Part shown: positions 1 through 59,672 of the stretch, in pieces
Layout: each line of letters opens with the position of its first letter
How positions within the stretch are numbered: position 1 is the stretch's first letter
NCBI GenBank assembly: GCA_028280845.1
Contig: JANQKZ010000028.1
Location: 1 to 59,672 of the forward strand
Reading direction: 5' to 3'
Origin: Opitutales bacterium
GTDB lineage: Bacteria > Verrucomicrobiota > Verrucomicrobiia > Opitutales > JABSRG01
Length of the DNA: 59,672 nt
Position numbers and translations under genes: made by a program
The notes under the pieces: model-generated
What the model was told of the DNA's origin: nothing
Database searches by the model: none
What the model saw: the letters and a program-made list of their open reading frames with translations, nothing else

Positions 1-1776
1 ACCTGGGACGCTCCGCTGGATGACTCCCAGGTATCCATTATTCCAATACCTCTGAAAGAAAAATGGACCATAACCCCTCCGGCCACCGAGGCCCAGGCCA
101 CCCTGGATCCGCCTGTCACTTCACCCGGGTTTCCCTGGTTGCCCAATCCGCTGGAGGAGCGACCGGTTCTAGGTTCCAATGCGTGGGCCATCAGTGGCTC
201 TAGAAGCCATGACGGTCGGGCCATTCTGGCCAACGACCCCCACATGGGCTTGCGGGTCCCTCATGTGTTTTACCGGGTCGACGTCCACTACCCGGATCGG
301 GAGGGAAACCCGAGCCGGGAAATCGGCGTCACCGCTCCAGGCACTCCCTTTATCCCGATTGGAACCAACACCCACGTCAGCTGGGGGCTCACCACCCAGA
401 ATGCCGACACCGAGGATCTGGTCCGCATTATCCCAGACCCCGACCAAGCGGATCATTATCTGACTCCGGAAGGATCGCTGCCAATCAAGGTCGAAACGGA
501 GACCATCGTCCCTCGCAATGGGATCCCGGAAACCATCGAGATTCGGACAACTCGGTTTGGCCCCATCGTGGGGAGGGACACCGCTGGCTACGAGCTGGCC
601 CTCTTGTGGAGTGGGTTTCAGCAATCCAGTTTCAATCTCGTCTTTTCCAGGTTTCATCAGGCCCGCAACCTCGACCAACTTTTCGATCTGGCCAATGAGC
701 AGAATTTTGCGGTCCAGAATCTTGTGGGAACGGACCGGGCAGGTAACATCGGGTGGACCTGTCTCGGGTGGCTCCCGGATCGGAGCGGTTATGATGGCTT
801 CCTCCCCGTCGATTCGAATGACCCGTCCTGGTCCTGGAATGGCCGCCTCTCCCCCGATCAATATCCAAGGGTCGTGAATCCGGTGAACGGTCGTATCTGG
901 AGCGCTAACAATCGCATGGTGGGGGAACCTTTGTCCCGGGCTCTGGGCGATGGCCAACCCTCTTTTACCTCGCGTGCCTGGGTGATCAACGAGGCACTGA
1001 AACAGGCCACCAATTCATCCGAGCTCGACATGCTCACCATCCAGGGGAATAACCACGCCATCATGCTGGATCGGTGGAAAACCCTCCTCGAAACCACCCT
1101 GAAGGAAAGCCCACAGTCCTCCACCGACCGGAGCTTGCTGCTGCAATTGCTGGCCACCTGGAACGGACTCGCCACTACCGACGCCGTCGCTTATCGCTTT
1201 GTCCGTGAATTCCGGCTCCGCGTGCGGGAACGGGTCTTTCGCCGTCTCCTGGCCCCCCTGTATGAAATCGATCCCGGATTTCGGGTGTTTCACTTTCGCT
1301 ACGAGGAACCCCTCTGGCTGTTAGTCAGCCAGCAACCGGACTATCTCTCTGATTTGGAACTGGGAAGTTGGCAAGCAGAGTTCGATCTCATCCTCGATGA
1401 GCTAATCCTCTATGCAAATCAGCAAACCGGAGGTAAGCTGAACCAGTATACCCACGGGATCAGCAATCAACTAAGAATGGTCCACCCCATCTCCCAGGCG
1501 GTCCCGTGGCTGGGGTCCTTCTTAAATATGCCAGAGGAACCGATTAATGGGGATTCTATCTGTGTAAATGCCATCCGCATCGATCACGGACCGGCATTCC
1601 GCTTTGTCTCCAGCCCGGGACAAGAGTCTGAAGCCATCCTCCACATGCCCGGAGGCCAGAGTGGACACCCGCTCTCAAAGCATTACCGCGATCAACATCA
1701 GGCCTGGGTCAACCTCGATCCCACCCCGCTCCTTCCCGGCCCCGCCGTCCACACCCTCATCCTCAAGCCCGAGTGA
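1..1776 (+). CDS. Penicillin acylase family amidohydrolase, 5'-truncated
   Basis: The frame is open from base 1 to the TGA at 1774-1776, so the window holds the C-terminal part of a larger gene. The motif GSNAWAISGS (codons near 170-200) matches the start of the beta chain of penicillin/acyl-homoserine-lactone acylases. In that Ntn-hydrolase family the Ser after Gly becomes the N-terminal nucleophile after self-cleavage. It is followed by ILANDPHMGLRVP, another typical beta-chain stretch. The roughly 45 codons before it would be the end of the alpha chain and spacer. Such enzymes are normally exported and cleave amide bonds of N-acyl compounds; the substrate cannot be told from sequence. The TTG at 139 lies inside the frame and is not the start. 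Downstream it converges on a minus-strand exonuclease gene. Confidence 0.88.
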   Translation, partial: TWDAPLDDSQVSIIPIPLKEKWTITPPATEAQATLDPPVTSPGFPWLPNPLEERPVLGSNAWAISGSRSHDGRAILANDPHMGLRVPHVFYRVDVHYPDREGNPSREIGVTAPGTPFIPIGTNTHVSWGLTTQNADTEDLVRIIPDPDQADHYLTPEGSLPIKVETETIVPRNGIPETIEIRTTRFGPIVGRDTAGYELALLWSGFQQSSFNLVFSRFHQARNLDQLFDLANEQNFAVQNLVGTDRAGNIGWTCLGWLPDRSGYDGFLPVDSNDPSWSWNGRLSPDQYPRVVNPVNGRIWSANNRMVGEPLSRALGDGQPSFTSRAWVINEALKQATNSSELDMLTIQGNNHAIMLDRWKTLLETTLKESPQSSTDRSLLLQLLATWNGLATTDAVAYRFVREFRLRVRERVFRRLLAPLYEIDPGFRVFHFRYEEPLWLLVSQQPDYLSDLELGSWQAEFDLILDELILYANQQTGGKLNQYTHGISNQLRMVHPISQAVPWLGSFLNMPEEPINGDSICVNAIRIDHGPAFRFVSSPGQESEAILHMPGGQSGHPLSKHYRDQHQAWVNLDPTPLLPGPAVHTLILKPE

Positions 1777-1816
1777 TCCCTCATCTTCCTCCAGGAGCCC
1801 AAAGCCGCCATCACCT

Positions 1817-2851
1817 TCACTCCGAAGCTTCATCCTCTCCATCCCTCTCAGGCTCCCCTGAAGTCCCGGTCGTTTCTCCGGTAAACCGGGTAGGGATTTC
1901 CCATGCCTCCCACCCTTTCTCCGTCAACCACCGGACCATCGGTTTCGTGTATCCATGAGTTACCCCGATGCGTTCAGCCCCCGTCGCCCGGATCGCTTCG
2001 ATCAGGCCGGGCCAATCCGCATGGTCGGACAAGACAAATCCGCGATCCAGGGCACGCCAGCGCCGGGCCCCACGTACCTGCATCCAACCTGATCCAAACG
2101 CCAGGGAATGGGGCATAAACTGTCTCAGCCAGGGACTATTTTGAGTGGATCCGGGCGCCACAATCAGCCCCTTCCCCTTCAACTCCTTTGCCGACTCCGC
2201 CTTTGCATGAAGCACCTCGGGAACAGGTCTCCCCTCCGCTCGATAGTGGGGCAAAAATTTCATCACCGTCCCATGGGCCCCAATCGGTCCGATAGAAGCG
2301 TCCACGGCACACAAAACCCGTTGTGCCTTTCCCAGGGAGTAGGCAAAGACCACACTGGTTCGTCCTTCCTCCTGGTTTTGCCGCCACCACCCATTCACCT
2401 CGTCCATCACTTGCGCTACCGGCTTCCACCGGTAGATCGGCAGCCCGAAAGTCGACTCCGTAATAAAGGTGTTACACCGAACCGCTTCAAAAGGTTCACA
2501 GGATACATCCTCCTGCGTTTTGTAATCGCCACTGACCACCCACACCTCGCCTTTATGCTCCACCCGCACCTGGGCCGACCCCAACAAATGGCCCGCCGGA
2601 TGCAAGGACACCTGCACCCCATTGAGGGTAATCGGGGTCCCCCAACCCAGAGTATCGATATGACTCTGTTTGCCCACCCGCTCACGAAGGACTCCTTCTC
2701 CACTCTCCGAACACAGATAAGCCTTACACCCGCTCCTTGCATGATCACTATGGGCATGGGTCACCACCGCGCGATCGACCGGTTTCCAAGGATCGATATA
2801 GAAATCCCCTGCCTCGCAATACAAGCCCTGTTTGGTCGGTTCGATGAGCAT
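1817..2851 (-). CDS. Ligase-associated DNA exonuclease, metallo-beta-lactamase fold
   Basis: A 344-residue protein with the metal-binding motif HAHSDHA near residue 32, PAGHLLGSAQ near 83, SGDYKTQED and ESTFGLP further on, and SDHADW plus THGYTKP near the C-terminus. This arrangement is typical of MBL/beta-CASP nucleases, and the length and N-terminus (start MLIEPTKQGLY) match the family annotated as ligase-associated DNA exonuclease. Its relatives are usually encoded beside an ATP-dependent DNA ligase and a Lhr-like helicase; neither is in this window. The last 20 residues are acidic and poorly conserved. It is transcribed away from the DUF445 gene and converges on the acylase gene. The role in DNA repair is inferred from the family. 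Confidence 0.85.
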   Translation of the reverse strand: MLIEPTKQGLYCEAGDFYIDPWKPVDRAVVTHAHSDHARSGCKAYLCSESGEGVLRERVGKQSHIDTLGWGTPITLNGVQVSLHPAGHLLGSAQVRVEHKGEVWVVSGDYKTQEDVSCEPFEAVRCNTFITESTFGLPIYRWKPVAQVMDEVNGWWRQNQEEGRTSVVFAYSLGKAQRVLCAVDASIGPIGAHGTVMKFLPHYRAEGRPVPEVLHAKAESAKELKGKGLIVAPGSTQNSPWLRQFMPHSLAFGSGWMQVRGARRWRALDRGFVLSDHADWPGLIEAIRATGAERIGVTHGYTKPMVRWLTEKGWEAWEIPTRFTGETTGTSGEPERDGEDEASE

Positions 2852-2978
2852 GCAGGAACTTTACCCGGCAAGCTCAGGGATTCAAAGGGCATTCCATCTT
2901 TCCTGCCTTTTCCTTTGCCCCAACCAGCCTCCCGAATCAAATTACGCACTTTACGACGACCGTAACGATTTCCACGGT

Positions 2979-3605
2979 ATGAACCTGTCCCATTTATCCC
3001 TTCTGATTCTTCCGCTCATCACCGCCTTCATTGGATGGCTGACCAACTGGGTGGCGATCAAGATGTTGTTTGAGCCCAAACAACCCAAACGTCTCCTCGG
3101 CTTCATCCCCTGGCAGGGCCTGATTCCCCGGCGTCAGACAGAGCTGGCCGGGCAGGCTGCCGACGTCATCGAACGGGAAATTATGAACCACCACATCATC
3201 AGTTCCGAAATCCGCAAGATGGACCTTACCCCTTACCTGGAGGGGTCCGCCCGGCGCCTCGTGCGCGACCGCATTGCCCCCAAACTGAAAGCCATCCCCC
3301 TCCTCGGTGGTCTCGTTAATGAGGAAACCGTCGCCAAAATGGAAAATCTCGCCGTCGAAGAAGTCACCCGCGAAGCCATGCCCGTCATCGAAAAAATTGC
3401 CATCGATTTTGAATCCTCCTTTAACGTGAAAGAAATCGTGGAGGAGCGCATCACCTCCTTCGATCTCGATAAGTTGGAAGACATTGTCATGCGGGTAGCC
3501 AGACGGGAGTTTCGTACCATCGAGAATCTTGGCGCCATCCTCGGCTTCGTCGTCGGCCTCGTCCAACTCGCCCTCCTCTACGCCCTCGGCAACCTTCAAT
3601 TTTAG
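2979..3605 (+). CDS. DUF445 family membrane protein
   Basis: The 208-residue protein begins MNLSHLSLLILPLITAFIG, a transmembrane segment followed by WLTNWVAIKMLFEP, the signature start of DUF445 proteins. It ends with a second hydrophobic segment (residues about 180-205). The middle, roughly residues 45-170, is charged and helical, as in the family. The ATG at 2979 was chosen because the reading frame upstream (from 2832) lies inside the opposite-strand exonuclease gene and has no family similarity. No strong ribosome binding site is visible. Function is unknown; members are probably envelope proteins. It is followed 51 bp later by the MOSC gene on the same strand. Confidence 0.85.
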   Translation: MNLSHLSLLILPLITAFIGWLTNWVAIKMLFEPKQPKRLLGFIPWQGLIPRRQTELAGQAADVIEREIMNHHIISSEIRKMDLTPYLEGSARRLVRDRIAPKLKAIPLLGGLVNEETVAKMENLAVEEVTREAMPVIEKIAIDFESSFNVKEIVEERITSFDLDKLEDIVMRVARREFRTIENLGAILGFVVGLVQLALLYALGNLQF

Positions 3606-3656
3606 ATATCGGACCCTACTGCTTTCCCCCTCACCTCCCTCCGCTTTCCTCTTAAA

Positions 3657-4214
3657 ATGTTTACCTACCCCATCCAGATCAAAGGCCTCTACCGCGCGCC
3701 CGAGCACATTTACTTTGGACGCAAAGCTTTGGGCCCCGGCGAAGACAACCTGGAACCCATGGAGAGCCTGGATCTTGTCGAGCACCAGGGCATCATCGGC
3801 GATCGCTTCTTCGGCAATGGCCCGGAGTTCAACGGACATATCACCTTTTTCGCTTGGGAGGTCTATCAAGAACTCATTCAATCGAATATCCCCCAGCGAA
3901 ATCCTGCAAATATCAATCCCGGCGTCCTTCGTCGCAATGTGATTATCGAAGGAGTGGACTTGCGGTCTCTCTTTGGCCAGCCCTTCCACATAGGGAACAT
4001 TGCCTTCCAGGGGACAATCCATTGTGCCCCCTGCCAGTGGATGAACCATGCCTACGGCGAAGGGGCCCTCACCGTCCTCCATGGTCGGGGTGGCTTGCGG
4101 GCCCAGGTGAAATCCAGCGGCACGTTAACCCCGGGAGCGCATACCTTATCCACCGACACTCCTTTCGACCCGAAAGACGCTGCTGCTCGCGTCACTCCAC
4201 CTCAATTGCCGTAG
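3657..4214 (+). CDS. MOSC-domain protein
   Basis: A 185-residue protein that reads as a single MOSC domain: an N-terminal 'I..LYRAPEH...GR' strand, an acidic segment leading to GIIGDRFFG (about residue 45), GHITFFAWE, a GVLRRNVIIEG segment near residue 95 and the cysteine segment CAPCQWM near 125. MOSC domains occur in molybdenum-cofactor sulfurases and mARC-type enzymes, where the conserved cysteine handles sulfur. A stand-alone MOSC protein is usually of unknown substrate. Its last 23 bp overlap the 3' end of the convergent sigma-54 activator gene, so the extreme C-terminus (after about residue 165) may not be conserved. Confidence 0.8.
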   Translation: MFTYPIQIKGLYRAPEHIYFGRKALGPGEDNLEPMESLDLVEHQGIIGDRFFGNGPEFNGHITFFAWEVYQELIQSNIPQRNPANINPGVLRRNVIIEGVDLRSLFGQPFHIGNIAFQGTIHCAPCQWMNHAYGEGALTVLHGRGGLRAQVKSSGTLTPGAHTLSTDTPFDPKDAAARVTPPQLP

Positions 4215-5769
4215 CAGCAGTGTTAGCCCAAGCTGGCCAGGCTCCCAAGACATATTTGCGGGCCGTTCGACGATCCACCTGTAAGACCTGCGAGCATCGC
4301 TCGTAGCTTCCGTGCACCCGGTAAAGCTGCTTCGCATAGCCGTGGAGAAGCTCATTCTGTGACAGCTCCCCAGCTTGAGCGGCTTCCCAGAACCCCGTGG
4401 TTTCTGTCCGTGCTGGATCCTCGAAACGCGGAGGGTAGTAGGTCCCATGAACCAGAATGTTGCGTACACATTGTTCCAACTCCCTGAAGTTACCCGGCCA
4501 GGCATAATCCAACGAAATTTCTTTCTGTATCCAATCCATACTCTCGGCGGCCAGGGCTTGCGACTCCACGCCTCCTCCCACTCGATCCGCAATGTGTTCG
4601 ACAAAGGATGCCAGGGCATCCGGCGAGTCGTCCAGGATCGCCCGCAGGGAGGGCGTTTCGACCATATCTGCGCACAACCGAAAATATAGATCCTCCCGGA
4701 ATCGACCCTCACGGATTTCTTGCCCAAGGTTGCGGTTCGTTGCCGCGATAATTTTCCCGGCAAACGGCTTCAACTGAGTGTCACCCAAAGGCTGGAAACT
4801 CCGGTCCTGAATTACACGAAGCAGCTTGACCTGGATATCCGGCTCAGTCTCACCGATTTCATCCAGAAATACGACCCCATATGCCCCTGCGGCTTCCAGG
4901 TAACCGATCCGCTTTTCCAGGGCTCCGGTGAAGGCTCCTTTTCGATGTCCAAACAGCTCAGATTCGATCAGGGTCTTAGACAATGCAGACAGATTTACCG
5001 GCAAAAAGACATCGTGGAAATTCTCTACAAAGGTGCCCCGATCCACATCATAGGGAATAAATTGAGACCATCCGATTCCTCGGGCAACCAGTTCTTTTCC
5101 GGACCCGGACGGCCCGGTAATCAAGGTCGCGATGTCGCTCATCCCGCGGTGCAACCCGCGGAGATAACGGCTCATATCCCGACTGAAGATGCTATCCCAC
5201 ACACGGGCTCGCATCTCCAGCGACAAACGGCTTCCGCCCGTCACGCTATGGAAGATGTGAAAGAAAGCCCGCCGAATCTGGAAACTGAAGGCAAACCAGA
5301 GCGATAACGGAAACTCCAGCTCCTCCACCTTGCGGAGATCTTTCATCCAGGTATGCAAACGGGTCTCCATTTCGCGATACACAGCTCCCAAATTGACGAC
5401 CCCCTCCCCGCGGTGATGCCGCTCAATCTGCTGATCCAGTTTACTCGTCTGTTCATGGAAGATCTGCCAATACACCACGAACTCGTAGAGCTTCAATTCC
5501 TCCACCTTCGGTCGAACACCTCCCGCTTCCCACCGATACCTCCATTGCGTCAACAGATGATGACTCAGCCCCACCAGGGCCTCCATATTGGGACTGAACC
5601 GGGGATGATAGGACCCGCCTGCTTTGGTAAAGGGCTGCCATCGATCCCCCAACAACGCTCGCTCTAATTCCATCCGCCTCGCTCGAAAAGGATTGCAGTA
5701 GATGAGGTCACGCAACCGCTCTCCCTGCTCGCGCTCCTCCTTCCGCATCCATGATTCAGCTCGTTTCAT
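4192..5769 (-). CDS. Sigma-54-dependent transcriptional activator
   Basis: The 525-residue protein has an N-terminal region of about 215 residues that I do not recognise (it is not an obvious receiver, PAS or GAF domain). A sigma-54 interaction AAA+ domain follows, with Walker A GPSGSGKELVARG near residue 220, the GAFTGA loop (HRKGAFTGALEKR), Walker B VVFLDEIGETEPD and the arginine-finger region FREDLYFRL. The C-terminus (AKQLYRVHGSYERCSQVLQV...RRTARKYV) resembles a Fis-type helix-turn-helix. Intact GAFTGA argues for a true activator of sigma-54 RNA polymerase. It is divergent from the VIT/vWA gene across an AT-rich, palindrome-rich gap. The unknown N-terminal domain should be its sensor; the target is not established. 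Confidence 0.85.
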   Translation of the reverse strand: MKRAESWMRKEEREQGERLRDLIYCNPFRARRMELERALLGDRWQPFTKAGGSYHPRFSPNMEALVGLSHHLLTQWRYRWEAGGVRPKVEELKLYEFVVYWQIFHEQTSKLDQQIERHHRGEGVVNLGAVYREMETRLHTWMKDLRKVEELEFPLSLWFAFSFQIRRAFFHIFHSVTGGSRLSLEMRARVWDSIFSRDMSRYLRGLHRGMSDIATLITGPSGSGKELVARGIGWSQFIPYDVDRGTFVENFHDVFLPVNLSALSKTLIESELFGHRKGAFTGALEKRIGYLEAAGAYGVVFLDEIGETEPDIQVKLLRVIQDRSFQPLGDTQLKPFAGKIIAATNRNLGQEIREGRFREDLYFRLCADMVETPSLRAILDDSPDALASFVEHIADRVGGGVESQALAAESMDWIQKEISLDYAWPGNFRELEQCVRNILVHGTYYPPRFEDPARTETTGFWEAAQAGELSQNELLHGYAKQLYRVHGSYERCSQVLQVDRRTARKYVLGAWPAWANTAATAIEVE

Positions 5770-5942
5770 TATACATTTTTTGTATATTTAGATATACAAT
5801 TTGTGTATTTTCACAGATTATGGAAGTCCATTAAAATTTAGGTATATTTTTTAAATATCTTTTAATCAATACCTTATAAAATTATTAAAATGCATTGGCA
5901 TAGGTCATGATGAATAGGACCTGAATCACAACTCTATTCATC
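5770..5942. promoter_or_regulatory. AT-rich divergent promoter region with nested inverted repeats
   Basis: This 173-bp gap separates the sigma-54 activator (minus) from the VIT/vWA gene (plus) and is far more AT-rich than its neighbours. Right at the activator start, 5781-5798 is an inverted repeat with arms TGTATAT and ATATACA around TTAG. The flanking half-sites (ATACA before it, TGTGTAT after it) can pair with the same arms, giving three overlapping dyads between about 5770 and 5810. This looks like an operator cluster, perhaps for autoregulation of the activator. A TTGGCAT at 5895-5901 resembles half of a -24/-12 promoter, but the second half is poor. Confidence 0.5.
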
Positions 5943-7970
5943 ATGAACACAAACAAATACAAAATCGCCACTCGGATCCCTCTCCTGCTGGGTATCCTGT
6001 TTTTATGTCTGGGCAGAGGAATGCTCCACGGGGCCGGCACCGTCACCCCCACCAATGCGGCCTACCAGCCCATGGAAATCCGGGATCACCAGGTTAATGT
6101 CACCCTGAACAATGGGTTTGCCCAAACCGAAGTAATCCAGGAATTCTTCAACCCCAATCCGGATACCCTCGAGGCCATCTACACCTTTCCGGTTCCCCAA
6201 CATGCCAGCCTTTCCGAAGTCACCATCTGGGCAGGCGAGAAGGAACTCCAGGGTGAGGTCCTGCCCAGACAGGAAGCCGATCGAATCTACGAAGAGGAGG
6301 TAGCCCAGGGAAATTCGGCCGGAAAAGCATCCCGCGAATCCTACCAACGGTTTGAATTTCAGGTCTACCCGGTACCGGCGCAATCCAGTGTTCGTATGCG
6401 GGTCGTTTATTATCAACCCCTCGAGCTAGATACTGGCGTCGGACGTTACTTGTATCCCCTGGAGGAAGGAAATACAGACGAAGCCGCCCTCTCCTTCTGG
6501 ACTCAAAACCAGAAGGTGGACGGCAACTTCAGCATCCGCGTCACCCTCAAATCAGCTTGGGCCATTGCCGATATCCGGACTCCGGGATACGCCGGCGCCC
6601 AATCTACGGATGAACACGGAAACATCGTCTTCGAATACCAAAACCAGACCGGCGACTTGAACCAGGACTTCCTCCTCTATTACCGCCTGGTCGATGATCT
6701 TCCAGGTCGGGTCGAAGTCATTCCCTACCGGGATGCCTCGGATAAGCCCGGAAGCTTCATGATGATCGTCACCCCGGGAATTGATTTACAGCCACTTTCC
6801 GGTGGAGCGGACTACGTGTTCGTCCTCGATGTGTCCGGCAGCATGGATGGCAAGCTGCATACCCTCGTTAAAGGTATCGAAAAAGCCCTCACTCAGATGC
6901 AACCCCAGGATCGTTTTCGCGTAGTCGCCTTTAACAATAATGCCTTCCATGTCATCGAATCCTGGACCCCAGCCACCTCGGAAAGTGTGGAACACGCTCT
7001 CGGAGTGCTCCGGCAGCTTCAGTCGAATGGAGGAACCAATGTCTATGAAGGCCTTCAACTCGGGCTGAAAAAACTCGACGACGACCGGGCTACCAGCCTG
7101 ATCCTCGTCACCGACGGCGTGACCAACCAAGGGATTGTCGACCCCGCTCGTTTTAGAGATCTGATGCAAAAACAGGATATCCGCGTCTTCGGGTTTCTGA
7201 TGGGAAATAGCAGCAACTGGCCCCTCATGGAAGTGATCACTGAGGCGAGCGGTGGATTTTATAAAGCCGTTTCCAACAGTGATGACATCGTCGGACAAAT
7301 CATCCTGGCAAAAAACAAGGTCCTCTATGAGGCTCTTCATGATGCCCAATTGGAAATATCAGGCGGAGATACTTTTGATCTGTCTCAAATGCGGATCGGT
7401 AAGATCTACCGAGGTCAGCAACTCGTCTTTTTCGGGCGTTATGATCAACCAGGCCAGGCTCGCCTTACCTTGAAAGCCCGTCTCACTGGCGAGGATAAAG
7501 TCTACCAGACGGTGGTGGATTTTCCAGAAACCGATACCGCCAATCCTGAAATCGAACGCCTCTGGGCCATGGATCGCATCGAAGCCATCGAACATGCCGA
7601 ACGCCTGGGTGATATCCCCGCAGGGGAATCCGAATCTGTCATCACCTCGATCGCGGTGGAATATCAATTGGTCACAGACCACACCTCCATGATCGTGCTC
7701 GATGACGAAACCTTCCAGCGTCATGGCATCGAGCGACGCAACCGGGAACGGGTCCAGCGGGAACGCCAGGCTCAAGCGCAACGCCAATTAGCTGCCCCGG
7801 TCAACCGCCGGGCAGATACCAACCAACCCATGTTCAAACAAAAGGCCCCCCGGCCCAGTTTCGGTGGAGGAGGTGGAGCCATCGACCCCTTTTCCGCCCT
7901 GGCTGCTTTGTTCATGATAACCCTGTCCGTTTTAGGCAAGAAACTGGGATTGTCGAAGAAAGGGGACTAG
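5943..7970 (+). CDS. VIT and vWA domain surface protein with a GlyGly-CTERM-like tail
   Basis: A 675-residue secreted protein: signal peptide (LLLGILFLCLGRGMLHGAG), a VIT (inter-alpha-trypsin) domain at about residues 40-165, and a von Willebrand A domain at about 280-460 whose MIDAS begins YVFVLDVSGSMD (DxSxS). The C-terminus is a Gly run (SFGGGGGAID), a hydrophobic helix of about 18 residues, and a basic end (KKLGLSKKGD). That order of Gly run, helix and basic residues is the layout of GlyGly-CTERM sorting signals, which rhombosortases process. A rhombosortase-like gene lies 110 bp downstream, supporting a dedicated enzyme-substrate pair. VIT/vWA proteins usually mediate adhesion or protein contacts at the cell surface. 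It could be controlled by the divergent sigma-54 activator. Confidence 0.85.
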   Translation: MNTNKYKIATRIPLLLGILFLCLGRGMLHGAGTVTPTNAAYQPMEIRDHQVNVTLNNGFAQTEVIQEFFNPNPDTLEAIYTFPVPQHASLSEVTIWAGEKELQGEVLPRQEADRIYEEEVAQGNSAGKASRESYQRFEFQVYPVPAQSSVRMRVVYYQPLELDTGVGRYLYPLEEGNTDEAALSFWTQNQKVDGNFSIRVTLKSAWAIADIRTPGYAGAQSTDEHGNIVFEYQNQTGDLNQDFLLYYRLVDDLPGRVEVIPYRDASDKPGSFMMIVTPGIDLQPLSGGADYVFVLDVSGSMDGKLHTLVKGIEKALTQMQPQDRFRVVAFNNNAFHVIESWTPATSESVEHALGVLRQLQSNGGTNVYEGLQLGLKKLDDDRATSLILVTDGVTNQGIVDPARFRDLMQKQDIRVFGFLMGNSSNWPLMEVITEASGGFYKAVSNSDDIVGQIILAKNKVLYEALHDAQLEISGGDTFDLSQMRIGKIYRGQQLVFFGRYDQPGQARLTLKARLTGEDKVYQTVVDFPETDTANPEIERLWAMDRIEAIEHAERLGDIPAGESESVITSIAVEYQLVTDHTSMIVLDDETFQRHGIERRNRERVQRERQAQAQRQLAAPVNRRADTNQPMFKQKAPRPSFGGGGGAIDPFSALAALFMITLSVLGKKLGLSKKGD

Positions 7971-8080
7971 GCCCTGTTCCAAGACGGAAAGGGCATACAC
8001 CGGAGGGGGAGCCCAACTCCCCCTCCTTTCTGTCTACACCCCACCCTTCCCGTTTACTCCCCCACATACCGACGCATACC

Positions 8081-8725
8081 ATGTTCAAACACGCTCCCAT
8101 CACCTGGTCGCTTTCCCTCATTGCCGTGGGCCTCCATCTCGTAACCATGGCCAATCCCTCCCTCCTCACGGCCCTGGAACTGCGGACCCAGGGACCTCAG
8201 CTCTGGGAAGGATGGCGCTGGCTTACCGGTCACTTCGTCCACTTTAATCACAGCCACTTCATCTGGGACCTCGCGGTATTCCTTCCCCTCGGCTGCATCG
8301 TTGAAAAGCGCACATCCCAGGGGTTCGGACGCTTTATCGTTTCGAGCGCCCTCGCCATTACCGGGGCCGTCATCCTCTTCCTTCCCGATCTGGGGAGTTA
8401 TCGGGGACTATCCGGACTGGATTCTGCCCTCTTTATTGCCCTTGCTATTCAGGAACTGCGGAACTCCAAGAACCGGGCCCAAAGCATCTCAATTCTCTGG
8501 GGTATCGCCCTGGTCGGCTTCTCCATGAAAATCCTCTTTGAAATCATGACCGGACACGCAATGTTCGCCGGCGACCTGGGTCCAGGTGTCATCACCGTTC
8601 CCCTCGCCCATCTCGTAGGGGCTGCCGTCGCCCTGGCTTGGTTTACCCAACCGCGCAAAGCGCCAATCCCGCTTTCACCTCTATCGACAAAATCCTTCCA
8701 GGGGCATGCCCGGTCAACCGACTGA
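8081..8725 (+). CDS. Rhomboid-family intramembrane protease, rhombosortase-like
   Basis: A 214-residue polytopic membrane protein. TM2 carries GHFVHFNHSHFIWD (residues 50-63), TM4 has the serine motif GLSG (Ser111), and TM6 has AHLVGAA (His177), so the Ser/His dyad of rhomboid proteases is present. The position usually occupied by Asn after the TM2 histidines is Asp here. Short length and compact loops resemble the rhombosortase branch (RrtA), which cleaves GlyGly-CTERM tails. The gene directly upstream encodes a protein with such a tail, which is the main support for the sub-family call. The last 25 residues are hydrophilic and probably cytoplasmic. Confidence 0.75.
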   Translation: MFKHAPITWSLSLIAVGLHLVTMANPSLLTALELRTQGPQLWEGWRWLTGHFVHFNHSHFIWDLAVFLPLGCIVEKRTSQGFGRFIVSSALAITGAVILFLPDLGSYRGLSGLDSALFIALAIQELRNSKNRAQSISILWGIALVGFSMKILFEIMTGHAMFAGDLGPGVITVPLAHLVGAAVALAWFTQPRKAPIPLSPLSTKSFQGHARSTD

Positions 8726-8834
8726 AACTCGACAAAAGTATTCTATTTTCCTCAACCTGACGCCTGACACCGGGCACTGAACACCTTTGTTTCCTGTGGC
8801 GCTGCAAGTGACGATTCGTCCTCAATCAAAGACC

Positions 8835-11261
8835 TCAATCCTCCCTCAGGGCAATGATAGGATCAATCCTGGAAGCTTTCAGAGCGGGTAGGAAGCAAGC
8901 CAGCAGGCCGACCAGGATAAACAAAAGGGTGACACATCCATAAATCCCGAAGCTGGACGCCCCGAGGCCAAACAGCAAATTGCCCACCACCTTGGAGAGG
9001 CCAAAGGCAACACCAATTCCAATGACCGCCCCGATTAAAATTACTTTTAATCCCTGCACAAGGATGAGCCCGACCACTTGGGAAGAGTTGGCCCCCAAGG
9101 CAATGCGAATCCCAATCTCGCTGGTTCGCTGCGCCGTAGAATAAGCCATGACGCTGTAAATGCCGACCATAGCCATCAAAAAGGCGATCCCGGCAAAAGC
9201 ACCGATCAACATAAGCACCAGGCGGTTATTTGCCAATGATTGAGACAGCAGAGTGGTCATCGGATTCACATTATTAATCGGCTGATCAGAATCCATCGCA
9301 GCGACCAAGGTATTCAAAATAGGGGTTAACTCGTTGGGATCCCCCGTTCCTCGGATAACCACGTTCCGGAATCCAGAACCTCGCCTGCCGGTCGAGTAAT
9401 AAAGTTCTTCGGGGGTCTGGTTGGCCACCCCAAAGGTCTTCACATCATCCACGACCCCAATAATTTCCATCCGGCCGGGACCCATCACGAGGTAGTTGCC
9501 GACCGCATCGCCGTCAGGGAAATTCGCTGCAGCCATCGACTTGTTGATCATGACGACATTCCGGTCTACATCGACATCGGCCCGCTCAAAGTCACGGCCT
9601 TCGAGCACCTCAATTCCCATAGCCTGGAAATAACCTGGATAGGCGACACGAAACCCTGTGAAGGGCCGTTCATCCAGCGGCGGCACGTCGCCTCGATCAA
9701 CAGCATAGGGTGTGATCGGAAAAAAACCGGACAAAGGCACCCCAAAAGCAGCCCCCGCATCAACGACCTGTGGCTGCTCACGCAGTTGATCCACCAAATT
9801 GAGGAAGAACTGGTTCTGACTCTCCTGCGTGGGATATTTGGATTCGGGTAAACTGATGTTGGCGACCAGGAGATGCTCGGGATCAAATCCCGGGTCATCA
9901 TTTTGTAAATTCCAGAAGCTCACCATGAACAGGCCCGCCCCCGCCAACAGGACGATCGATAGTGCCACCTCGCTGATTATTAAGACGCTCCGAACACGGT
10001 TTTTCTGTGCCCCCCCTATCGCCCCTCGGGAATTGTCTCGCAAGGCATCCTGCACGTTGGGCCGTGTGGCTTGAAAAGAGGGAAACAACCCAAGGACCAA
10101 ACCGACCAGCAAGGCCACCAGCACGGTGAACATCAAGGCGTTGAAGTTGACCACCAGGGGAATGGCAGGAGGCAAAAAGGATTGTCCGATTTGCCTGGCC
10201 AGGCCAACCCCGACAAATGCCAGACATATCCCCAGACACGCCGCAACAAAAGCGAGAAGCATCGTTTCGGTAATAAATTGATAGACCAGGTGGCGCAGGT
10301 TGGCTCCCAGGGCGGAGCGTATCGCAAGCTCCTTTCTCCGGTTGGTTGCCCGCGTGAGTAAGAGGTTGGAAACATTGGCACAGGCTATCAGCAGAACAAA
10401 CCCAACGGACCCCAGCAGCACGAAAAAGGTCGGGCGAAGGTTCCCGGTTAACTGAGACTTCCACGAAACCGCCGCCATATCTGCCTGAGAATCCAGGCGA
10501 CCCGGGTCATTCGCCCGGTCCCGTTCTGAAATGACGCGCATGGCATTGCTCGCCTGCTCGATACTTACCCCCTCCCTTAAACGCCCATAAGTGAACATGT
10601 AGCTGGCTCCGCGGGTTCGCCCCACTTCCCCGCTGAACCCGGGAATATCATAGGCCCGTGGGGCAAATACCTGAACCTGCGCAAAGGGAAATCCAAAATG
10701 CTCCGGCAGCAGCCCAACCACCTCGCTCTCCTCACCGTCCAACTGTATCCGTTTCCCAATTACATTGGGATCACCCCCAAATTGACTCTGCCAGAAACCA
10801 TGGCTGATCACGATTGGATCGCGCGTTCCTGGCTGGTCCTCCGCCTCCGTAAAACTCCTGCCCACCCGTGGAAGTATGCCCAGGGTTTTAAAGAAATCCG
10901 GGCTCACCCGCATTCCATTTATCTGCTGCGGGTCACCCCCTCCCGTCATTGTAAAACCAACAAATGAGCCCCTCGCCAAGCTGCTGAACACCGTTTGCTG
11001 CTCCTCCACCGCCTCATAACGAATTTCGCCTAGCGGCAAACCGGATATGTTCTGCTTGGGGTTATTGTTCACCACCATGACTACCCGGTGAGAATCCGGA
11101 AAGTTCAGCGGATTGAGGATAACCGCATCAAAGATGCTGTAAATGGTGGTGATAACCCCGATTCCAATGGACAGGGTAAGAACGGCAACCAGAGAGAAAC
11201 CGGGAGATTTGAGCAGGGAGCGGGAAGCGTACTTAAAGTACTGAAAGAGTTCGGAAATCAT
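8835..11261 (-). CDS. MacB/FtsX-type ABC permease of the duplicated orphan (ADOP) type
   Basis: The 808-residue protein has two copies of the MacB-periplasmic-core plus FtsX arrangement. It opens with FKYASRSLLKSPGFSLVAVLTLSIGIG (broken here only by my spacing of the motif) and continues with TTIYSIFDAVIL, a large periplasmic domain and a three-helix FtsX block near residues 275-420. A second core/FtsX pair follows, ending with ALKASRIDPIIALRED. Such proteins, common in Acidobacteria and Verrucomicrobia, lack a partner ATPase gene nearby, and none is adjacent here. They are thought to act in the envelope, but substrates are unknown. The gene stands alone, about 110 bp from the rhombosortase gene and 250 bp from the AarF gene. 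Confidence 0.88.
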   Translation of the reverse strand: MISELFQYFKYASRSLLKSPGFSLVAVLTLSIGIGVITTIYSIFDAVILNPLNFPDSHRVVMVVNNNPKQNISGLPLGEIRYEAVEEQQTVFSSLARGSFVGFTMTGGGDPQQINGMRVSPDFFKTLGILPRVGRSFTEAEDQPGTRDPIVISHGFWQSQFGGDPNVIGKRIQLDGEESEVVGLLPEHFGFPFAQVQVFAPRAYDIPGFSGEVGRTRGASYMFTYGRLREGVSIEQASNAMRVISERDRANDPGRLDSQADMAAVSWKSQLTGNLRPTFFVLLGSVGFVLLIACANVSNLLLTRATNRRKELAIRSALGANLRHLVYQFITETMLLAFVAACLGICLAFVGVGLARQIGQSFLPPAIPLVVNFNALMFTVLVALLVGLVLGLFPSFQATRPNVQDALRDNSRGAIGGAQKNRVRSVLIISEVALSIVLLAGAGLFMVSFWNLQNDDPGFDPEHLLVANISLPESKYPTQESQNQFFLNLVDQLREQPQVVDAGAAFGVPLSGFFPITPYAVDRGDVPPLDERPFTGFRVAYPGYFQAMGIEVLEGRDFERADVDVDRNVVMINKSMAAANFPDGDAVGNYLVMGPGRMEIIGVVDDVKTFGVANQTPEELYYSTGRRGSGFRNVVIRGTGDPNELTPILNTLVAAMDSDQPINNVNPMTTLLSQSLANNRLVLMLIGAFAGIAFLMAMVGIYSVMAYSTAQRTSEIGIRIALGANSSQVVGLILVQGLKVILIGAVIGIGVAFGLSKVVGNLLFGLGASSFGIYGCVTLLFILVGLLACFLPALKASRIDPIIALRED

Positions 11262-11514
11262 GGGAAGGAACCAGCAGGAGAGTTATAGCCGCCATTAGAA
11301 CCATTTATCATTCCAAGCCCAAAGGAGAGTCCTCATCCTACTGAATACCAAAAAGATAAAAGACAATCCCTCCAATGCGGCCTAACGCTGTTGTCCTGAT
11401 TCTGAAACACCTCTCGTCCCATTCATGGGACTGCCCTTCCCATGCCCTTGCAAGGAGTCAACGAGGAAGCAAGCATCTCCTGACCAGGACCCAGCACCAG
11501 ACACAAGTCCCCCT

Positions 11515-13200
11515 CTACTTCCGTCGACGGCGACGTTGCCGGTTTGCCCGGAGGATGGAAAACAGGACAAACAATCCCCCGATCATCGCGCCATAGCCCA
11601 GAATATCGAAAAAGGGCAAGCCATAGACCTTGGGGCTATCTCCCACCGACATGACGATCGAGGTACTGAGAATGAAGGCAGCGGTCACCAGGCTGGTCGA
11701 TATCCGGCTGGCGGAATCATCAATCCGCTGTCCGAAATCTTCCAGGCCCCGAATCTCCACATTCATTTTCACCTGCCCGGCTTTGATCGCCCGGGTCATG
11801 ATTCGGAAATCTTTTGGCAACCCGATCAGCAAGTCAAAAGTGTCCGCCAGCATCCGTTTTCCTCGCTTAAAGATCTCCTCCGGGCGGTAGCGCCGCCGAA
11901 TGGCCATCTCGAGGATAGGCTGTGCTTCGGTTGTCAGGTTAAAGGTCGGATCGAGGCGCCGACCCAACCCTTCGAGGGTGATGAACACTTTAAAGACGAG
12001 GGCGAGGTCTGGAGGAAGCGAAATACGATTATCCCGTAGCAGCTTGGTCAAGTCGTGAAAGACATTGGCCATCTCCAGCTTATCCAGGGGCACATCATGA
12101 TACTTATCCAGGAATTCCTCGATATAGATGGTCAAGCGCTCTGAATCGACCTCCTCTTCGTTGCCGACAGCCCAATCCAACAGAATCTCCCGGATTCGTT
12201 CAATATTCCGCCGGACCACGCCCATCAGGAGGTCAATGATTTGGTCTCGCCGTACTTCCGTCAGGCGACCCACCATTCCCCAATCGATGAGGACATATTC
12301 GTGATTCTCGAGGTAAAAGATGTTTCCGGGGTGCGGATCGGCGTGGAAGAACCCATCCTCCACAATCATGGCAGAAATCGTTTGCGCCCCATCTCGTGCA
12401 ATCCCCTGGGGATCGCCCCCCCGTTCGCGCAACTCATCGACATTGAACCCGGGAATGCCCACCACACGCTCCTGGATATTCATCCGCTCGCAGGTATACT
12501 CCCAGTAGATTTTCGGGATTTTTAACTTTGAATCCTCCCGCAAATAACTGCGAGCGCGATCGGCATGCCGCCCTTCCTCAATAAAATTCAGCTCTGCCAG
12601 CATAGACATCGAGAATTGCTCGGCGGTGGCCGCCGGCTTGTAGTGCTTTAAATCGAGCAACTCCTTTTCCGCCAGTTGCGCCATATGACCGATCAATCGC
12701 AAGTCCGCTTCCACCACACGCCGGATATTTGGGCGCCTGACTTTCACGACAACCGGGGTCCCATCTTTCAATTTTGCAAAGTGAACCTGGGCCATCGAAG
12801 CTGAACCTGCCGGGGTCTCAACAAACTCTGAGAATGCCTCCTCAATGGACATCCCCAGATCGTCCTCCACCTGCTCCTTGATCAAGACGAATTCAACTGG
12901 CTTGGTTTGTGATTGCAGTTTTTCCAATTCGGCAATCAATCCGGGAGGGAACAGGTCGACACGGGTTGCCATGATCTGACCCATCTTGATAAAGGTGGGT
13001 CCCAGCTCCTCAAGGGCCCGGCGTACCCGTTCATAAGCGGAGAGCTTCACCGTCTCCTCCATACTCTGCCACTTGAGCAACTTTCCGGCCTCCGTCAGCA
13101 CCCGGTTCATCCCCAGGCGTTGCACAATATCCCCAAACCCATACTGGATCAGGATGGTAGCAATCTCGTAGGCACGATGGATGTCCTGAGTAAAACTCAT
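11515..13200 (-). CDS. AarF/UbiB (ABC1) family atypical kinase
   Basis: The 561-residue protein has the family features in order: the KxGQ motif as KMGQIMATR near residue 70, the alanine/glycine loop PAGSASMAQVHFAKL near 130, VVVKVRRPNI with the ATP-site lysine, HADPHPGNIF as the catalytic loop near 290, and LIDWGMVG as the metal-binding motif. Two hydrophobic helices end the protein (about residues 500-555). UbiB/COQ8 members support quinone biosynthesis through ATPase activity at membranes; direct substrates are unsettled. It lies 52 bp downstream of the GH13 phosphorylase gene on the same strand, so it may be cotranscribed, although a functional link is not obvious. Confidence 0.9.
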   Translation of the reverse strand: MSFTQDIHRAYEIATILIQYGFGDIVQRLGMNRVLTEAGKLLKWQSMEETVKLSAYERVRRALEELGPTFIKMGQIMATRVDLFPPGLIAELEKLQSQTKPVEFVLIKEQVEDDLGMSIEEAFSEFVETPAGSASMAQVHFAKLKDGTPVVVKVRRPNIRRVVEADLRLIGHMAQLAEKELLDLKHYKPAATAEQFSMSMLAELNFIEEGRHADRARSYLREDSKLKIPKIYWEYTCERMNIQERVVGIPGFNVDELRERGGDPQGIARDGAQTISAMIVEDGFFHADPHPGNIFYLENHEYVLIDWGMVGRLTEVRRDQIIDLLMGVVRRNIERIREILLDWAVGNEEEVDSERLTIYIEEFLDKYHDVPLDKLEMANVFHDLTKLLRDNRISLPPDLALVFKVFITLEGLGRRLDPTFNLTTEAQPILEMAIRRRYRPEEIFKRGKRMLADTFDLLIGLPKDFRIMTRAIKAGQVKMNVEIRGLEDFGQRIDDSASRISTSLVTAAFILSTSIVMSVGDSPKVYGLPFFDILGYGAMIGGLFVLFSILRANRQRRRRRK

Positions 13201-13252
13201 AGCGGGGAGGGGTTATGGAATAGGATATGAAATTAGGGATACCCCACTGGGT

Positions 13253-15007
13253 TCAATCCTGAAAGTAGGGTAGAAGCCAGAGAGCCTGGAAGGGCTCCAG
13301 TTTGACACCCTTTTTTCCGGAACTATAGGTCTTCCCCGAAATGATATCGTAGAAGGATTTTATCCGTCGCGAGAAATCATCATCCTGTGGGTTAATGACC
13401 CTCTGCGCCTTATCCGAAAAGTTGTAGATACATACGATGGTCTCGCTGCGATCTTCCGATATCCGGGCAATCCCGAATAATTGAGGGCCAAAATTGAGCA
13501 CACGCTGGGCTCCATTAGGGTGGAAGGCCGGATGGTTTTTGCGCTTTTTCAACAACCGGCAATACCGCTCAAACACCTTGCTCTGTTTGGTGGACTTGTC
13601 GCCCAGTTCGGCCGTCAGAGCGTCCAGGTCCCACTTGCGCCGATTGATGGTCCGGTTGTGCCCCGTTTCCTCCACGCCTTCCGTGTAGTTGGGAGTCCCC
13701 AATAAACAATGGATATAAACCGAGGGTACCCCCTTTAACGAGAGGACCAGGGCTTGGGAACAGAGAAAGCGGGCGATACTCAAATCCTCGGACTCCGGGT
13801 GACTGAGCGCATCCATGTAGGTGATGTTCATCTCATAGGGTACCTGACTGCCATCCGGTCCGGTCCGGTAAGAGATCCGTCCACCCCGGTTCAGGACCTC
13901 ACGGACCACGAAATTTAACTCGGATTCACCAAGGATTCCAGTCAGCGGCCGCACGCCTATCCCGTCATGACTCGACGAAAAATTGAAATAGGTGCAATCA
14001 TCTCCGGGGTCCGGCAGCCCTTTCGCCCATTCGGTCAGGTGGGTGGCATCCCCTTTGAGTAAACCATGAAGGAGAAGGGGGGGCAGCGAAAAGTTGTAGA
14101 CCATATGCGCCTCGTCCCCATCTCCAAAGTAACTCAGATTCTCGGGCTGGGGCACATTCGTCTCAGTCAGGATAATGACATGGGGGGCCACCAACTCGAC
14201 CAGGTCGCGGAATAGCTTCACCACCTCATGAGTCTGCTCCAGGTGAATGCAGGAGGTGCCCAATTCCTTCCACAGGAAAGCTACCGCATCCAGGCGCAGG
14301 ATGCGCACGCCTTTAGATATATAGAGGAAAAGGATGTCGATAAACTCAAACAGCAGATCAGGGTTCTGCCAATTCAGGTCCACCTGGTCCGCCGAAAATG
14401 TCGTCCAGACATGGGACTCCCCATCTCGAGTCGCTGTTCTCGTCAATAAGGGAGAGGTGCGCGGTCGGACCACCGCAGAGAGATCCGTCTCGGGGTCCAT
14501 TTCCAGGAAGTAGTGACGGCCCGGTTGGATCCCGGACACAAAGTCCCTGAACCAGGAACTTTTGCTCGAGCAGTGGTTCAGCACCAAGTCGAACATCAGG
14601 TCATATTTGTATCCCAGGTCTTCCACATCCTGCCAATCCCCCACCGCTGGATCCACTGCGCGATAGTCAATTACAGAAAAGCCGTCATCACTCGACCAGG
14701 GGTAAAACGGAAGGATGTGGACCGTCGATAGCAGAGATTTGCACTTGTCCTGTATGAAGTTCCGCAACGTCACCAGGGGCGTTTCATGAGAGGTCGCACC
14801 CTCGCGTAAAATGCTGTCTCCATACGTGATGAGGACCACATCATTCTCATCCCACATCTGCTCCGGTTTGCGAATATGCTGCCCAACACCATAACGGCCA
14901 ACAACTGAATACAGCCGGGGCATCAGGCCATCATATTGGTTGGGATACAGCCGTTTCAGGCGACCCTCAATCCGGTCCAGTATTTGGTTAGATAGGCGAC
15001 GATGCAT
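13253..15007 (-). CDS. GH13_18 sugar phosphorylase, probably glucosylglycerate phosphorylase
   Basis: The 584-residue protein has the four conserved GH13 regions: MFDLVLNHCSS (region I), RILRLDAVAFLW with the nucleophile Asp (region II), IILTETNVP with the acid/base Glu (region III) and FSSSHDGIGVRP (region IV). The SHDGIG sequence and the early YGD...TLRNF segment are typical of the sucrose-phosphorylase subfamily 18, which reversibly phosphorolyses alpha-glucosides to glucose-1-phosphate. The divergent operon contains GpgS, the enzyme that makes glucosyl-3-phosphoglycerate. Glucosylglycerate is therefore the likely substrate, by context and not by residues alone; sucrose or a glucosylglycerol cannot be excluded. 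It follows a GT4 gene by 12 bp. Confidence 0.85.
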   Translation of the reverse strand: MHRRLSNQILDRIEGRLKRLYPNQYDGLMPRLYSVVGRYGVGQHIRKPEQMWDENDVVLITYGDSILREGATSHETPLVTLRNFIQDKCKSLLSTVHILPFYPWSSDDGFSVIDYRAVDPAVGDWQDVEDLGYKYDLMFDLVLNHCSSKSSWFRDFVSGIQPGRHYFLEMDPETDLSAVVRPRTSPLLTRTATRDGESHVWTTFSADQVDLNWQNPDLLFEFIDILFLYISKGVRILRLDAVAFLWKELGTSCIHLEQTHEVVKLFRDLVELVAPHVIILTETNVPQPENLSYFGDGDEAHMVYNFSLPPLLLHGLLKGDATHLTEWAKGLPDPGDDCTYFNFSSSHDGIGVRPLTGILGESELNFVVREVLNRGGRISYRTGPDGSQVPYEMNITYMDALSHPESEDLSIARFLCSQALVLSLKGVPSVYIHCLLGTPNYTEGVEETGHNRTINRRKWDLDALTAELGDKSTKQSKVFERYCRLLKKRKNHPAFHPNGAQRVLNFGPQLFGIARISEDRSETIVCIYNFSDKAQRVINPQDDDFSRRIKSFYDIISGKTYSSGKKGVKLEPFQALWLLPYFQD

Positions 15008-15019
15008 GGCTGGTTAAAA

Positions 15020-16282
15020 TTAGGTGAGACCCGTGAGTTGATTGATCATAGTACGCAACTGACGACGCAACACCGTATGGCTGTAAAATTGGCGGGCGAT
15101 TTTGTAGTTATGGTTCATCATCTTTTGCCGGTAGGGCTTGTCCTCAATCACCCGCCGGACTTCATCGACCAGTCGGCTGGTCACAAATCCATCCATTTCC
15201 AGTAGTTTAAATCCTTTCGGTTCAATGTCCTGGATATAAATGGAGTAGCGATTGATCACCGTAGGAACCCGAAAGTAAATCGCCTCCAGCAAGGCATTTC
15301 CAAACCCTTCATAGAGACTCGGGTAAGTCACTAGGTCCGCGTGGGGGTAGATGTCCCACAAAGTATAGATTTTCTTCCCTTCAATATCAAACTGGCGAAC
15401 TTCTCCTATCCGCGCATCCGCAAAGCGAAGATCCACATCTTCCTCCGCAGCCAGGTCGAGCAGCCGGTCCCGGTACTCGGTTCCCTCATCCCCAGCCTCA
15501 TGGGACACCACCAATTTCACCCGGGGGTCATCTAACCGGGCCAACAACTTGATCGAATGCTCAATTCCCTTTCGCGGCACCACCCGGGTCGGCTGCAGCA
15601 CCAGGATGTCCTCCGGAGTCAACCCTATCTCCTCTCGGAAATCGGCCGAGTACTCATCTGAAGCTGCTGGGGGCGGATTATCAAAATCAAATACATTAGG
15701 GATGTAGGTGGAGGGCACGCCCTTCCGTAAGGAGAGCTGCTCCTGGGCCGCCTGGTTGATCACCACGTGTCGCATATTGGGGATACGGGGCGGGAAGGAT
15801 GAATCCAGAATATCCGGAATCGATCCTACACTGAAACGCGTACGCTCCCAGTAAAAATCATGGTGGTGACTGATGGCCGGAATCTGCGTTTCCGCCAGGA
15901 ACTCAGTCATGGCTATGCCCAGCGGAATATGCATCGGGATCGCCAGGATGTTCTGTGGCACCACCATATCGATCTTAAATCGCTCCACGAAATCATAGAG
16001 AGTTCCTTTCAAATAGTCGGACATCTCCCGGATCCGGGAGGACACCAGGGGGGAGCGACTCGAGTGCCCCCACACCCGTTCATTGATCCATAAGCTTTCC
16101 GGATGGCCGAAATACGCTTCGGGGACGCACATACTGATATTGGGGTGCCGGTCATTTCTCCCGCTATACCAATAACTGATGTGTTTATCATCCCAAAGTA
16201 CCTCCGCCCACTTGGCACTTTCCAGAGATACCCCGTCGGAACCTGCAAAGCGCGTGGAAATAAACCCGATATTTTTTCCCAT
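15020..16282 (-). CDS. GT4-type glycosyltransferase of the glucosylglycerate cluster
   Basis: A 420-residue GT-B fold protein. The N-terminal half contains FISTRFAGSDGVSLESAKW, an acceptor-side glycine loop, and a histidine-rich AISHHHDFYWER near residue 140. The C-terminal half holds ILVLQPTRVVPRKGIEHSI, a nucleotide-sugar domain start, and YPSLYEGFGNALLEAI, the E-x7-E region typical of GT4 near residue 325. The family includes mannosyltransferases that add mannose to glucosylglycerate or its phosphate. With gpgS divergent and a GH13_18 gene 12 bp downstream, a mannosylglucosylglycerate-type role is plausible but inferred. The 170-bp gap to the M20-like gene should carry divergent promoters. 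Confidence 0.8.
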   Translation of the reverse strand: MGKNIGFISTRFAGSDGVSLESAKWAEVLWDDKHISYWYSGRNDRHPNISMCVPEAYFGHPESLWINERVWGHSSRSPLVSSRIREMSDYLKGTLYDFVERFKIDMVVPQNILAIPMHIPLGIAMTEFLAETQIPAISHHHDFYWERTRFSVGSIPDILDSSFPPRIPNMRHVVINQAAQEQLSLRKGVPSTYIPNVFDFDNPPPAASDEYSADFREEIGLTPEDILVLQPTRVVPRKGIEHSIKLLARLDDPRVKLVVSHEAGDEGTEYRDRLLDLAAEEDVDLRFADARIGEVRQFDIEGKKIYTLWDIYPHADLVTYPSLYEGFGNALLEAIYFRVPTVINRYSIYIQDIEPKGFKLLEMDGFVTSRLVDEVRRVIEDKPYRQKMMNHNYKIARQFYSHTVLRRQLRTMINQLTGLT

Positions 16283-16451
16283 AAAGGCAGTCGTATTCTA
16301 AGTAGTGGGTGGTGGCGGCAGTTTTGGCACTCTTTTCAACCAGAGCAGGCAACGCAAGCATGGTTTTAAGGCAAAGAAGCAAAGACTATTCCAAAATATC
16401 CTTGGTACGCCAATCCCCCTCCCCCAATGTAGAGAACCTTACTGCTGATTT

Positions 16452-17630
16452 ATGAGTGACGAGCTTACATCCCTTTTCGAGTTGATCCCGGGAACCCCGG
16501 ATTCACTGACAAGTGCGCGTGATATTCTTCTCGCCAACGCCATCATGTTTGGTGAAATCCCAGCGCCTTCCTTTGGGGAAGAGGGCCGTATCCGCTTTCT
16601 TTCCGACCGCTTCACCGAAGCGGGTTTGGTTGATATTTCTACCGACGAGGTAGGGAACTGCCTGGCACGACTTCCTGGTAAAGTGAAGAAGAAGCCCCGC
16701 AATATCCTCTTAAACGCCCATGCGGATACTGTCTTTCCCGCTTCCTTTGACCACGCCATGGCGGTCAATCCCGATAAGATTATCGGTCCCAGTATCGCCA
16801 ATAACAGCCTTGGCCTCGCCTTCATCGCGGTGCTTCCCACCATCCTTGAAAAACTGGGGATCAAACTGAACTCTACCCTCTACCTCCTGGGGTCAACCCG
16901 TAGCCTCGGTCGGGGCAACCTGGAGGGCATAAATTTCTTTACCCAGCACTTCAAAGACCCGATCCACCAGGCTATCAGCGTGGAAGCCGTTCACGCCGGT
17001 CGGCTGAGCTACAGTTCCCTCGGCATGCTTCGGGCCGAGATTTCTGTCCAGGTACCCGAGGAAACCGCATGGCACCATTTCGGGAGAATCAGTGCCGTTC
17101 GCGTCTTAAACAAGATCCTCAATCGCCTCTACACCATCCCAATCCCTCGCGAGCCGAAAACGAGTATCAACATCGGTATGTTGTCGAGTGGAAACACTTT
17201 CAGCGATATGACCACCAGTGGCGCCATCCGCCTGGAGGTTCGGAGTGAGGAAGCCTCCGAAGTCGCACGGATTCATGGCATTATTGATGACATTGTCGAA
17301 GAGACATCACTCGAAAACCGGTTTCCCGTAAAAATGGAGATTATTGCGCAACGGGCCCCGGGAGGAATCCCCTTCAGCCATCCACTGGTAGCTACGACTC
17401 GTCAAATCATGAACCACCTCGACCTGGAGCCTACCATGGCCCCCAGTGTCGGGGAGCTCAGCGCCCTGATCGCGCAGGGAATTCCTGCCATTACTCTCGG
17501 GCTGACCACCGGCGAACACATGAACACCATGGAAGAGGCCGTATTCATTGAGCCCTTGCAGAAAGGAATTGCTCAACTGCTTTACTTAATTTTGGCATCA
17601 GATCAGGGGCTTTGCGATGAAAACAATTGA
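16452..17630 (+). CDS. M20-family fold protein with degenerate metal site
   Basis: The 392-residue protein aligns by eye to M20 peptidases/deacylases: an early GEIPAPSFGEEGR segment, NAHADTVFP (the first zinc His and Asp), a lid domain at about residues 190-305, and TTGEHMNTMEEAV near the C-terminus with the last His. Two usual elements are missing. The Asp that bridges the two zinc ions should sit in GPSIANNSLG but is Asn, and the general-base Glu-Glu pair expected after YLLG is replaced by STRS. A normal two-metal hydrolase is therefore doubtful. It is the first gene of the plus-strand GpgS operon, overlapping gpgS by 14 bp. A binding, scaffolding or altered catalytic role is inference. Confidence 0.75.
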   Translation: MSDELTSLFELIPGTPDSLTSARDILLANAIMFGEIPAPSFGEEGRIRFLSDRFTEAGLVDISTDEVGNCLARLPGKVKKKPRNILLNAHADTVFPASFDHAMAVNPDKIIGPSIANNSLGLAFIAVLPTILEKLGIKLNSTLYLLGSTRSLGRGNLEGINFFTQHFKDPIHQAISVEAVHAGRLSYSSLGMLRAEISVQVPEETAWHHFGRISAVRVLNKILNRLYTIPIPREPKTSINIGMLSSGNTFSDMTTSGAIRLEVRSEEASEVARIHGIIDDIVEETSLENRFPVKMEIIAQRAPGGIPFSHPLVATTRQIMNHLDLEPTMAPSVGELSALIAQGIPAITLGLTTGEHMNTMEEAVFIEPLQKGIAQLLYLILASDQGLCDENN

Positions 17631-18597
17631 TAAGTGGCTCGAGACCAACACCTTTCACCACGGCGAATTTTGGGATATTCTCAATATCATCAAGGAAAAG
17701 GAGAAAAAGGGACTGAAAGTCTCCCTCTGTATCCCTACCTTGAATGAGGAGAAAACGATCGGGAAGGAAGTCGTTATCTTTCGCTCCGAACTCATGGAGC
17801 GGTATCCCCTGCTCGACGAAATTGCCATCATCGACTCCGGGTCGACCGATAACACACTCGAAGTGGCCGCCAATTTCGGGGCCGATACCTATCTCTCTGC
17901 GGATATTCTCCCGGAAGAAGGCTTCAAACGCGGTAAGGGTGAAAACCTGTGGAAGGCCATCCATCAGTTGGAAGGCGACATCATTTGCTATGTGGATGCT
18001 GACATTAAAAATATTCACCCACGATTCGCTTACGGCTTAATCGCCCCCCTCATTTATCACGATGAAATGCAATACGTGAAAGCCTTCTACGACCGGCCCC
18101 TCACCTTCAGCTCGGGCCGACGCGAATCGGGTGGAGGCCGCGTTACCGAAATCCTCGTCCGCCCCCTCTTTTCCCTGTTCTTCCCCGAGCTAACGGCACT
18201 CATCCAACCGCTTTCCGGAGAATATGCCGTCCGTCGCCCGGTTTTGGAAAAGATCCCCTTTCCTATTGGTTACGGGGTGGAAACCTCACACATTCTCGAC
18301 GTCTATCGGGAGTGGGGGCTCGGCGCTTTTGGTCAATGTGATCTCGATCAACGGGTCCACCGTAATCAATCGACCAACGCCCTGGGAAAAATGGCCTTCG
18401 GCATCCTGCAGTCCTTCCTCAACCGCATCGAACAATTCGGCATGGTGGATAAGCTCCCGGAAATGTCTACTATCTTCAGACAGTTCGAGGCGGAGGGAAA
18501 CCAGTATGACCAGGTCACCCGTGAAATTATAGAGGAGGAGCGCCCTCCCATGATTACGGTTAAAGAGTATCGCGATAAATTCCACCCCGGGACCTAA
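17617..18597 (+). CDS. gpgS: Glucosyl-3-phosphoglycerate synthase (GT81)
   Basis: The 326-residue protein has a GT-A fold: VSLCIPTLNEEKTIG near residue 35, IDSGSTDNTLEVA near 70, and YVDADIKN near 125 as the DxD metal motif. GGGRVTEILVRPL and PLSGEYAVRR follow, both strongly typical of GT81 GpgS/mannosyl-3-phosphoglycerate synthase-like enzymes. GpgS transfers glucose from an NDP-glucose to D-3-phosphoglycerate, the first step to glucosylglycerate, a compatible solute or glycoside primer. The start overlaps the end of the M20-like gene, implying translational coupling. The next genes (GT, HAD phosphatase) provide plausible second glycosylation and dephosphorylation steps. Confidence 0.88.
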   Translation: MKTIDKWLETNTFHHGEFWDILNIIKEKEKKGLKVSLCIPTLNEEKTIGKEVVIFRSELMERYPLLDEIAIIDSGSTDNTLEVAANFGADTYLSADILPEEGFKRGKGENLWKAIHQLEGDIICYVDADIKNIHPRFAYGLIAPLIYHDEMQYVKAFYDRPLTFSSGRRESGGGRVTEILVRPLFSLFFPELTALIQPLSGEYAVRRPVLEKIPFPIGYGVETSHILDVYREWGLGAFGQCDLDQRVHRNQSTNALGKMAFGILQSFLNRIEQFGMVDKLPEMSTIFRQFEAEGNQYDQVTREIIEEERPPMITVKEYRDKFHPGT

Positions 18598-18606
18598 GCA
18601 AGCGGA

Positions 18607-20115
18607 ATGAGTCGGGAACTCCGCATCGCGGTGATACACTACCACCTGAAAAAAGGTGGAGTCACCCGGGTTATTGAAAACACCGCCACTGCCTTTGCCG
18701 AGAGCCCATACCCGGTCAAAATCGGGGTGCTGGCCGGCCCACCGGCTCTCGACTCCCAAAGCCCGCTTGCGAAGGAAATACCCGGGCTGTTCTACACCAA
18801 ACCCTCCGAGCCCTTGGAAGAGGATGCATTGACTCAACGCATTACCCGGGGCGCAGAAACCTTACTCGGGGGGCCTCCGGATGTCTGGCATATCCACAAC
18901 CCCAGCCTGGGCAAAAACAATAATATGGCCGGAGTCATTCGCCGCCTGGCCCAAACCAATACCCCGATCCTTTTCCAGATCCACGACTTTGCCGAGGACA
19001 ACCGACCTCAGAATTATCTCACGCTGAGGGAAGCGGGCGCGTCCATGGATTTTCTCTATCCGCAGGCTGCGCATATTGGCTACTCCGTCATCAATGGCAG
19101 GGACCGCGCCTTGCTTCAGGCGGCAGGCATTCATTCGGACCGTCTCTTCTTCCTGCCCAATTCTATTCCCGCCTCCCCGGGCAACCGACCCCCCGCGCAG
19201 TCTAAAAACGACATTCTCCATAAATTAGGGATTCAGGCCTCGGATATTCTGCTCTATCCGGTTCGGGCTACCCGGAGAAAAAATCTCGGCGAGTTCATCC
19301 TCTGGTCGACCCTGTATTCAAAAAACCACCACATCTCCCCCTTCGAACGGCCCATCTTCCTGAATACTCTGGGCCCGACCAACCCGGACTTCCAGGCTGT
19401 CTTTGACCGGTGGGTGGCCATTTCCAGGCAATATGAGTTACCTGTTCGGTTCGCCGTCGGAGAGGCCTACGGGATTGACTTTGAGTCATTGGTCCATTCG
19501 GCGTCCGCCCTCCTATCGACCAGTGTAGCCGAGGGATTTGGACTCGGTTACCTCGAGCCCTGGACCTTTGGAAAAAGCCTCCTGGGCCGCGACCTGCCCG
19601 AAATAACAAGGGATTTCACGGATCTCGGCCTTCAATTACCCGGACTCTATTCCCGATTGTCCGTTCCCATCGCCTGGTGCGGCGGCACGACCCCTGTCCG
19701 CGACCACCTGTTGGTTCATATGCGAAAGGTATACCGGAAGTTTGGTCGCAATCTGGAGCAAGCCACCCTGTTAGAGTCGGTGGATTCTATTTTAAAAGGC
19801 GATGAAGTGGATTTTGGCCGATTGGATGAGCCCCTTCAGTTCAAAGTCATCGAACACCTGCTGAATCACCCCGGCGATGCCGCACTGCTTACCCCTCATA
19901 CCTTGGGAAACCCGGCGGGCCCCGACGTCATTGAAATCAACAAACAGGTCATTCAGGAACACTTCAGTCCCAGCCGCTATGCGGATACCTTGCATGCCAT
20001 ATATACGACACTCATCGACAGTGCCGCCCGGGAAAATCCCGTAGACTACCTGCCTCCCCAACAGGTGCTCGATCAATTTCTTGAACCATTCCGCTTTAAT
20101 TTATTGAGAAGCTGA
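18607..20115 (+). CDS. Glycosyltransferase, GT4-like
   Basis: A 502-residue GT-B protein. The N-terminus reads RIAVIHYHLKKGGVTRVIEN, with the GGV loop common in GT4 enzymes. WHIHNPSLGKNN and FQIHDFAEDNRP follow, then YPVRATRRKNLGEF near residue 220 in the nucleotide-sugar half, and STSVAEGFGLGYLEPW near 300 with the GFG/E element. The final 120 residues extend beyond a minimal GT4 and are not recognised. It lies 9 bp after gpgS, so it is part of the same operon. It could glycosylate the GpgS product further; the donor sugar is not determinable from the sequence. Confidence 0.8.
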   Translation: MSRELRIAVIHYHLKKGGVTRVIENTATAFAESPYPVKIGVLAGPPALDSQSPLAKEIPGLFYTKPSEPLEEDALTQRITRGAETLLGGPPDVWHIHNPSLGKNNNMAGVIRRLAQTNTPILFQIHDFAEDNRPQNYLTLREAGASMDFLYPQAAHIGYSVINGRDRALLQAAGIHSDRLFFLPNSIPASPGNRPPAQSKNDILHKLGIQASDILLYPVRATRRKNLGEFILWSTLYSKNHHISPFERPIFLNTLGPTNPDFQAVFDRWVAISRQYELPVRFAVGEAYGIDFESLVHSASALLSTSVAEGFGLGYLEPWTFGKSLLGRDLPEITRDFTDLGLQLPGLYSRLSVPIAWCGGTTPVRDHLLVHMRKVYRKFGRNLEQATLLESVDSILKGDEVDFGRLDEPLQFKVIEHLLNHPGDAALLTPHTLGNPAGPDVIEINKQVIQEHFSPSRYADTLHAIYTTLIDSAARENPVDYLPPQQVLDQFLEPFRFNLLRS

Positions 20116-20117
20116 CC

Positions 20118-21008
20118 ATGTCAACGGGCCTTCATCACTACATTCAGCAACAGGCCTCTCCACTCGAAGCCATTCCCACCGGGCAGGAACCCGCCACCCC
20201 GCCCCTTCCCGGAATCAGGGCTGTCGTCTTTGATGTCTACGGGACACTCATCATTTCTGGCGTCGGAGACATCAGCCTGGCTTCCGCGGACAACAAAGAC
20301 CAGGCCATCCGCAAGAGCTTAGAAGCCTATGGCCTGAATTTAGGCCACCTTCAGGAAGATCTGTGGACACGTTTCCAAGGCGTCGTCAAGGTCCATCAGG
20401 ACAATCGACGAAAGGAAGGCATCCCCTATCCAGAGGTAGAAATCCGCAAGGTTTGGAAAGACCTGATCCAGCAGTTATTGGTCGAGGGAGCCATCGAAAC
20501 AGATCCGATTGCAGATATCGACGCCTTTTCCCTGAGTTATGAGATGCAGGTCAACCCGGTCTGGCCCATGCCAAACCTTACCTCCACCCTGGAAACACTC
20601 CAAATCCATGGACTCCCCATGGGCATCATTTCCAATGCCCAGTTTTTCTCCCCCCTGATCCTGGAAACCTTTCTCCGACGCGACCTGGAGACGGCCGGAT
20701 TCTCTCTCAACTGCAATGTCTGGAGTTATCTGGAACTGGAAGGCAAACCATCCCAAGGCCTCTACCAGAAAGCCCGGGAACGCTGGATTTCCACCCGGAA
20801 CATCGAGCCCTCCGAGATCCTCTATGTCGGGAATGATATGCGAAACGATATCTGGCCCGCCCAGGCTCTCGGATTCAGAACTGCCCTCTTTGCCGGGGAC
20901 CAACGTTCACTCCGGCTTCGGGACGATGATGCGGATTGCCAAGGGGTCCAGCCCGACTGGGTCATTACCGATCTTGCACAGATCGTGGATGCCCTTCTTG
21001 CTGGATAA
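20118..21008 (+). CDS. HAD-superfamily phosphatase, candidate glucosyl-3-phosphoglycerate phosphatase
   Basis: The 296-residue protein has HAD motif I as VVFDVYGTLI (residues about 37-46), motif II around IISNAQFF (near 175), the motif III lysine in EGKPSQG (near 215) and motif IV as VGNDMRNDIWPA (near 240). The DxYGT form of motif I is common in class I haloacid-dehalogenase-like members. The first 30 residues are a Pro-rich leader outside the fold. It starts 2 bp after the upstream GT stop. Dephosphorylation of glucosyl-3-phosphoglycerate is the missing step in the pathway started by GpgS, so this is the natural candidate. That assignment rests on context only. Confidence 0.78.
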   Translation: MSTGLHHYIQQQASPLEAIPTGQEPATPPLPGIRAVVFDVYGTLIISGVGDISLASADNKDQAIRKSLEAYGLNLGHLQEDLWTRFQGVVKVHQDNRRKEGIPYPEVEIRKVWKDLIQQLLVEGAIETDPIADIDAFSLSYEMQVNPVWPMPNLTSTLETLQIHGLPMGIISNAQFFSPLILETFLRRDLETAGFSLNCNVWSYLELEGKPSQGLYQKARERWISTRNIEPSEILYVGNDMRNDIWPAQALGFRTALFAGDQRSLRLRDDDADCQGVQPDWVITDLAQIVDALLAG

Positions 21009-21034
21009 GATATCGTCCAATTGCTTGTCCAAAT

Positions 21035-21925
21035 TTGAATATCCTGATTGCAGGCCTGCCCAAAACCGGAACCACCGGCTTGGTACAATATATTTTTAAT
21101 TCCCTCGAAGGAAAAGTAGACATCCAGTTCGAGGGTCATGCCTTTGTCCCTCCAAAAGGGAACCCCGATCATGTCCTGGCCAAAATCCTCATCAACGAAA
21201 CCGCCTATACGGTCGATTTGGATTCTTACCGGGAATTCGAGAAACGAATCTTCATTATCAGGGACCCGCGGGATGCGCTGATCAGCGGTCACCTCTACCG
21301 TTTTTTCGATCCAGTCCTCTCCGACCACCCCGATAAAGTCAGTCGCTATCTCGCAGCCCTGGAAGCCAAGGAGCAGGAACCGTTGGCGCACAGCTTTCTC
21401 TCCCTCGACATCCTCGTCATGTCCCTCCTGCACAACCAGAATTACGCTTACGAGGACCAAAGTATCCGGGAGCATTTGAAGGAGGTCCACACCCGGGCAC
21501 TCGTCGAAGATGCAGCCCGGTTTGCCGGGCAACACCCCGACTTTTTTATCTTTCGCTATGAAGACATGGTCAGCGGACAGTTCTCGGCGTTGGAATCCTA
21601 CTTGGGGGTTTCGATCCAAACCGAAGAAAAATTCAGCCGAAAGGTAACCCTGTCTAAACAACGGGTTCGACGAACCGGTAGCTCAGGGGATTGGAAAAAC
21701 TGGTTCACCCAAGACGATGTGGACTTCTTCCAACCCGCCTTCGGTCCACCCATGGAAGATCTCGGATATGAGCCGGATTGGTCCCTACCGGACTCTCCCA
21801 CGCTGGCCCCCGCAACAGGCTCTGACTATATTCGCAAACTGATTCACGAACGGCATAACCCTCCACCTCCTACCTTGAAGACTCGATTCCTCAAACTCTT
21901 CAAACCGCGCGGTTCCAATCGCTGA
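21035..21925 (+). CDS. PAPS-dependent sulfotransferase-like protein
   Basis: The protein begins its fold with NILIAGLPKTGTTGLVQYIF, a clear 5'-phosphosulfate-binding loop (PKTGTT). IFIIRDPRDALISGHLYRF follows as the 3'-phosphate-binding element and FIFRYEDMVSG near the middle, all standard for sulfotransferases. About 297 residues follow the proposed start. The frame is open from 20936, but that upstream part lies inside the HAD gene. No ATG precedes the P-loop, so the TTG at 21035 is the best start and translation is uncertain. It ends the GpgS operon, which suggests that a sugar or lipid acceptor made by the cluster may be sulfated. The acceptor is unknown. Confidence 0.75.
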   Translation: MNILIAGLPKTGTTGLVQYIFNSLEGKVDIQFEGHAFVPPKGNPDHVLAKILINETAYTVDLDSYREFEKRIFIIRDPRDALISGHLYRFFDPVLSDHPDKVSRYLAALEAKEQEPLAHSFLSLDILVMSLLHNQNYAYEDQSIREHLKEVHTRALVEDAARFAGQHPDFFIFRYEDMVSGQFSALESYLGVSIQTEEKFSRKVTLSKQRVRRTGSSGDWKNWFTQDDVDFFQPAFGPPMEDLGYEPDWSLPDSPTLAPATGSDYIRKLIHERHNPPPPTLKTRFLKLFKPRGSNR

Positions 21926-22198
21926 CCTTCCGATAAAAGCTAAACGAATATTGGGGTTTATAGGCCTCTATGGGTTTGAGGTTACCCTTCCCTTTGCCGT
22001 GCTGATGTTGTTCCCCTCCGTGTCGACAACCCCTCCTCAGCTGGAGCGTGTCGCCCTCTCCTCCCCAGTGCCGTTTTTGATAATCTTCCTGTTCAGCCAG
22101 TCGATGAAACCCGATTCCAGGCAGGAGTAGCCACCCCGGGTTGCAGAATAAAATTGACTCCCTGAAACTTCCCTGAACTCCCCTCTGTTTAAGAGGAT

Positions 22199-23185
22199 AT
22201 GATCCCCAAACGAATTTTAATTGCGATCGGCTGTCTGGCCTTCCTCTTACCGGTCGCTCTCATCCTTGCGCACGAGGGTGAACACAACCATGACGACGCC
22301 GATCTTGTTTTAACCGCCTCCCCCTGGCTAACGGGTTCCACGAATGTCAAAATCTATGTGAGTGGTTCCAAGCGAGTAATCGAATCCAACGGTATTCCCG
22401 ATCACAGCACCGGCCGCTTCCCGAACTCCGGCAACCCGCACCGAATCTCTGAACAGACCTACCGCTTTGAGATGCCACTCAACCCCGTGGCCGGAGATCA
22501 ACCCACTCCGATGATGATGCAACCCTTTGGCGTCGCCCTGAATGGAGTCCCCTTCGACCCCGGTGCCGCCGAATTCTACAAAAACGACCGACATTCCGGG
22601 TGGCAGTATGAAGCCCTCGGCGGAGCCGTCTCCCTCGGTCTGGATTGGAATAATGCCCACGTCCAGCCCACAGGTGCTTACCACTATCACGGCATTCCCG
22701 CGGAACTGCTCAAGCAGGAAATAACCCAGGACAAAGACATGGTCCTCCTCGGTTGGGCTGCCGACGGCTTCCCCATCTATGGCCCCTGGGGTTACCGGGA
22801 TCCGGAAAGCGCCCACAGCGGCCTGCTCCAGCTCAAATCCAGCTACCGGATTAAAGATGGATACCGCCCCAGCGGAGAATCCGGTCCCGGCGGCCGCTAT
22901 GATGGCAGCTTCGTCCAGGACTTTGAATACGTCGAAGGATTGGGAGATCTGGATCGTTGCAACGGTCGCTTCGGAGTCACCCCCGAATTCCCTGAGGGGA
23001 CCTACTACTATGTCCTGACCGAAGACTACCCCTTCATCCCCCGGTATTTCAAAGGCACCCCCGATCCCAGCTTCGACCGCCGGGCCCAACGCGGTAACCG
23101 CCCCCCGCCGCGGGGCCGCGACCGCCGTGGCATACCTCCGCCCCCCACCAACACCTTCCCAGGTTCCTCAAACCTCACCGAATAA
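22199..23185 (+). CDS. Secreted YHYH-domain protein
   Basis: A 328-residue protein with a signal sequence (ILIAIGCLAFLLPVALILAHE) immediately followed by a short His-rich stretch EGEHNHDD. The hallmark GAYHYHGIP lies near residue 160, preceded by GVALNGVPFDPGAAE and followed by LLGWAADGFPIYGPWGY, which together define the YHYH domain. The C-terminal 40 residues are Arg/Pro-rich and probably disordered. YHYH proteins are found in marine and PVC bacteria; their function is unknown, though the histidines suggest metal binding. The 270 bp upstream shows no gene. Confidence 0.82.
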   Translation: MIPKRILIAIGCLAFLLPVALILAHEGEHNHDDADLVLTASPWLTGSTNVKIYVSGSKRVIESNGIPDHSTGRFPNSGNPHRISEQTYRFEMPLNPVAGDQPTPMMMQPFGVALNGVPFDPGAAEFYKNDRHSGWQYEALGGAVSLGLDWNNAHVQPTGAYHYHGIPAELLKQEITQDKDMVLLGWAADGFPIYGPWGYRDPESAHSGLLQLKSSYRIKDGYRPSGESGPGGRYDGSFVQDFEYVEGLGDLDRCNGRFGVTPEFPEGTYYYVLTEDYPFIPRYFKGTPDPSFDRRAQRGNRPPPRGRDRRGIPPPPTNTFPGSSNLTE

Positions 23186-23198
23186 CCCTCCCGGCAGG

Positions 23199-23223
23199 GT
23201 GTATATACACTGCGTATATACAC
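23199..23223. repeat. Palindromic tatatac repeat between convergent genes
   Basis: The gap between the YHYH gene and the convergent PQQ dehydrogenase gene contains GTGTATATACAC, a perfect 12-bp palindrome, followed after TGC by a second GTATATACAC. Positions are within a base or two. It could be a bidirectional termination structure or a protein site. No T-run follows, so an intrinsic terminator is not clear. Confidence 0.4.
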
Positions 23224-23260
23224 ACGTTTTGCATGCCTCCCCCTTATCCCTCGATCCATT

Positions 23261-25429
23261 CTAGGGGAGGCTAAAAGCAACGTAGGCATCTCCACTTGGC
23301 GTCCCTCCTCGACCTCCACCCCCACAGGCAATCACAAGGTATTGTTTGCCCTCAATAGAATAGGTAGTCGGAACGGCGTATCCGGCGGCGGGCAAGGTGG
23401 CGACCCACAATTCCTCTCCCGTTTTCGAATCAAAGGCGCGGATTTTTTCATCGGTGGTGGAGGCGATAAAGACCAGACCCCCAGCCGTACTGATGCAGCC
23501 TCCAAAGTTGCGATTCCCGGTGAGTGGAATTCCCATGTCGGAGAGTTCTTTGACTTCTCCCAAAGGGACTTTCCATTTCAATTTTCCAGTCGCGAGATCA
23601 ATAGCATTTAAACTTCCCCAGGGTGGTTTGGAAAAGGGGTAACCCTTCTCGTCAAAAAACTTGTGATATCCGGTCGAAACAAACTTTAACTCCGACGAAT
23701 CTTCCGCTCCTTGGCCAGCATCCAGGCCTACGCCGGCATTGATAAACTGAACCAGGGCAGCTAACTGCTGGTCGGAAAATTGCGGATAGCCGGGCATCGC
23801 CCCTTTCCCGTCCGTAATGAGGGCCTTGATTTCTGTATCCGTTTTGGAATCTCTCAGTCCCCGCAAACCGGGAAATGCGGGAGGAATTCCATTGAGGTCT
23901 GCCCCGTGGCAGACCGCACAATTCATGGCGTATAAACTCCGGCCTGCGGACAGCAGCTCTCCTTGAGCAGGATTGCTATCATCGATGAACCCCACCTGAT
24001 CGGACACACCCACCCGCTTCACCTGGTTGATGGAAGCAAATTCATTCGCATTCACAAAAAGCGTGCCCGACGTCGGGTCGATCGAAGCCCCACCCCACAA
24101 GGCCCCGCCCCAGGTGCTGGGCATAGCGAGACTCCCTTCAATACTGGGCGGGGTAAAACGTCCCTCATACCGGTATTGCCGGTAGGCTTCCAGGGCATCC
24201 TCTCCTGTCCCGGTGGAGAAGCTGCGAAGATCCTCGGGTCCGAGGCTTTGCCGGGTAAAAAAACCGGTTGTCGGGATACGCTGGGTAGGCCAGGCAACTT
24301 CCCCCGGAACCGTCGAGGCTGGCACCGGGACTTCTTTCATCGGGTATAGCGGACGACCCGTTTCCCGATCCAGGAGAATAAGGTAGCCCATCTTTGTAGG
24401 CTGGACCACCACGTCACGTAATACACCATCGATCTCAATCGTGACCAAGCCGGGAGCACACGGCAGGTCATAGTCCCAGAGGTCATGCTGCACGATCTGG
24501 TAATGCCAGATATACGCTCCTGTCCGGGCATCAACCGCGACGATACAGTTGCCGAATAGGTTTTCTCCAAGCCGGTTAGCGCCATAAAAATCGTAAGTCG
24601 GAGACCCGGTTGCCAGAAACACCCAACCTCGCTCCTGGTCCAGGCTGAAACCGCCCCAGACATTGGTGCCTCCGTAGGTTTCCCCCTCCAGTTTTTGCCA
24701 GGTTTCAGCACCCAATTCACCCTCCTCGGGAATCGGCTGAAAACTCCAGACCAGTTCACCGCTACGCACATCGTATGCCCGTACATCTCCCGGTGATGCC
24801 TGGTACCCCTCACCAGTCGCGGACCCCATGATGATCAGATCTTCAAATATGATTCCGGGTGAGGTCACGGACAAGCTCAACTGCTCGGGTGGACGCCCCA
24901 AGTGCTCCCTCAAATCGATCTTGCTGTCGCTTCCAAATCCGGGGATCCGTTTCCCCGTGAAGGCATCAACCGCAAACAAATGGTGCCCAGCCGTAAAGAA
25001 GATCCGGGCGTCCCCATCCATCTCCCAGAACGTCACGCCACGGTTCACCCCACCAATTTTGTTTTTTTCGTTGGGGTGAACACGCCACACTTCCTCTCCG
25101 GTGGCCGCATCCACTGCCACGACGGATAATTGCGGGGTAGTCAGGTAAAGGAGGCCATGGTGCATAATCGAGTTACACTGGATCATCGTGCGTTCTCCCG
25201 CATCCCCCGACCGGTAGATCCAGGCAACTTCAAGGTCTCCCACATTATCCCGGTTCACCTGATCCAGGGAGGAATACTGTATGGCCTCGGCTCCACCACG
25301 ATAGATCGGCCAGGAGGAACAGGGCTCAATCCCCAACCCCTCATGTATCGGGGTAACGAATACAACCCATGCAAGAAAAGGAATACCACTCGTGATTTTC
25401 AATTTCTGACCTCTCCCTTCTTCATTCAA
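23261..25429 (-). CDS. PQQ-dependent dehydrogenase with inserted cytochrome c domain
   Basis: A 722-residue exported quinoprotein. After a signal-like N-terminus (IPFLAWVVFVTPIHEGLG) come beta-propeller blades beginning SSWPIYRGGAEAIQYS and DLEVAWIYRSGD, and several TGEEVWR/LVWSFQP-type W-motifs of PQQ dehydrogenases. Near residue 495 a cytochrome c segment is inserted (YAMNCAVCHGADLNG, with CxxCH), after which propeller blades resume and end near SGDAYVAFSLP. Such enzymes oxidise sugars or alcohols in the periplasm and pass electrons to the heme domain. Heme attachment would use the ResB/CcsA genes at 32.5-35.7 kb. The substrate is unknown. The formylglycine enzyme gene lies 3 bp upstream, suggesting an operon. 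Confidence 0.88.
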   Translation of the reverse strand: MNEEGRGQKLKITSGIPFLAWVVFVTPIHEGLGIEPCSSWPIYRGGAEAIQYSSLDQVNRDNVGDLEVAWIYRSGDAGERTMIQCNSIMHHGLLYLTTPQLSVVAVDAATGEEVWRVHPNEKNKIGGVNRGVTFWEMDGDARIFFTAGHHLFAVDAFTGKRIPGFGSDSKIDLREHLGRPPEQLSLSVTSPGIIFEDLIIMGSATGEGYQASPGDVRAYDVRSGELVWSFQPIPEEGELGAETWQKLEGETYGGTNVWGGFSLDQERGWVFLATGSPTYDFYGANRLGENLFGNCIVAVDARTGAYIWHYQIVQHDLWDYDLPCAPGLVTIEIDGVLRDVVVQPTKMGYLILLDRETGRPLYPMKEVPVPASTVPGEVAWPTQRIPTTGFFTRQSLGPEDLRSFSTGTGEDALEAYRQYRYEGRFTPPSIEGSLAMPSTWGGALWGGASIDPTSGTLFVNANEFASINQVKRVGVSDQVGFIDDSNPAQGELLSAGRSLYAMNCAVCHGADLNGIPPAFPGLRGLRDSKTDTEIKALITDGKGAMPGYPQFSDQQLAALVQFINAGVGLDAGQGAEDSSELKFVSTGYHKFFDEKGYPFSKPPWGSLNAIDLATGKLKWKVPLGEVKELSDMGIPLTGNRNFGGCISTAGGLVFIASTTDEKIRAFDSKTGEELWVATLPAAGYAVPTTYSIEGKQYLVIACGGGGRGGTPSGDAYVAFSLP

Positions 25430-25432
25430 CCA

Positions 25433-26431
25433 TCATCCCTGAATATCGCGCGCCACGCGAAATCCCATATTCGTGGTTGCCGAGTCGGGAGCGTTGCTGG
25501 TTCTGGCCCCAACGCGGTAGCGGTTGCAATAGCTATCATGACATAGAAAACTTCCCCCACGAATAACCCTTGCAGTCCCTGTGCTCGGCCCCTTGGGATT
25601 TATTCGGGTTTTGGGGCTAGCCGGCACATGCCAGTCGGGGCTAAACCAGTCCCCACACCACTCCCAGATATTGCCCGACATATTATAAAACCCCCAGGGA
25701 TTGGCTTTAAAACTCTTAGCGGGTGCGGTCCACGCATATCCGTCCTCAGCCGAATTTTGAGTCGGGAAGCTTCCCTGCCAGATGTTGCAGCGGTGTTTAC
25801 CCTCCGGCTTGAGTTCACTCCCCCAGGGAAACCGCTGGGTTTCCAAGCCCCCCCGGGCGGCATATTCCCACTCCGCTTCCGTCGGGAGTCGATACCCCGC
25901 CCATTCACAATAGGCCTGGGCGTCATTCCAGCTCACATGAACCACAGGGTGCTCCATTCGGGTTTTGAGGTGCGACCCCGGTCCCTCCGGTTTGCGCCAG
26001 GAGGCCCCTTCTACCCCATACCACCATTGCAACCCTTTAACCGACCGGTCGGGTTTCAACTTGCGTTGCTTCGACTTCGGTAGCTGCCCCATAAAGACAT
26101 AGCTCCAGCCAAAACGCTCCGATTCAGTCAGGTAATCGGTGGATTCAATAAACTTAGAAAACTGTTCGTTGGTCACCGTCGTGGCTCCCAGATAAAAGGG
26201 ACTTATTTCCACGTCACGCACGGGACCTTCACCATCTGCCGTCCAACCGTCCGCATCCCTTGACCCCATTTTAAAAATGCCTCCCTCAAGCCGAATCATA
26301 CCGCCCAGATCACCCGTGCGAGCAACACCGATTCGATCCTGGGCACCAGTGTCCTTACCCACCGCCATGGGGGTCTGACAACCGGCCTGGCTTTGTGGTG
26401 GAGGGCAACAGGACTGATCTCCAGGTAACAT
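25433..26431 (-). CDS. Formylglycine-generating enzyme (SUMF1 family)
   Basis: A 332-residue protein with the complete FGE-sulfatase domain: GGIFKMGSRDADGW near residue 50, HVSWNDAQAYCEWAGYRLPTEAEWEYAARGG near 165-195 (given as a stretch only for location), NIWQGSFPTQN, and MSGNIWEWCGDW. The C-terminal SFLCHDSYCNRYRVGAR carries both active-site cysteines of true formylglycine-generating enzymes. Intact cysteines imply the copper-dependent oxidation of a sulfatase Cys or Ser-motif to formylglycine, as in aerobic SUMF1. The N-terminus (GDQSCCPPPQ) is cysteine-rich as in human SUMF1 and lacks an evident signal peptide. No sulfatase gene is in the window, so the client must be elsewhere. It is followed 3 bp later by the PQQ dehydrogenase. 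Confidence 0.88.
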   Translation of the reverse strand: MLPGDQSCCPPPQSQAGCQTPMAVGKDTGAQDRIGVARTGDLGGMIRLEGGIFKMGSRDADGWTADGEGPVRDVEISPFYLGATTVTNEQFSKFIESTDYLTESERFGWSYVFMGQLPKSKQRKLKPDRSVKGLQWWYGVEGASWRKPEGPGSHLKTRMEHPVVHVSWNDAQAYCEWAGYRLPTEAEWEYAARGGLETQRFPWGSELKPEGKHRCNIWQGSFPTQNSAEDGYAWTAPAKSFKANPWGFYNMSGNIWEWCGDWFSPDWHVPASPKTRINPKGPSTGTARVIRGGSFLCHDSYCNRYRVGARTSNAPDSATTNMGFRVARDIQG

Positions 26432-26475
26432 GGCTACCAGAGTCTATCCTGGAAAAGGTCTGTCAAGGGCAGAGC

Positions 26476-27000
26476 CTACTGAGCCCCTTCCCAGCAGTGG
26501 TCAAAGAGGAGCGTCCATTCCCGTTTCTGAATCTCCAGACAACTCGCTTTATCTTCAAAGTTATGGGCCTGGGCCGCTTCGACCCGGTCCACAAAGGAAT
26601 AGGGTGAACCGTAATCATCCCCAAATTCATACTTCAAAGCATCAAACACAGGGTGGGCCCCTGCCTGGCGAAACCAATATTTGGCATTTGAAAAATCCCC
26701 TTCCCGGCGATGCATGATCCCGTGCCAGAAAGAACCGCTCGGCGTTTCCACCTGCTGAGCGAGTTGATGGGCGCGATCCAGCTCGTCCTGGAGCAAAAAA
26801 CAGGCGGCCAGACAGCAGAAGGCATAATCATGATCCTGGATATGTCCCCCCGGGAACAAGTCTTCAGCTGCCACCGATTCTACCGCTTCCATCCCGGCGG
26901 CGTTCAAGGTCCCGGGTCCTAACGCGGGCTCCGGAGCTGTTCGAATGATTTTATCGACCAAAGGACTGTAGCTTTCCATTGCTCCAGAATAACGATCCAT
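26476..27000 (-). CDS. Conserved hypothetical protein
   Basis: The 174-residue protein has no signal or membrane segment. It contains FWHGIMHRREGDFSNAKYWF near residue 100 followed by GAHPVF, a pattern I associate with a conserved hypothetical family of PVC and acidobacterial genomes. The paired short helices (HQLAQQVE and SNAKYWFRQAG) look TPR-like. Function is unknown. It stands 45 bp upstream of the formylglycine enzyme gene on the same strand and may share its transcript. The gap on its 5' side up to the rplS terminator contains one short 'aatcggaggtcagaaac' repeat discussed in the findings. Confidence 0.7.
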   Translation of the reverse strand: MDRYSGAMESYSPLVDKIIRTAPEPALGPGTLNAAGMEAVESVAAEDLFPGGHIQDHDYAFCCLAACFLLQDELDRAHQLAQQVETPSGSFWHGIMHRREGDFSNAKYWFRQAGAHPVFDALKYEFGDDYGSPYSFVDRVEAAQAHNFEDKASCLEIQKREWTLLFDHCWEGAQ

Positions 27001-27201
27001 AAATGAGGGTCGAGCCTCTTTCCCCTCTCCTCTTCCTCTGAGTCTGAATCAAAAATCGGAGGTCAGAAACCGGAATCCCGCACCTGTAACCAAAAGGAAC
27101 ACCTCGCAAAGCCCCTTCGGCCCAAGGATCCCCTCTACATCTTCCTTTACTAAGAGTAGGGCGCAACGCGCCTGACATAGCGTGATTTATCCATTGCACA
27201 C

Positions 27202-27234
27202 AAAAAACCCCGGGGCTGCTTCTACCACGGGGTT
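27202..27234 (-). terminator. Intrinsic terminator after rplS
   Basis: On the minus strand, AACCCCG and CGGGGTT form a stem around a 15-nt loop, directly followed by a run of T residues (six A on the plus strand at 27202-27207). It sits 24 bp beyond the rplS stop and ends the rpsP-trmD-rplS transcript. Confidence 0.85.
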
Positions 27235-27257
27235 CTAAAATGGGAAAAATCCTGAAA

Positions 27258-27626
27258 TTAGGACCGGCGAGCTTCGTAGAGGCGCTTTTCCTTCACCTGA
27301 TTGGCGGCCTTACCTATGCGGTCACGCATATAATACATCCGGGCCCGCATCGTAATGGATTCCCGATCGACTTCGATCTTCACGATATTGGGACTGTGGA
27401 CAGGAAACACTTTTTCCACGCCAACCCCGGAAGCAATCCGCCGCACAGTGAAGGATTCGTGAATGCCACTTCCCTTCCGGGAAATAACGATACCAGCAAA
27501 AATCTGGACCCGCTCTTTGTCCCCTTCCCGTACCCGGGTGTGCACTTTAACACCGTCTCCGACCTTAAAATTATCGCGGCCGGGGAGGAGCTGTTCCTTT
27601 GTAATTTCTTCGATGATGGCGTTCAT
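27258..27626 (-). CDS. rplS: 50S ribosomal protein L19
   Basis: The 122-residue protein begins MNAIIEEITKEQL and contains FKVGDGVKVHTRVREG, VQIFAGIVISRKGSG and FTVRRIASGVGVEKVFP, the diagnostic L19 sequence. RVREG-type residues contact 16S/23S rRNA at the subunit interface. The ATG at 27626 is preceded by an AAAGGAACT ribosome binding site; the longer frame upstream overlaps trmD and is not used. It is the last gene of the rpsP-trmD-rplS operon and is followed by a strong terminator. Confidence 0.97.
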   Translation of the reverse strand: MNAIIEEITKEQLLPGRDNFKVGDGVKVHTRVREGDKERVQIFAGIVISRKGSGIHESFTVRRIASGVGVEKVFPVHSPNIVKIEVDRESITMRARMYYMRDRIGKAANQVKEKRLYEARRS

Positions 27627-27646
27627 GGTTTTAGTTCCTTTAAAGA

Positions 27647-28336
27647 TTAGGATTGTAATAAAAGATCCGGGCGTCGTTCGCGTGTTTTCTCTACTTGTTG
27701 CAGTTCCCGCCATTCGGCGATAGAACCGTGGTCACCTGAAAGAAGAACATCAGGCACCTTCATTCCCCGGAACTCCGCAGGTCGCGTGTATTGGGGGAAG
27801 CCGAGAAGGTTGGAATCGAAGGCATCCTGGGTCAAGGAATTTTCGTCTCCCAGCACGCCAGGAATATAGCGAGCCAGCGCATCCACGAGAACCGCAGCAG
27901 GCAGGGTTCCATTGGTCAGCACATAATCCCCGATACTGATCTCCCGATCGATCAGGGTATCCCGCACACGCTGGTCAATGCCTTCGTAATGCCCGCTGAC
28001 GAGAATCAGGTGGCGTTCCTTGTCGACAATCTCCTTCACGAGGCTCGTTTTCAGAGCATCTCCGTCGGGAGTCATGAAGACCACGGTGGTGTGGTCCGTT
28101 TTCAAAGATTCAATGGCGGCAAAGAGCGGTTCAGGCTTCATCAGCATGCCGGCGCCCCCGCCAAAGGGTCGGTCGTCCGTCTCCTTATGTTTCCCCTCGG
28201 CCCAATCCCGAATATTATGAACCCGTATTTCCAGTAACCCTTTATCAATCCCCTTACCCAGCATGCTGGACCCCAGGTATCCCTCGATCATTGCGGGAAA
28301 CAGGGTAAGCACATCTATGGATAAATGAGCTTTCAT
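27647..28336 (-). CDS. trmD: tRNA (guanine-N1)-methyltransferase
   Basis: The 229-residue protein has the TrmD features: IDVLTLFPAMIEGYL at the N-terminus, RPFGGGAGMLMKPEPLF near residue 60, and YEGIDQRV near 120. The trefoil-knot S-adenosylmethionine site is present as SIGDYVLTNGTLPAAVL near 140. LLSGDHGSIAEWR lies near the end. It methylates G37 of tRNAs reading CNN-type codons, preventing frameshifts. It lies 39 bp after rpsP with no rimM between them, and 20 bp before rplS. Confidence 0.97.
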   Translation of the reverse strand: MKAHLSIDVLTLFPAMIEGYLGSSMLGKGIDKGLLEIRVHNIRDWAEGKHKETDDRPFGGGAGMLMKPEPLFAAIESLKTDHTTVVFMTPDGDALKTSLVKEIVDKERHLILVSGHYEGIDQRVRDTLIDREISIGDYVLTNGTLPAAVLVDALARYIPGVLGDENSLTQDAFDSNLLGFPQYTRPAEFRGMKVPDVLLSGDHGSIAEWRELQQVEKTRERRPDLLLQS

Positions 28337-28375
28337 GCTGGGTTACCATGGGGAAGGAGATATCCTCAGAGAAAA

Positions 28376-28657
28376 TTATGATTCTGCGGTCGCTTCCGTT
28401 TCAGCCGGCTGGCTGCGACGAACCTTATTGATCAGGGTGCGGCAGGTGTCAGAAGGCTTGGCGCCGACGCCAATCCAGTAATCGACGCGGTCCAGCTTGA
28501 GCTTGAGTTCGTTTTCCGGGCGGGAGGCCTTGGGCTCGTAGGTGCCCAATACTTCCACGAATTTACCATCACGACGAGCAGCACTTTCTGCTACAACCAT
28601 TCGGTAATGCGGAGTGTGGGTGCGGCCCCCACGTTGAAGTCTGATTTTAAGCGCCAT
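28376..28657 (-). CDS. rpsP: 30S ribosomal protein S16
   Basis: The 93-residue protein starts MALKIRLQRGGRTHTPHYR and continues with RMVVAESAARRDGKFVEVLG and DRVDYWIGVGAKPSDT, which is a full S16 sequence. It binds 16S rRNA and helps 30S assembly. It leads the rpsP-trmD-rplS operon. The divergent neighbour is ychF, across a 282-bp gap with an inverted repeat. Confidence 0.97.
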   Translation of the reverse strand: MALKIRLQRGGRTHTPHYRMVVAESAARRDGKFVEVLGTYEPKASRPENELKLKLDRVDYWIGVGAKPSDTCRTLINKVRRSQPAETEATAES

Positions 28658-28777
28658 AAAAGGTCTCGATCTATACGGGTTGAAAAATGTGAAAACCCAC
28701 GAGAAAAGCCGCTTTCACGATGCCTGTCAAGCATGCTGAGCAGCAAAATTACTGCTCGGACTGAGTGTCTAATGACA

Positions 28778-28865
28778 AGTGTCTGGTTGGGCAGGGGTCC
28801 TGTAAGGTAGGGGGGTCCCGCGCCGGATTGGGCCATTAGACCCTTTACCCTAGACACCAGACACT
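28778..28865. repeat. Inverted repeat in the rpsP/ychF intergenic region
   Basis: AGTGTCTGGT at 28778-28787 is the exact reverse complement of ACCAGACACT at 28856-28865. Further diverged copies of the same word (gagtgtct, ctagacac, agtcaccagtcacta) sit beside each arm. The array lies between divergent essential genes, so it may be a folded mRNA leader, or a degenerate dispersed repeat. Confidence 0.4.
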
Positions 28866-28939
28866 AGTCACCAGTCACTAAATTACTTGCCCTTGGACTG
28901 AAGTTGGCCAGATTTAGCCCTTTTTCAGAGAATCTCATC

Positions 28940-30043
28940 ATGCTCCAGGCTGGTATAGTTGGTCTCCCCAATGTCGGGAAAAGCACACTTTTTAATGCCC
29001 TCACACGCACACGTAAGGCCGAGTCGGCGAACTACCCATTTTGCACGATTGACCCGAATGTAGGCGTTGTCCAAGTCCCGGATGACCGCCTGGTGCCGCT
29101 GGCCAAAATAGCCAAGACGGACACCATCATCCCGGCTGCCGTCGAAATGGTGGACATCGCCGGCCTCGTGGCCGGCGCCAGCAAGGGCGAAGGCCTCGGC
29201 AACAAGTTTCTGGCAAACATTCGGGAGGTGGACGCGATTGTCCATGTGGTCCGCTGCTTTGAAGATGATGATATCATCCATAATATGGGCTCGATCGACC
29301 CCTTGCGGGATATCGATATCATTGCCACCGAGCTCGTCCTCGCCGATATCACCAGCCTGGAAGGTCAGAAAGAGCGGCTGGTCAAAAAGGCCCGCGGTCA
29401 GGATAAGGATGCCCAGAAAGCCGTGGCCCTGATCGATCGACTGCTTCCTTATCTCAACGAAATGAAACCGGCCATCACCATGGACATGGATGATGAAGAA
29501 CAACTTACCTTAAAAGGTCTGCACCTGCTCACCGCGAAGAAAGTGCTCTTTGCTTGTAATGTAAAAGAAGACGATTTGGCCGATCCCGATGCCAATCCCT
29601 ATGTTCAGAAGGTGGCGCAATATGTCGCGGAACACCACGGATCCGGTGCTTGTGTAATCAGCGCTCGGGTCGAAGAGGAACTCATGGATTTCAGCCCTGA
29701 AGAAGCCAAAGAGTATTTAGAAGGCTTGGGCGTTTCCGATTCCGGTGTCTCCCAACTCATTCGGGAAACCTATAAGCTCCTCGGTCTGGCCAGTTACTTT
29801 ACCGCGGGGGAAAAGGAAGTTCGCGCCTGGACCTTTACCCTGGGCATGAAAGCGCCCCAATGTGCCGGAGTCATTCACACCGACTTCGAGAAGGGCTTCA
29901 TTAAGGCAGAGGTCGTTGCCTATGATGATCTTGTCGCCGCAGGGTCAGTCCCGGCCGCCCGGGACGCAGGAAAATACAGACTGGAAGGGAAGGATTACCT
30001 CTTCAAAGAAGGCGACGTTGCGCTTTTCCGGTTCAACAGTTGA
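28940..30043 (+). CDS. ychF: Redox-regulated ATPase YchF (Obg-related)
   Basis: The 367-residue protein starts [20 protein letters not shown] with the P-loop at residues 8-15, followed by [20 protein letters not shown] (switch II region) and [11 protein letters not shown]. The C-terminal TGS domain ends [18 protein letters not shown] and [13 protein letters not shown]. It lacks the canonical G4 NKxD, as YchF proteins prefer ATP. The ATG at 28940 is chosen over an in-frame ATG 36 bp upstream because the family starts at MxxxxGIVGLPN. YchF binds ribosomes and is involved in stress responses. Confidence 0.96.
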
Positions 30044-30049
30044 CAGCCC

Positions 30050-30264
30050 CCCGTCATTGCGAGGACCAGCGCCCCCCCCACTTCCTTCCATCGTCATTGC
30101 GAGGAGCAACGCAACTACCGAGCCGCAGGCGACATGACCACAAGAGCCCAAGCAATCCCCCCCGGCTCACCACCCTCCTCGTCATTGCGAGGAGCAACGC
30201 GACGAAGCAATCCCATGTAACCCGCCATTGTCATTGCGAGGCGCGAAGCAACGAAGCAATCCCA
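30050..30264. repeat. Dispersed 'cattgcgagg' repeat cluster, block A
   Basis: Starting just after the ychF stop there are four copies of CGTCATTGCGAGG (near 30052, 30092, 30180, 30229), several closed by a GAAGCAATCCC-type end. One copy contains an inner stretch with the words actaccgagccgcaggcgac and cacaagagcccaagcaatcc. The same succession of units appears in block B, so A and B form a direct duplication around the GIY-YIG gene. This family is widespread in unrelated genomes; its translation gives the familiar HCEERSD/AI peptide. Confidence 0.8.
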
Positions 30265-30285
30265 CGCCCACTTCCAGTCCTTTCG

Positions 30286-30313
30286 AGATTGCTTCGCGAT
30301 GCTCGCAATGACA
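30286..30313. repeat. Inverted copy of the 'cattgcgagg' repeat
   Basis: GAGATTGCTTCGCGATGC followed by TCGCAATGACA reads as the reverse complement of the block A and B units. It ends 11 bp before the start of the GIY-YIG frame, so the gene lies between oppositely oriented copies on its 5' side and direct copies on its 3' side. Confidence 0.7.
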
Positions 30314-30323
30314 TGCCTAATGA

Positions 30324-30627
30324 ATGGGTTGGGAGGTTAAAGCATACTGCGTGTATCTGCTGGCAAATCGCAAAGGTGGAGTCATTTTACACAGGAGTAA
30401 GCGGTGAGCTGAAAATCCGAATCTGGAAACACAAAACCAAATTCTATCCAGATAGTTTTACTTCCAAATACAACGTCACCAAACTCGTTTATTTTGAGTC
30501 TTTCAGGAACCCATCCACAGCGATCAAACGGGAAAAGCAAATCAAAGGCGGCTCCCGAATCAAAAAGATCGCCCTCATCGAAAAGGATAACCCGGATTGG
30601 TTAGACCTGGCGGAGACGTGGTTCTAA
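30324..30627 (+). pseudogene. GIY-YIG endonuclease-like gene with a frameshift
   Basis: The frame opening at ATG 30324 reads MGWEVKAYCVYLLANRKGGV, the start of a small GIY-YIG protein. It then runs off at a T-run (30385-30388), giving ILHRSKR and a stop. Removing one T would join it to YTGVSGELKIRIWKHKTKF and on to REKQIKGGSRIKKIALIEK and the TAA at 30625. The product would be about 100 residues, the normal size of stand-alone GIY-YIG proteins (UPF0213-like). The usual GIY and YIG triplets appear as CVY and YTG. Either the gene is dead, or the T is a sequencing error or a slippery site. It is enclosed by repeat blocks, suggesting a mobile or repeat-associated nuclease. Confidence 0.75.
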
Positions 30628-30634
30628 CCCATCA

Positions 30635-30880
30635 CCATTGCGATAACCAACGCACCCCACTTATCTCCATCGTCATTGCGAGGACAACGCGACTACCGAG
30701 CCGCAGGCGACATGATCACAAGAGCCCAAGCAATCCCTCGGCTCACCACCCTCCTCGTCATTGCGAGGCGCAGCTCACCCTCACTTACTTCCATCGTCAT
30801 TGCGAGGAGCAATGCGACGAAGCAATCTCCTGTAACCCGCCATCGTCATTGCGAGGCGCGAAGCAACGAAGCAATCCCCA
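30635..30880. repeat. Dispersed 'cattgcgagg' repeat cluster, block B
   Basis: Block B repeats the organisation of block A: units of CGTCATTGCGAGG near 30670, 30756, 30796 and 30844. The same inner words actaccgagccgcaggcgac and cacaagagcccaagcaatcc are present, and it ends GCGAAGCAACGAAGCAATCC as block A does. One unit is expanded by about 40 bp. It abuts the stop codon of the minus-strand rhodanese-YceI gene at 30882. Confidence 0.8.
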
Positions 30881-30881
30881 A

Positions 30882-31784
30882 TCAGCCAGCCAAAAGCCGA
30901 ACGTCCAGCGCGATAAAATCATTCACCAGGTGCATGCCAAGCCGTTGGTAGAGCTTCCCGCTTCCGTAGAGGACATTCCAGGTGGTCCGGTCAAATTCGA
31001 AACTCGCCTGGGCGGCAAACGTCCCATCGGCAGCCAACCCTCCAACCGCTTGGATTTCGATCGGCGCAGAGACATCTTTCAGGGTCAAGGTCGCTTGAAT
31101 AGCAAGATTGGGAGATCCGTTGGAAATGGGGGCAGTCGCTTCCACGGTATCTAAGACCAGTTGAGCAGTCGGGTATTTATCGGCCTCAAAAAAATCATCG
31201 GAAACCAGATGGGCAATGAGCACCCCCGCCAGCGATTCATCTTTAATGTCATCAACACCGATGGAGCCCATATCAATGATGATTTCTCCTCCGGATAGCA
31301 TCCCCCCTTCATCAAAGGTCAGGGTCCCTGAAGCAATTTTGAGTGTGCCAAAATGTTGATTTGCCAGATTTCTTCCGGTCCATCGGATTACACTGTCTCC
31401 AGTATTTACGGAAAGCTCAGTTGGGAAGGGATCGGGCGTTGCCGCGGGGAATATCCCATCTCCTGCGAGCGATTCCCCTGACGCCTTCCAGCTGGCTAAT
31501 CCCCCATCTAACGCCCGGACTGAGGTATACCCCGCAGCCGTCAATTTCGTTACCGCATCTTTGGCCGCCAGGGACCCGTCGCCGGTGTCATAGACCACAA
31601 TAGCCTGGTTCAAGTCAGGAACCAGCTCCTTTACCTTTCCCAGAAAAGCCATTTCAAAGACCGCTGCATTCTTCGCTCCGGAAATGTGCTCTGCGTTAAA
31701 ACTGAACTCAGGCAGGACGTCGATGAGAACCACGGTTCCCGCGTCGAGGCTGGTTTTAAGTAGATCAGACCCAATTGTATCCAT
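30882..31784 (-). CDS. Rhodanese-like and YceI-like fusion protein
   Basis: The 300-residue protein has an N-terminal rhodanese fold (residues 1-110: VVLIDVLPEFSFNAEHISGA, then AGYTSVRALDGGLASWKASG) and a C-terminal YceI-type lipocalin-like domain (about 125-300: SVIRWTGRNLANQHFGTLKI, then LTLKDVSAPIEIQAVG and FEFDRTTWNVLYGSGK). In the rhodanese active loop the expected Cys is absent: the segment reads IVVYDTGDGSLAAKD, so sulfur transfer is unlikely. No signal peptide is seen, although YceI proteins are usually periplasmic and bind isoprenoids. The combination suggests a binding role. The C-terminus runs up to repeat block B. Confidence 0.82.
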   Translation of the reverse strand: MDTIGSDLLKTSLDAGTVVLIDVLPEFSFNAEHISGAKNAAVFEMAFLGKVKELVPDLNQAIVVYDTGDGSLAAKDAVTKLTAAGYTSVRALDGGLASWKASGESLAGDGIFPAATPDPFPTELSVNTGDSVIRWTGRNLANQHFGTLKIASGTLTFDEGGMLSGGEIIIDMGSIGVDDIKDESLAGVLIAHLVSDDFFEADKYPTAQLVLDTVEATAPISNGSPNLAIQATLTLKDVSAPIEIQAVGGLAADGTFAAQASFEFDRTTWNVLYGSGKLYQRLGMHLVNDFIALDVRLLAG

Positions 31785-31941
31785 GGATGAAACTTAGTCC
31801 AAAAGGGTTAGTCTTCAAGGGACACCCTCAAGGAAATGAACATTTTGTAATAATTACTATCAGAACCCGTTCACCATGGGGGGATAGACTTGACCCCACC
31901 CCCTTCCCCGCTTGGTGTAATCGCTCTTTTTCGTTACGAAT

Positions 31942-32574
31942 ATGCTACGGTTTTCCATATCAGGACTTTCCCTCCTCCTATTGATTGCTTGTTCCGGGTG
32001 CGGCGGAGAGCAAGTGGAGTCCTACCGCGTTTCCAAAGATATCGCGGAGCGGCAGCAGGCCCCGCAGCCGACGACCCCACCTCCCCCAGCCTCCATGAGG
32101 GACTCATCGATGAACCCCCAGCTGGAGAACCAGACCGCAGGCATTCCCGACGCCACCTGGCAGGCTCCCGGCCATTGGGTGGAAGCTCCCGGCAGTGCGA
32201 TGCGGAAAGGGACCTTTCAGCTCGATGCCGACACCGAATTGGCCATTACCGCCTTTCCCGGAGATGTAGGGGGGTTGCTGGCCAACGTCAATCGCTGGCG
32301 AAACCAAATCGGGCTCGGAGCGGTCAGTGCGGAAGAACTGGCGGCGGATTCACAGTCGCATCCCGTAGGCGGGTTTCCCGGCACCATAGTATTTATGGCA
32401 CCCGACAACCCGACGACCGGAAACGGCATCATGGGAGCCATCGTCTCCCTCCCCTCAGCTACCTGGTTTTTTAAAGTAACCGGCCCCGTGTCGACCCTCG
32501 AAGCGGAACGCAACACCTTCGATGCTTTCCTTCATACTGTTTCCTTCCAGGATTCCGGATACCCCACGCCTTGA
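31942..32574 (+). CDS. Lipoprotein preceding the cytochrome c maturation genes
   Basis: The 210-residue protein starts MLRFSISGLSLLLLIACSGC, with a lipobox (LIAC) that would lipidate Cys17. A Pro/Gln-rich linker (about residues 35-50) follows, then a globular domain with WQAPGHWVEAPGSAMRKGTF and GDVGGLLANVNRWRNQIGLG. This domain recurs in PVC proteins encoded beside resB, but its function is unknown. Its stop overlaps the start of resB (TTGA), showing tight coupling, so an accessory role in cytochrome c assembly or heme handling is plausible. Confidence 0.8.
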   Translation: MLRFSISGLSLLLLIACSGCGGEQVESYRVSKDIAERQQAPQPTTPPPPASMRDSSMNPQLENQTAGIPDATWQAPGHWVEAPGSAMRKGTFQLDADTELAITAFPGDVGGLLANVNRWRNQIGLGAVSAEELAADSQSHPVGGFPGTIVFMAPDNPTTGNGIMGAIVSLPSATWFFKVTGPVSTLEAERNTFDAFLHTVSFQDSGYPTP

Positions 32575-33782
32575 ACATTTTCCTTAAGATCATCACTTCG
32601 CTGAGGCTCACCGTCATCCTGCTGTCGCTGGGAATGATGCTCGTCTTCTTTGGCACCCTGGACCAGGTCAATACGGGTATCTGGGTCACCCAGAAGCGCT
32701 ACTTCGAGAGCTTATTTGTGTTTTGGAGCTACCCGGCCGAATGGGCGGCTTCAGACACCCTGGGGTTTATTCGAATTCCCATGCCCGGTGGATATCTCCT
32801 GGGAATCGCCCTCATCATCAATCTGGTGGCTGCCCATGTCTACCGGTTTAAGCTCACCTGGAAAAAGTCGGGGATCTTCCTCGTCCATATCGGACTGATC
32901 CTCCTCCTCGTCAGTGAACTCCTGACCGATGTCCTCTCCCGCGAGAGCCAGATGTCGATCACCGAAGGAGGGAAGACTTACTATTCAGAAGCCTTCCGGG
33001 ACAACGAGCTCGTCTTCATCAATCGGGGTAATCCCGACTATGATGACGTCGTGTCTATTCCCCAATCGATCCTCTCCAAAAAGGGGACGATCGAATACGA
33101 ATCCCTGCCATTCTCCGTCCGGATTGACCAGTTCTACCCGAATAGTGTCATCAGCCGGAGAGGCAATCAGCCGACCATGCCGCCCACCCCCGTTACTCAC
33201 GGCTTGGGGGCGCACAAGAACCGGCCGACCGACCTGATGGTCAATGAGCAACCGGTTCGCTATGATGATCAGAGTGTGAATACCGTCTCGGCCATCATCA
33301 CCCTGACCGGAACCGATGGCACCAACCTCGGAACCTGGCTCGTCTCCAATTTGTTGGACGACCGGTTCCCGCGGCAAACCCTTCAGGTCGGTGAGGAAAA
33401 CTGGGATCTCGCGATCCGCTTTCGCCGCTATTACCACGACTTTGGCCTGGCTCTTCACGATTTCCGTTTCGATCGCTACCCCGGAACCGAAATCCCGAAA
33501 AACTTCTCCAGCGAAGTGAGCATCCTCGATGATACCGGTTCCACAAATCAACGCGCACTCATTTACATGAACCACCCCCTGCGCTATGGGGGACTTACCT
33601 TTTTCCAGGCCAGCTATGACCCCGAAACCGAGGAAACCACCATCCTCCAGGTTGTGCGAAACCCGGGCTGGTTGCTCCCTTACATCAGCGTCTTGCTCAT
33701 GGGGGCAGGGATGACGGTTCAATTTTCAATGCACCTCGGGCGGTTCGCATCCCGCCGCAAACGGGAGGAGGCCCCCGCATGA
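32571..33782 (+). CDS. resB: Cytochrome c biogenesis protein ResB (Ccs1)
   Basis: The 403-residue protein opens with a membrane helix (FLKIITSLRLTVILLSLGMM) and FFGTLDQVNTGI. Further helices near residues 75-95 and 100-120 follow, then a large periplasmic domain, and a last helix near residue 380. The LRLTVILL...GT pattern is the ResB signature. In system II maturation ResB works with CcsA/ResC to deliver heme to apocytochromes. The start is a TTG overlapping the lipoprotein stop, and the stop overlaps the ATG of ccsA, so the three genes are co-translated. Confidence 0.87.
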   Translation: MNIFLKIITSLRLTVILLSLGMMLVFFGTLDQVNTGIWVTQKRYFESLFVFWSYPAEWAASDTLGFIRIPMPGGYLLGIALIINLVAAHVYRFKLTWKKSGIFLVHIGLILLLVSELLTDVLSRESQMSITEGGKTYYSEAFRDNELVFINRGNPDYDDVVSIPQSILSKKGTIEYESLPFSVRIDQFYPNSVISRRGNQPTMPPTPVTHGLGAHKNRPTDLMVNEQPVRYDDQSVNTVSAIITLTGTDGTNLGTWLVSNLLDDRFPRQTLQVGEENWDLAIRFRRYYHDFGLALHDFRFDRYPGTEIPKNFSSEVSILDDTGSTNQRALIYMNHPLRYGGLTFFQASYDPETEETTILQVVRNPGWLLPYISVLLMGAGMTVQFSMHLGRFASRRKREEAPA

Positions 33783-35734
33783 AACAAATGAATTGGAAAA
33801 CCTGGATCGTCCCTGGACTCGCCGCCTGCATCGCGCTGCTCTTTCTCGGGCGCTCGCTGTCCGACCCCGAATACCAGAAGGCCGAATGGAAGGTGGAAGC
33901 CTTCGGCCAGCTGCCTGTCCAGGTAGGCGGACGCATCAAACCCATGGACACCGTAGCCCGGGTCAATCTCATGCTGTTCAGTGAACGCCAGAGCCTGGCT
34001 GCAAAGATGATCCCCAACAACCCGGACGGCTATGAACTCACCGCCACCGAATGGCTCATGGATGTGGCCATGGATCCGGAAACTGCGGCGGACTACCGCA
34101 TTTTCAAATTGATCTTTCCCGATGACCTCGGCCTCACCGGTCTCCAGCGCGAGGACACCCGCCACTACTCCTACCGTGAACTCGAGCCCTATATCCCGGA
34201 AATCGTGGTCGCCTTTCAGGGGATCACGGCGGAGCCGCCCCAGCGTACCGCATACGAGCGTCAGATCGTCCGCCTGCATAACAATTTGGTTCGCTACCAG
34301 CGCTTGACGCAGAGCTTTCATCCGGCCGGGCACCTCGACGATCTCGATCAGTTTTACCAGGGATTCATGGATTCAATCCCTGCAGGTATGCGCGCCTTTC
34401 ATGATCAACAAGCCGGGCGCGAATTTGATGAGTCCGCTTTCAATCGGTTCATGGGCTTCATGATCCAATTCCAGAACATGGCCCAGAATGCGGACCTGCG
34501 CCTCGTCCCCCCGCCCTCCGCGGAAGCCTTTGAGGAGGGAGACTGGACCAACATCGGGTTGAGCATGATGAATACGATCCGCACCCAGATGATCGACCCC
34601 TATGCCTCCGCCTATGCCCGCATGACCCAGACCTACCAGGAGGGTGACAGCGAAGCCTTTAATGATACCGTAGCCGGTCTCAACGCTGCCTTCAAAGAAC
34701 GGTATGCCGATCAGGTTCCGCGGGTTCATTTTGAATATGGGTTCAACACCATGAGCCCCTTCCTGCAATCCATCGTGCTCTATGTGCTCGTCTTCCTGGT
34801 TGTCTGTATCAGTTGGTTGATCGCCCCCAGGGAATTGGGCCGCTTCGCTTTCTGGCTCATCCTCTTTACCTTTTTATTTCATACCTTCGGCCTCGTTGCC
34901 CGTATGTATATCCAGGGCCGCCCGCCCGTCACTAACCTATATTCCTCAGCCATTTTTGTGGGCTGGGGAGCCGTCCTGCTCTGCCTCATCCTCGAGCGCA
35001 TTTACAAAAATGGGATTGGAAGCGCCACGGGATCGCTCATCGGCTTTGCTACCCTCATCGTTGCCCATAACCTCGCCCTCACCAGTGGCGATACCCTTGA
35101 AATGATGCGAGCTGTCCTCGACAGCAATTTCTGGCTGGCGACCCATGTGATCGTCATCACGATCGGCTACTCCGCCATGTTTGTCGCCGGTGCCCTTGCC
35201 ATCTTCTTCCTGATAAAGGGCATTCTCTCAAAAGACTTCTCCAAGCGGGAAGCAAAGGCTATCAACGGCATGGTTTACGGCATTATCTGTTTTGCCGCCC
35301 TCTTCAGTCTGGTGGGTACCATTCTCGGCGGAATCTGGGCCGACCAGAGCTGGGGCCGGTTCTGGGGCTGGGACCCGAAAGAAAACGGCGCCCTCCTCAT
35401 TGTCCTGATTGCGGCCATCATCCTTCACGTGCGCTGGGGCAAGCTGGCCACCGAACGGGGCATGATGAGCCTGGCGATCTTTGGAAATGTCGTGACCAGC
35501 TGGTCCTGGTTCGGAACCAATATGCTCGGCGTCGGCCTGCATTCCTACGGCTTTATGGACAAAGCCTTTATGGCGCTCATGACCTTCTGGGGGAGCCAGG
35601 CCGTCTTCATGGCGTTGGCCGCCGTCCCTTACTCCTGGTGGCGTAGCGAATTCGGCCAATCGATGGCTACCCGCCAGCAACGGAAACAAAAACCCAAACC
35701 CGCCTCCGTCCCGGAGCCCGCAGAAACCACCTGA
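33779..35734 (+). CDS. ccsA: Cytochrome c biogenesis protein CcsA
   Basis: The 651-residue protein has an N-terminal helix and a roughly 310-residue soluble region with paired helices. From about residue 330 eight or so membrane helices follow, with the tryptophan-rich heme-handling motif WGRFWGWDPKENGALL near 525. Conserved histidines are visible in THVIVITIGY and LHVRWG. The long N-terminal extension is typical of CcsA proteins in Bacteroidetes/PVC-type clusters. With ResB it forms the heme exporter/lyase of system II. It overlaps resB by 4 bp. Confidence 0.88.
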   Translation: MKQMNWKTWIVPGLAACIALLFLGRSLSDPEYQKAEWKVEAFGQLPVQVGGRIKPMDTVARVNLMLFSERQSLAAKMIPNNPDGYELTATEWLMDVAMDPETAADYRIFKLIFPDDLGLTGLQREDTRHYSYRELEPYIPEIVVAFQGITAEPPQRTAYERQIVRLHNNLVRYQRLTQSFHPAGHLDDLDQFYQGFMDSIPAGMRAFHDQQAGREFDESAFNRFMGFMIQFQNMAQNADLRLVPPPSAEAFEEGDWTNIGLSMMNTIRTQMIDPYASAYARMTQTYQEGDSEAFNDTVAGLNAAFKERYADQVPRVHFEYGFNTMSPFLQSIVLYVLVFLVVCISWLIAPRELGRFAFWLILFTFLFHTFGLVARMYIQGRPPVTNLYSSAIFVGWGAVLLCLILERIYKNGIGSATGSLIGFATLIVAHNLALTSGDTLEMMRAVLDSNFWLATHVIVITIGYSAMFVAGALAIFFLIKGILSKDFSKREAKAINGMVYGIICFAALFSLVGTILGGIWADQSWGRFWGWDPKENGALLIVLIAAIILHVRWGKLATERGMMSLAIFGNVVTSWSWFGTNMLGVGLHSYGFMDKAFMALMTFWGSQAVFMALAAVPYSWWRSEFGQSMATRQQRKQKPKPASVPEPAETT

Positions 35735-35746
35735 TTTTTTGGAATC

Positions 35747-36013
35747 ATGGCCAAATCCTCCCAACAGTCTCCGCCTCTGAAATTTGGCATGGTCACCATC
35801 CTGATTCTGACCCTGGCGGTTTCCGGCCTGGCCATTATCCTGCTCAACCTGCTCGGCCTCGCCCAAATTTCCGGCTTCGGCATCCCTGTAGTCGAGGACT
35901 ACCGGCCCCTGCTCATTTCCTCCCTCGGCCTCATCATCCTGGGCCTTACCCCCATCATGATCCAACTCGTCGTGGCGGATCTGAAAAAGGATAATTCCAC
36001 CTCGGAGTCCTAG
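35747..36013 (+). CDS. Small two-helix membrane protein
   Basis: The 88-residue protein has two hydrophobic helices (about residues 15-40 and 50-75) separated by GLAQISGFGIPVVEDYRP and ends in a charged tail. It lies 12 bp after ccsA and so probably belongs to the cytochrome c maturation transcript. I do not recognise a family; a role as a small subunit or stabiliser is only a guess from position. Confidence 0.6.
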   Translation: MAKSSQQSPPLKFGMVTILILTLAVSGLAIILLNLLGLAQISGFGIPVVEDYRPLLISSLGLIILGLTPIMIQLVVADLKKDNSTSES

Positions 36014-36105
36014 GGCTCCTTCGAAGCGGAAACCCTACAATTCAAACTCGGGCAATCCCAGGAAGGGGCGCTGCTTGCGCCGGCCCGTTAGAATTGGAAA
36101 CCCTG

Positions 36106-36603
36106 CTAATTCGCGATCACCTGGTCCGGTACGCCAAGCTCCTCGGCGTCTTCCGCTGCCGCATGATCGTGCAAGGCCACCCGCTGACGTTCTCCCCGGA
36201 AATACGCAATGATGCGCAAGACCATTCCCGGAAAAAGCTGACGAAATTCCGCGTCATCATCTTTGAATAACAATGCCTTGTAGCCAGCTTCCAAGGCGCC
36301 GTCGGCAAACTCAGTCTCCCCTTTGCGCAGCAAGAGGACGACCGGCAGGCCCACATTGTCTTTGCCCAGGAATTGCGGGAACGTATCGAGCGATTTGATG
36401 GCGGAAGAATCCAGGACGACCAATTCGATATTATTCAGGGGAGACCGGATGGCTTTAGTGGCCTCCAGGGGACATTCAAACGGGATGAGTTTTGCCCGAA
36501 TGCCCAACCGCATGCGCATACTGCTTTGAGATTTCCCAAATAGATTGGGAGAGGGGGAGATGAATGCGACTTCGAAGGGTTGTTGGTGGATCGGTGTATT
36601 CAT
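36106..36603 (-). CDS. Receiver-like domain protein
   Basis: The 165-residue protein has alternating strands and helices resembling a response-regulator receiver: VAFISPSPNLFG as a first strand, ELVVLDSSAIKSLDTFPQ with an Asp in the position of the phosphoacceptor, VGLPVVLLLRKGE in the place of the fourth strand with T/K region, and ALEAGYKALLFKDDD. The acidic pair normally following strand 1 is absent and no output domain is present. It may be a degenerate receiver used for protein contacts. No partner kinase is nearby. Confidence 0.5.
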   Translation of the reverse strand: MNTPIHQQPFEVAFISPSPNLFGKSQSSMRMRLGIRAKLIPFECPLEATKAIRSPLNNIELVVLDSSAIKSLDTFPQFLGKDNVGLPVVLLLRKGETEFADGALEAGYKALLFKDDDAEFRQLFPGMVLRIIAYFRGERQRVALHDHAAAEDAEELGVPDQVIAN

Positions 36604-36958
<355 letters not shown>

Positions 36959-38638
36959 CTACCCCAATAACGAATCCGCGTGCTGAAGGGCACTGTCTGA
37001 TTCGCGATCGCCCAACATGCGGGCAACTTCCAAGCGCCGTTCGGGTGAACCCACCTTCAACTCAGAAATGGTAACCTGGGTCTCCTCCTCATCCTGATCT
37101 TTTTCCACCAGAAAATGCCGGGTCGCTTGCGCAGCGACTTGGGGAAGGTGTGTCACGCAAAGAACCTGATGCCCCTGTCCCAGCCGGCGCAGCTCAGCCC
37201 CTACTTCGCCCCCGATTTCACCCCCCACGTTGGCATCCACCTCGTCAAAGACCAACACGGGGGTGTGGTCCAACTTTGCCAGCAGGGTTTTCAAGGCCAA
37301 CATGACCCGGGCCGACTCCCCGCTGGAGGCAATCTTGTTCAGGGGCATCAGCGATTGTCCTGCATTCGGCGCAAAGAGGAAGCGACACCGGCTCGTGCCC
37401 GTTTTTGCGATCTCCTGTGTATCCACGACCTCAATACGAAACCGGGCCTTCTTAAACCCGAGGCGCTTTAGGAGAACTTCCACTTCGCCAGCCAGGGCAT
37501 TTCCTCCCGCTTCCCGAGTTCGGCGAATATCCCCTCCCAACTCAAAGAGTGTGTCCTCCATCTTCTTTTTCTCCTCCTCCAGGCGCTTCAGGGTGCCCTC
37601 TACATCGCCCTGCATGGCCAGGCGCTCTTCCAGCTTTCGCTTCTCTTCCAACACCATATCCAGCGAGGCCCCAAACCGCCGCTTGCAATCCATCCAGGTA
37701 TTCATCTGCTCCTCGAGCGATTCTGCCGTGGCTTCATCAAAATCGAGGGATTGCCCCAGATCACGGTAACACTCCCCGATATCTTCCAATTCCACCAAGA
37801 CCGCATGGAGCCGGTCCGCCAATCCGGATGATCCCGGATCCAGGTCTTGCACCTGCTGGGCCAGGCGCAGCAACTGCGATACCTGGCCATCCACTCCGTC
37901 TTCACCGGACAAGCCCTCCTCGACCTGTTGGGTCAGCTCCAGCAACTCCTGCGCACTCGACAGGCGTTGGTAATCCCGCTCCAGGGTGTCGATGGCCGCC
38001 TCCGTCAATTCCAGTCCGTCCAGGCGTTTGAGCTGATTGCGGAGAAAGTCCTGCTCATCCGGCGACAAGCGCTCACTGCCCTGGACGATGTCGATCTGCT
38101 GCAGGAGGGATTTCCACTCTGCGTAGTGAGCGGAATAGGACGCAAAACTGGCCTTCGACGATTCCGTAGCAGCCAACCCCAGGCTATACTGATCCAACCA
38201 CTGCAACTGGATACGCTCATGGAACAGCTTCTGGGGTTCGCCTGGGCCGTGAAAATCGATCCAGCTCTCTCCCAGCTCCTTCAATCGGGCCAGCGTGGTC
38301 GATACGCCGTTGATCTGGATCTTGGGGATCCGGTCGATCGAAAAGCTGCGCCGCAAAAGCAGGGTGTTCTCCTCGCAAGCGGGGAGTTCCATCGACTCCA
38401 ACACACGGTCAACTGCGCCAGAATCCACCAGGTAGATGCCGGCTTCAACCGTGCAGGTCTGCGCCCCTTCCCGGATCTTTCCTTTATCCGCCCGATTCCC
38501 GGCCAGGAGGCTAAGCGCACCCAGCAGCACACTTTTTCCGGCTCCCGTCTCACCCGTCACGGCTACGAATCCATCTCCAAATTCCAGCTCTGCTGAATCC
38601 AGGAGGGCTAAATTCTCGATGGACAGGCGCTGAATCAT
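36959..38638 (-). CDS. recN: DNA repair protein RecN
   Basis: The 559-residue SMC-like ATPase has Walker A VTGETGAGKSVLLGAL near residue 30, a long coiled-coil centre (about 150-360, for example VLEEKRKLEERLAMQGD), the ABC signature region IASSGESARVMLALKTL, and Walker B PVLVFDEVDANVGGE followed by LCVTHLPQVAAQA with the H-loop. RecN acts early in double-strand break repair. Its ATG overlaps the TGA of the upstream glycosyltransferase gene (ATGA), so the two are coupled even though their roles differ. Confidence 0.95.
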   Translation of the reverse strand: MIQRLSIENLALLDSAELEFGDGFVAVTGETGAGKSVLLGALSLLAGNRADKGKIREGAQTCTVEAGIYLVDSGAVDRVLESMELPACEENTLLLRRSFSIDRIPKIQINGVSTTLARLKELGESWIDFHGPGEPQKLFHERIQLQWLDQYSLGLAATESSKASFASYSAHYAEWKSLLQQIDIVQGSERLSPDEQDFLRNQLKRLDGLELTEAAIDTLERDYQRLSSAQELLELTQQVEEGLSGEDGVDGQVSQLLRLAQQVQDLDPGSSGLADRLHAVLVELEDIGECYRDLGQSLDFDEATAESLEEQMNTWMDCKRRFGASLDMVLEEKRKLEERLAMQGDVEGTLKRLEEEKKKMEDTLFELGGDIRRTREAGGNALAGEVEVLLKRLGFKKARFRIEVVDTQEIAKTGTSRCRFLFAPNAGQSLMPLNKIASSGESARVMLALKTLLAKLDHTPVLVFDEVDANVGGEIGGEVGAELRRLGQGHQVLCVTHLPQVAAQATRHFLVEKDQDEEETQVTISELKVGSPERRLEVARMLGDRESDSALQHADSLLG

Positions 38639-40278
38639 TCGGCCCTCCCCTCCGGTTTAAACCATGTTTTGATCCATTTGATCCGGGCTAAATATCGTTT
38701 CCCCACCGCTTCAGGAGAAAACTCCTCCTCGATGGTGGCTTTGGCTCGCTCCCCGAGGCGCGCCCTGAGGTCAGGGTCGTGGGTCAGCTCCCGGATGGCG
38801 TTGGCCGCATCCTCCAGGTCGGGTTCAGCCCAGGACTGGCCGGCCTTGTACGGGCCATGAGTCTCGGTCAGGGGAGTGCGTTCATACCAGATCGGGCGCC
38901 CGTTGCCTTCGTGTATAAAATCGGTCGACCCCGACCAGTCCGTCGCAATCACCGGTTTTCCCATCGCCATACATTCCGCCAGGTTCAATCCAAAGCCTTC
39001 CGAGCAGTGAAGGGATATAAACACATCGCAGGCCGCCTGTAATCCGGTGATCTCTGCCCTGGAAACACTCTCGCTGATCTCATACACATGCGCGACGCCC
39101 TCCAGCGCCGCCCGGAATCGGGCGTAATCCTCTGGATGCCCCTCATGACTGTGATACTTGAGGATCAGCCCGGCCGGCCCACCCCCCGGAAAGGCCTGTT
39201 TAAACGCTTCGATCACCCCGTGAGGATTCTTGCGCTCGAGGTATGAGTTAAAATCAAAAGCAAACAGGAAGAGCACCAGGTCTTTCGGCAGGTTGAAGTG
39301 AGAGCGCCAGTCCCGCTCTTCCAACTCAGGAGTCAAGATGCTGTGCGGCATGACCACAGTGGGCAGGTTTACCTTTTTGCTGATGGCCTCGGCCACAAAC
39401 CGGGAGGGGCACCAGATCTCGTCGTAATACTTGCAGGCCTCCACCCACTCATCAGGAAACTCCGGCAGCTCCCAGGCCCAGTAAGCGATATTGTATCGGT
39501 TTTGGAAAAATGACGCCCCGTAGTGGTGTTCCAAGTCATGCGATTCCGGGGGATTGATATGAAACAGGTTGATCCCCATGGGGTTCTCCTCCACCAGGGC
39601 ATCGGCATACTCCGTATCAGACATATCGGCGAGACATGGAGTCCGGAGATCCAGAAAGGCGTGGGGAACCCCCGCCCCCAGGCAGGCACGAGCCGAGCTG
39701 CGCGCCGACTCCCCGATCCCCAGACGCCCCCGAAACCAGCCAATCACATTGATCCCCAGCTTGCGGTTCTCGATATCAAATTGCCGATTCGCCGGACCAT
39801 AGGGAAAGGCATAGTCGAGGAGAACATCATCATCCACCACCACGCGTTGAATGCGAAACAGCCGGTTCAAGCGGTTGCGCCGCTTCGCATTCCAGTAGGT
39901 CGACCACGGGGGAATGGGAAAACACTTCACCATCCATTTGTAAATGCCCCCCATCTGGTTGTCCTGCTCCACGCCCTCCAGACGGATATCCAGGCGATAC
40001 TGTGCGTCGGAAGCCGCCTCCACATCCCAGTCCAGGACAACCGCATGCCGGCCTGCGCCGGAAAAAGCCGTGGTCTTCGAAAACCCTCCCGGCCCGGCCA
40101 CGGTCAGACCAAAATCGTCCGGAATCGCCCGCTGGGCCTCCAGGCACAGCAGCTCGAACACGATCTTCCGGGGGGGAGTCGTCTTGGAAAACTGAATACA
40201 GCCCGAGTCTTTAAGAAAAGCCGTCCGGTTTGTCCCATCTTTGAAGAGACCGTCTATTTTTATACTAGAACTCATCAA
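38635..40278 (-). CDS. Glycosyltransferase, GT-B fold with N-terminal extension
   Basis: The 547-residue protein has an N-terminal beta-rich region (1-150) of unknown role, then GINVIGWFRGRLGIGESARS near residue 180, the glycine loop typical of the acceptor half of a GT4-like protein. WAWELPEFPDEW, FDFNSYLERKNPHGVIEAF, and EGFGLNLAECMAMGKPVIAT near residue 450 with the E-x7-E motif follow. It probably transfers a sugar onto a cell-envelope or exported glycan. The divergent gene at 40329 is a GT2, so the pair may work on the same polymer. Its stop overlaps recN. Confidence 0.8.
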   Translation of the reverse strand: MMSSSIKIDGLFKDGTNRTAFLKDSGCIQFSKTTPPRKIVFELLCLEAQRAIPDDFGLTVAGPGGFSKTTAFSGAGRHAVVLDWDVEAASDAQYRLDIRLEGVEQDNQMGGIYKWMVKCFPIPPWSTYWNAKRRNRLNRLFRIQRVVVDDDVLLDYAFPYGPANRQFDIENRKLGINVIGWFRGRLGIGESARSSARACLGAGVPHAFLDLRTPCLADMSDTEYADALVEENPMGINLFHINPPESHDLEHHYGASFFQNRYNIAYWAWELPEFPDEWVEACKYYDEIWCPSRFVAEAISKKVNLPTVVMPHSILTPELEERDWRSHFNLPKDLVLFLFAFDFNSYLERKNPHGVIEAFKQAFPGGGPAGLILKYHSHEGHPEDYARFRAALEGVAHVYEISESVSRAEITGLQAACDVFISLHCSEGFGLNLAECMAMGKPVIATDWSGSTDFIHEGNGRPIWYERTPLTETHGPYKAGQSWAEPDLEDAANAIRELTHDPDLRARLGERAKATIEEEFSPEAVGKRYLARIKWIKTWFKPEGRAE

Positions 40279-40328
40279 TCAGGAGTTCTAAGGTGGTCGC
40301 CAATTCTTGGGGATTTCAAGTGTAAAGC

Positions 40329-41309
40329 ATGAACGAAGACGCAAAGCCAGAGCTTTCCATCATTACATCGGTATATAATCAGGTCGGGCACACCCAGCAA
40401 TTGATTGAAACCCTCCCCGATTCCCTTCCGGAGGATCTCCGTGCCGAATTCATCCTCATCAACGACGGAAGCGACGAACCTACCCAGGCCCTTCTCCGTG
40501 ACCTGGAAGCGCCCTGGGTCGTCCGTCAAAATGCGGACAACAAAGGCTTTGCCTGGAGAAACAACGAAGGGGCCAAAACCGCACAGGGCGAATACCTCCT
40601 TTTCCTCAATAATGACGTCGTCTTAGCCAGGGGCTGGCTCGAGCCCATGCTCGAGTTGATGAAGCATCCCCCGAAAGGGAAAAAAATCGGGGCCTTGGGG
40701 AATCTGCAAAACTACGCCGGAACCCCCGTGCTCAATCATGGAGGCATCTACTTCCACCCCGGGGACCTCACCACCCGGCACGCCTTCGACGGGTGGACCG
40801 ATTGGCCGAAGACCCCCTACTTCGAGTGGTTCGCCGTCACCGCCGCCTGCATGCTCATCTCCCGGGACCTGTTTTTGGGGATTGGCGCCTTTGATGAGCG
40901 CTTTAAAAACGGCTACGAGGATGTCGACCTCTGCCTCCGCCTCTTCAGCAAGGGCTACTCCAATCTCGTCTGCAACCAGAGCCGCATCGGCCACTTTGTC
41001 AGCGCCTCGGAAGGGCGCTTTGACCGCGAGGACGCCAACTACCAACTCCTCAAAGAAAAATGGGGCAGCTGGTTCCACCTCTATGCCAGAAAAGACTTCT
41101 CCCGCATCTTCCGCCGCTCGGTGCCGCTCAAGGAAAAACTCAAACAGTGGCGCACCTGGGCCCTGGCCCTGGCCGGCGACCTGCAACCCGGGTCCCAGTT
41201 TCAGGAAGAACCCACCATGGCCTGGCAGGAAATGGCACACAAGGGCAACACCCTGGACACCTTGAAAGCCTTCGTTCCCGGAACCCCTCCCCAAGACGCG
41301 GAGGAGTAG
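40329..41309 (+). CDS. GT2 family glycosyltransferase
   Basis: The 326-residue GT-A enzyme starts LSIITSVYNQVGHTQQLIET, then EFILINDGSDEPT with the first Asp pair near residue 45. FLNNDVVLARGWLEPML follows, supplying the DxD-like NDD metal site near 100, and FDERFKNGYEDVDLCLRL near 200 carries the catalytic ED motif. This matches rhamnosyl/galactofuranosyl-type GT2 enzymes involved in polysaccharide synthesis. It is divergent from the GT-B gene across 50 bp. The tRNA-Val gene follows 79 bp downstream. Confidence 0.87.
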   Translation: MNEDAKPELSIITSVYNQVGHTQQLIETLPDSLPEDLRAEFILINDGSDEPTQALLRDLEAPWVVRQNADNKGFAWRNNEGAKTAQGEYLLFLNNDVVLARGWLEPMLELMKHPPKGKKIGALGNLQNYAGTPVLNHGGIYFHPGDLTTRHAFDGWTDWPKTPYFEWFAVTAACMLISRDLFLGIGAFDERFKNGYEDVDLCLRLFSKGYSNLVCNQSRIGHFVSASEGRFDREDANYQLLKEKWGSWFHLYARKDFSRIFRRSVPLKEKLKQWRTWALALAGDLQPGSQFQEEPTMAWQEMAHKGNTLDTLKAFVPGTPPQDAEE

Positions 41310-41388
41310 AGACCGCTCTCCCTCCGCTTCGATTTTTGACTTGCCCCTCCCCCAGGCCGGAGTTTTATTGCTCGCTTCCCCGGGTAAA

Positions 41389-41465
<77 letters not shown>

Positions 41466-41523
41466 TTTCCGTATTTTGTGGGGTCTACCCCAAAGATTGG
41501 GGACAGGGCCTAAATTATAGGGT

Positions 41524-42759
41524 TCATGTTGTCTTACCCGCACTGAGCGATAACGCGTAAGCGGTAGTTATTAAAGTTGTTCCGGTTTCTCGAGAGAACC
41601 GGTCTTGTCGCCCTGCGGGCTCGGAACTGAAGCCGTATGCTCGGCGCTGGATGAGTTTCATTTTACGGTGGAAGCCCTCGGTGATGCCGTTGTTTTTGGC
41701 GAAGCGCCACATGCAGGCGATCTCTTCCTGCCATGAACTGAGGGTTTGTGCGAGGGTTTGCATTTGAGGGATGTGGCTGCTGCCCAGCTCGGCGAGGAAC
41801 GAGCCGAGCTGAGCAGCATGGCTTCGGCAATCCCTTTTGGTTTGTGTCTTTAAGTTGAGCAGGGTGCATAATCGCTCCTTGAGCTCGTGCACGCCTTGTA
41901 AGGCCGGGAAGCGCTCAAACAATCGCCGTAGGCGGATCTGTTGCTTGGGGGTGAGGTTTTTGGCGTGTTTTCGCAGCACATGGTTCCAGCCGCGCTGGTA
42001 GGCCAACTCCGGCACGATCTGCCTGGCGAGCTTCATGATGTGGTAGAGCACCACCCGGATGACATGGAAACGGTCCGCTACGATGCGGGCCCTGAGGAAC
42101 CATTTTCGGATCAGGTGACGGTAGGGGCTGGACAGGTCAATGCAGATCAATTGGACCTGCTCACGGCCCTTCAGGCGGCCCAGGAAGGCCTCCAGGTCCT
42201 TCTCACTGCGCCCTTCCATCACCTCGAAGACCCGGTGGTTCTTCAGGTCACAGAAGGTCGTGGCGAAGCGGTAACCCTTGTGCAGGGTATGTTCGTCGAT
42301 GCCCAGCATCTGTGGACATTGCAGGCTCATCCGTTCCTTGGCCTTACGGATCGTGCGCTCCTGGTAGACCCGCTCAACGGTGGCCGATCCGATCCTGTAC
42401 CGTTGCGCAACAGAGCTACCGCAGATCCCCTCGTGGTGGTCCCGGTAGACCTGCTCCCGGAACGGCTCGGTGCTGTGACGCCAGGGTTTTACCCCGGGTA
42501 GGGGCGGCACAAAAGTCCGACCGCAGTCCACACAACGGTAGCGCCGGCAACGCACGATCAACTCACTTTCCTGGCCAAAACTACGCAGGTGCTTGGCCAC
42601 TCGCTCGTATCTGCCCTTGCTGCGGAGGCGGCCGCCTCCGCAGCAAGGGCAGGCCCGCGGGGCCTGCTCAGGCTCTACGTGAACTTGGCTCACCTTCGCC
42701 TTGCTCTCCATCTTCAATAGCTTATATCCTTTGATTCCAATTAAACACACAGGGGACAT
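41524..42759 (-). CDS. ISL3-family transposase
   Basis: The protein has the N-terminal zinc-ribbon (CPCCGGGRLRSKG, then CRRYRCVDCGRTF), a helix-turn-helix region, and the DDE catalytic domain: MLGIDEHTLHKGYRF near residue 160, LICIDLSSPYRHLI near 210 and NNGITEGFHRKMKLIQRRAYGF near 355 with the final Glu. The ATG at 42759 fits the family N-terminus (SPVCLIGIKGYKLLKME); an ATG 27 bp upstream lies in the inverted repeat. After RRAYGF the expected NFNNYRLRVIAQCG is present in another frame (stop at 41534), displaced by a 47-nt insertion. The C-terminus is therefore altered, and activity is uncertain. Confidence 0.88.
   Translation of the reverse strand: MSPVCLIGIKGYKLLKMESKAKVSQVHVEPEQAPRACPCCGGGRLRSKGRYERVAKHLRSFGQESELIVRCRRYRCVDCGRTFVPPLPGVKPWRHSTEPFREQVYRDHHEGICGSSVAQRYRIGSATVERVYQERTIRKAKERMSLQCPQMLGIDEHTLHKGYRFATTFCDLKNHRVFEVMEGRSEKDLEAFLGRLKGREQVQLICIDLSSPYRHLIRKWFLRARIVADRFHVIRVVLYHIMKLARQIVPELAYQRGWNHVLRKHAKNLTPKQQIRLRRLFERFPALQGVHELKERLCTLLNLKTQTKRDCRSHAAQLGSFLAELGSSHIPQMQTLAQTLSSWQEEIACMWRFAKNNGITEGFHRKMKLIQRRAYGFSSEPAGRQDRFSRETGTTLITTAYALSLSAGKTT
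42611..42652. repeat. Perfect 42-bp palindrome inside the transposase gene
   Basis: Two 21-bp arms without spacer, centred on GCGGCCGC, lie within the codons of the zinc-ribbon (residues CPCCGGGRLRSKG). The arms begin CTGCCCTTGC and end GCAAGGGCAG. In mRNA this would be a very stable hairpin about 150 nt after the start codon. Confidence 0.95.
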
Positions 42760-42808
42760 GTTGGCTGAAAGGCCGCATGTCCCCAACTTTTGAGGTAGAG
42801 CCGTCTGG

Positions 42809-43921
42809 TTTTTGTGTGCATATAGGTGTGCAGTTCTTGGGGTTGTTTAAGAGGTTGGGTAAACGATCAATAGTGTCTCTTAATTCCAGTCGCGTGGTAT
42901 CCGTATAGATATTTACGGTTAAATTTGGGCTTGAATGTCGGGCTAATTCTTGGACCGCCCGAGAGGAGGTAGAAACCTGCCCACACATTGTGACATAGGT
43001 ATGCCTTAGAGAATGGAAGTCTAAGTCCCGTCCGAGATTATCCCTGTAAGCAATTCCCATTGCCTCCAGATCCTTTTTCCAACGCCCGTTGGGTCTTGGT
43101 ATCAAATATTCAATTACAAGCTTAGCAGACTCAAAATCTACCGGTCGAACCGACAGGAGCTCCTTGACGAGTTCAGGGTGTAAGGGGAAGGTGGCGCCTT
43201 TTCGATTTTTAGTTGTGGTCCCTCGAAGAATGAGAACTGGATTTTCACCTTCCATTTGAAAATCTCCCCAAACTAATTGCTGAACTTCATTTTTCCTTAA
43301 CCCCGTCCTCAGAGAAATGAGAACAGCCAAATAATAGAAAGGCCTTTGCTCAAAGAAGGTTTGAAGCTATTCTTCCGTCCAAGCGCGCCTCTTCTTTACT
43401 TCTCGTCCTCTAGTCTCAGCCTTTTGGACAAAGTCTAGCCCGTTTCCTGGGATACCCTTTGTTTTTCCCAACCAATGGAGGAAAGCGCGGATTGAGTTAA
43501 GGTATTCATTTGCGGTTTTGGGAGAGCATTTTTGTTGAGCGCGCCACTTCTCAAAGGCCAAAGGAGTCACATCCTCAACTATCGTCCACCTGTTTTCCCC
43601 AACAAGTCTTCTTGATCGGTTGATGGTGTCCCGAATATGCTTTGGGGTAGCTCCTTTCCCTTTGAGAGCCATTTCATAATCGTCCAGGCATTCCGTTAAT
43701 TGGAATTTGGGTGCTCCCCAAAGACCGGGAGGAATGGGCAAGCCAGCGGCAGCTCTTTATGCGAAGGAGATAACGTCATTTAAACGTTTCTCAGCCACCT
43801 GCTTATCTGCTGTTTCAAGGGTCCGAGATATAGTATTACCAGTCTTCGGATCCTTATATCTTCCAGAATAAAGGCGGCTTTTTTCCCCAGCCCTGCTCTG
43901 CCTGTAAACGTAAGGTTTCAT
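42809..43921 (-). pseudogene. int: Tyrosine integrase, broken by two stops and an IS
   Basis: A single frame from ATG 43921 (MKPYVYRQSRAGEKSRLYSG) runs through two in-frame stop codons: TAA at 43759-43761 (ISFA*RAAAGLP) and TAG at 43367-43369 (AWTEE*LQTFFEQR). Reading past them gives an N-terminal core-binding domain (KGKGATPKHIRDTINRSRRL, about residues 75-160). The catalytic domain follows with GLRKNEVQQLVW (first Arg), KNRKGATFPLHPE (Lys), FHSLRHTYVTM (His-x-x-Arg), LARHSSPN and NIYTDTT with the Tyr. All catalytic residues are present, so the decay is recent. The gene overlaps the excisionase stop by ATGA and is cut at its 3' end by the IS. Confidence 0.85.
42813..42833. promoter_or_regulatory. 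Left candidate integrase arm-type site
   Basis: TGTGTGCATATAGGTGTGCAG contains two GTGTGCA words 12 bp apart (42814-42820 and 42826-42832). Removing the IS places it 11 bp from the attachment core. A copy with one mismatch lies at 50123-50143 near the right core, in the same orientation. Paired direct repeats flanking a core are what arm-type sites of tyrosine integrases look like. Confidence 0.55.
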
Positions 43922-44094
43922 GCTCGCTGAGATTTAAGCCTTTCAATAAATTGTTCGATATCGCTCAACAGCATCTTGGAGCTACGCCCAACTTTTAAGG
44001 GCTTGGGTAAGTCTCCATTGGCAATCAACCGATACACCTCTCGCTTGGAGATAGACAGAATTTTGGCAACTTCAGATAGGTTCAAAAGCTTCAT
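43918..44094 (-). CDS. Excisionase-like DNA-binding protein
   Basis: The 58-residue protein begins MKLLNLSEVAKILSISKREV and continues YRLIANGDLPKPLKVGR, a MerR-like winged helix-turn-helix of the AlpA/HTH_17 type, with the GDLPxxLKVGR wing. Such proteins act as excisionases or regulators for tyrosine integrases. Its ATG overlaps the stop of the upstream gene (TAATG) and its TGA overlaps the integrase ATG, so the three form one translationally coupled operon. It is intact. Confidence 0.8.
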   Translation of the reverse strand: MKLLNLSEVAKILSISKREVYRLIANGDLPKPLKVGRSSKMLLSDIEQFIERLKSQRA

Positions 44095-44438
44095 TAGCCC
44101 TCTCCCATTTCTTGCATGAAATCGCGGTATTTCTGATCTTCGGCCCGCTTTTCTCTATCCAACTCGGATAGCCCCTCCATCACAGGATCCGAAAAACCGC
44201 CACTTTCCTCAATTTCAATTCGGGCAGCCTCATTTTTCCGGAACAGATAGTAGACCTCATTGTGATTGCATTTAATGCCTCTTTCGGAAATCCAGCCAGC
44301 AATCTGCCTCCAGGTGAATCCTTTAGCCCGAAGGGTGTTAATGGTACTGATATAATCCTTTAAATTCGGATCCGTGTATATTTCCTTGGCCTCCTCTAGA
44401 AGCTCCTCAGGGGTAGGAATTTTGTTCTTTTTCGTCAT
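44094..44438 (-). CDS. Small helix-turn-helix protein at the head of the integrase operon
   Basis: The 114-residue protein has a central HTH-like segment, TLRAKGFTWRQIAGWISERG followed by CNHNEVYYLFRK (residues about 35-70), similar to resolvase-type or terminase-small-subunit-like HTHs. Flanks are acidic and helical. It could regulate the element. The dyad over its promoter would suit autoregulation. I do not recognise a specific family. Confidence 0.65.
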   Translation of the reverse strand: MTKKNKIPTPEELLEEAKEIYTDPNLKDYISTINTLRAKGFTWRQIAGWISERGIKCNHNEVYYLFRKNEAARIEIEESGGFSDPVMEGLSELDREKRAEDQKYRDFMQEMGEG

Positions 44439-44440
44439 GA

Positions 44441-44476
44441 TGTTGAATTTGTTTAATATATTTTCAACAAAGTCAA
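44441..44476 (-). promoter_or_regulatory. Promoter with operator-like dyad for the integrase operon
   Basis: TGTTGAA (44441-44447) and TTCAACA (44463-44469) form a 7-bp inverted repeat directly upstream of the ATG at 44438. On the minus strand TTGACT (44471-44476) is a good -35 hexamer, with an AT-rich segment downstream as a possible -10. A protein bound at the dyad would cover the promoter. Confidence 0.5.
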
Positions 44477-44527
44477 CGGTTATAGCTAATTTTCAATTTC
44501 TTTTTCATCCAACGTTTGAGTCCAATC

Positions 44528-44609
44528 ACGCCCTGCCGAGAGCGCGCTCCGAATTCGGGTTAATGGTTGAAATGGTCATGACGATATCGACTCGTAACGG
44601 GCAGGGCGT
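44528..44609. repeat. 10-bp inverted repeat in the gap before the patatin gene
   Basis: ACGCCCTGCC (44528-44537) is the reverse complement of GGCAGGGCGT (44600-44609), with 62 bp between. It lies in the 237-bp space between the HTH gene start and the 3' end of the patatin gene, where no gene is seen. It may form a long hairpin ending the patatin transcript, but no T-run is evident. Confidence 0.4.
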
Positions 44610-44675
44610 TGTTGATCTGCGACGACTTGTTCTCCAAGTGGGAATCCTGTAATTGGCGATAATGGGCAAGACATC

Positions 44676-46379
44676 TCATTCCTCTTCAATCCAATCGATG
44701 GTAGCCTTATAGCTCCAACCTGGTGGAGGGTTACGAAGGATCCATAGGAACTCTGCGCCTTCTTCTAATGAAGTAATCTCTGAGTCTCCAGTGTAGGCTT
44801 CCCATTCGTTCCGCGGGACTCCAGTCTCTTTCCTGTCGACCGATGGAGCCTCTTCAAGTTTATACCCTTTGGGCAAAAAGACCTTCGTTTCGATCAGCGG
44901 TATTGTATGAGAGACGAAGTGGCCGACGAAGTTTAGATCTTTGGCTTGGTACGCGTTATAGCGAGTCACCCGAAAGATTAGCTCGAAGGGGATATCCCGG
45001 GAGTGCTGCTCCAGATCGACGACAAGTGTCCATATGTTCTTAAAGCCCTTACCTAGAGGGTCTCCATCAATGCGGTACCAAACTGTGTAGGGATGATCGG
45101 ATATACATTCAATGTCCATCAGTTTTCTTTGCGAAGCGAACTCTTGAACAAAGTACCGAGCGTCGTCACTCTTTCGTACTGCCCGAATGTTGTAGGTTTG
45201 CACGCTTGGAGATGTCTTTGCGGCATCCCTCTTGTCCGGAGGCACCTCAACACGGTTGCGAAAGTCGATCTCCAGCTTCTTGTGCAACAGCGAAATCCCC
45301 GGATTAGAGGAATCGAACAGGTCTTCGGAGTAGTTCGTGATATCCATACCTGAACCGCCTACTATTCGATTAACGGTAGGATCAGGAGGCTTTGGCCAGT
45401 ATATCACACACAGTGCGATGATCGCGGCTATCAAGATCGCACAAATGCCAAAACGCTTTCTCTTGGCCCGCCTTGCCGCTGCTTCACGTTGCTTGACGGC
45501 AACGCTTTTCAGTTCATCTCGTTCTTTGGCAGCGGCAACAGCTTGCTCCTCAAGTCCAAGATGCTTGAGTGCGCTACACCTACCTGCACTCAAAAGAAAC
45601 GCTTTGTCCTCTTCAGAGAGGTCAAAATCGAGCGTTGAGACTGGGCGAGGGTCGATGATTACGGTGCGATCGCGATGTTCGGTTATTGCCTCCCGTTCTC
45701 CGGCGTCCAACCATGTTGCAAGAAGGTCAGAGATCACCGAGCCGCGCTTAATGGGCTCGTAAGTCTCCGCTCCAAGATACAAACTGATGAACTCGCAATC
45801 GGGTTCTTCTCGTAGGAGTTCATCGACTGGAAAGTTGTGTTGCAATCCCCCGTCGTACGTTCGTATCCCTTGATCTGACTGTGGGAAGAAAACGAATGGA
45901 ATCGACATGCTGCAACGCACAGCATAGGCGGCGTCCGCATCGTTATCGATTCGATCAAACTTCAAAGCTCGCTTGTCCCGCCTGCTAGCGTAAATCGTGA
46001 CCCTCTTTGGAAGATCCGATAGCTTCACCCGCTCGGGGATGCCCAGCTTTGCGGAGAGGAGTCGATCAAGCCAATCTGTAAAGGCATCGGCAGGATGCAT
46101 TCCCTTATGCACGAGGAGGTTGAACGGTCTCTTGTACCAGGGTGCATCGAAGAAGTCTCGAAAGTCCTTTTCTTCAAGGATTTCCTTTAGTTCGGAAGGA
46201 GTATATCCGGCAGCAAGCAATACAGCCGTAACAGCCCCTGCGGAAGTGCCAACGTAGCGGGTGAAGGTGTATTTTTCTTTCAGGACATCGAGAGCCCCCA
46301 CGTAGGCGAGGCCCTTGATCCCGCCGCCTTTCATTACGAGGGCGAGGTCCTTTGGGCTTGGCTGATTATCGACGGGCAT
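44676..46379 (-). CDS. Membrane-anchored patatin-like phospholipase
   Basis: About 567 residues from the ATG at 46379 (MPVDNQPSPKDLALVMKGGG); an in-frame start 72 bp upstream adds a leader without similarity. The patatin domain (10-290) has GGGIKGLAYVG as oxyanion hole, GTSAGAVTAV with the nucleophile Ser, and TYDGGLQHNFPVD with the catalytic Asp. A basic, helical region (RREAAARRAKRKRFG) leads to one membrane helix (ICAILIAAIIALCVIYWP, near 320), then a C-terminal domain of about 230 residues that I do not recognise. Patatins hydrolyse membrane lipids and often serve as effectors in anti-phage systems. As cargo on a mobile element, with a possible sensor domain across the membrane, such a role is plausible but unproven. 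Confidence 0.83.
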   Translation of the reverse strand: MPVDNQPSPKDLALVMKGGGIKGLAYVGALDVLKEKYTFTRYVGTSAGAVTAVLLAAGYTPSELKEILEEKDFRDFFDAPWYKRPFNLLVHKGMHPADAFTDWLDRLLSAKLGIPERVKLSDLPKRVTIYASRRDKRALKFDRIDNDADAAYAVRCSMSIPFVFFPQSDQGIRTYDGGLQHNFPVDELLREEPDCEFISLYLGAETYEPIKRGSVISDLLATWLDAGEREAITEHRDRTVIIDPRPVSTLDFDLSEEDKAFLLSAGRCSALKHLGLEEQAVAAAKERDELKSVAVKQREAAARRAKRKRFGICAILIAAIIALCVIYWPKPPDPTVNRIVGGSGMDITNYSEDLFDSSNPGISLLHKKLEIDFRNRVEVPPDKRDAAKTSPSVQTYNIRAVRKSDDARYFVQEFASQRKLMDIECISDHPYTVWYRIDGDPLGKGFKNIWTLVVDLEQHSRDIPFELIFRVTRYNAYQAKDLNFVGHFVSHTIPLIETKVFLPKGYKLEEAPSVDRKETGVPRNEWEAYTGDSEITSLEEGAEFLWILRNPPPGWSYKATIDWIEEE

Positions 46380-46517
46380 ATCCAGTGATGGGATCAAAGT
46401 GCCACATCTCTCTTGGCTCTTCTGTACGCATCCACATCGTGAGTGTGGCAATTTTCCGGGAGAACAGCTTTATTAACTCCCAAGTTTTGGGAAATTATTG
46501 AATTAGCAAAGCAATCC

Positions 46518-46697
46518 TTACTTCTCCGTAAACTCCTCATAGTATGTCCTCAACGTAATTTCTAATGGATTTTCTAGACCAGAATAATGGACAGTTATTG
46601 GGAAAAAAACAAGGAAACCTATCCAGCCTATTAGTTCCCAGGTCTTGGATTTTCTTGATTTTTGAGCTCCAGTGCAAGTTATGCTGACCTTAAACAA
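46518..46697 (-). CDS. Possible small membrane protein
   Basis: A 59-codon frame starting with TTG at 46697 reads MFKVSITCTGAQKSRKSKTW, then a hydrophobic stretch LIGWIGFLVFFPITV and an acidic end (TYYEEFTEK). It sits upstream of the patatin gene on the same strand in otherwise empty sequence. The single helix and charged ends look protein-like, but the TTG start and lack of a ribosome binding site keep confidence low. Confidence 0.3.
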   Translation of the reverse strand: MFKVSITCTGAQKSRKSKTWELIGWIGFLVFFPITVHYSGLENPLEITLRTYYEEFTEK

Positions 46698-46705
46698 GGA
46701 AAAGG

Positions 46706-46743
46706 AAAAGGCGGAGCCCCTGTAGGGCTTTCCGCCTTTTTTC
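46706..46743 (+). terminator. Intrinsic terminator-like hairpin
   Basis: AAGGCGGA pairs with TCCGCCTT, with an inner GCCC/GGGC stem and loop CTGTA, followed by six T on the plus strand. No plus-strand gene precedes it, so it may end an unseen small RNA or insulate the AbiE operon from upstream transcription. Confidence 0.65.
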
Positions 46744-46803
46744 TGCTTAACTAAGCTTACTGTACCACGTGTGATTATCGGAGAATTTTTAAATTACATG
46801 AAG

Positions 46804-46844
46804 GTCCCAATAACGTGTGTCCTGAGGACACACGTTATTGGGAC
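46804..46844. promoter_or_regulatory. 41-bp perfect palindrome upstream of abiE (distal)
   Basis: Twenty-base arms (from GTCCCAATAACG) meet around a single G with the centre GTCCTGAGGAC. It lies 100 bp upstream of the antitoxin start. The centre has the same GTCCT-N-AGGAC core as the proximal palindrome, suggesting two sites for one dimeric regulator. Confidence 0.8.
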
Positions 46845-46900
46845 ATCTGTCAGCTGTCAAATCCTTTATTTTTAGTTTGGACTTGACTTTTTCATCTTTA

Positions 46901-46939
46901 GGTTAAAACCATACGTCCTTAGGACGTATGGTTTTAACC
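46901..46939. promoter_or_regulatory. 39-bp perfect palindrome at the abiE start (proximal)
   Basis: Nineteen-base arms (GGTTAAAACCATACGTCCT and its complement) meet around one T. It ends 5 bp before the ATG at 46945, where a ribosome binding site would be expected. Upstream, TTGACT at 46883-46888 may be a -35 hexamer, placing the palindrome over the promoter/start region. Binding here, or an mRNA hairpin, would strongly repress expression. Confidence 0.8.
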
Positions 46940-46944
46940 TCTCA

Positions 46945-47838
46945 ATGAAATTTACAAAAGCACTTTCTCTTTCCTTAGGAGAGATCCAAGATCCTGTCGT
47001 TACTTGCTACAGACTAGGACTGATTATTCACCGACTTTATTTAGAAAAATCCTATAAAGGAGAACCTTTGGCTCGCCTGGGAAAGGCGTATGCAACATCT
47101 ACAGATTTCAATAGAAATATCAGTTTTCTAAAGACAAATGGGATTTTAGCAAATGATCGGGACTTTCCTAATCGAGTTTATCGCCTGCTGGGTAGAATTA
47201 ATACCGGAGTAGAGGAGGTAGCCTGCACTATAGATCCATTCAGTTACATTTCCCATTTGAGTGCAATGAGCCACCACGGCCTTACAAACCGCCTTCCAGT
47301 AAAATTATTCATATCAAGCCCAGCCCCAAAAAAATGGAGGGAGGAGGCGAACAAACAGATGATAAAAGATCTTGGTGATGATCTTTCCAGATACCGTGAG
47401 GAAGGACAAATGCCTCTTCTAGTTCGTTTGAATATGAAAAAAATTGGCACAACTGATATACATAGATTCAACTCTATTCATTGGGGGGCCTATCGAAATG
47501 TCCGCGGAAAAGCTACTAGAGTTTCGACTATAGGAAGAACCTTTCTCGACATGCTAAAAAATCCCGAACTATGTGGGGGTATATCCCACGTATTGGAAGT
47601 ATTTGAAAAGCAGGCTAAGACCTATCTGCCAACTATAGTTCAGGAGATTGATAGAAATGGAAGTCCAATAGACAAAGTTCGTGCCGGATATATAATTGAT
47701 GAGAAAATGAAGTTACAAAATGAAGTAGTTGAATCCTGGGTGAAATTTGCAACTCGAGGTGGCTCCAGGAAACTAGATCCCACCGAGGAGTATATGCCAA
47801 ATTGGTCGGAAAAGTGGTGCCTATCGATAAACATCTAA
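46945..47838 (+). CDS. AbiEi-like antitoxin / transcriptional repressor
   Basis: The 297-residue protein has an N-terminal winged-helix-like part (residues 1-90, including FNRNISFLKTNGILANDRDF). A C-terminal AbiEi-type domain contains HLSAMSHHGLTNRLPVKLFI near residue 110 and VSTIGRTFLDMLKNPELCGG near 200, where the family has its 'TIxRTLIDML..PELCGG' signature. AbiEi antitoxins neutralise the AbiEii nucleotidyltransferase and repress their own operon by binding inverted repeats. The two palindromes directly upstream fit this. The toxin-like gene follows 4 bp later. The sequence is clearly AT-richer than the chromosome, as expected for acquired cargo. Confidence 0.8.
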   Translation: MKFTKALSLSLGEIQDPVVTCYRLGLIIHRLYLEKSYKGEPLARLGKAYATSTDFNRNISFLKTNGILANDRDFPNRVYRLLGRINTGVEEVACTIDPFSYISHLSAMSHHGLTNRLPVKLFISSPAPKKWREEANKQMIKDLGDDLSRYREEGQMPLLVRLNMKKIGTTDIHRFNSIHWGAYRNVRGKATRVSTIGRTFLDMLKNPELCGGISHVLEVFEKQAKTYLPTIVQEIDRNGSPIDKVRAGYIIDEKMKLQNEVVESWVKFATRGGSRKLDPTEEYMPNWSEKWCLSINI

Positions 47839-47842
47839 TTTT

Positions 47843-48709
47843 ATGTCTGAAGATATTGATACCACAATCTGTGATCTCACGACATGGGTAGATAACTGCC
47901 CTGAAAATCAGAAGGAATTTCGACAAGCAATCCATATTATCCTTAATGCAATTTCAAATGATATTGATTTGAAAAAAAGCATGGTAATGAAAGGTGGGCT
48001 GCTAATGGCTATTCGCTATAAAAGTGGAAGATTCACTAAGGATTTAGACTTCAGTTCCTCTCTTTCAAGAAAAGAGTTAAATGAAGATGAAATCCAGGGA
48101 AGTCTTGAGCAAAGCTTAGCCAGAGAAGTTGCAGAATCGGAATATGATCTCGATTGCAGGGTTCAAAAATGCAAGGTCAACCCACCAGATGAAAACGCTA
48201 CATTTCCGAATATTGAGTTATCTATTGGGTATGCTTACATAGGATCCGCGAAACATCGGCGTCTTCAGAAACTTCAATCGCCCACCATTGTTGAAATTGA
48301 TTTTAATCTGAACGAGCCAATTTTAGGGATGGAGATTTTGGAAATTGGTGAGGGGACGCAAATTATTGCTTACAAACTCTGTGATCTTGTCGCTGAGAAA
48401 CTTCGTTCACTCCTTCAGCAGGAAGTCCGAAATCGTTATCGTCGGCAAGATACCTACGACCTTAGGCTACTAATTGAGCTTGGGATTTCAGAGGCAACCA
48501 AACGGAATATTCTGCATTCATTGATTGAAAAGGCTAGGGCAAGAAATATCGAACCTTCGCCTAAATCTCTTTCAAGGAATGAGGTAAAGAGAAGAGCAGA
48601 AAGGAATTACCATACACTCGAAGATGAGGTGGAGGGTGAGTTGCCGGATTTTAATGAATCCTTCAGTATAGTTGAAACTTTCTACCAGTCATTACCATGG
48701 GATGATTAG
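47843..48709 (+). CDS. AbiEii-like nucleotidyltransferase toxin
   Basis: The 288-residue protein has the nucleotidyltransferase motif MVMKGGLLMAIRYKSGRFTK followed by DLDFS (residues 48-73), giving the GG/S...DxD layout of AbiEii/AbiGii. Later TQIIAYKLCDLVAEKLRSLL with RNRYRRQDTYDLRLLIEL (about 170-215) is the second conserved block (K..E.R..DxYDL). Relatives (MenT, AbiEii) transfer nucleotides to tRNA or bind GTP and block growth, giving phage abortive infection. It is coupled to the AbiEi-like gene upstream. No damage to the active site is visible. Confidence 0.85.
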   Translation: MSEDIDTTICDLTTWVDNCPENQKEFRQAIHIILNAISNDIDLKKSMVMKGGLLMAIRYKSGRFTKDLDFSSSLSRKELNEDEIQGSLEQSLAREVAESEYDLDCRVQKCKVNPPDENATFPNIELSIGYAYIGSAKHRRLQKLQSPTIVEIDFNLNEPILGMEILEIGEGTQIIAYKLCDLVAEKLRSLLQQEVRNRYRRQDTYDLRLLIELGISEATKRNILHSLIEKARARNIEPSPKSLSRNEVKRRAERNYHTLEDEVEGELPDFNESFSIVETFYQSLPWDD

Positions 48710-48743
48710 AAGTTGGACGGATTTCTCTTTTGGGAGGTTTGTC

Positions 48744-49040
48744 TTAGGTAGGAGTCAATAATCCTCTGACTGTAATCATACCCTTTTCTGATTTTGCATA
48801 TTCAACTTCCACTTTTACTCTTTGCCCGTATTGCAGATCAGGAAGGGGCTTCTTTTTATCATCGATGGCGAGAGTAAATGTATTCTTTCCATTGGTTATT
48901 GTAGCCTTCAATTGATTGTAACTCTGGCCCTCCCAAAACACTTCTCGGTTAATTACTGCTACTATCACTCCAGTGAGATGAAGACCATCGGTTTCAAGTA
49001 CCTGAATTGAAGTATGGTTTGTAGTTGTTTTTTCTGACAT
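48744..49040 (-). CDS. OB-fold-like, probable single-stranded DNA-binding protein
   Basis: About 98 residues from the ATG at 49040 (MSEKTTTNHTSIQVLETDGL); a longer frame adds a basic leader. The alternating strands (LTGVIVAVINREVFWEGQSY, then KATITNGKNTFTLAIDD, RVKVEVEYAKSEKGMITVRG) look like a small OB-fold. It lies about 100 bp downstream of the rolling-circle rep gene on the same strand. A single-strand binding function during replication is therefore the natural inference. No family was firmly recognised. Confidence 0.55.
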   Translation of the reverse strand: MSEKTTTNHTSIQVLETDGLHLTGVIVAVINREVFWEGQSYNQLKATITNGKNTFTLAIDDKKKPLPDLQYGQRVKVEVEYAKSEKGMITVRGLLTPT

Positions 49041-49143
49041 TTGTTTAGTTTTTCTAGTATAGTTTTTGGGCGACATTTGAGTTGAAGATGCCCCTTGTTG
49101 GGTGTCGCATTGCCCCCCAAGAGGAGGTTAATAAAAGTTTGCT

Positions 49144-49869
49144 TTAAGGAGGAGAAGGGGCGACCTGCTTTGAACCTACGATTTGATCTCCTTTGCGAGC
49201 GACCATTACTGCTTTTCGCATCCATATTTCCCACCGTTGACGAATTATGTAAGGAACTCTGGAAGACTTCTGAACCTTCCGTTCGGTCTCCTTTTTTGGA
49301 ATCGTATTGGTGTAGAAACCTCCGCCGGTTTGCCAAAACCGAATCCCCGCTGTGACCCTGCCGGAAGCTTCCGTTTTTCTGTAATCGAGGACCCAGGAGG
49401 GTAGGTCTATTTCGCAGTCCGATGGGTTAGAACTGCAGGGGGATTTGGAAACGTATTTGAATAGGTATTTGAAGTCATCCGATGTGACTGCCTTTACATT
49501 GACCCGACCTAAGCCCCAAGCCATTTCAAAGACATCTAAGAAGTCCTCTGGAATCCTTTCTTTGATACCGACTAGGAAATGCCAGTGAGGATTTTCATTT
49601 TCCTGAATCTCTAATTTCCAGGCCCAAGGGAATTTTCGGCTGATGGCCTCTTCAATCCTTTTTCTGAATCTCGGAAGCTTTCTTTTTCCCTTTTCAAAGA
49701 GGTTCCTTGGTGAATCCACGCCCTCAGGCACGGTGAGAGTTATCATTTTCCAATACTTGAGGTCTGGAATACCGCGTTTCTCTAGAAGTTTTCTTTTCGC
49801 ACGGACGCCTCTTTCCGTGAACCATTCCGCACCATAATAAGGACGGAGCTCTAATGTATCTGCGATCAC
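49144..49869 (-). CDS. HUH-type rolling-circle replication initiator (Rep)
   Basis: From the GTG at 49869 the 241-residue protein reads VIADTLELRPYYGAEWFTER. NPHWHFLVGIKER near residue 140 supplies the His-x-His metal motif, and DDFKYLFKYVSKSP near 185 supplies the catalytic Tyr followed three residues later by Lys. A good AAGGAG ribosome site (49877-49882) stands 7 bases before the GTG, which decides this start, because the frame itself stays open much further upstream. Rep would nick an origin and start rolling-circle synthesis of the excised element. The C-terminus (about 220-241) is basic. The upstream stem-loop at 49912-49971 is a candidate origin. Confidence 0.8.
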   Translation of the reverse strand: MIADTLELRPYYGAEWFTERGVRAKRKLLEKRGIPDLKYWKMITLTVPEGVDSPRNLFEKGKRKLPRFRKRIEEAISRKFPWAWKLEIQENENPHWHFLVGIKERIPEDFLDVFEMAWGLGRVNVKAVTSDDFKYLFKYVSKSPCSSNPSDCEIDLPSWVLDYRKTEASGRVTAGIRFWQTGGGFYTNTIPKKETERKVQKSSRVPYIIRQRWEIWMRKAVMVARKGDQIVGSKQVAPSPP

Positions 49870-49911
49870 TGAGCTGCTCCTTCCTTCCGCTCCCCCCGCC
49901 TTTTCTATTTT

Positions 49912-49971
49912 ACGACTGTACGACAAGGTATTGCTCGGCTTCGCCTGCGCTCTACCTTGCTCGCCAGTCGT
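49912..49971. other. Nested stem-loop upstream of rep, candidate replication origin
   Basis: Three nested dyads share one axis: ACGACTG (49912-49918) with CAGTCGT (49965-49971), CAAGGTA (49924-49930) with TACCTTG (49953-49959), and a small GGCttcGCC hairpin (49937-49945). A structured region just upstream of an HUH rep gene is where double-strand origins of rolling-circle plasmids often lie. No nick site can be assigned. Confidence 0.5.
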
Positions 49972-50122
49972 TGATTCTTTTGTGCGGAGGTTCGAAAAAG
50001 AGTCCCTCTGTGCCGTAGGCCGTTTGCAGCGCGATAGGCCTTTTACCAACTCTGCTACTACCTTCTTCTGGTCCCTACCTAATCCCTCCCAGGCGATCTT
50101 GAGGTCTTCAAAGTCGAAATCC

Positions 50123-50143
50123 TGTGTGCATATACGTGTGCAG
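50123..50143. promoter_or_regulatory. Right candidate integrase arm-type site
   Basis: TGTGTGCATATACGTGTGCAG carries GTGTGCA at 50124-50130 and 50136-50142 and differs from the left copy (42813-42833) at one base. It ends 53 bp from the right core. In both copies the minus strand encodes CT(P/R)ICTQ in the integrase phase, so binding-site and coding constraints coincide. Confidence 0.55.
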
Positions 50144-50196
50144 GTCTCCGGTCGATTCTCGCAAGTGCCTTGTTTATCAAAATCTTGTGTGTCTTG

Positions 50197-50228
50197 GGTC
50201 GCTGGTTCAACTCCAGTCGCTCCCACCA
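50197..50228 (+). other. attR core
   Basis: An exact 32-bp copy of the tRNA-Val 3' end without the rest of the tRNA. It marks the right end of the element. The hairpin that follows (50230-50266) would have lain directly behind tRNA-Val before integration. Confidence 0.92.
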
Positions 50229-50229
50229 C

Positions 50230-50266
50230 CCATTTTCTCAAGGGCTTCGCCCTGCACAGAAAATGG
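50230..50266. terminator. Hairpin behind the attR core, original tRNA-Val 3' flank
   Basis: CCATTTTCT pairs with AGAAAATGG, and inside it AGGGC pairs with GCCCT around TTC. Before integration this hairpin would have followed tRNA-Val by one base and may have served as its processing or termination signal. There is no T-run after it. Confidence 0.5.
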
Positions 50267-50377
50267 AGTGCCGCGCCGTAGTCCCGCAGTCTCGGGACGA
50301 AGGCGGGCCACTCATCGATCAGTAGAAACCCGGTTTCGGGGATTGAGACCCCATTGCTCCCCTTCATGCTGAGTGGC

Positions 50378-52642
50378 ATGCGCACCTACCCCTTTGCTGC
50401 TTCCTGGCTATTCCAGGTCTCTGGTATGGCCCTCCTTTCCCTTGGGTTCTCCTTATCTACCCCAGCCAGCCCCGATGCCACCGACTGGTATATCTTCACG
50501 AATGAAGCCCCGACGGACCCGGGGGCCTTCAGGATGAATGATTGGCTGGATGCCCCGGCGGGCCGGCAAGGGCGCATCGTGCGACAGGGCGACCAGCTGA
50601 TCTACGGCTCCAAACCCATTCGACTGTGGGGCTTGAACAATACTTTCGTTCAATGCGCACCCGATGCCAAGATGGCTCAAAAACGCGCCGCGTTTTACGC
50701 GAAGTATGGCGTCAATACGGTGCGCTTTCACAAGTATGGCCAGGGCACCGGATGGGCCGGCATCTTGAATGGCAGGAGCTACACCGAGTTTGATCCGGCA
50801 GGGCTGGACCGCATGGATTTCTTTATCGCTCAGCTGAAGGAGCGGGGCATTTTTTCCAAGGTCTCCCAATCCTTTGGACCGCCCAAGATCTATGCCGACG
50901 ACCTGGACCGCGTTCCTTTTGCCGAGGAGTTTGAATCCTTAGCCACGGCCAACGACGGGATTAATGTGCCGCACAGCGCCGTGTTTTATTCAGAGGCCAT
51001 TCAGGACCTGCACATCGAGCAGATGGTGAACCTCTTAAATCATGTGAATCCCTATACCGGCCTACGCTATGCCGATGACCCCGCCATCTGGGATGTGGAA
51101 ATCATCAACGAACAGAGCATCCTGTTTTATACCTCATCACACGGCCTGGAGCGCAGTCCTACCCTCCTCCGCCTGGCCAGCCAGGCGTTCTCGGATTGGT
51201 TGACGGATCGGTATGGAGACCAGGCATCATTAGTAAAGGCCTGGGGTGAGGAGGCCTTGAATATGTTTGATTGGGTGCCCGAGGAAGACCTGGCCGCCGG
51301 CACCATCGCCCCCGTAGGGAATCCCTATTTCTGGAACCTTTCTACCCTCCAGTCTGCCGAAGCCCACCGCAGGCAACGTCACCTCGACACCCTGGAGTAT
51401 CTCACGTCGCTGCAGGTCGCCTTTTACCAGCGCTTTGTGGATGCTGTCCGGGCGACGGGATATTCGGGGGAAATCTCCGCTTCGAATTGGCAGGCGGGCA
51501 GCTCCCTGAGCCACTTAGCCAACTTGTGGAGCGACTCCCTGGTGGGAACCATCGATCGTCATAATTATTTTGGAGGCACCCCGAAAAACCCGGAGACCGG
51601 CAAACGGGAGGTCAACAATGGGTCCATGTTAACCCAACCTGGCGGCGGGATGCTGAGCTCGGGCATGCAGCAGGTGGCCGGGCTGCCCTTTATGCTCTCC
51701 GAGTGGATCCATGTCTGGCCGAATGAATGGGGCGTGGAGGGTCCCGCCATCATCGGCGCCTATGGACTCGGCCTGCAGGGATGGGATGTCTCCTACCTCT
51801 TTCAGAATTTCGACGATGGACAATTCTCCACCAAGCTGGGCGGCCACCGGTGGGATGTATCCGTTCCGCAAATCATGGGGCTCTTTCCTGCGGTTGCCCG
51901 CCAGGTATTGAGAGGCGATGTCCGCGAGGCGGAGCAGGTCGCCGCCCTGCATGTCCATGCCCCATCCCTGTTTAAGGGGTCTGGGTTTGATTTCGTCGAC
52001 CAGATCGACCAGGGCTATGATGATAAGGTCCTGCAATCGGACAAAGTCGGCCCGGAAGCCCTGGCCGTGGCGCGCGTGGAGGTCAAATTCACCGGGGAAC
52101 CGGAGCCCACCCCCCGCTTTCCCATCGAAGATTTCCGGGAAGGGAATCAGGTGCTGGCCTCCACCGGTCAACTGGCCTGGACCGAGGGCCAGGCAGGTGA
52201 AAAGCAGTCCGGTTTTTTTACGATGGATACGGCAGGAACCCTGGCGCTGGTCGGGTTTGCCAAAGGACATACCGCTACCGGGAAAGGGGGAAGCATCACC
52301 CTCAATTCCCATTACGGCGCGGTCTACCTCACCGCCATGGAGTCGACAGAGACCCTGGAAAACGGAAGCAGGCTGCTGGTGGTCGCGCTGGCCCGGGCCC
52401 GGAATACCGGTCAAACATTTAATGATTCCGAAACCGTCCTGCTCGAAGTCGGGGAAGCTCCCGTGCTGTTGGAGCCGGTCCGGGCCACCATCCACTTGAA
52501 CCGCAAAGGCCCCGTCCGGGTGCAGGTCCTGGACCACGATGGCCGCATCCGCGGGGGAGATTCCTGGACGGCGGAAGGGGCGATCCAGATAGACACCGGA
52601 GCACTTAAAACCCCTTATTTGATTCTGGAGCTTCCCAACTAA
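50378..52642 (+). CDS. Secreted glycoside hydrolase, clan GH-A-like
   Basis: About 754 residues from the ATG at 50378, which opens a signal peptide (MRTYPFAASWLFQVSGMALL, cleavage probably after SLSTPASP); in-frame starts at 50354 (TTG) and 50366 also exist. The (beta/alpha)8 part (about 80-510) contains WGLNNTFVQ, TVRFHKYGQGTGW, WDVEIINEQSILF with an Asn-Glu pair as acid/base near residue 245, and PFMLSEWIHVWPNEW with a candidate nucleophile Glu near 440. A beta-rich C-terminal domain follows. The layout resembles GH5/GH-A-type hydrolases for plant or algal polysaccharides; no exact family is assigned. It is the first host gene after the element and may use a promoter near attR. Confidence 0.78.
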   Translation: MRTYPFAASWLFQVSGMALLSLGFSLSTPASPDATDWYIFTNEAPTDPGAFRMNDWLDAPAGRQGRIVRQGDQLIYGSKPIRLWGLNNTFVQCAPDAKMAQKRAAFYAKYGVNTVRFHKYGQGTGWAGILNGRSYTEFDPAGLDRMDFFIAQLKERGIFSKVSQSFGPPKIYADDLDRVPFAEEFESLATANDGINVPHSAVFYSEAIQDLHIEQMVNLLNHVNPYTGLRYADDPAIWDVEIINEQSILFYTSSHGLERSPTLLRLASQAFSDWLTDRYGDQASLVKAWGEEALNMFDWVPEEDLAAGTIAPVGNPYFWNLSTLQSAEAHRRQRHLDTLEYLTSLQVAFYQRFVDAVRATGYSGEISASNWQAGSSLSHLANLWSDSLVGTIDRHNYFGGTPKNPETGKREVNNGSMLTQPGGGMLSSGMQQVAGLPFMLSEWIHVWPNEWGVEGPAIIGAYGLGLQGWDVSYLFQNFDDGQFSTKLGGHRWDVSVPQIMGLFPAVARQVLRGDVREAEQVAALHVHAPSLFKGSGFDFVDQIDQGYDDKVLQSDKVGPEALAVARVEVKFTGEPEPTPRFPIEDFREGNQVLASTGQLAWTEGQAGEKQSGFFTMDTAGTLALVGFAKGHTATGKGGSITLNSHYGAVYLTAMESTETLENGSRLLVVALARARNTGQTFNDSETVLLEVGEAPVLLEPVRATIHLNRKGPVRVQVLDHDGRIRGGDSWTAEGAIQIDTGALKTPYLILELPN

Positions 52643-52992
52643 CGTGAGGTCGGAAATGTTCTCCCTACAGGCTTAAATAGAGAGTCCCCGGATTGTCCTA
52701 GACCCTGAGTGAACAGCCACGTTGCAAGCAACGGGCCCTACGATGCGTTTGGATTTCATTCCTGATTCAACTTCGCCCTTACTCCTCGATCGCCGGCCGG
52801 ATGTTGACCGTGAGCTCCCGGTCAACCGCTTCGCCTAATGCATGGAGCGCTTCCACCTTTCCTGGGTAAGCTGCAATCAATGATAACCACCCTGTAACCT
52901 TGTTCGATCCGGCTGATTTTACCGGTCAATGACGAGCCAGTGGGGGACTCCGGTAGTTCGTCATAAATGATGATGCGCCTGGGCAGGCCGGG
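52643..52992. other. 350-bp region with possible gene debris, no intact gene
   Basis: No intact frame of useful length is present. On the minus strand a 45-codon stretch ending at the TAA 52779-52781 reads WLSLIAAYPGKVEALHALGE and on to VNIRPAIEE. A second stretch in another frame just upstream reads RRIIIYDELPESPTG, as if one small gene had been frameshifted. I could not assign a family. Confidence 0.35.
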
Positions 52993-53292
52993 TTAGTGAT
53001 TCCTTTTCCGATTCTTCCACTGCTTATGAAAGATCGGGACCCAGGTATCCTCGATCATCTGGAAGGCGACCTCCAAACCATCACGCTGGTATCGTTTCCC
53101 GATTTCAGCTTCCATGGCTGTGGGATTGCCACGTGCGGTCAGGAACTGGTTGGAGGTCATGAGCATAAAGGCCTCCTCCCGGTCGTCCGCTGAGATCTCT
53201 GACTGTTCCAGCAGCCACTGGCGGGCAAACAGGCACAGGACCGCATCGCCAATCCAGGCCTCGGTCCGTTCCTGTTGCACCCGATCATTCAT
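52993..53292 (-). CDS. RNase III-like domain protein
   Basis: The 99-residue protein reads TEAWIGDAVLCLFARQWLLE near its start, then FMLMTSNQFLTARGNPTAME. This resembles the signature helix of RNase III domains (ExxGDAVL...) and its partner helix, but without a double-stranded RNA-binding domain. The usual acidic signature LExLGDAVL is present as EAWIGDAVL with Glu and Asp kept. Stand-alone RNase III-like proteins include Mini-III, which trims 23S rRNA ends. Its start overlaps the 3' end of the permease gene by 8 bp, so it is the last gene of the efflux operon. Confidence 0.65.
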   Translation of the reverse strand: MNDRVQQERTEAWIGDAVLCLFARQWLLEQSEISADDREEAFMLMTSNQFLTARGNPTAMEAEIGKRYQRDGLEVAFQMIEDTWVPIFHKQWKNRKRNH

Positions 53293-54574
53293 AGCGAAGC
53301 GCTTCCACCGGGTTCAGCTTGGCGGCCTTCCACGCCGGGTAGAGGCCGAAGCCAATTCCAATCGCAGAACATACCGCGACCGCCACACCGGCCCAGAACC
53401 AGGGAAATATCATCATCACATTCAGTTGCTTCGCGATCAGATTCCCCACGATGGCCCCGAGGGCTATCCCGCCCAAGGCTCCTAATTCGGATAAAAACAC
53501 CGACTCTATCAAAAACTGTTTCATGATATCCCGGCTACGGGCTCCGAGGGATTTTCTCACTCCAATCTCCCGGGTGCGCTCGGTGACCGACACCAGCATG
53601 ATATTCATGATACCGACCCCAGCCGTAACCAGGGCGATCGCACTGATCATCAGCCCTCCGGTCCCTACCGTAACCGCAATTTGGGCAAAGGATGAACGGA
53701 GCGAATCATTGGAATAAATCTCGAAGTTGTTGGGGGCCTCGGGTTCCAGGCCGCGAATCAGCCGTAAATACCCTATCGCCTCCTGTTTGGTTTCCTCAAA
53801 CAGCTCAGCGCTCGGTGCCTGGATCGAAATGCGGGTCGAGCGCCAGGAGTTATAATTCGTATGCATGAACCGCGTGATCGGGATGACCGCCAGGGAGTCC
53901 ATACTATTTCCAAAGATCTTCCCCCGCTCTTCCAATACGCCGACGACCGTATAGCGGAATCCATCGATGGTGACCATTTTCCCAAGCGGATTGGTATCAA
54001 AAAACAGTTCATTCACGATGTCATTGCCAATCACGACCACTGGCCGGTTAAAGAGCACGTCATCCGGGCCCAGGTTGCGCCCGTAGGCAATCTTGTAATT
54101 AGCCGTGAAAATGAAGTTCTCATTCGTCCCAATCAGGCTATTGTTCCGCCCGGTTTGCCGATCGCGATAGCGGGCCCGTTCGTTCCCGTCCTCCAGGATC
54201 AGGGAGACCAGGGCGTCGGTGTTGGCTTCCATCAGGGAGCGAAACCTCGAGGTATCCCGCAGGGCGAAGTTGGGCCGATGGCGGTAGTTCCACCACCCAT
54301 CATTAATCATGACGGCAGGGTATTTTCCGACCTCGAACACATTGGCCCCCAGGAAGGAGAGGCCGGAGTCAATGCTGCGACGGACTGCCGTCAATGTCGT
54401 CATGACGCCAACGACGGAAAACACACCGATGGTCACCCCCAATACGGTCAGGGCAGTCCGCAACTTGTTGGAACCGAGCGACCCCGTGGCCAGCGCAAAC
54501 AGATCGAGTTGGCGGATACCCTTACGCTTCAGGGTTCCCGTAGATTTCATGCTCTCTGTTGCTTGCTTATTCAT
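53285..54574 (-). CDS. MacB-type ABC permease (second copy)
   Basis: About 429 residues from the ATG at 54574 ([20 protein letters not shown]). The first helix block is [20 protein letters not shown], followed by a periplasmic core domain (about 60-290) with the motif [20 protein letters not shown]. Three C-terminal FtsX helices end at [26 protein letters not shown]-like sequence. [19 protein letters not shown] is the coupling-helix region contacting the ATPase. With the neighbouring permease it should form a heterodimer. The ATG at 54574 overlaps the preceding gene by 8 bp. Confidence 0.9.
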   Translation of the reverse strand: [429 protein letters not shown]

Positions 54575-55820
54575 GACGAAGGGCCACTGCAGGATCGAGC
54601 TGACTGGCCATAAAGGCGGGGACAAACCCGGAAAATATTCCGGTGGCTACGCTTACCCCGAGGGCGAGCAGGACGAGGTCCGGTGAGAACACCATGGGGA
54701 AGGCGGGAAAGGCCTGCGAGACCGCGGTAAACAGACCAAAGGTCACAATCAACCCGACAAGTCCGCCAAGAACACAGATCGAAATCGCCTCGACCAGGAA
54801 TTGAACCAGGATAGCCCGCCGCCGAGCACCCAGAGCCCGGCGTGTCCCAATTTCTTTTGTGCGCTCGCGAACACTCACAAAAGTAATGTTCATGATGCCG
54901 ATGGCACCAACAAACAAGGCCAGCCCGGTTATCCCCAGCCCTGCCACGGCCACGCCCTGCTTGATCGGATCCAGCTGCTCCGAGATCGATTCGGTCTTGT
55001 TGATCTCAAAATTATTCGTGTCTCCGGGCATCAGTTTGCGGATCAGGCGAATATGCCCCTCGATTTCTTCTTCGGCCAGGCGCTTATCCGCGCTTTCCGC
55101 CATCTTGATGATAATAGAATTCCCCCAATTGCCCCGGTAGAATTTGCGAACGGTGGCCAAGGGCATGACCACCTGCTTATCCACACTGAATAAGCCGAGA
55201 AAACTACCCTGGCGCTCATAGACTCCAAGCACCTGGAAGCGACGGTTGGAAATCGTAACCTCTCGGCCCACTGCGTTGCCCTCGGGAAACAAGGCATCCG
55301 CTACGTCTTTGCCGAGCACAACGAGGAGGGCCCCGCCCAAGGCCTCAACTTCCGTAAAATATCTCCCCTCCGCCAGGTCCTTGGTCGTGAGTAAGGCATA
55401 GTCGGCGTTTGTCCCAAACACCTGTACCCCTCGAATCATCTTCTCCTTATAATGGACGTTCCGCCAGGTATTGGTGATAGGCACAGCCATCGATAAATAG
55501 GACCCGGGAGTCTGGTTAATCAGTTCGTTGACCCGGTCGGCATAGGAGGCTTTGAACATCGGCCGGTTGCGATACCTTCGCCAATTCTCACCCGGGTCTC
55601 CCCATGGCCAGACTTCCACGTAAAACAGGTCGGTCCCGATCATATCGAGGCTTTTGCTGAACCCCACATCAATCCCCTTAATTGCAGTCCCCATAAGGGT
55701 CACCGCCACAATTCCGATAATCACCCCGAGGGCGGTCAGCATGGAGCGCATTTTATGAACCCGCACCTGCTCTACGGCGATGCGTATGCTCTCCACCATC
55801 TCTATAAGCCATAAACGCAT
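54567..55820 (-). CDS. MacB-type ABC permease (first copy)
   Basis: The 417-residue protein has MRSMLTALGVIIGIVAVTLM as its first helix, a periplasmic core (about 55-275) with ALFPEGNAVGREVTISNRRF, then RTKEIGTRRALGARRRAILV and three FtsX helices ending LDPAVALRHE. It overlaps the ATPase gene by 1 bp and the second permease by 8 bp. Two distinct permeases instead of the single MacB fusion suggest a heterodimeric channel for an unknown substrate (peptide, lipid or antibiotic). Confidence 0.9.
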   Translation of the reverse strand: MRLWLIEMVESIRIAVEQVRVHKMRSMLTALGVIIGIVAVTLMGTAIKGIDVGFSKSLDMIGTDLFYVEVWPWGDPGENWRRYRNRPMFKASYADRVNELINQTPGSYLSMAVPITNTWRNVHYKEKMIRGVQVFGTNADYALLTTKDLAEGRYFTEVEALGGALLVVLGKDVADALFPEGNAVGREVTISNRRFQVLGVYERQGSFLGLFSVDKQVVMPLATVRKFYRGNWGNSIIIKMAESADKRLAEEEIEGHIRLIRKLMPGDTNNFEINKTESISEQLDPIKQGVAVAGLGITGLALFVGAIGIMNITFVSVRERTKEIGTRRALGARRRAILVQFLVEAISICVLGGLVGLIVTFGLFTAVSQAFPAFPMVFSPDLVLLALGVSVATGIFSGFVPAFMASQLDPAVALRHE

Positions 55821-56530
55821 TAGGGGGCTGCCTTCACTTTAGTCATTCTATCCAAATCCACCTTGCCGTCCAGAATACGCACCTGGCGGTAGGCATGTTC
55901 GGCAATATTCTCCTCATGCGTAACCAGGATAATCGTGTTCCCCTGAGCATAGAGTTCATCCAACAATGCCATGATCTCTTCGCCCGTTTTGGAGTCCAGA
56001 TTCCCTGTAGGCTCATCCGCCAGGATGATGGACGGCGAATTCACCAGGGCCCGGGCAATCGCTACCCGCTGGCGTTGGCCTCCGGAAAGTTCGTTGGGAC
56101 GGTGGTCCATGCGGTCGCCCAACCCTACCCGCTCACAAGCGATTTCGGCTTTTTCTCGTCGCTCCCAGACCGGCATGCCGGAGTAGACCAGGGGAAGCTC
56201 CACATTGCGCAGGGTGGTGGCCCGTGGAAGCAAATTGAAGCTCTGGAATACAAACCCGATTTCCCGATTTCGAATATGCGCCAACTCATCGTCGGTCATC
56301 TCCGAGACATCCTCGCCCTTAAACAAGTAGTGGCCATCGGTTGGCGTATCCAGGCAACCGAGGAGATTCATCAGGGTGGACTTTCCGCTCCCGGATGGCC
56401 CCATGATAGCAATGAACTCGTTGGGATGGACAGCCAGATCGATCCCGCGCAGAGCGGCGACTTCGGTCTCACCCAGGTCATAGACCTTCCAGACCTCCCG
56501 AATATCAATGATAAGGTCAGTGGCGGTCAT
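55820..56530 (-). CDS. MacB/LolD-type ABC transporter ATPase
   Basis: The 236-residue protein from ATG 56530 ([20 protein letters not shown]) has Walker [17 protein letters not shown] near residue 45, the Q-loop in [20 protein letters not shown], the signature [17 protein letters not shown] and Walker [21 protein letters not shown] followed by the H-loop in [13 protein letters not shown]. It belongs to the MacB/LolD branch. A longer frame upstream overlaps the HlyD gene and is not used. It lies 4 bp downstream of the adaptor gene. Confidence 0.95.
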
Positions 56531-56534
56531 GCTC

Positions 56535-57893
56535 CTACCCTTGGCCCCCACCCCGGTTTTCGCCGGCGCCCCCACCGGCAGTCTTGACCCGAATATCGGA
56601 TTCGTGCTTGAGCTCACGGCTGATAGCCGCATAGCTGCCCGACACGATGGTCTCTCCTTCCTCCAGCCCGGATTTTATCTCGATGAATCGGTTGTCGGCG
56701 ATGCCGGTTTCTACCTGCTTCATGTAGACCTTTGACCCGTTCACGACAAAAACCAGACGCTGGAGACGCTCGCGGGCTTCGCGCATATTGAAATCGCGGT
56801 CTCTTACATTCCCGGTGCCGAATTGTTGGTTGGGTTCTCCGTCGGTTTCCGAATCTTCCGCGTTTTCCGGAGGATCTTCACCGAGTGCCTTCGCCACTAC
56901 GTTTTTATCGCGGGCTGTGACCGCCTGAAGGGGAACGGATACGACCTGCGTGACCGTCTCCGTTTCGATATCCGCCGTTGCCGTCATCCCCGGGCGAATG
57001 CGAGGATCCAGATCATTAATTTCGATGCGGACCTCGAAGGTCGTCGATTGCTCTTGCGATCCCTGGTTGGCGATCCGGGCAGAGTTCGCAATCTCTGTGA
57101 CCGATCCTGAAAATAAATCATCAGGCAATGCATCAATTTCGACATTGGCTTTTTGCCCGACCGAAACGTTCACGATATCGGTTTCACTGACCTCAATGCG
57201 CACCTCCATAGAGTCCAGGTCGGCCACTCGCATGATCTCTGTGCCCTCGAACTGACCGGTGCCCACGACCCGTTCCCCTACTTCCGCAGTCATCACGCTG
57301 ATCGTGCCATCCATCGGGGAGAAGATGGTCGCCCGATTTAACATATCCTTTGCCTCCGTCAGCATCATCTCCCGCTCCTGGATTTGGGAAAGGGAGGCTT
57401 CATAAGAGGCTTTGAGCTCCATCATTCGGGTTTCCGCCCGCTCCAGTTCATCTTCGGAGACAAATTCCTGCCCATGCAGGTCGGTCAACCGCTCGTAGTC
57501 CCGTTCCGCCTGGTAGAGAGAGATACGGGATTGCTCCGCCCGGGCCCGGGCCGTTCGGATACCGGCTTCCTCGCGGCGAACCTGCGACTCCAGGGTGTCG
57601 GGATTTACCCGCGCAAGCAGATCGCCTCGTGCCACTTTCTGACCCTCGACCACCGCAATCTCCAAAATCTCGCCAGCGACCTCCGAAGTAATTTTCACTT
57701 CCACTTTGGGAAAAATCTTTCCGGTGGCCGACACCTCACTGGTGATATCACGCAGCTCGGATTTAGCTGTCGTGACCTCAATCCCCTTCTCATTTTTCTT
57801 GCCTCGGGACAGCGCGCCCGCAGCCCCCACGACAACGATCAGGCCGATTATCAAAATCCACTTTTTTCCCTTTTTCCGTTTTTTCTTACCCAT
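56535..57893 (-). CDS. HlyD/MacA-type periplasmic adaptor
   Basis: The 452-residue protein starts with a basic stretch and one helix ([17 protein letters not shown]), then the lipoyl half [20 protein letters not shown] (about 55-75). A coiled-coil hairpin (about 105-190) follows, then [20 protein letters not shown], a beta-barrel domain ([20 protein letters not shown]) and a membrane-proximal domain. An insertion of about 45 acidic residues ([20 protein letters not shown]) near 340-385 is unusual. It connects the inner-membrane permeases to the TolC-like channel encoded 15 bp upstream. The Gly-rich end ([13 protein letters not shown]) is likely disordered. Confidence 0.92.
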
Positions 57894-57908
57894 GACGGTT
57901 TGATTCAG

Positions 57909-59408
57909 TTAGTTAAAAGATAATTCTTCATTTAAGTTGTGCCGGTCGATCAACGACCCATCCAGCCGACTCAAGAGGACCGCTGCCTGGATGACCTGGG
58001 CTTTGGCATCCAATACGGCCAGGTTGGCATCATCCAAATCCCGCTGTGCTTCGAGCACCTCGCGAAACGTAATCAATCCTGCAGCAAACCGCGCCTCCGC
58101 TTGCTCATAGGTCAGCACACGGAGGTCGAGCGTTTTCTGAGAAGCCTCAAATCGCTTGATGCCTGTGCGCACATCCCGCCAGCGCCGCCGGGTATCTTCC
58201 AGGAGCCGTTGTTGAATCTCACCCAAACGGATTTCCTCTTGCTGGATAAAGAACTCGGTGCGTCGCAAACGAGCCTTTGCATCCCGCGCGCCCCAAGGCA
58301 CCGAGAACTGTATCCCCGCCGACCAGAAGTGACCATCCGCCGATAAGGCGTTATCGATCGCATTTTCGACGCGTGTGTCATCCCGGCCAAGCAAGCCAGC
58401 CCCCGCGGTTAAATCCAGCTGCATGTTGGTCCGGTTTCTGGCTACCAATTCATCATATTGCAGCTGGCGCAAAACTTCATTCTGAACTGCCAAATCCAGA
58501 TCCCAGGATAAGACGGATTCCCATACTTGGAAGAATTCAGCCAGAGGGGGGACCTGTTTCGGCAAACCAGCCACCTTCGGCGCCCCCGTGAGGGGATCCG
58601 TTTCCACGGTCAAGTTGCCCAATAAACTCCTGAGCGAGTCGGCGGCGTTTTCAATCTGCTGCTCAGCCGTAATGAGCTCCTCCTGCCTTAAGGCGAAATT
58701 GGCTTCCGACTGTAAGAGGTCCACTTTGGTGACCAACCCAAGGCGTTCCTTTTCCCTGGTTTCCTCAAGGAGGGTCTCTGAGAGGTCGAGGGCGGTCTCC
58801 TTGGCCGCCAGCTGGGCATAGGCAAACGATAAAGTCCAATAGGCAATCTCTGTTTGGCTGACCAGATCCAACACCTGCTGGGTCAACCGGAGCCGGGATT
58901 CCCCCAGGGCGCTTTTAGCACGATTAATGGGAGCGAGGTTCACATTTTTACCTGCCCCACGTAGCAGGGGCTGTCGCAAATCGATACCTACACTGGAGTC
59001 GAAATTCTCGTTCACGATGGTGGACGGGGAATTGTTCCGGCTCTTCGTGAGATCTGTAGTAATTTCCGCGGTCGCCCCGGTGGAGAAATTCTTCGTCCCA
59101 CCCACCCGAAAATTCTGGCGCGAACTCGCCGTTCCCTGGGTGAGGTCGCTGATGGAAGCCTGATTGGCCTCCTGGGCGGCGGCGGAGCCGAACAGCGTGA
59201 AATCAAACGCAGCCTGTTCTATGTTGAGCGCCTCCTCGGCGATTTCAGGGTTAATGCGGTTGATTTGCAGGCCCAGGTTTTTCACCAGAGTGATTCGTAT
59301 CGCTTCATCCAAAGTCAGCGTAGCGGACTCATCCTGGCCAAAACCGGATCCAGCACCAATCAACAAGCAACCAATAAGGGAAGCCCTCAGAGCTTTGGGG
59401 TAAATCAT
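57909..59408 (-). CDS. TolC-family outer membrane efflux protein
   Basis: The 499-residue protein has a signal peptide (MIYPKALRASLIGCLLIGAG, cleavage near GSGFGQ). Two outer-membrane-factor repeats with long coiled-coil helices follow: LTLDEAIRITLVKNLGLQIN near residue 32, DLVSQTEIAYWTLSFAYAQL near 185, GIQFSVPWGARDAKARLRRT near 355, and TFREVLEAQRDLDDANLAVL near 455. It is the first gene of the operon tolC-like, hlyD-like, ATPase, two permeases. The 264 bp to the window end hold no gene, only a hairpin. Confidence 0.9.
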   Translation of the reverse strand: MIYPKALRASLIGCLLIGAGSGFGQDESATLTLDEAIRITLVKNLGLQINRINPEIAEEALNIEQAAFDFTLFGSAAAQEANQASISDLTQGTASSRQNFRVGGTKNFSTGATAEITTDLTKSRNNSPSTIVNENFDSSVGIDLRQPLLRGAGKNVNLAPINRAKSALGESRLRLTQQVLDLVSQTEIAYWTLSFAYAQLAAKETALDLSETLLEETREKERLGLVTKVDLLQSEANFALRQEELITAEQQIENAADSLRSLLGNLTVETDPLTGAPKVAGLPKQVPPLAEFFQVWESVLSWDLDLAVQNEVLRQLQYDELVARNRTNMQLDLTAGAGLLGRDDTRVENAIDNALSADGHFWSAGIQFSVPWGARDAKARLRRTEFFIQQEEIRLGEIQQRLLEDTRRRWRDVRTGIKRFEASQKTLDLRVLTYEQAEARFAAGLITFREVLEAQRDLDDANLAVLDAKAQVIQAAVLLSRLDGSLIDRHNLNEELSFN

Positions 59409-59603
59409 GTCTTTACGTCTAATTGTTGGCTGCCGATCAGTGCAGCTTCAGTCCAATAAAAACAACTTAAGGAAAGTTTATTCAAAGGAAATAGAAAAAC
59501 TCCCATTTCCCAAGGTCCTGCCGTCTGTAATAGGAAGTCTACTAGAGCAATCTGCATTTAAATTGACGCGCTGGCCTTGCGATTTTGGTCGTTCAACGAG
59601 GCG

Positions 59604-59645
59604 CCTCCTTAGCGGAAATCCCTGTAAGGGCTTTTGCTAAGGAGG
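59604..59645. repeat. Hairpin repeat near the window end
   Basis: CCTCCTTAGC (59604-59613) pairs with GCTAAGGAGG (59636-59645), enclosing CCCT/AGGG. It could be a terminator of an upstream or downstream gene outside the window; a run CTTTT lies inside the loop instead of after the stem. Confidence 0.5.
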
Positions 59646-59672
59646 GAACGCTGTTGCCGGCCAAAAGCGCAA

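What the first reader, a model, noticed from the sequence alone, without database searches (positions are those of the whole stretch)
5943..8725. Dedicated rhombosortase and VIT/vWA substrate pair beside a sigma-54 activator
The vWA protein ends in a Gly run, a membrane helix and basic residues, the layout of GlyGly-CTERM signals. The next gene is a small rhomboid protease with its Ser/His dyad intact. VIT/vWA proteins with dedicated sortases are known in marine proteobacteria; an analogous pair using a rhomboid enzyme, with its own sigma-54 regulator carrying an unknown sensor domain, looks like an independent surface-display module.
Basis: partly seen in the sequence, partly recalled or inferred. 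Interest (0 to 1): 0.64.

Follow-up and report, generated by a model that had tools for sequence, protein, structure and literature searches.

The report
Sigma-54-controlled rhombosortase and VIT/vWA module
A bacterium keeps, side by side, a gene for a large adhesin-like (VIT/vWA) protein with a membrane tail, the membrane protease predicted to cut that tail, and a switch protein predicted to turn both on; the same set recurs in many bacterial phyla, as an unusual version of a tail-cutting system first described in 2011.

Summary
The finding is real. The window encodes a VIT/vWA protein with a C-terminal GGGGGAIDP + transmembrane + basic tail, a rhombosortase directly downstream (TIGR03902, 92.9 bits against a cut-off of 84), and a divergent sigma-54 activator. 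In the window's genome no second tail of this type, VIT protein or rhombosortase over the cut-off was found, so the pair is one-to-one as far as testable. The pair is strongly conserved: 20/20 orthologues in the same order and 72/80 loci sampled from more than ten phyla have an adjacent rhombosortase; the other genomes tested have one elsewhere. About two thirds of loci with enough upstream sequence carry the same activator, and 45/60 of those show a sigma-54 promoter before the VIT gene, against 3% of control genes. Rhombosortases beside VIT genes form one well-supported branch. The principle (adjacent one-target rhombosortases; vault/VIT proteins bearing GlyGly-CTERM, LPXTG or PEP-CTERM) was published by Haft and Varghese in 2011. 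What appears new is the sigma-54 activator with an all-helical N-terminal domain that matched nothing, a GGGA[ILMVF] tail that the standard GlyGly-CTERM model misses, and an enzyme lacking the signature histidine after the catalytic serine. Cleavage and surface display are inferred, not shown.

The parts
4192..5769 (-). sigma-54-dependent transcriptional activator (525 aa): residues 1-208 an all-helical domain with no known match, 211-440 AAA+ with GAFTGA loop, C-terminal DNA-binding helix region
   Evidence: Sigma54_activat PF00158 153.6 bits; best NCBIfam RtcR, 207 bits, far below its 650 cut-off; N-terminal model pLDDT 90, no PDB or Pfam match; same protein at 60 of 94 VIT loci with enough upstream sequence
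5770..5815 (.). two tandem 23-nt copies holding TATACA-N5-TGTAT dyads next to the activator start: candidate activator binding site
   Evidence: other modules show ATAAAATGTC-like repeats at the same place (by eye); binding not tested
5896..5911 (+). sigma-54 promoter-like element TGGCATAGGTCATGAT, 47 nt before the VIT start codon (-12 is GA, not the usual GC)
   Evidence: orthologous promoters nearer to consensus in 45/60 activator-bearing modules vs 3.3% of controls; rpoN present in the genome
5905..5946 (.). perfect 13-bp inverted repeat TCATGATGAATAG / CTATTCATCATGA spanning the -12 region and the start codon
   Evidence: not seen in other modules; role unknown
5943..7970 (+). VIT/vWA protein (675 aa), signal-peptide-like N-terminus, VIT 47-156, vWA about 290-448, proposed substrate
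7863..7967 (+). C-terminal sorting signal: GGGGGAIDP, hydrophobic stretch, basic end
   Evidence: 39.4 bits with a tail model of the family; GG.A motif invariant in 24 aligned tails
8002..8026 (+). strong terminator-like hairpin between the two genes (10 pairs, then T-rich)
   Evidence: seldom present in other modules
8081..8725 (+). rhombosortase (214 aa): WRWLT, YRGLSGLDS with catalytic Ser111, AHLVG with His177
   Evidence: TIGR03902 92.9 bits, cut-off 84; model pLDDT 92 matching GlpG

Best explanation
A self-contained sorting module. The activator, on an unknown cytoplasmic cue read by its helical N-terminal domain, opens a sigma-54 promoter and drives the VIT/vWA gene and, by read-through or an extra promoter, the rhombosortase. 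The VIT/vWA protein is exported by Sec and held in the inner membrane by its C-terminal helix. The neighbouring rhombosortase cuts at the GGGA junction and, by analogy with VesB of Vibrio cholerae, passes the new C-terminus to an amine lipid head group, leaving a lipid-anchored VIT/vWA protein that moves to the outer surface, probably by type II secretion, and acts as a metal-dependent (MIDAS) adhesin or matrix protein. Shown by computation: gene identities, one-to-one pairing in this genome, conservation, family-level promoter enrichment, one rhombosortase lineage specific to VIT neighbours. Inferred: cleavage, lipid transfer, surface location, adhesin role, the signal sensed.
For: Curated rhombosortase hit; only one such tail, one VIT protein and one rhombosortase over the cut-off in the genome; adjacency 20/20 in the order and 72/80 across phyla; all eight genomes whose VIT gene lacks a visible neighbour have a rhombosortase elsewhere or on another contig, while only 38 of 387 genomes of the phylum carry one over the cut-off; VIT-adjacent rhombosortases form one branch with 100% SH-aLRT support; tail type and active-site motif change together: GPVG-type modules have SG..H enzymes, GGGA-type tails have non-His enzymes; sigma-54 promoters 45/60 vs 3.3% of 1238 controls; rpoN present. 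VesB cleavage after the second Gly, ethanolamine-lipid modification and T2SS export are experimental in PMC6219818.
Against: No experiment. The window's own promoter departs from consensus at -12 (GA for GC), and a similar match is expected 0.5 times by chance in a window this size. 34 of 94 VIT loci with enough upstream sequence have no such activator nearby. A terminator-like hairpin separates the two genes here. The best T2SS secretin match in the genome is below its curated cut-off (308 vs 351 bits), so the export route is not secured. Four Pelagicoccus-type VIT proteins (L136, L140, L164, L167) have lost the tail, three of them still beside a rhombosortase.
Confidence: 0.78

Rival explanations
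1. The rhombosortase simply removes the tail and releases the VIT/vWA protein into the periplasm or medium (shedding), with no lipid transfer and no surface anchoring.
For: Ordinary rhomboids hydrolyse; the enzyme lacks the His typical of rhombosortases; V. cholerae GlpG cleavage of VesB gives released protein (quoted).
Against: The enzyme passes the curated rhombosortase model, and its tail architecture is that of signals whose studied member ends in surface anchoring. Sister VIT proteins use sortase or exosortase tails, which are also anchoring routes.
Confidence: 0.15
2. The rhombosortase serves several proteins and the neighbourhood is incidental.
For: In most genomes with several GlyGly-CTERM proteins one rhombosortase serves many targets.
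Against: No second tail in this genome with either model; adjacency in nearly all loci; a rhombosortase lineage specific to VIT neighbours.
Confidence: 0.05
3. The activator belongs to another regulon and is beside the pair by chance.
For: Absent near 34 of 94 VIT loci; in L105 the same activator type stands next to a rhombotarget-lipoprotein/rhombosortase pair and an acyltransferase-like ORF instead of a VIT gene.
Against: Divergent position kept in 60 loci; sigma-54 promoter before the VIT gene in 45 of 60 of these vs 12 of 42 without the activator (Fisher p about 6e-6, related loci not independent).
Confidence: 0.08

Closest known systems
GlyGly-CTERM / rhombosortase dedicated pairs (Haft and Varghese 2011, PMC3237569; Opitutus terrae, Rhodopirellula baltica and others)
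   Same: Rhombosortase next to its single tailed target; vault (VIT/vWA) proteins already named among GlyGly-CTERM bearers
   Different: Tail here is GGGA[ILMVF] and missed by TIGR03501; enzyme has SG[LI]D[STCM] instead of SGxxH; a sigma-54 activator is part of the module, which I did not find mentioned in the parts read
V. cholerae RssP / VesB (PMC6219818)
   Same: Rhombosortase cleaving a Gly-rich, hydrophobic, basic C-terminal tail
   Different: RssP serves six GlyGly-CTERM proteins; cleavage and surface anchoring are experimentally shown there, not here
Marine proteobacterial dedicated sortase with target TIGR03788
   Same: VIT/vWA protein as dedicated target of an adjacent sorting enzyme; own regulators in that system (my own knowledge)
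   Different: Sortase and LPXTG instead of rhombosortase; window protein 211 bits, cut-off 552
XrtN / MSEP-CTERM VIT proteins (TIGR04477, TIGR04286)
   Same: VIT-domain proteins with a C-terminal sorting signal
   Different: Exosortase-type enzymes (my own knowledge); only weak matches here
Rhombotarget lipoprotein / rhombosortase pairs (TIGR04179)
   Same: Target and rhombosortase adjacent; seen in the same order
   Different: Lipoprotein target, different tail (GYTGGG) and different branches of the rhombosortase tree

Membership tests
Rhombosortase (TIGR03902) | Score above the curated cut-off of 84 bits | tested here: met
   92.9 bits
Rhombosortase (TIGR03902) | Rhomboid fold with Ser/His dyad | tested here: met
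   Ser111, His177 aligned with all homologues; model pLDDT 92 matches GlpG, probability 1.00
Rhombosortase (TIGR03902) | His four residues after the catalytic Ser (SGxxH), the published signature site | tested here: not met
   Window has SGLDS; 81 of 81 enzymes beside GGGA tails lack the His once misread L107 is set aside. The paper says virtually all, not all
Rhombosortase (TIGR03902) | WRxxS/T in loop 1; AHxxGxxxG in TM6 | tested here: inconclusive
   WRWLT present; TM6 is AHLVGAAVA, last Gly replaced by Ala
Rhombosortase (TIGR03902) | Cleaves the tail of its target | not testable with these tools
   needs experiment
GlyGly-CTERM (TIGR03501) | Score above the curated cut-off of 15.5 bits | tested here: not met
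   No match for the window protein; 1 of 27 homologues at E 0.098
GlyGly-CTERM (TIGR03501) | Tripartite Gly motif, TM helix, basic end at the extreme C-terminus, no Cys in the motif, target next to a rhombosortase when single | tested here: met
   sequence
Marine proteobacterial sortase target (TIGR03788) | Score above cut-off; LPXTG tail | tested here: not met
   211 vs 551.65 bits; no LPXTG in the protein
Sigma-54-dependent activator (bEBP) | Sigma54_activat AAA+ domain with GAFTGA | tested here: met
   PF00158 153.6 bits; GAFTGA in the alignment
RtcR RNA-repair regulator | Score above the NF038308 cut-off of 650 | tested here: not met
   207 bits, AAA+ part only

The most novel reading that the evidence does not exclude
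A separate rhombosortase subfamily (YRGLSGxD, no signature His) co-evolved one-to-one with a GGGA[ILMVF] tail on VIT/vWA proteins, with altered active-site chemistry or cleavage site, controlled by a new class of sigma-54 activator whose helical domain senses the state of the envelope or of the sorted protein itself.
Probability: 0.3. Interest if true: 0.62.

Novelty: new variant of a known kind. Interest (0 to 1): 0.46.

Why it matters
Sorting enzymes are usually studied where one enzyme serves many proteins. Here enzyme and single target are kept together across many phyla, so enzyme-tail specificity can be read from co-varying sequences and tested by swapping tails. VIT/vWA proteins are now seen as dedicated clients of sortases, exosortases and rhombosortases, which raises the question of what about them calls for a private enzyme. 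The sigma-54 activator offers a handle on when the module is made, and its N-terminal domain is uncharacterised by sequence and by the structure search done here.

Tried and rejected
Canonical GlyGly-CTERM tail: rejected by model score. Fold of the activator N-terminus: Foldseek gave no significant match, and VIA-align gave at most Z 5.1, uninformative for a helical domain; neither shows that the fold is new. RtcR identity: rejected, only the AAA+ part matches. A conserved 5' hairpin: the window's 13-bp inverted repeat is not shared by other modules. A conserved terminator between the genes: present here, seldom elsewhere. A strict Arg(-3)/Asp(+3) pair around the catalytic Ser: common and correlated, but with many exceptions and on related sequences, so only a hint. 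The myxosortase paper PMC10810001 is not held; PMC3237569 was read in parts 1-4 of 6.

Full report
What is there. The window carries a divergent pair of transcription units. On the minus strand, 4192-5769 encodes a sigma-54 activator; on the plus strand, 5943-7970 encodes a VIT/vWA protein and 8081-8725 a small rhomboid. The VIT/vWA protein has VIT (94.9 bits) and vWA domains, an intact MIDAS site that is invariant in 27 homologues, and ends in GGGGGAIDP, a hydrophobic stretch and basic residues. The rhomboid passes the curated rhombosortase cut-off (92.9 vs 84 bits); its model (pLDDT 92) matches GlpG.

Is the pair private in this genome? The 4.79 Mb assembly (97.7% complete) holds one VIT protein and four rhomboids, only one over the rhombosortase cut-off. 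A model of the family's tails finds the window protein at 39.4 bits and nothing else above 13.6 bits; the weak hits are not C-terminal tails. TIGR03501 finds nothing over its cut-off. So the relation is one enzyme to one target as far as these models can see; a very different tail would be missed.

Conservation. A protein search in the same order found 20 further orthologues at 50-59% identity; all 20 have a rhombosortase just downstream and 15 the divergent activator. A scan of named genomes found 166 relatives; in the best 80 a rhombosortase is adjacent in 72, in Verrucomicrobiota, Planctomycetota, Lentisphaerota, Kiritimatiellota, Acidobacteriota, Myxococcota, Thermodesulfobacteriota, Spirochaetota and others (many are metagenome bins whose labels may be wrong). 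In three of the eight others the contig ends close after the VIT gene; all eight genomes hold a rhombosortase elsewhere or on another contig, one of them below the cut-off. By contrast only 38 of 387 genomes of the phylum carry one over the cut-off. In a tree of 82 rhomboids, all VIT-adjacent enzymes fall on one side of a branch with 100% SH-aLRT support, together with the long-branched L105, apart from the enzymes beside other targets (quick method).

Enzyme and tail change together. Haft and Varghese found that a His four residues after the catalytic Ser is the best mark of rhombosortases (PMC3237569). The window enzyme has SGLDS, and none of 81 enzymes beside GGGA-type tails has the His. 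Modules whose tail reads G[ST]GPVG carry SG..H enzymes (L106's tail is on a second ORF; L107's tail was not readable). The GPVG group is one branch, so this is few events, not dozens.

Regulation. The activator has an intact GAFTGA motif and, at its N-terminus, about 205 residues that match no Pfam family; AlphaFold models it as all-helical with pLDDT 90, and no solved structure matched clearly. Of 94 VIT loci with at least 1.7 kb upstream, 60 have this activator. Scored against the -24/-12 consensus, 45 of 60 activator-bearing modules have a strong site in the 160 bp before the VIT gene, 12 of 42 without it, and 3.3% of 1238 other genes in the same loci. The window's own site, TGGCATAGGTCATGAT at 5896, is weaker, with GA at -12. 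Two 23-nt repeats with dyads sit next to the activator start, and repeats stand at the same place in other modules (by eye). The genome encodes rpoN.

Mechanism. In V. cholerae, rhombosortase exposes the second Gly of VesB, which is joined to a glycerophosphoethanolamine moiety before type II secretion and surface retention (PMC6219818). I propose the same route here, with the VIT/vWA protein as the only client. Cleavage, lipid transfer and surface location are inferred. The type II secretin of this genome is not secured (308 vs 351 bits).

What is known and what is not. One-target rhombosortases adjacent to their target, including Opitutus terrae and Rhodopirellula baltica, and vault-type proteins with GlyGly-CTERM, LPXTG or PEP-CTERM tails were all described in 2011. 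I found no description of the sigma-54 activator, of the GGGA tail class or of the His-less enzyme clade in the literature that could be searched, which excludes most subscription journals. I therefore call this a new variant of a known kind.

Noticed in passing
L140, L164, L167 (and L136): Verrucomicrobiae bacterium DG1235 and Pelagicoccus VIT/vWA proteins end in a conserved non-Gly C-terminus, three of them still beside a rhombosortase. DG1235 was listed in 2011 as having a rhombosortase but no recognised target.
   Followed up: partly
L096, L101, L115, L119, L120, L122: Opitutaceae and relatives carry further rhombosortases near Ig-domain proteins, mostly matrixin metalloproteases and one pectate lyase, with GGGGGG(A/S)PS.WF tails: a second adjacent pairing that I did not find named.
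   Followed up: partly
L105 5260-9330: The same activator type stands beside an acyltransferase-like ORF, a rhombotarget lipoprotein (TIGR04179) and a rhombosortase, with no VIT gene: possibly a swapped target.
   Followed up: partly
window 5905-5946: Perfect 13-bp inverted repeat overlapping the -12 region and the VIT start codon, not shared with other modules.
   Followed up: yes
window 8408-8425 and the matching sites of rhombosortases beside VIT genes: Arg three residues before and Asp three residues after the catalytic Ser tend to occur together (66 with both, 11 with neither, 14 with one), a possible buried ion pair near the active site.
   Followed up: partly
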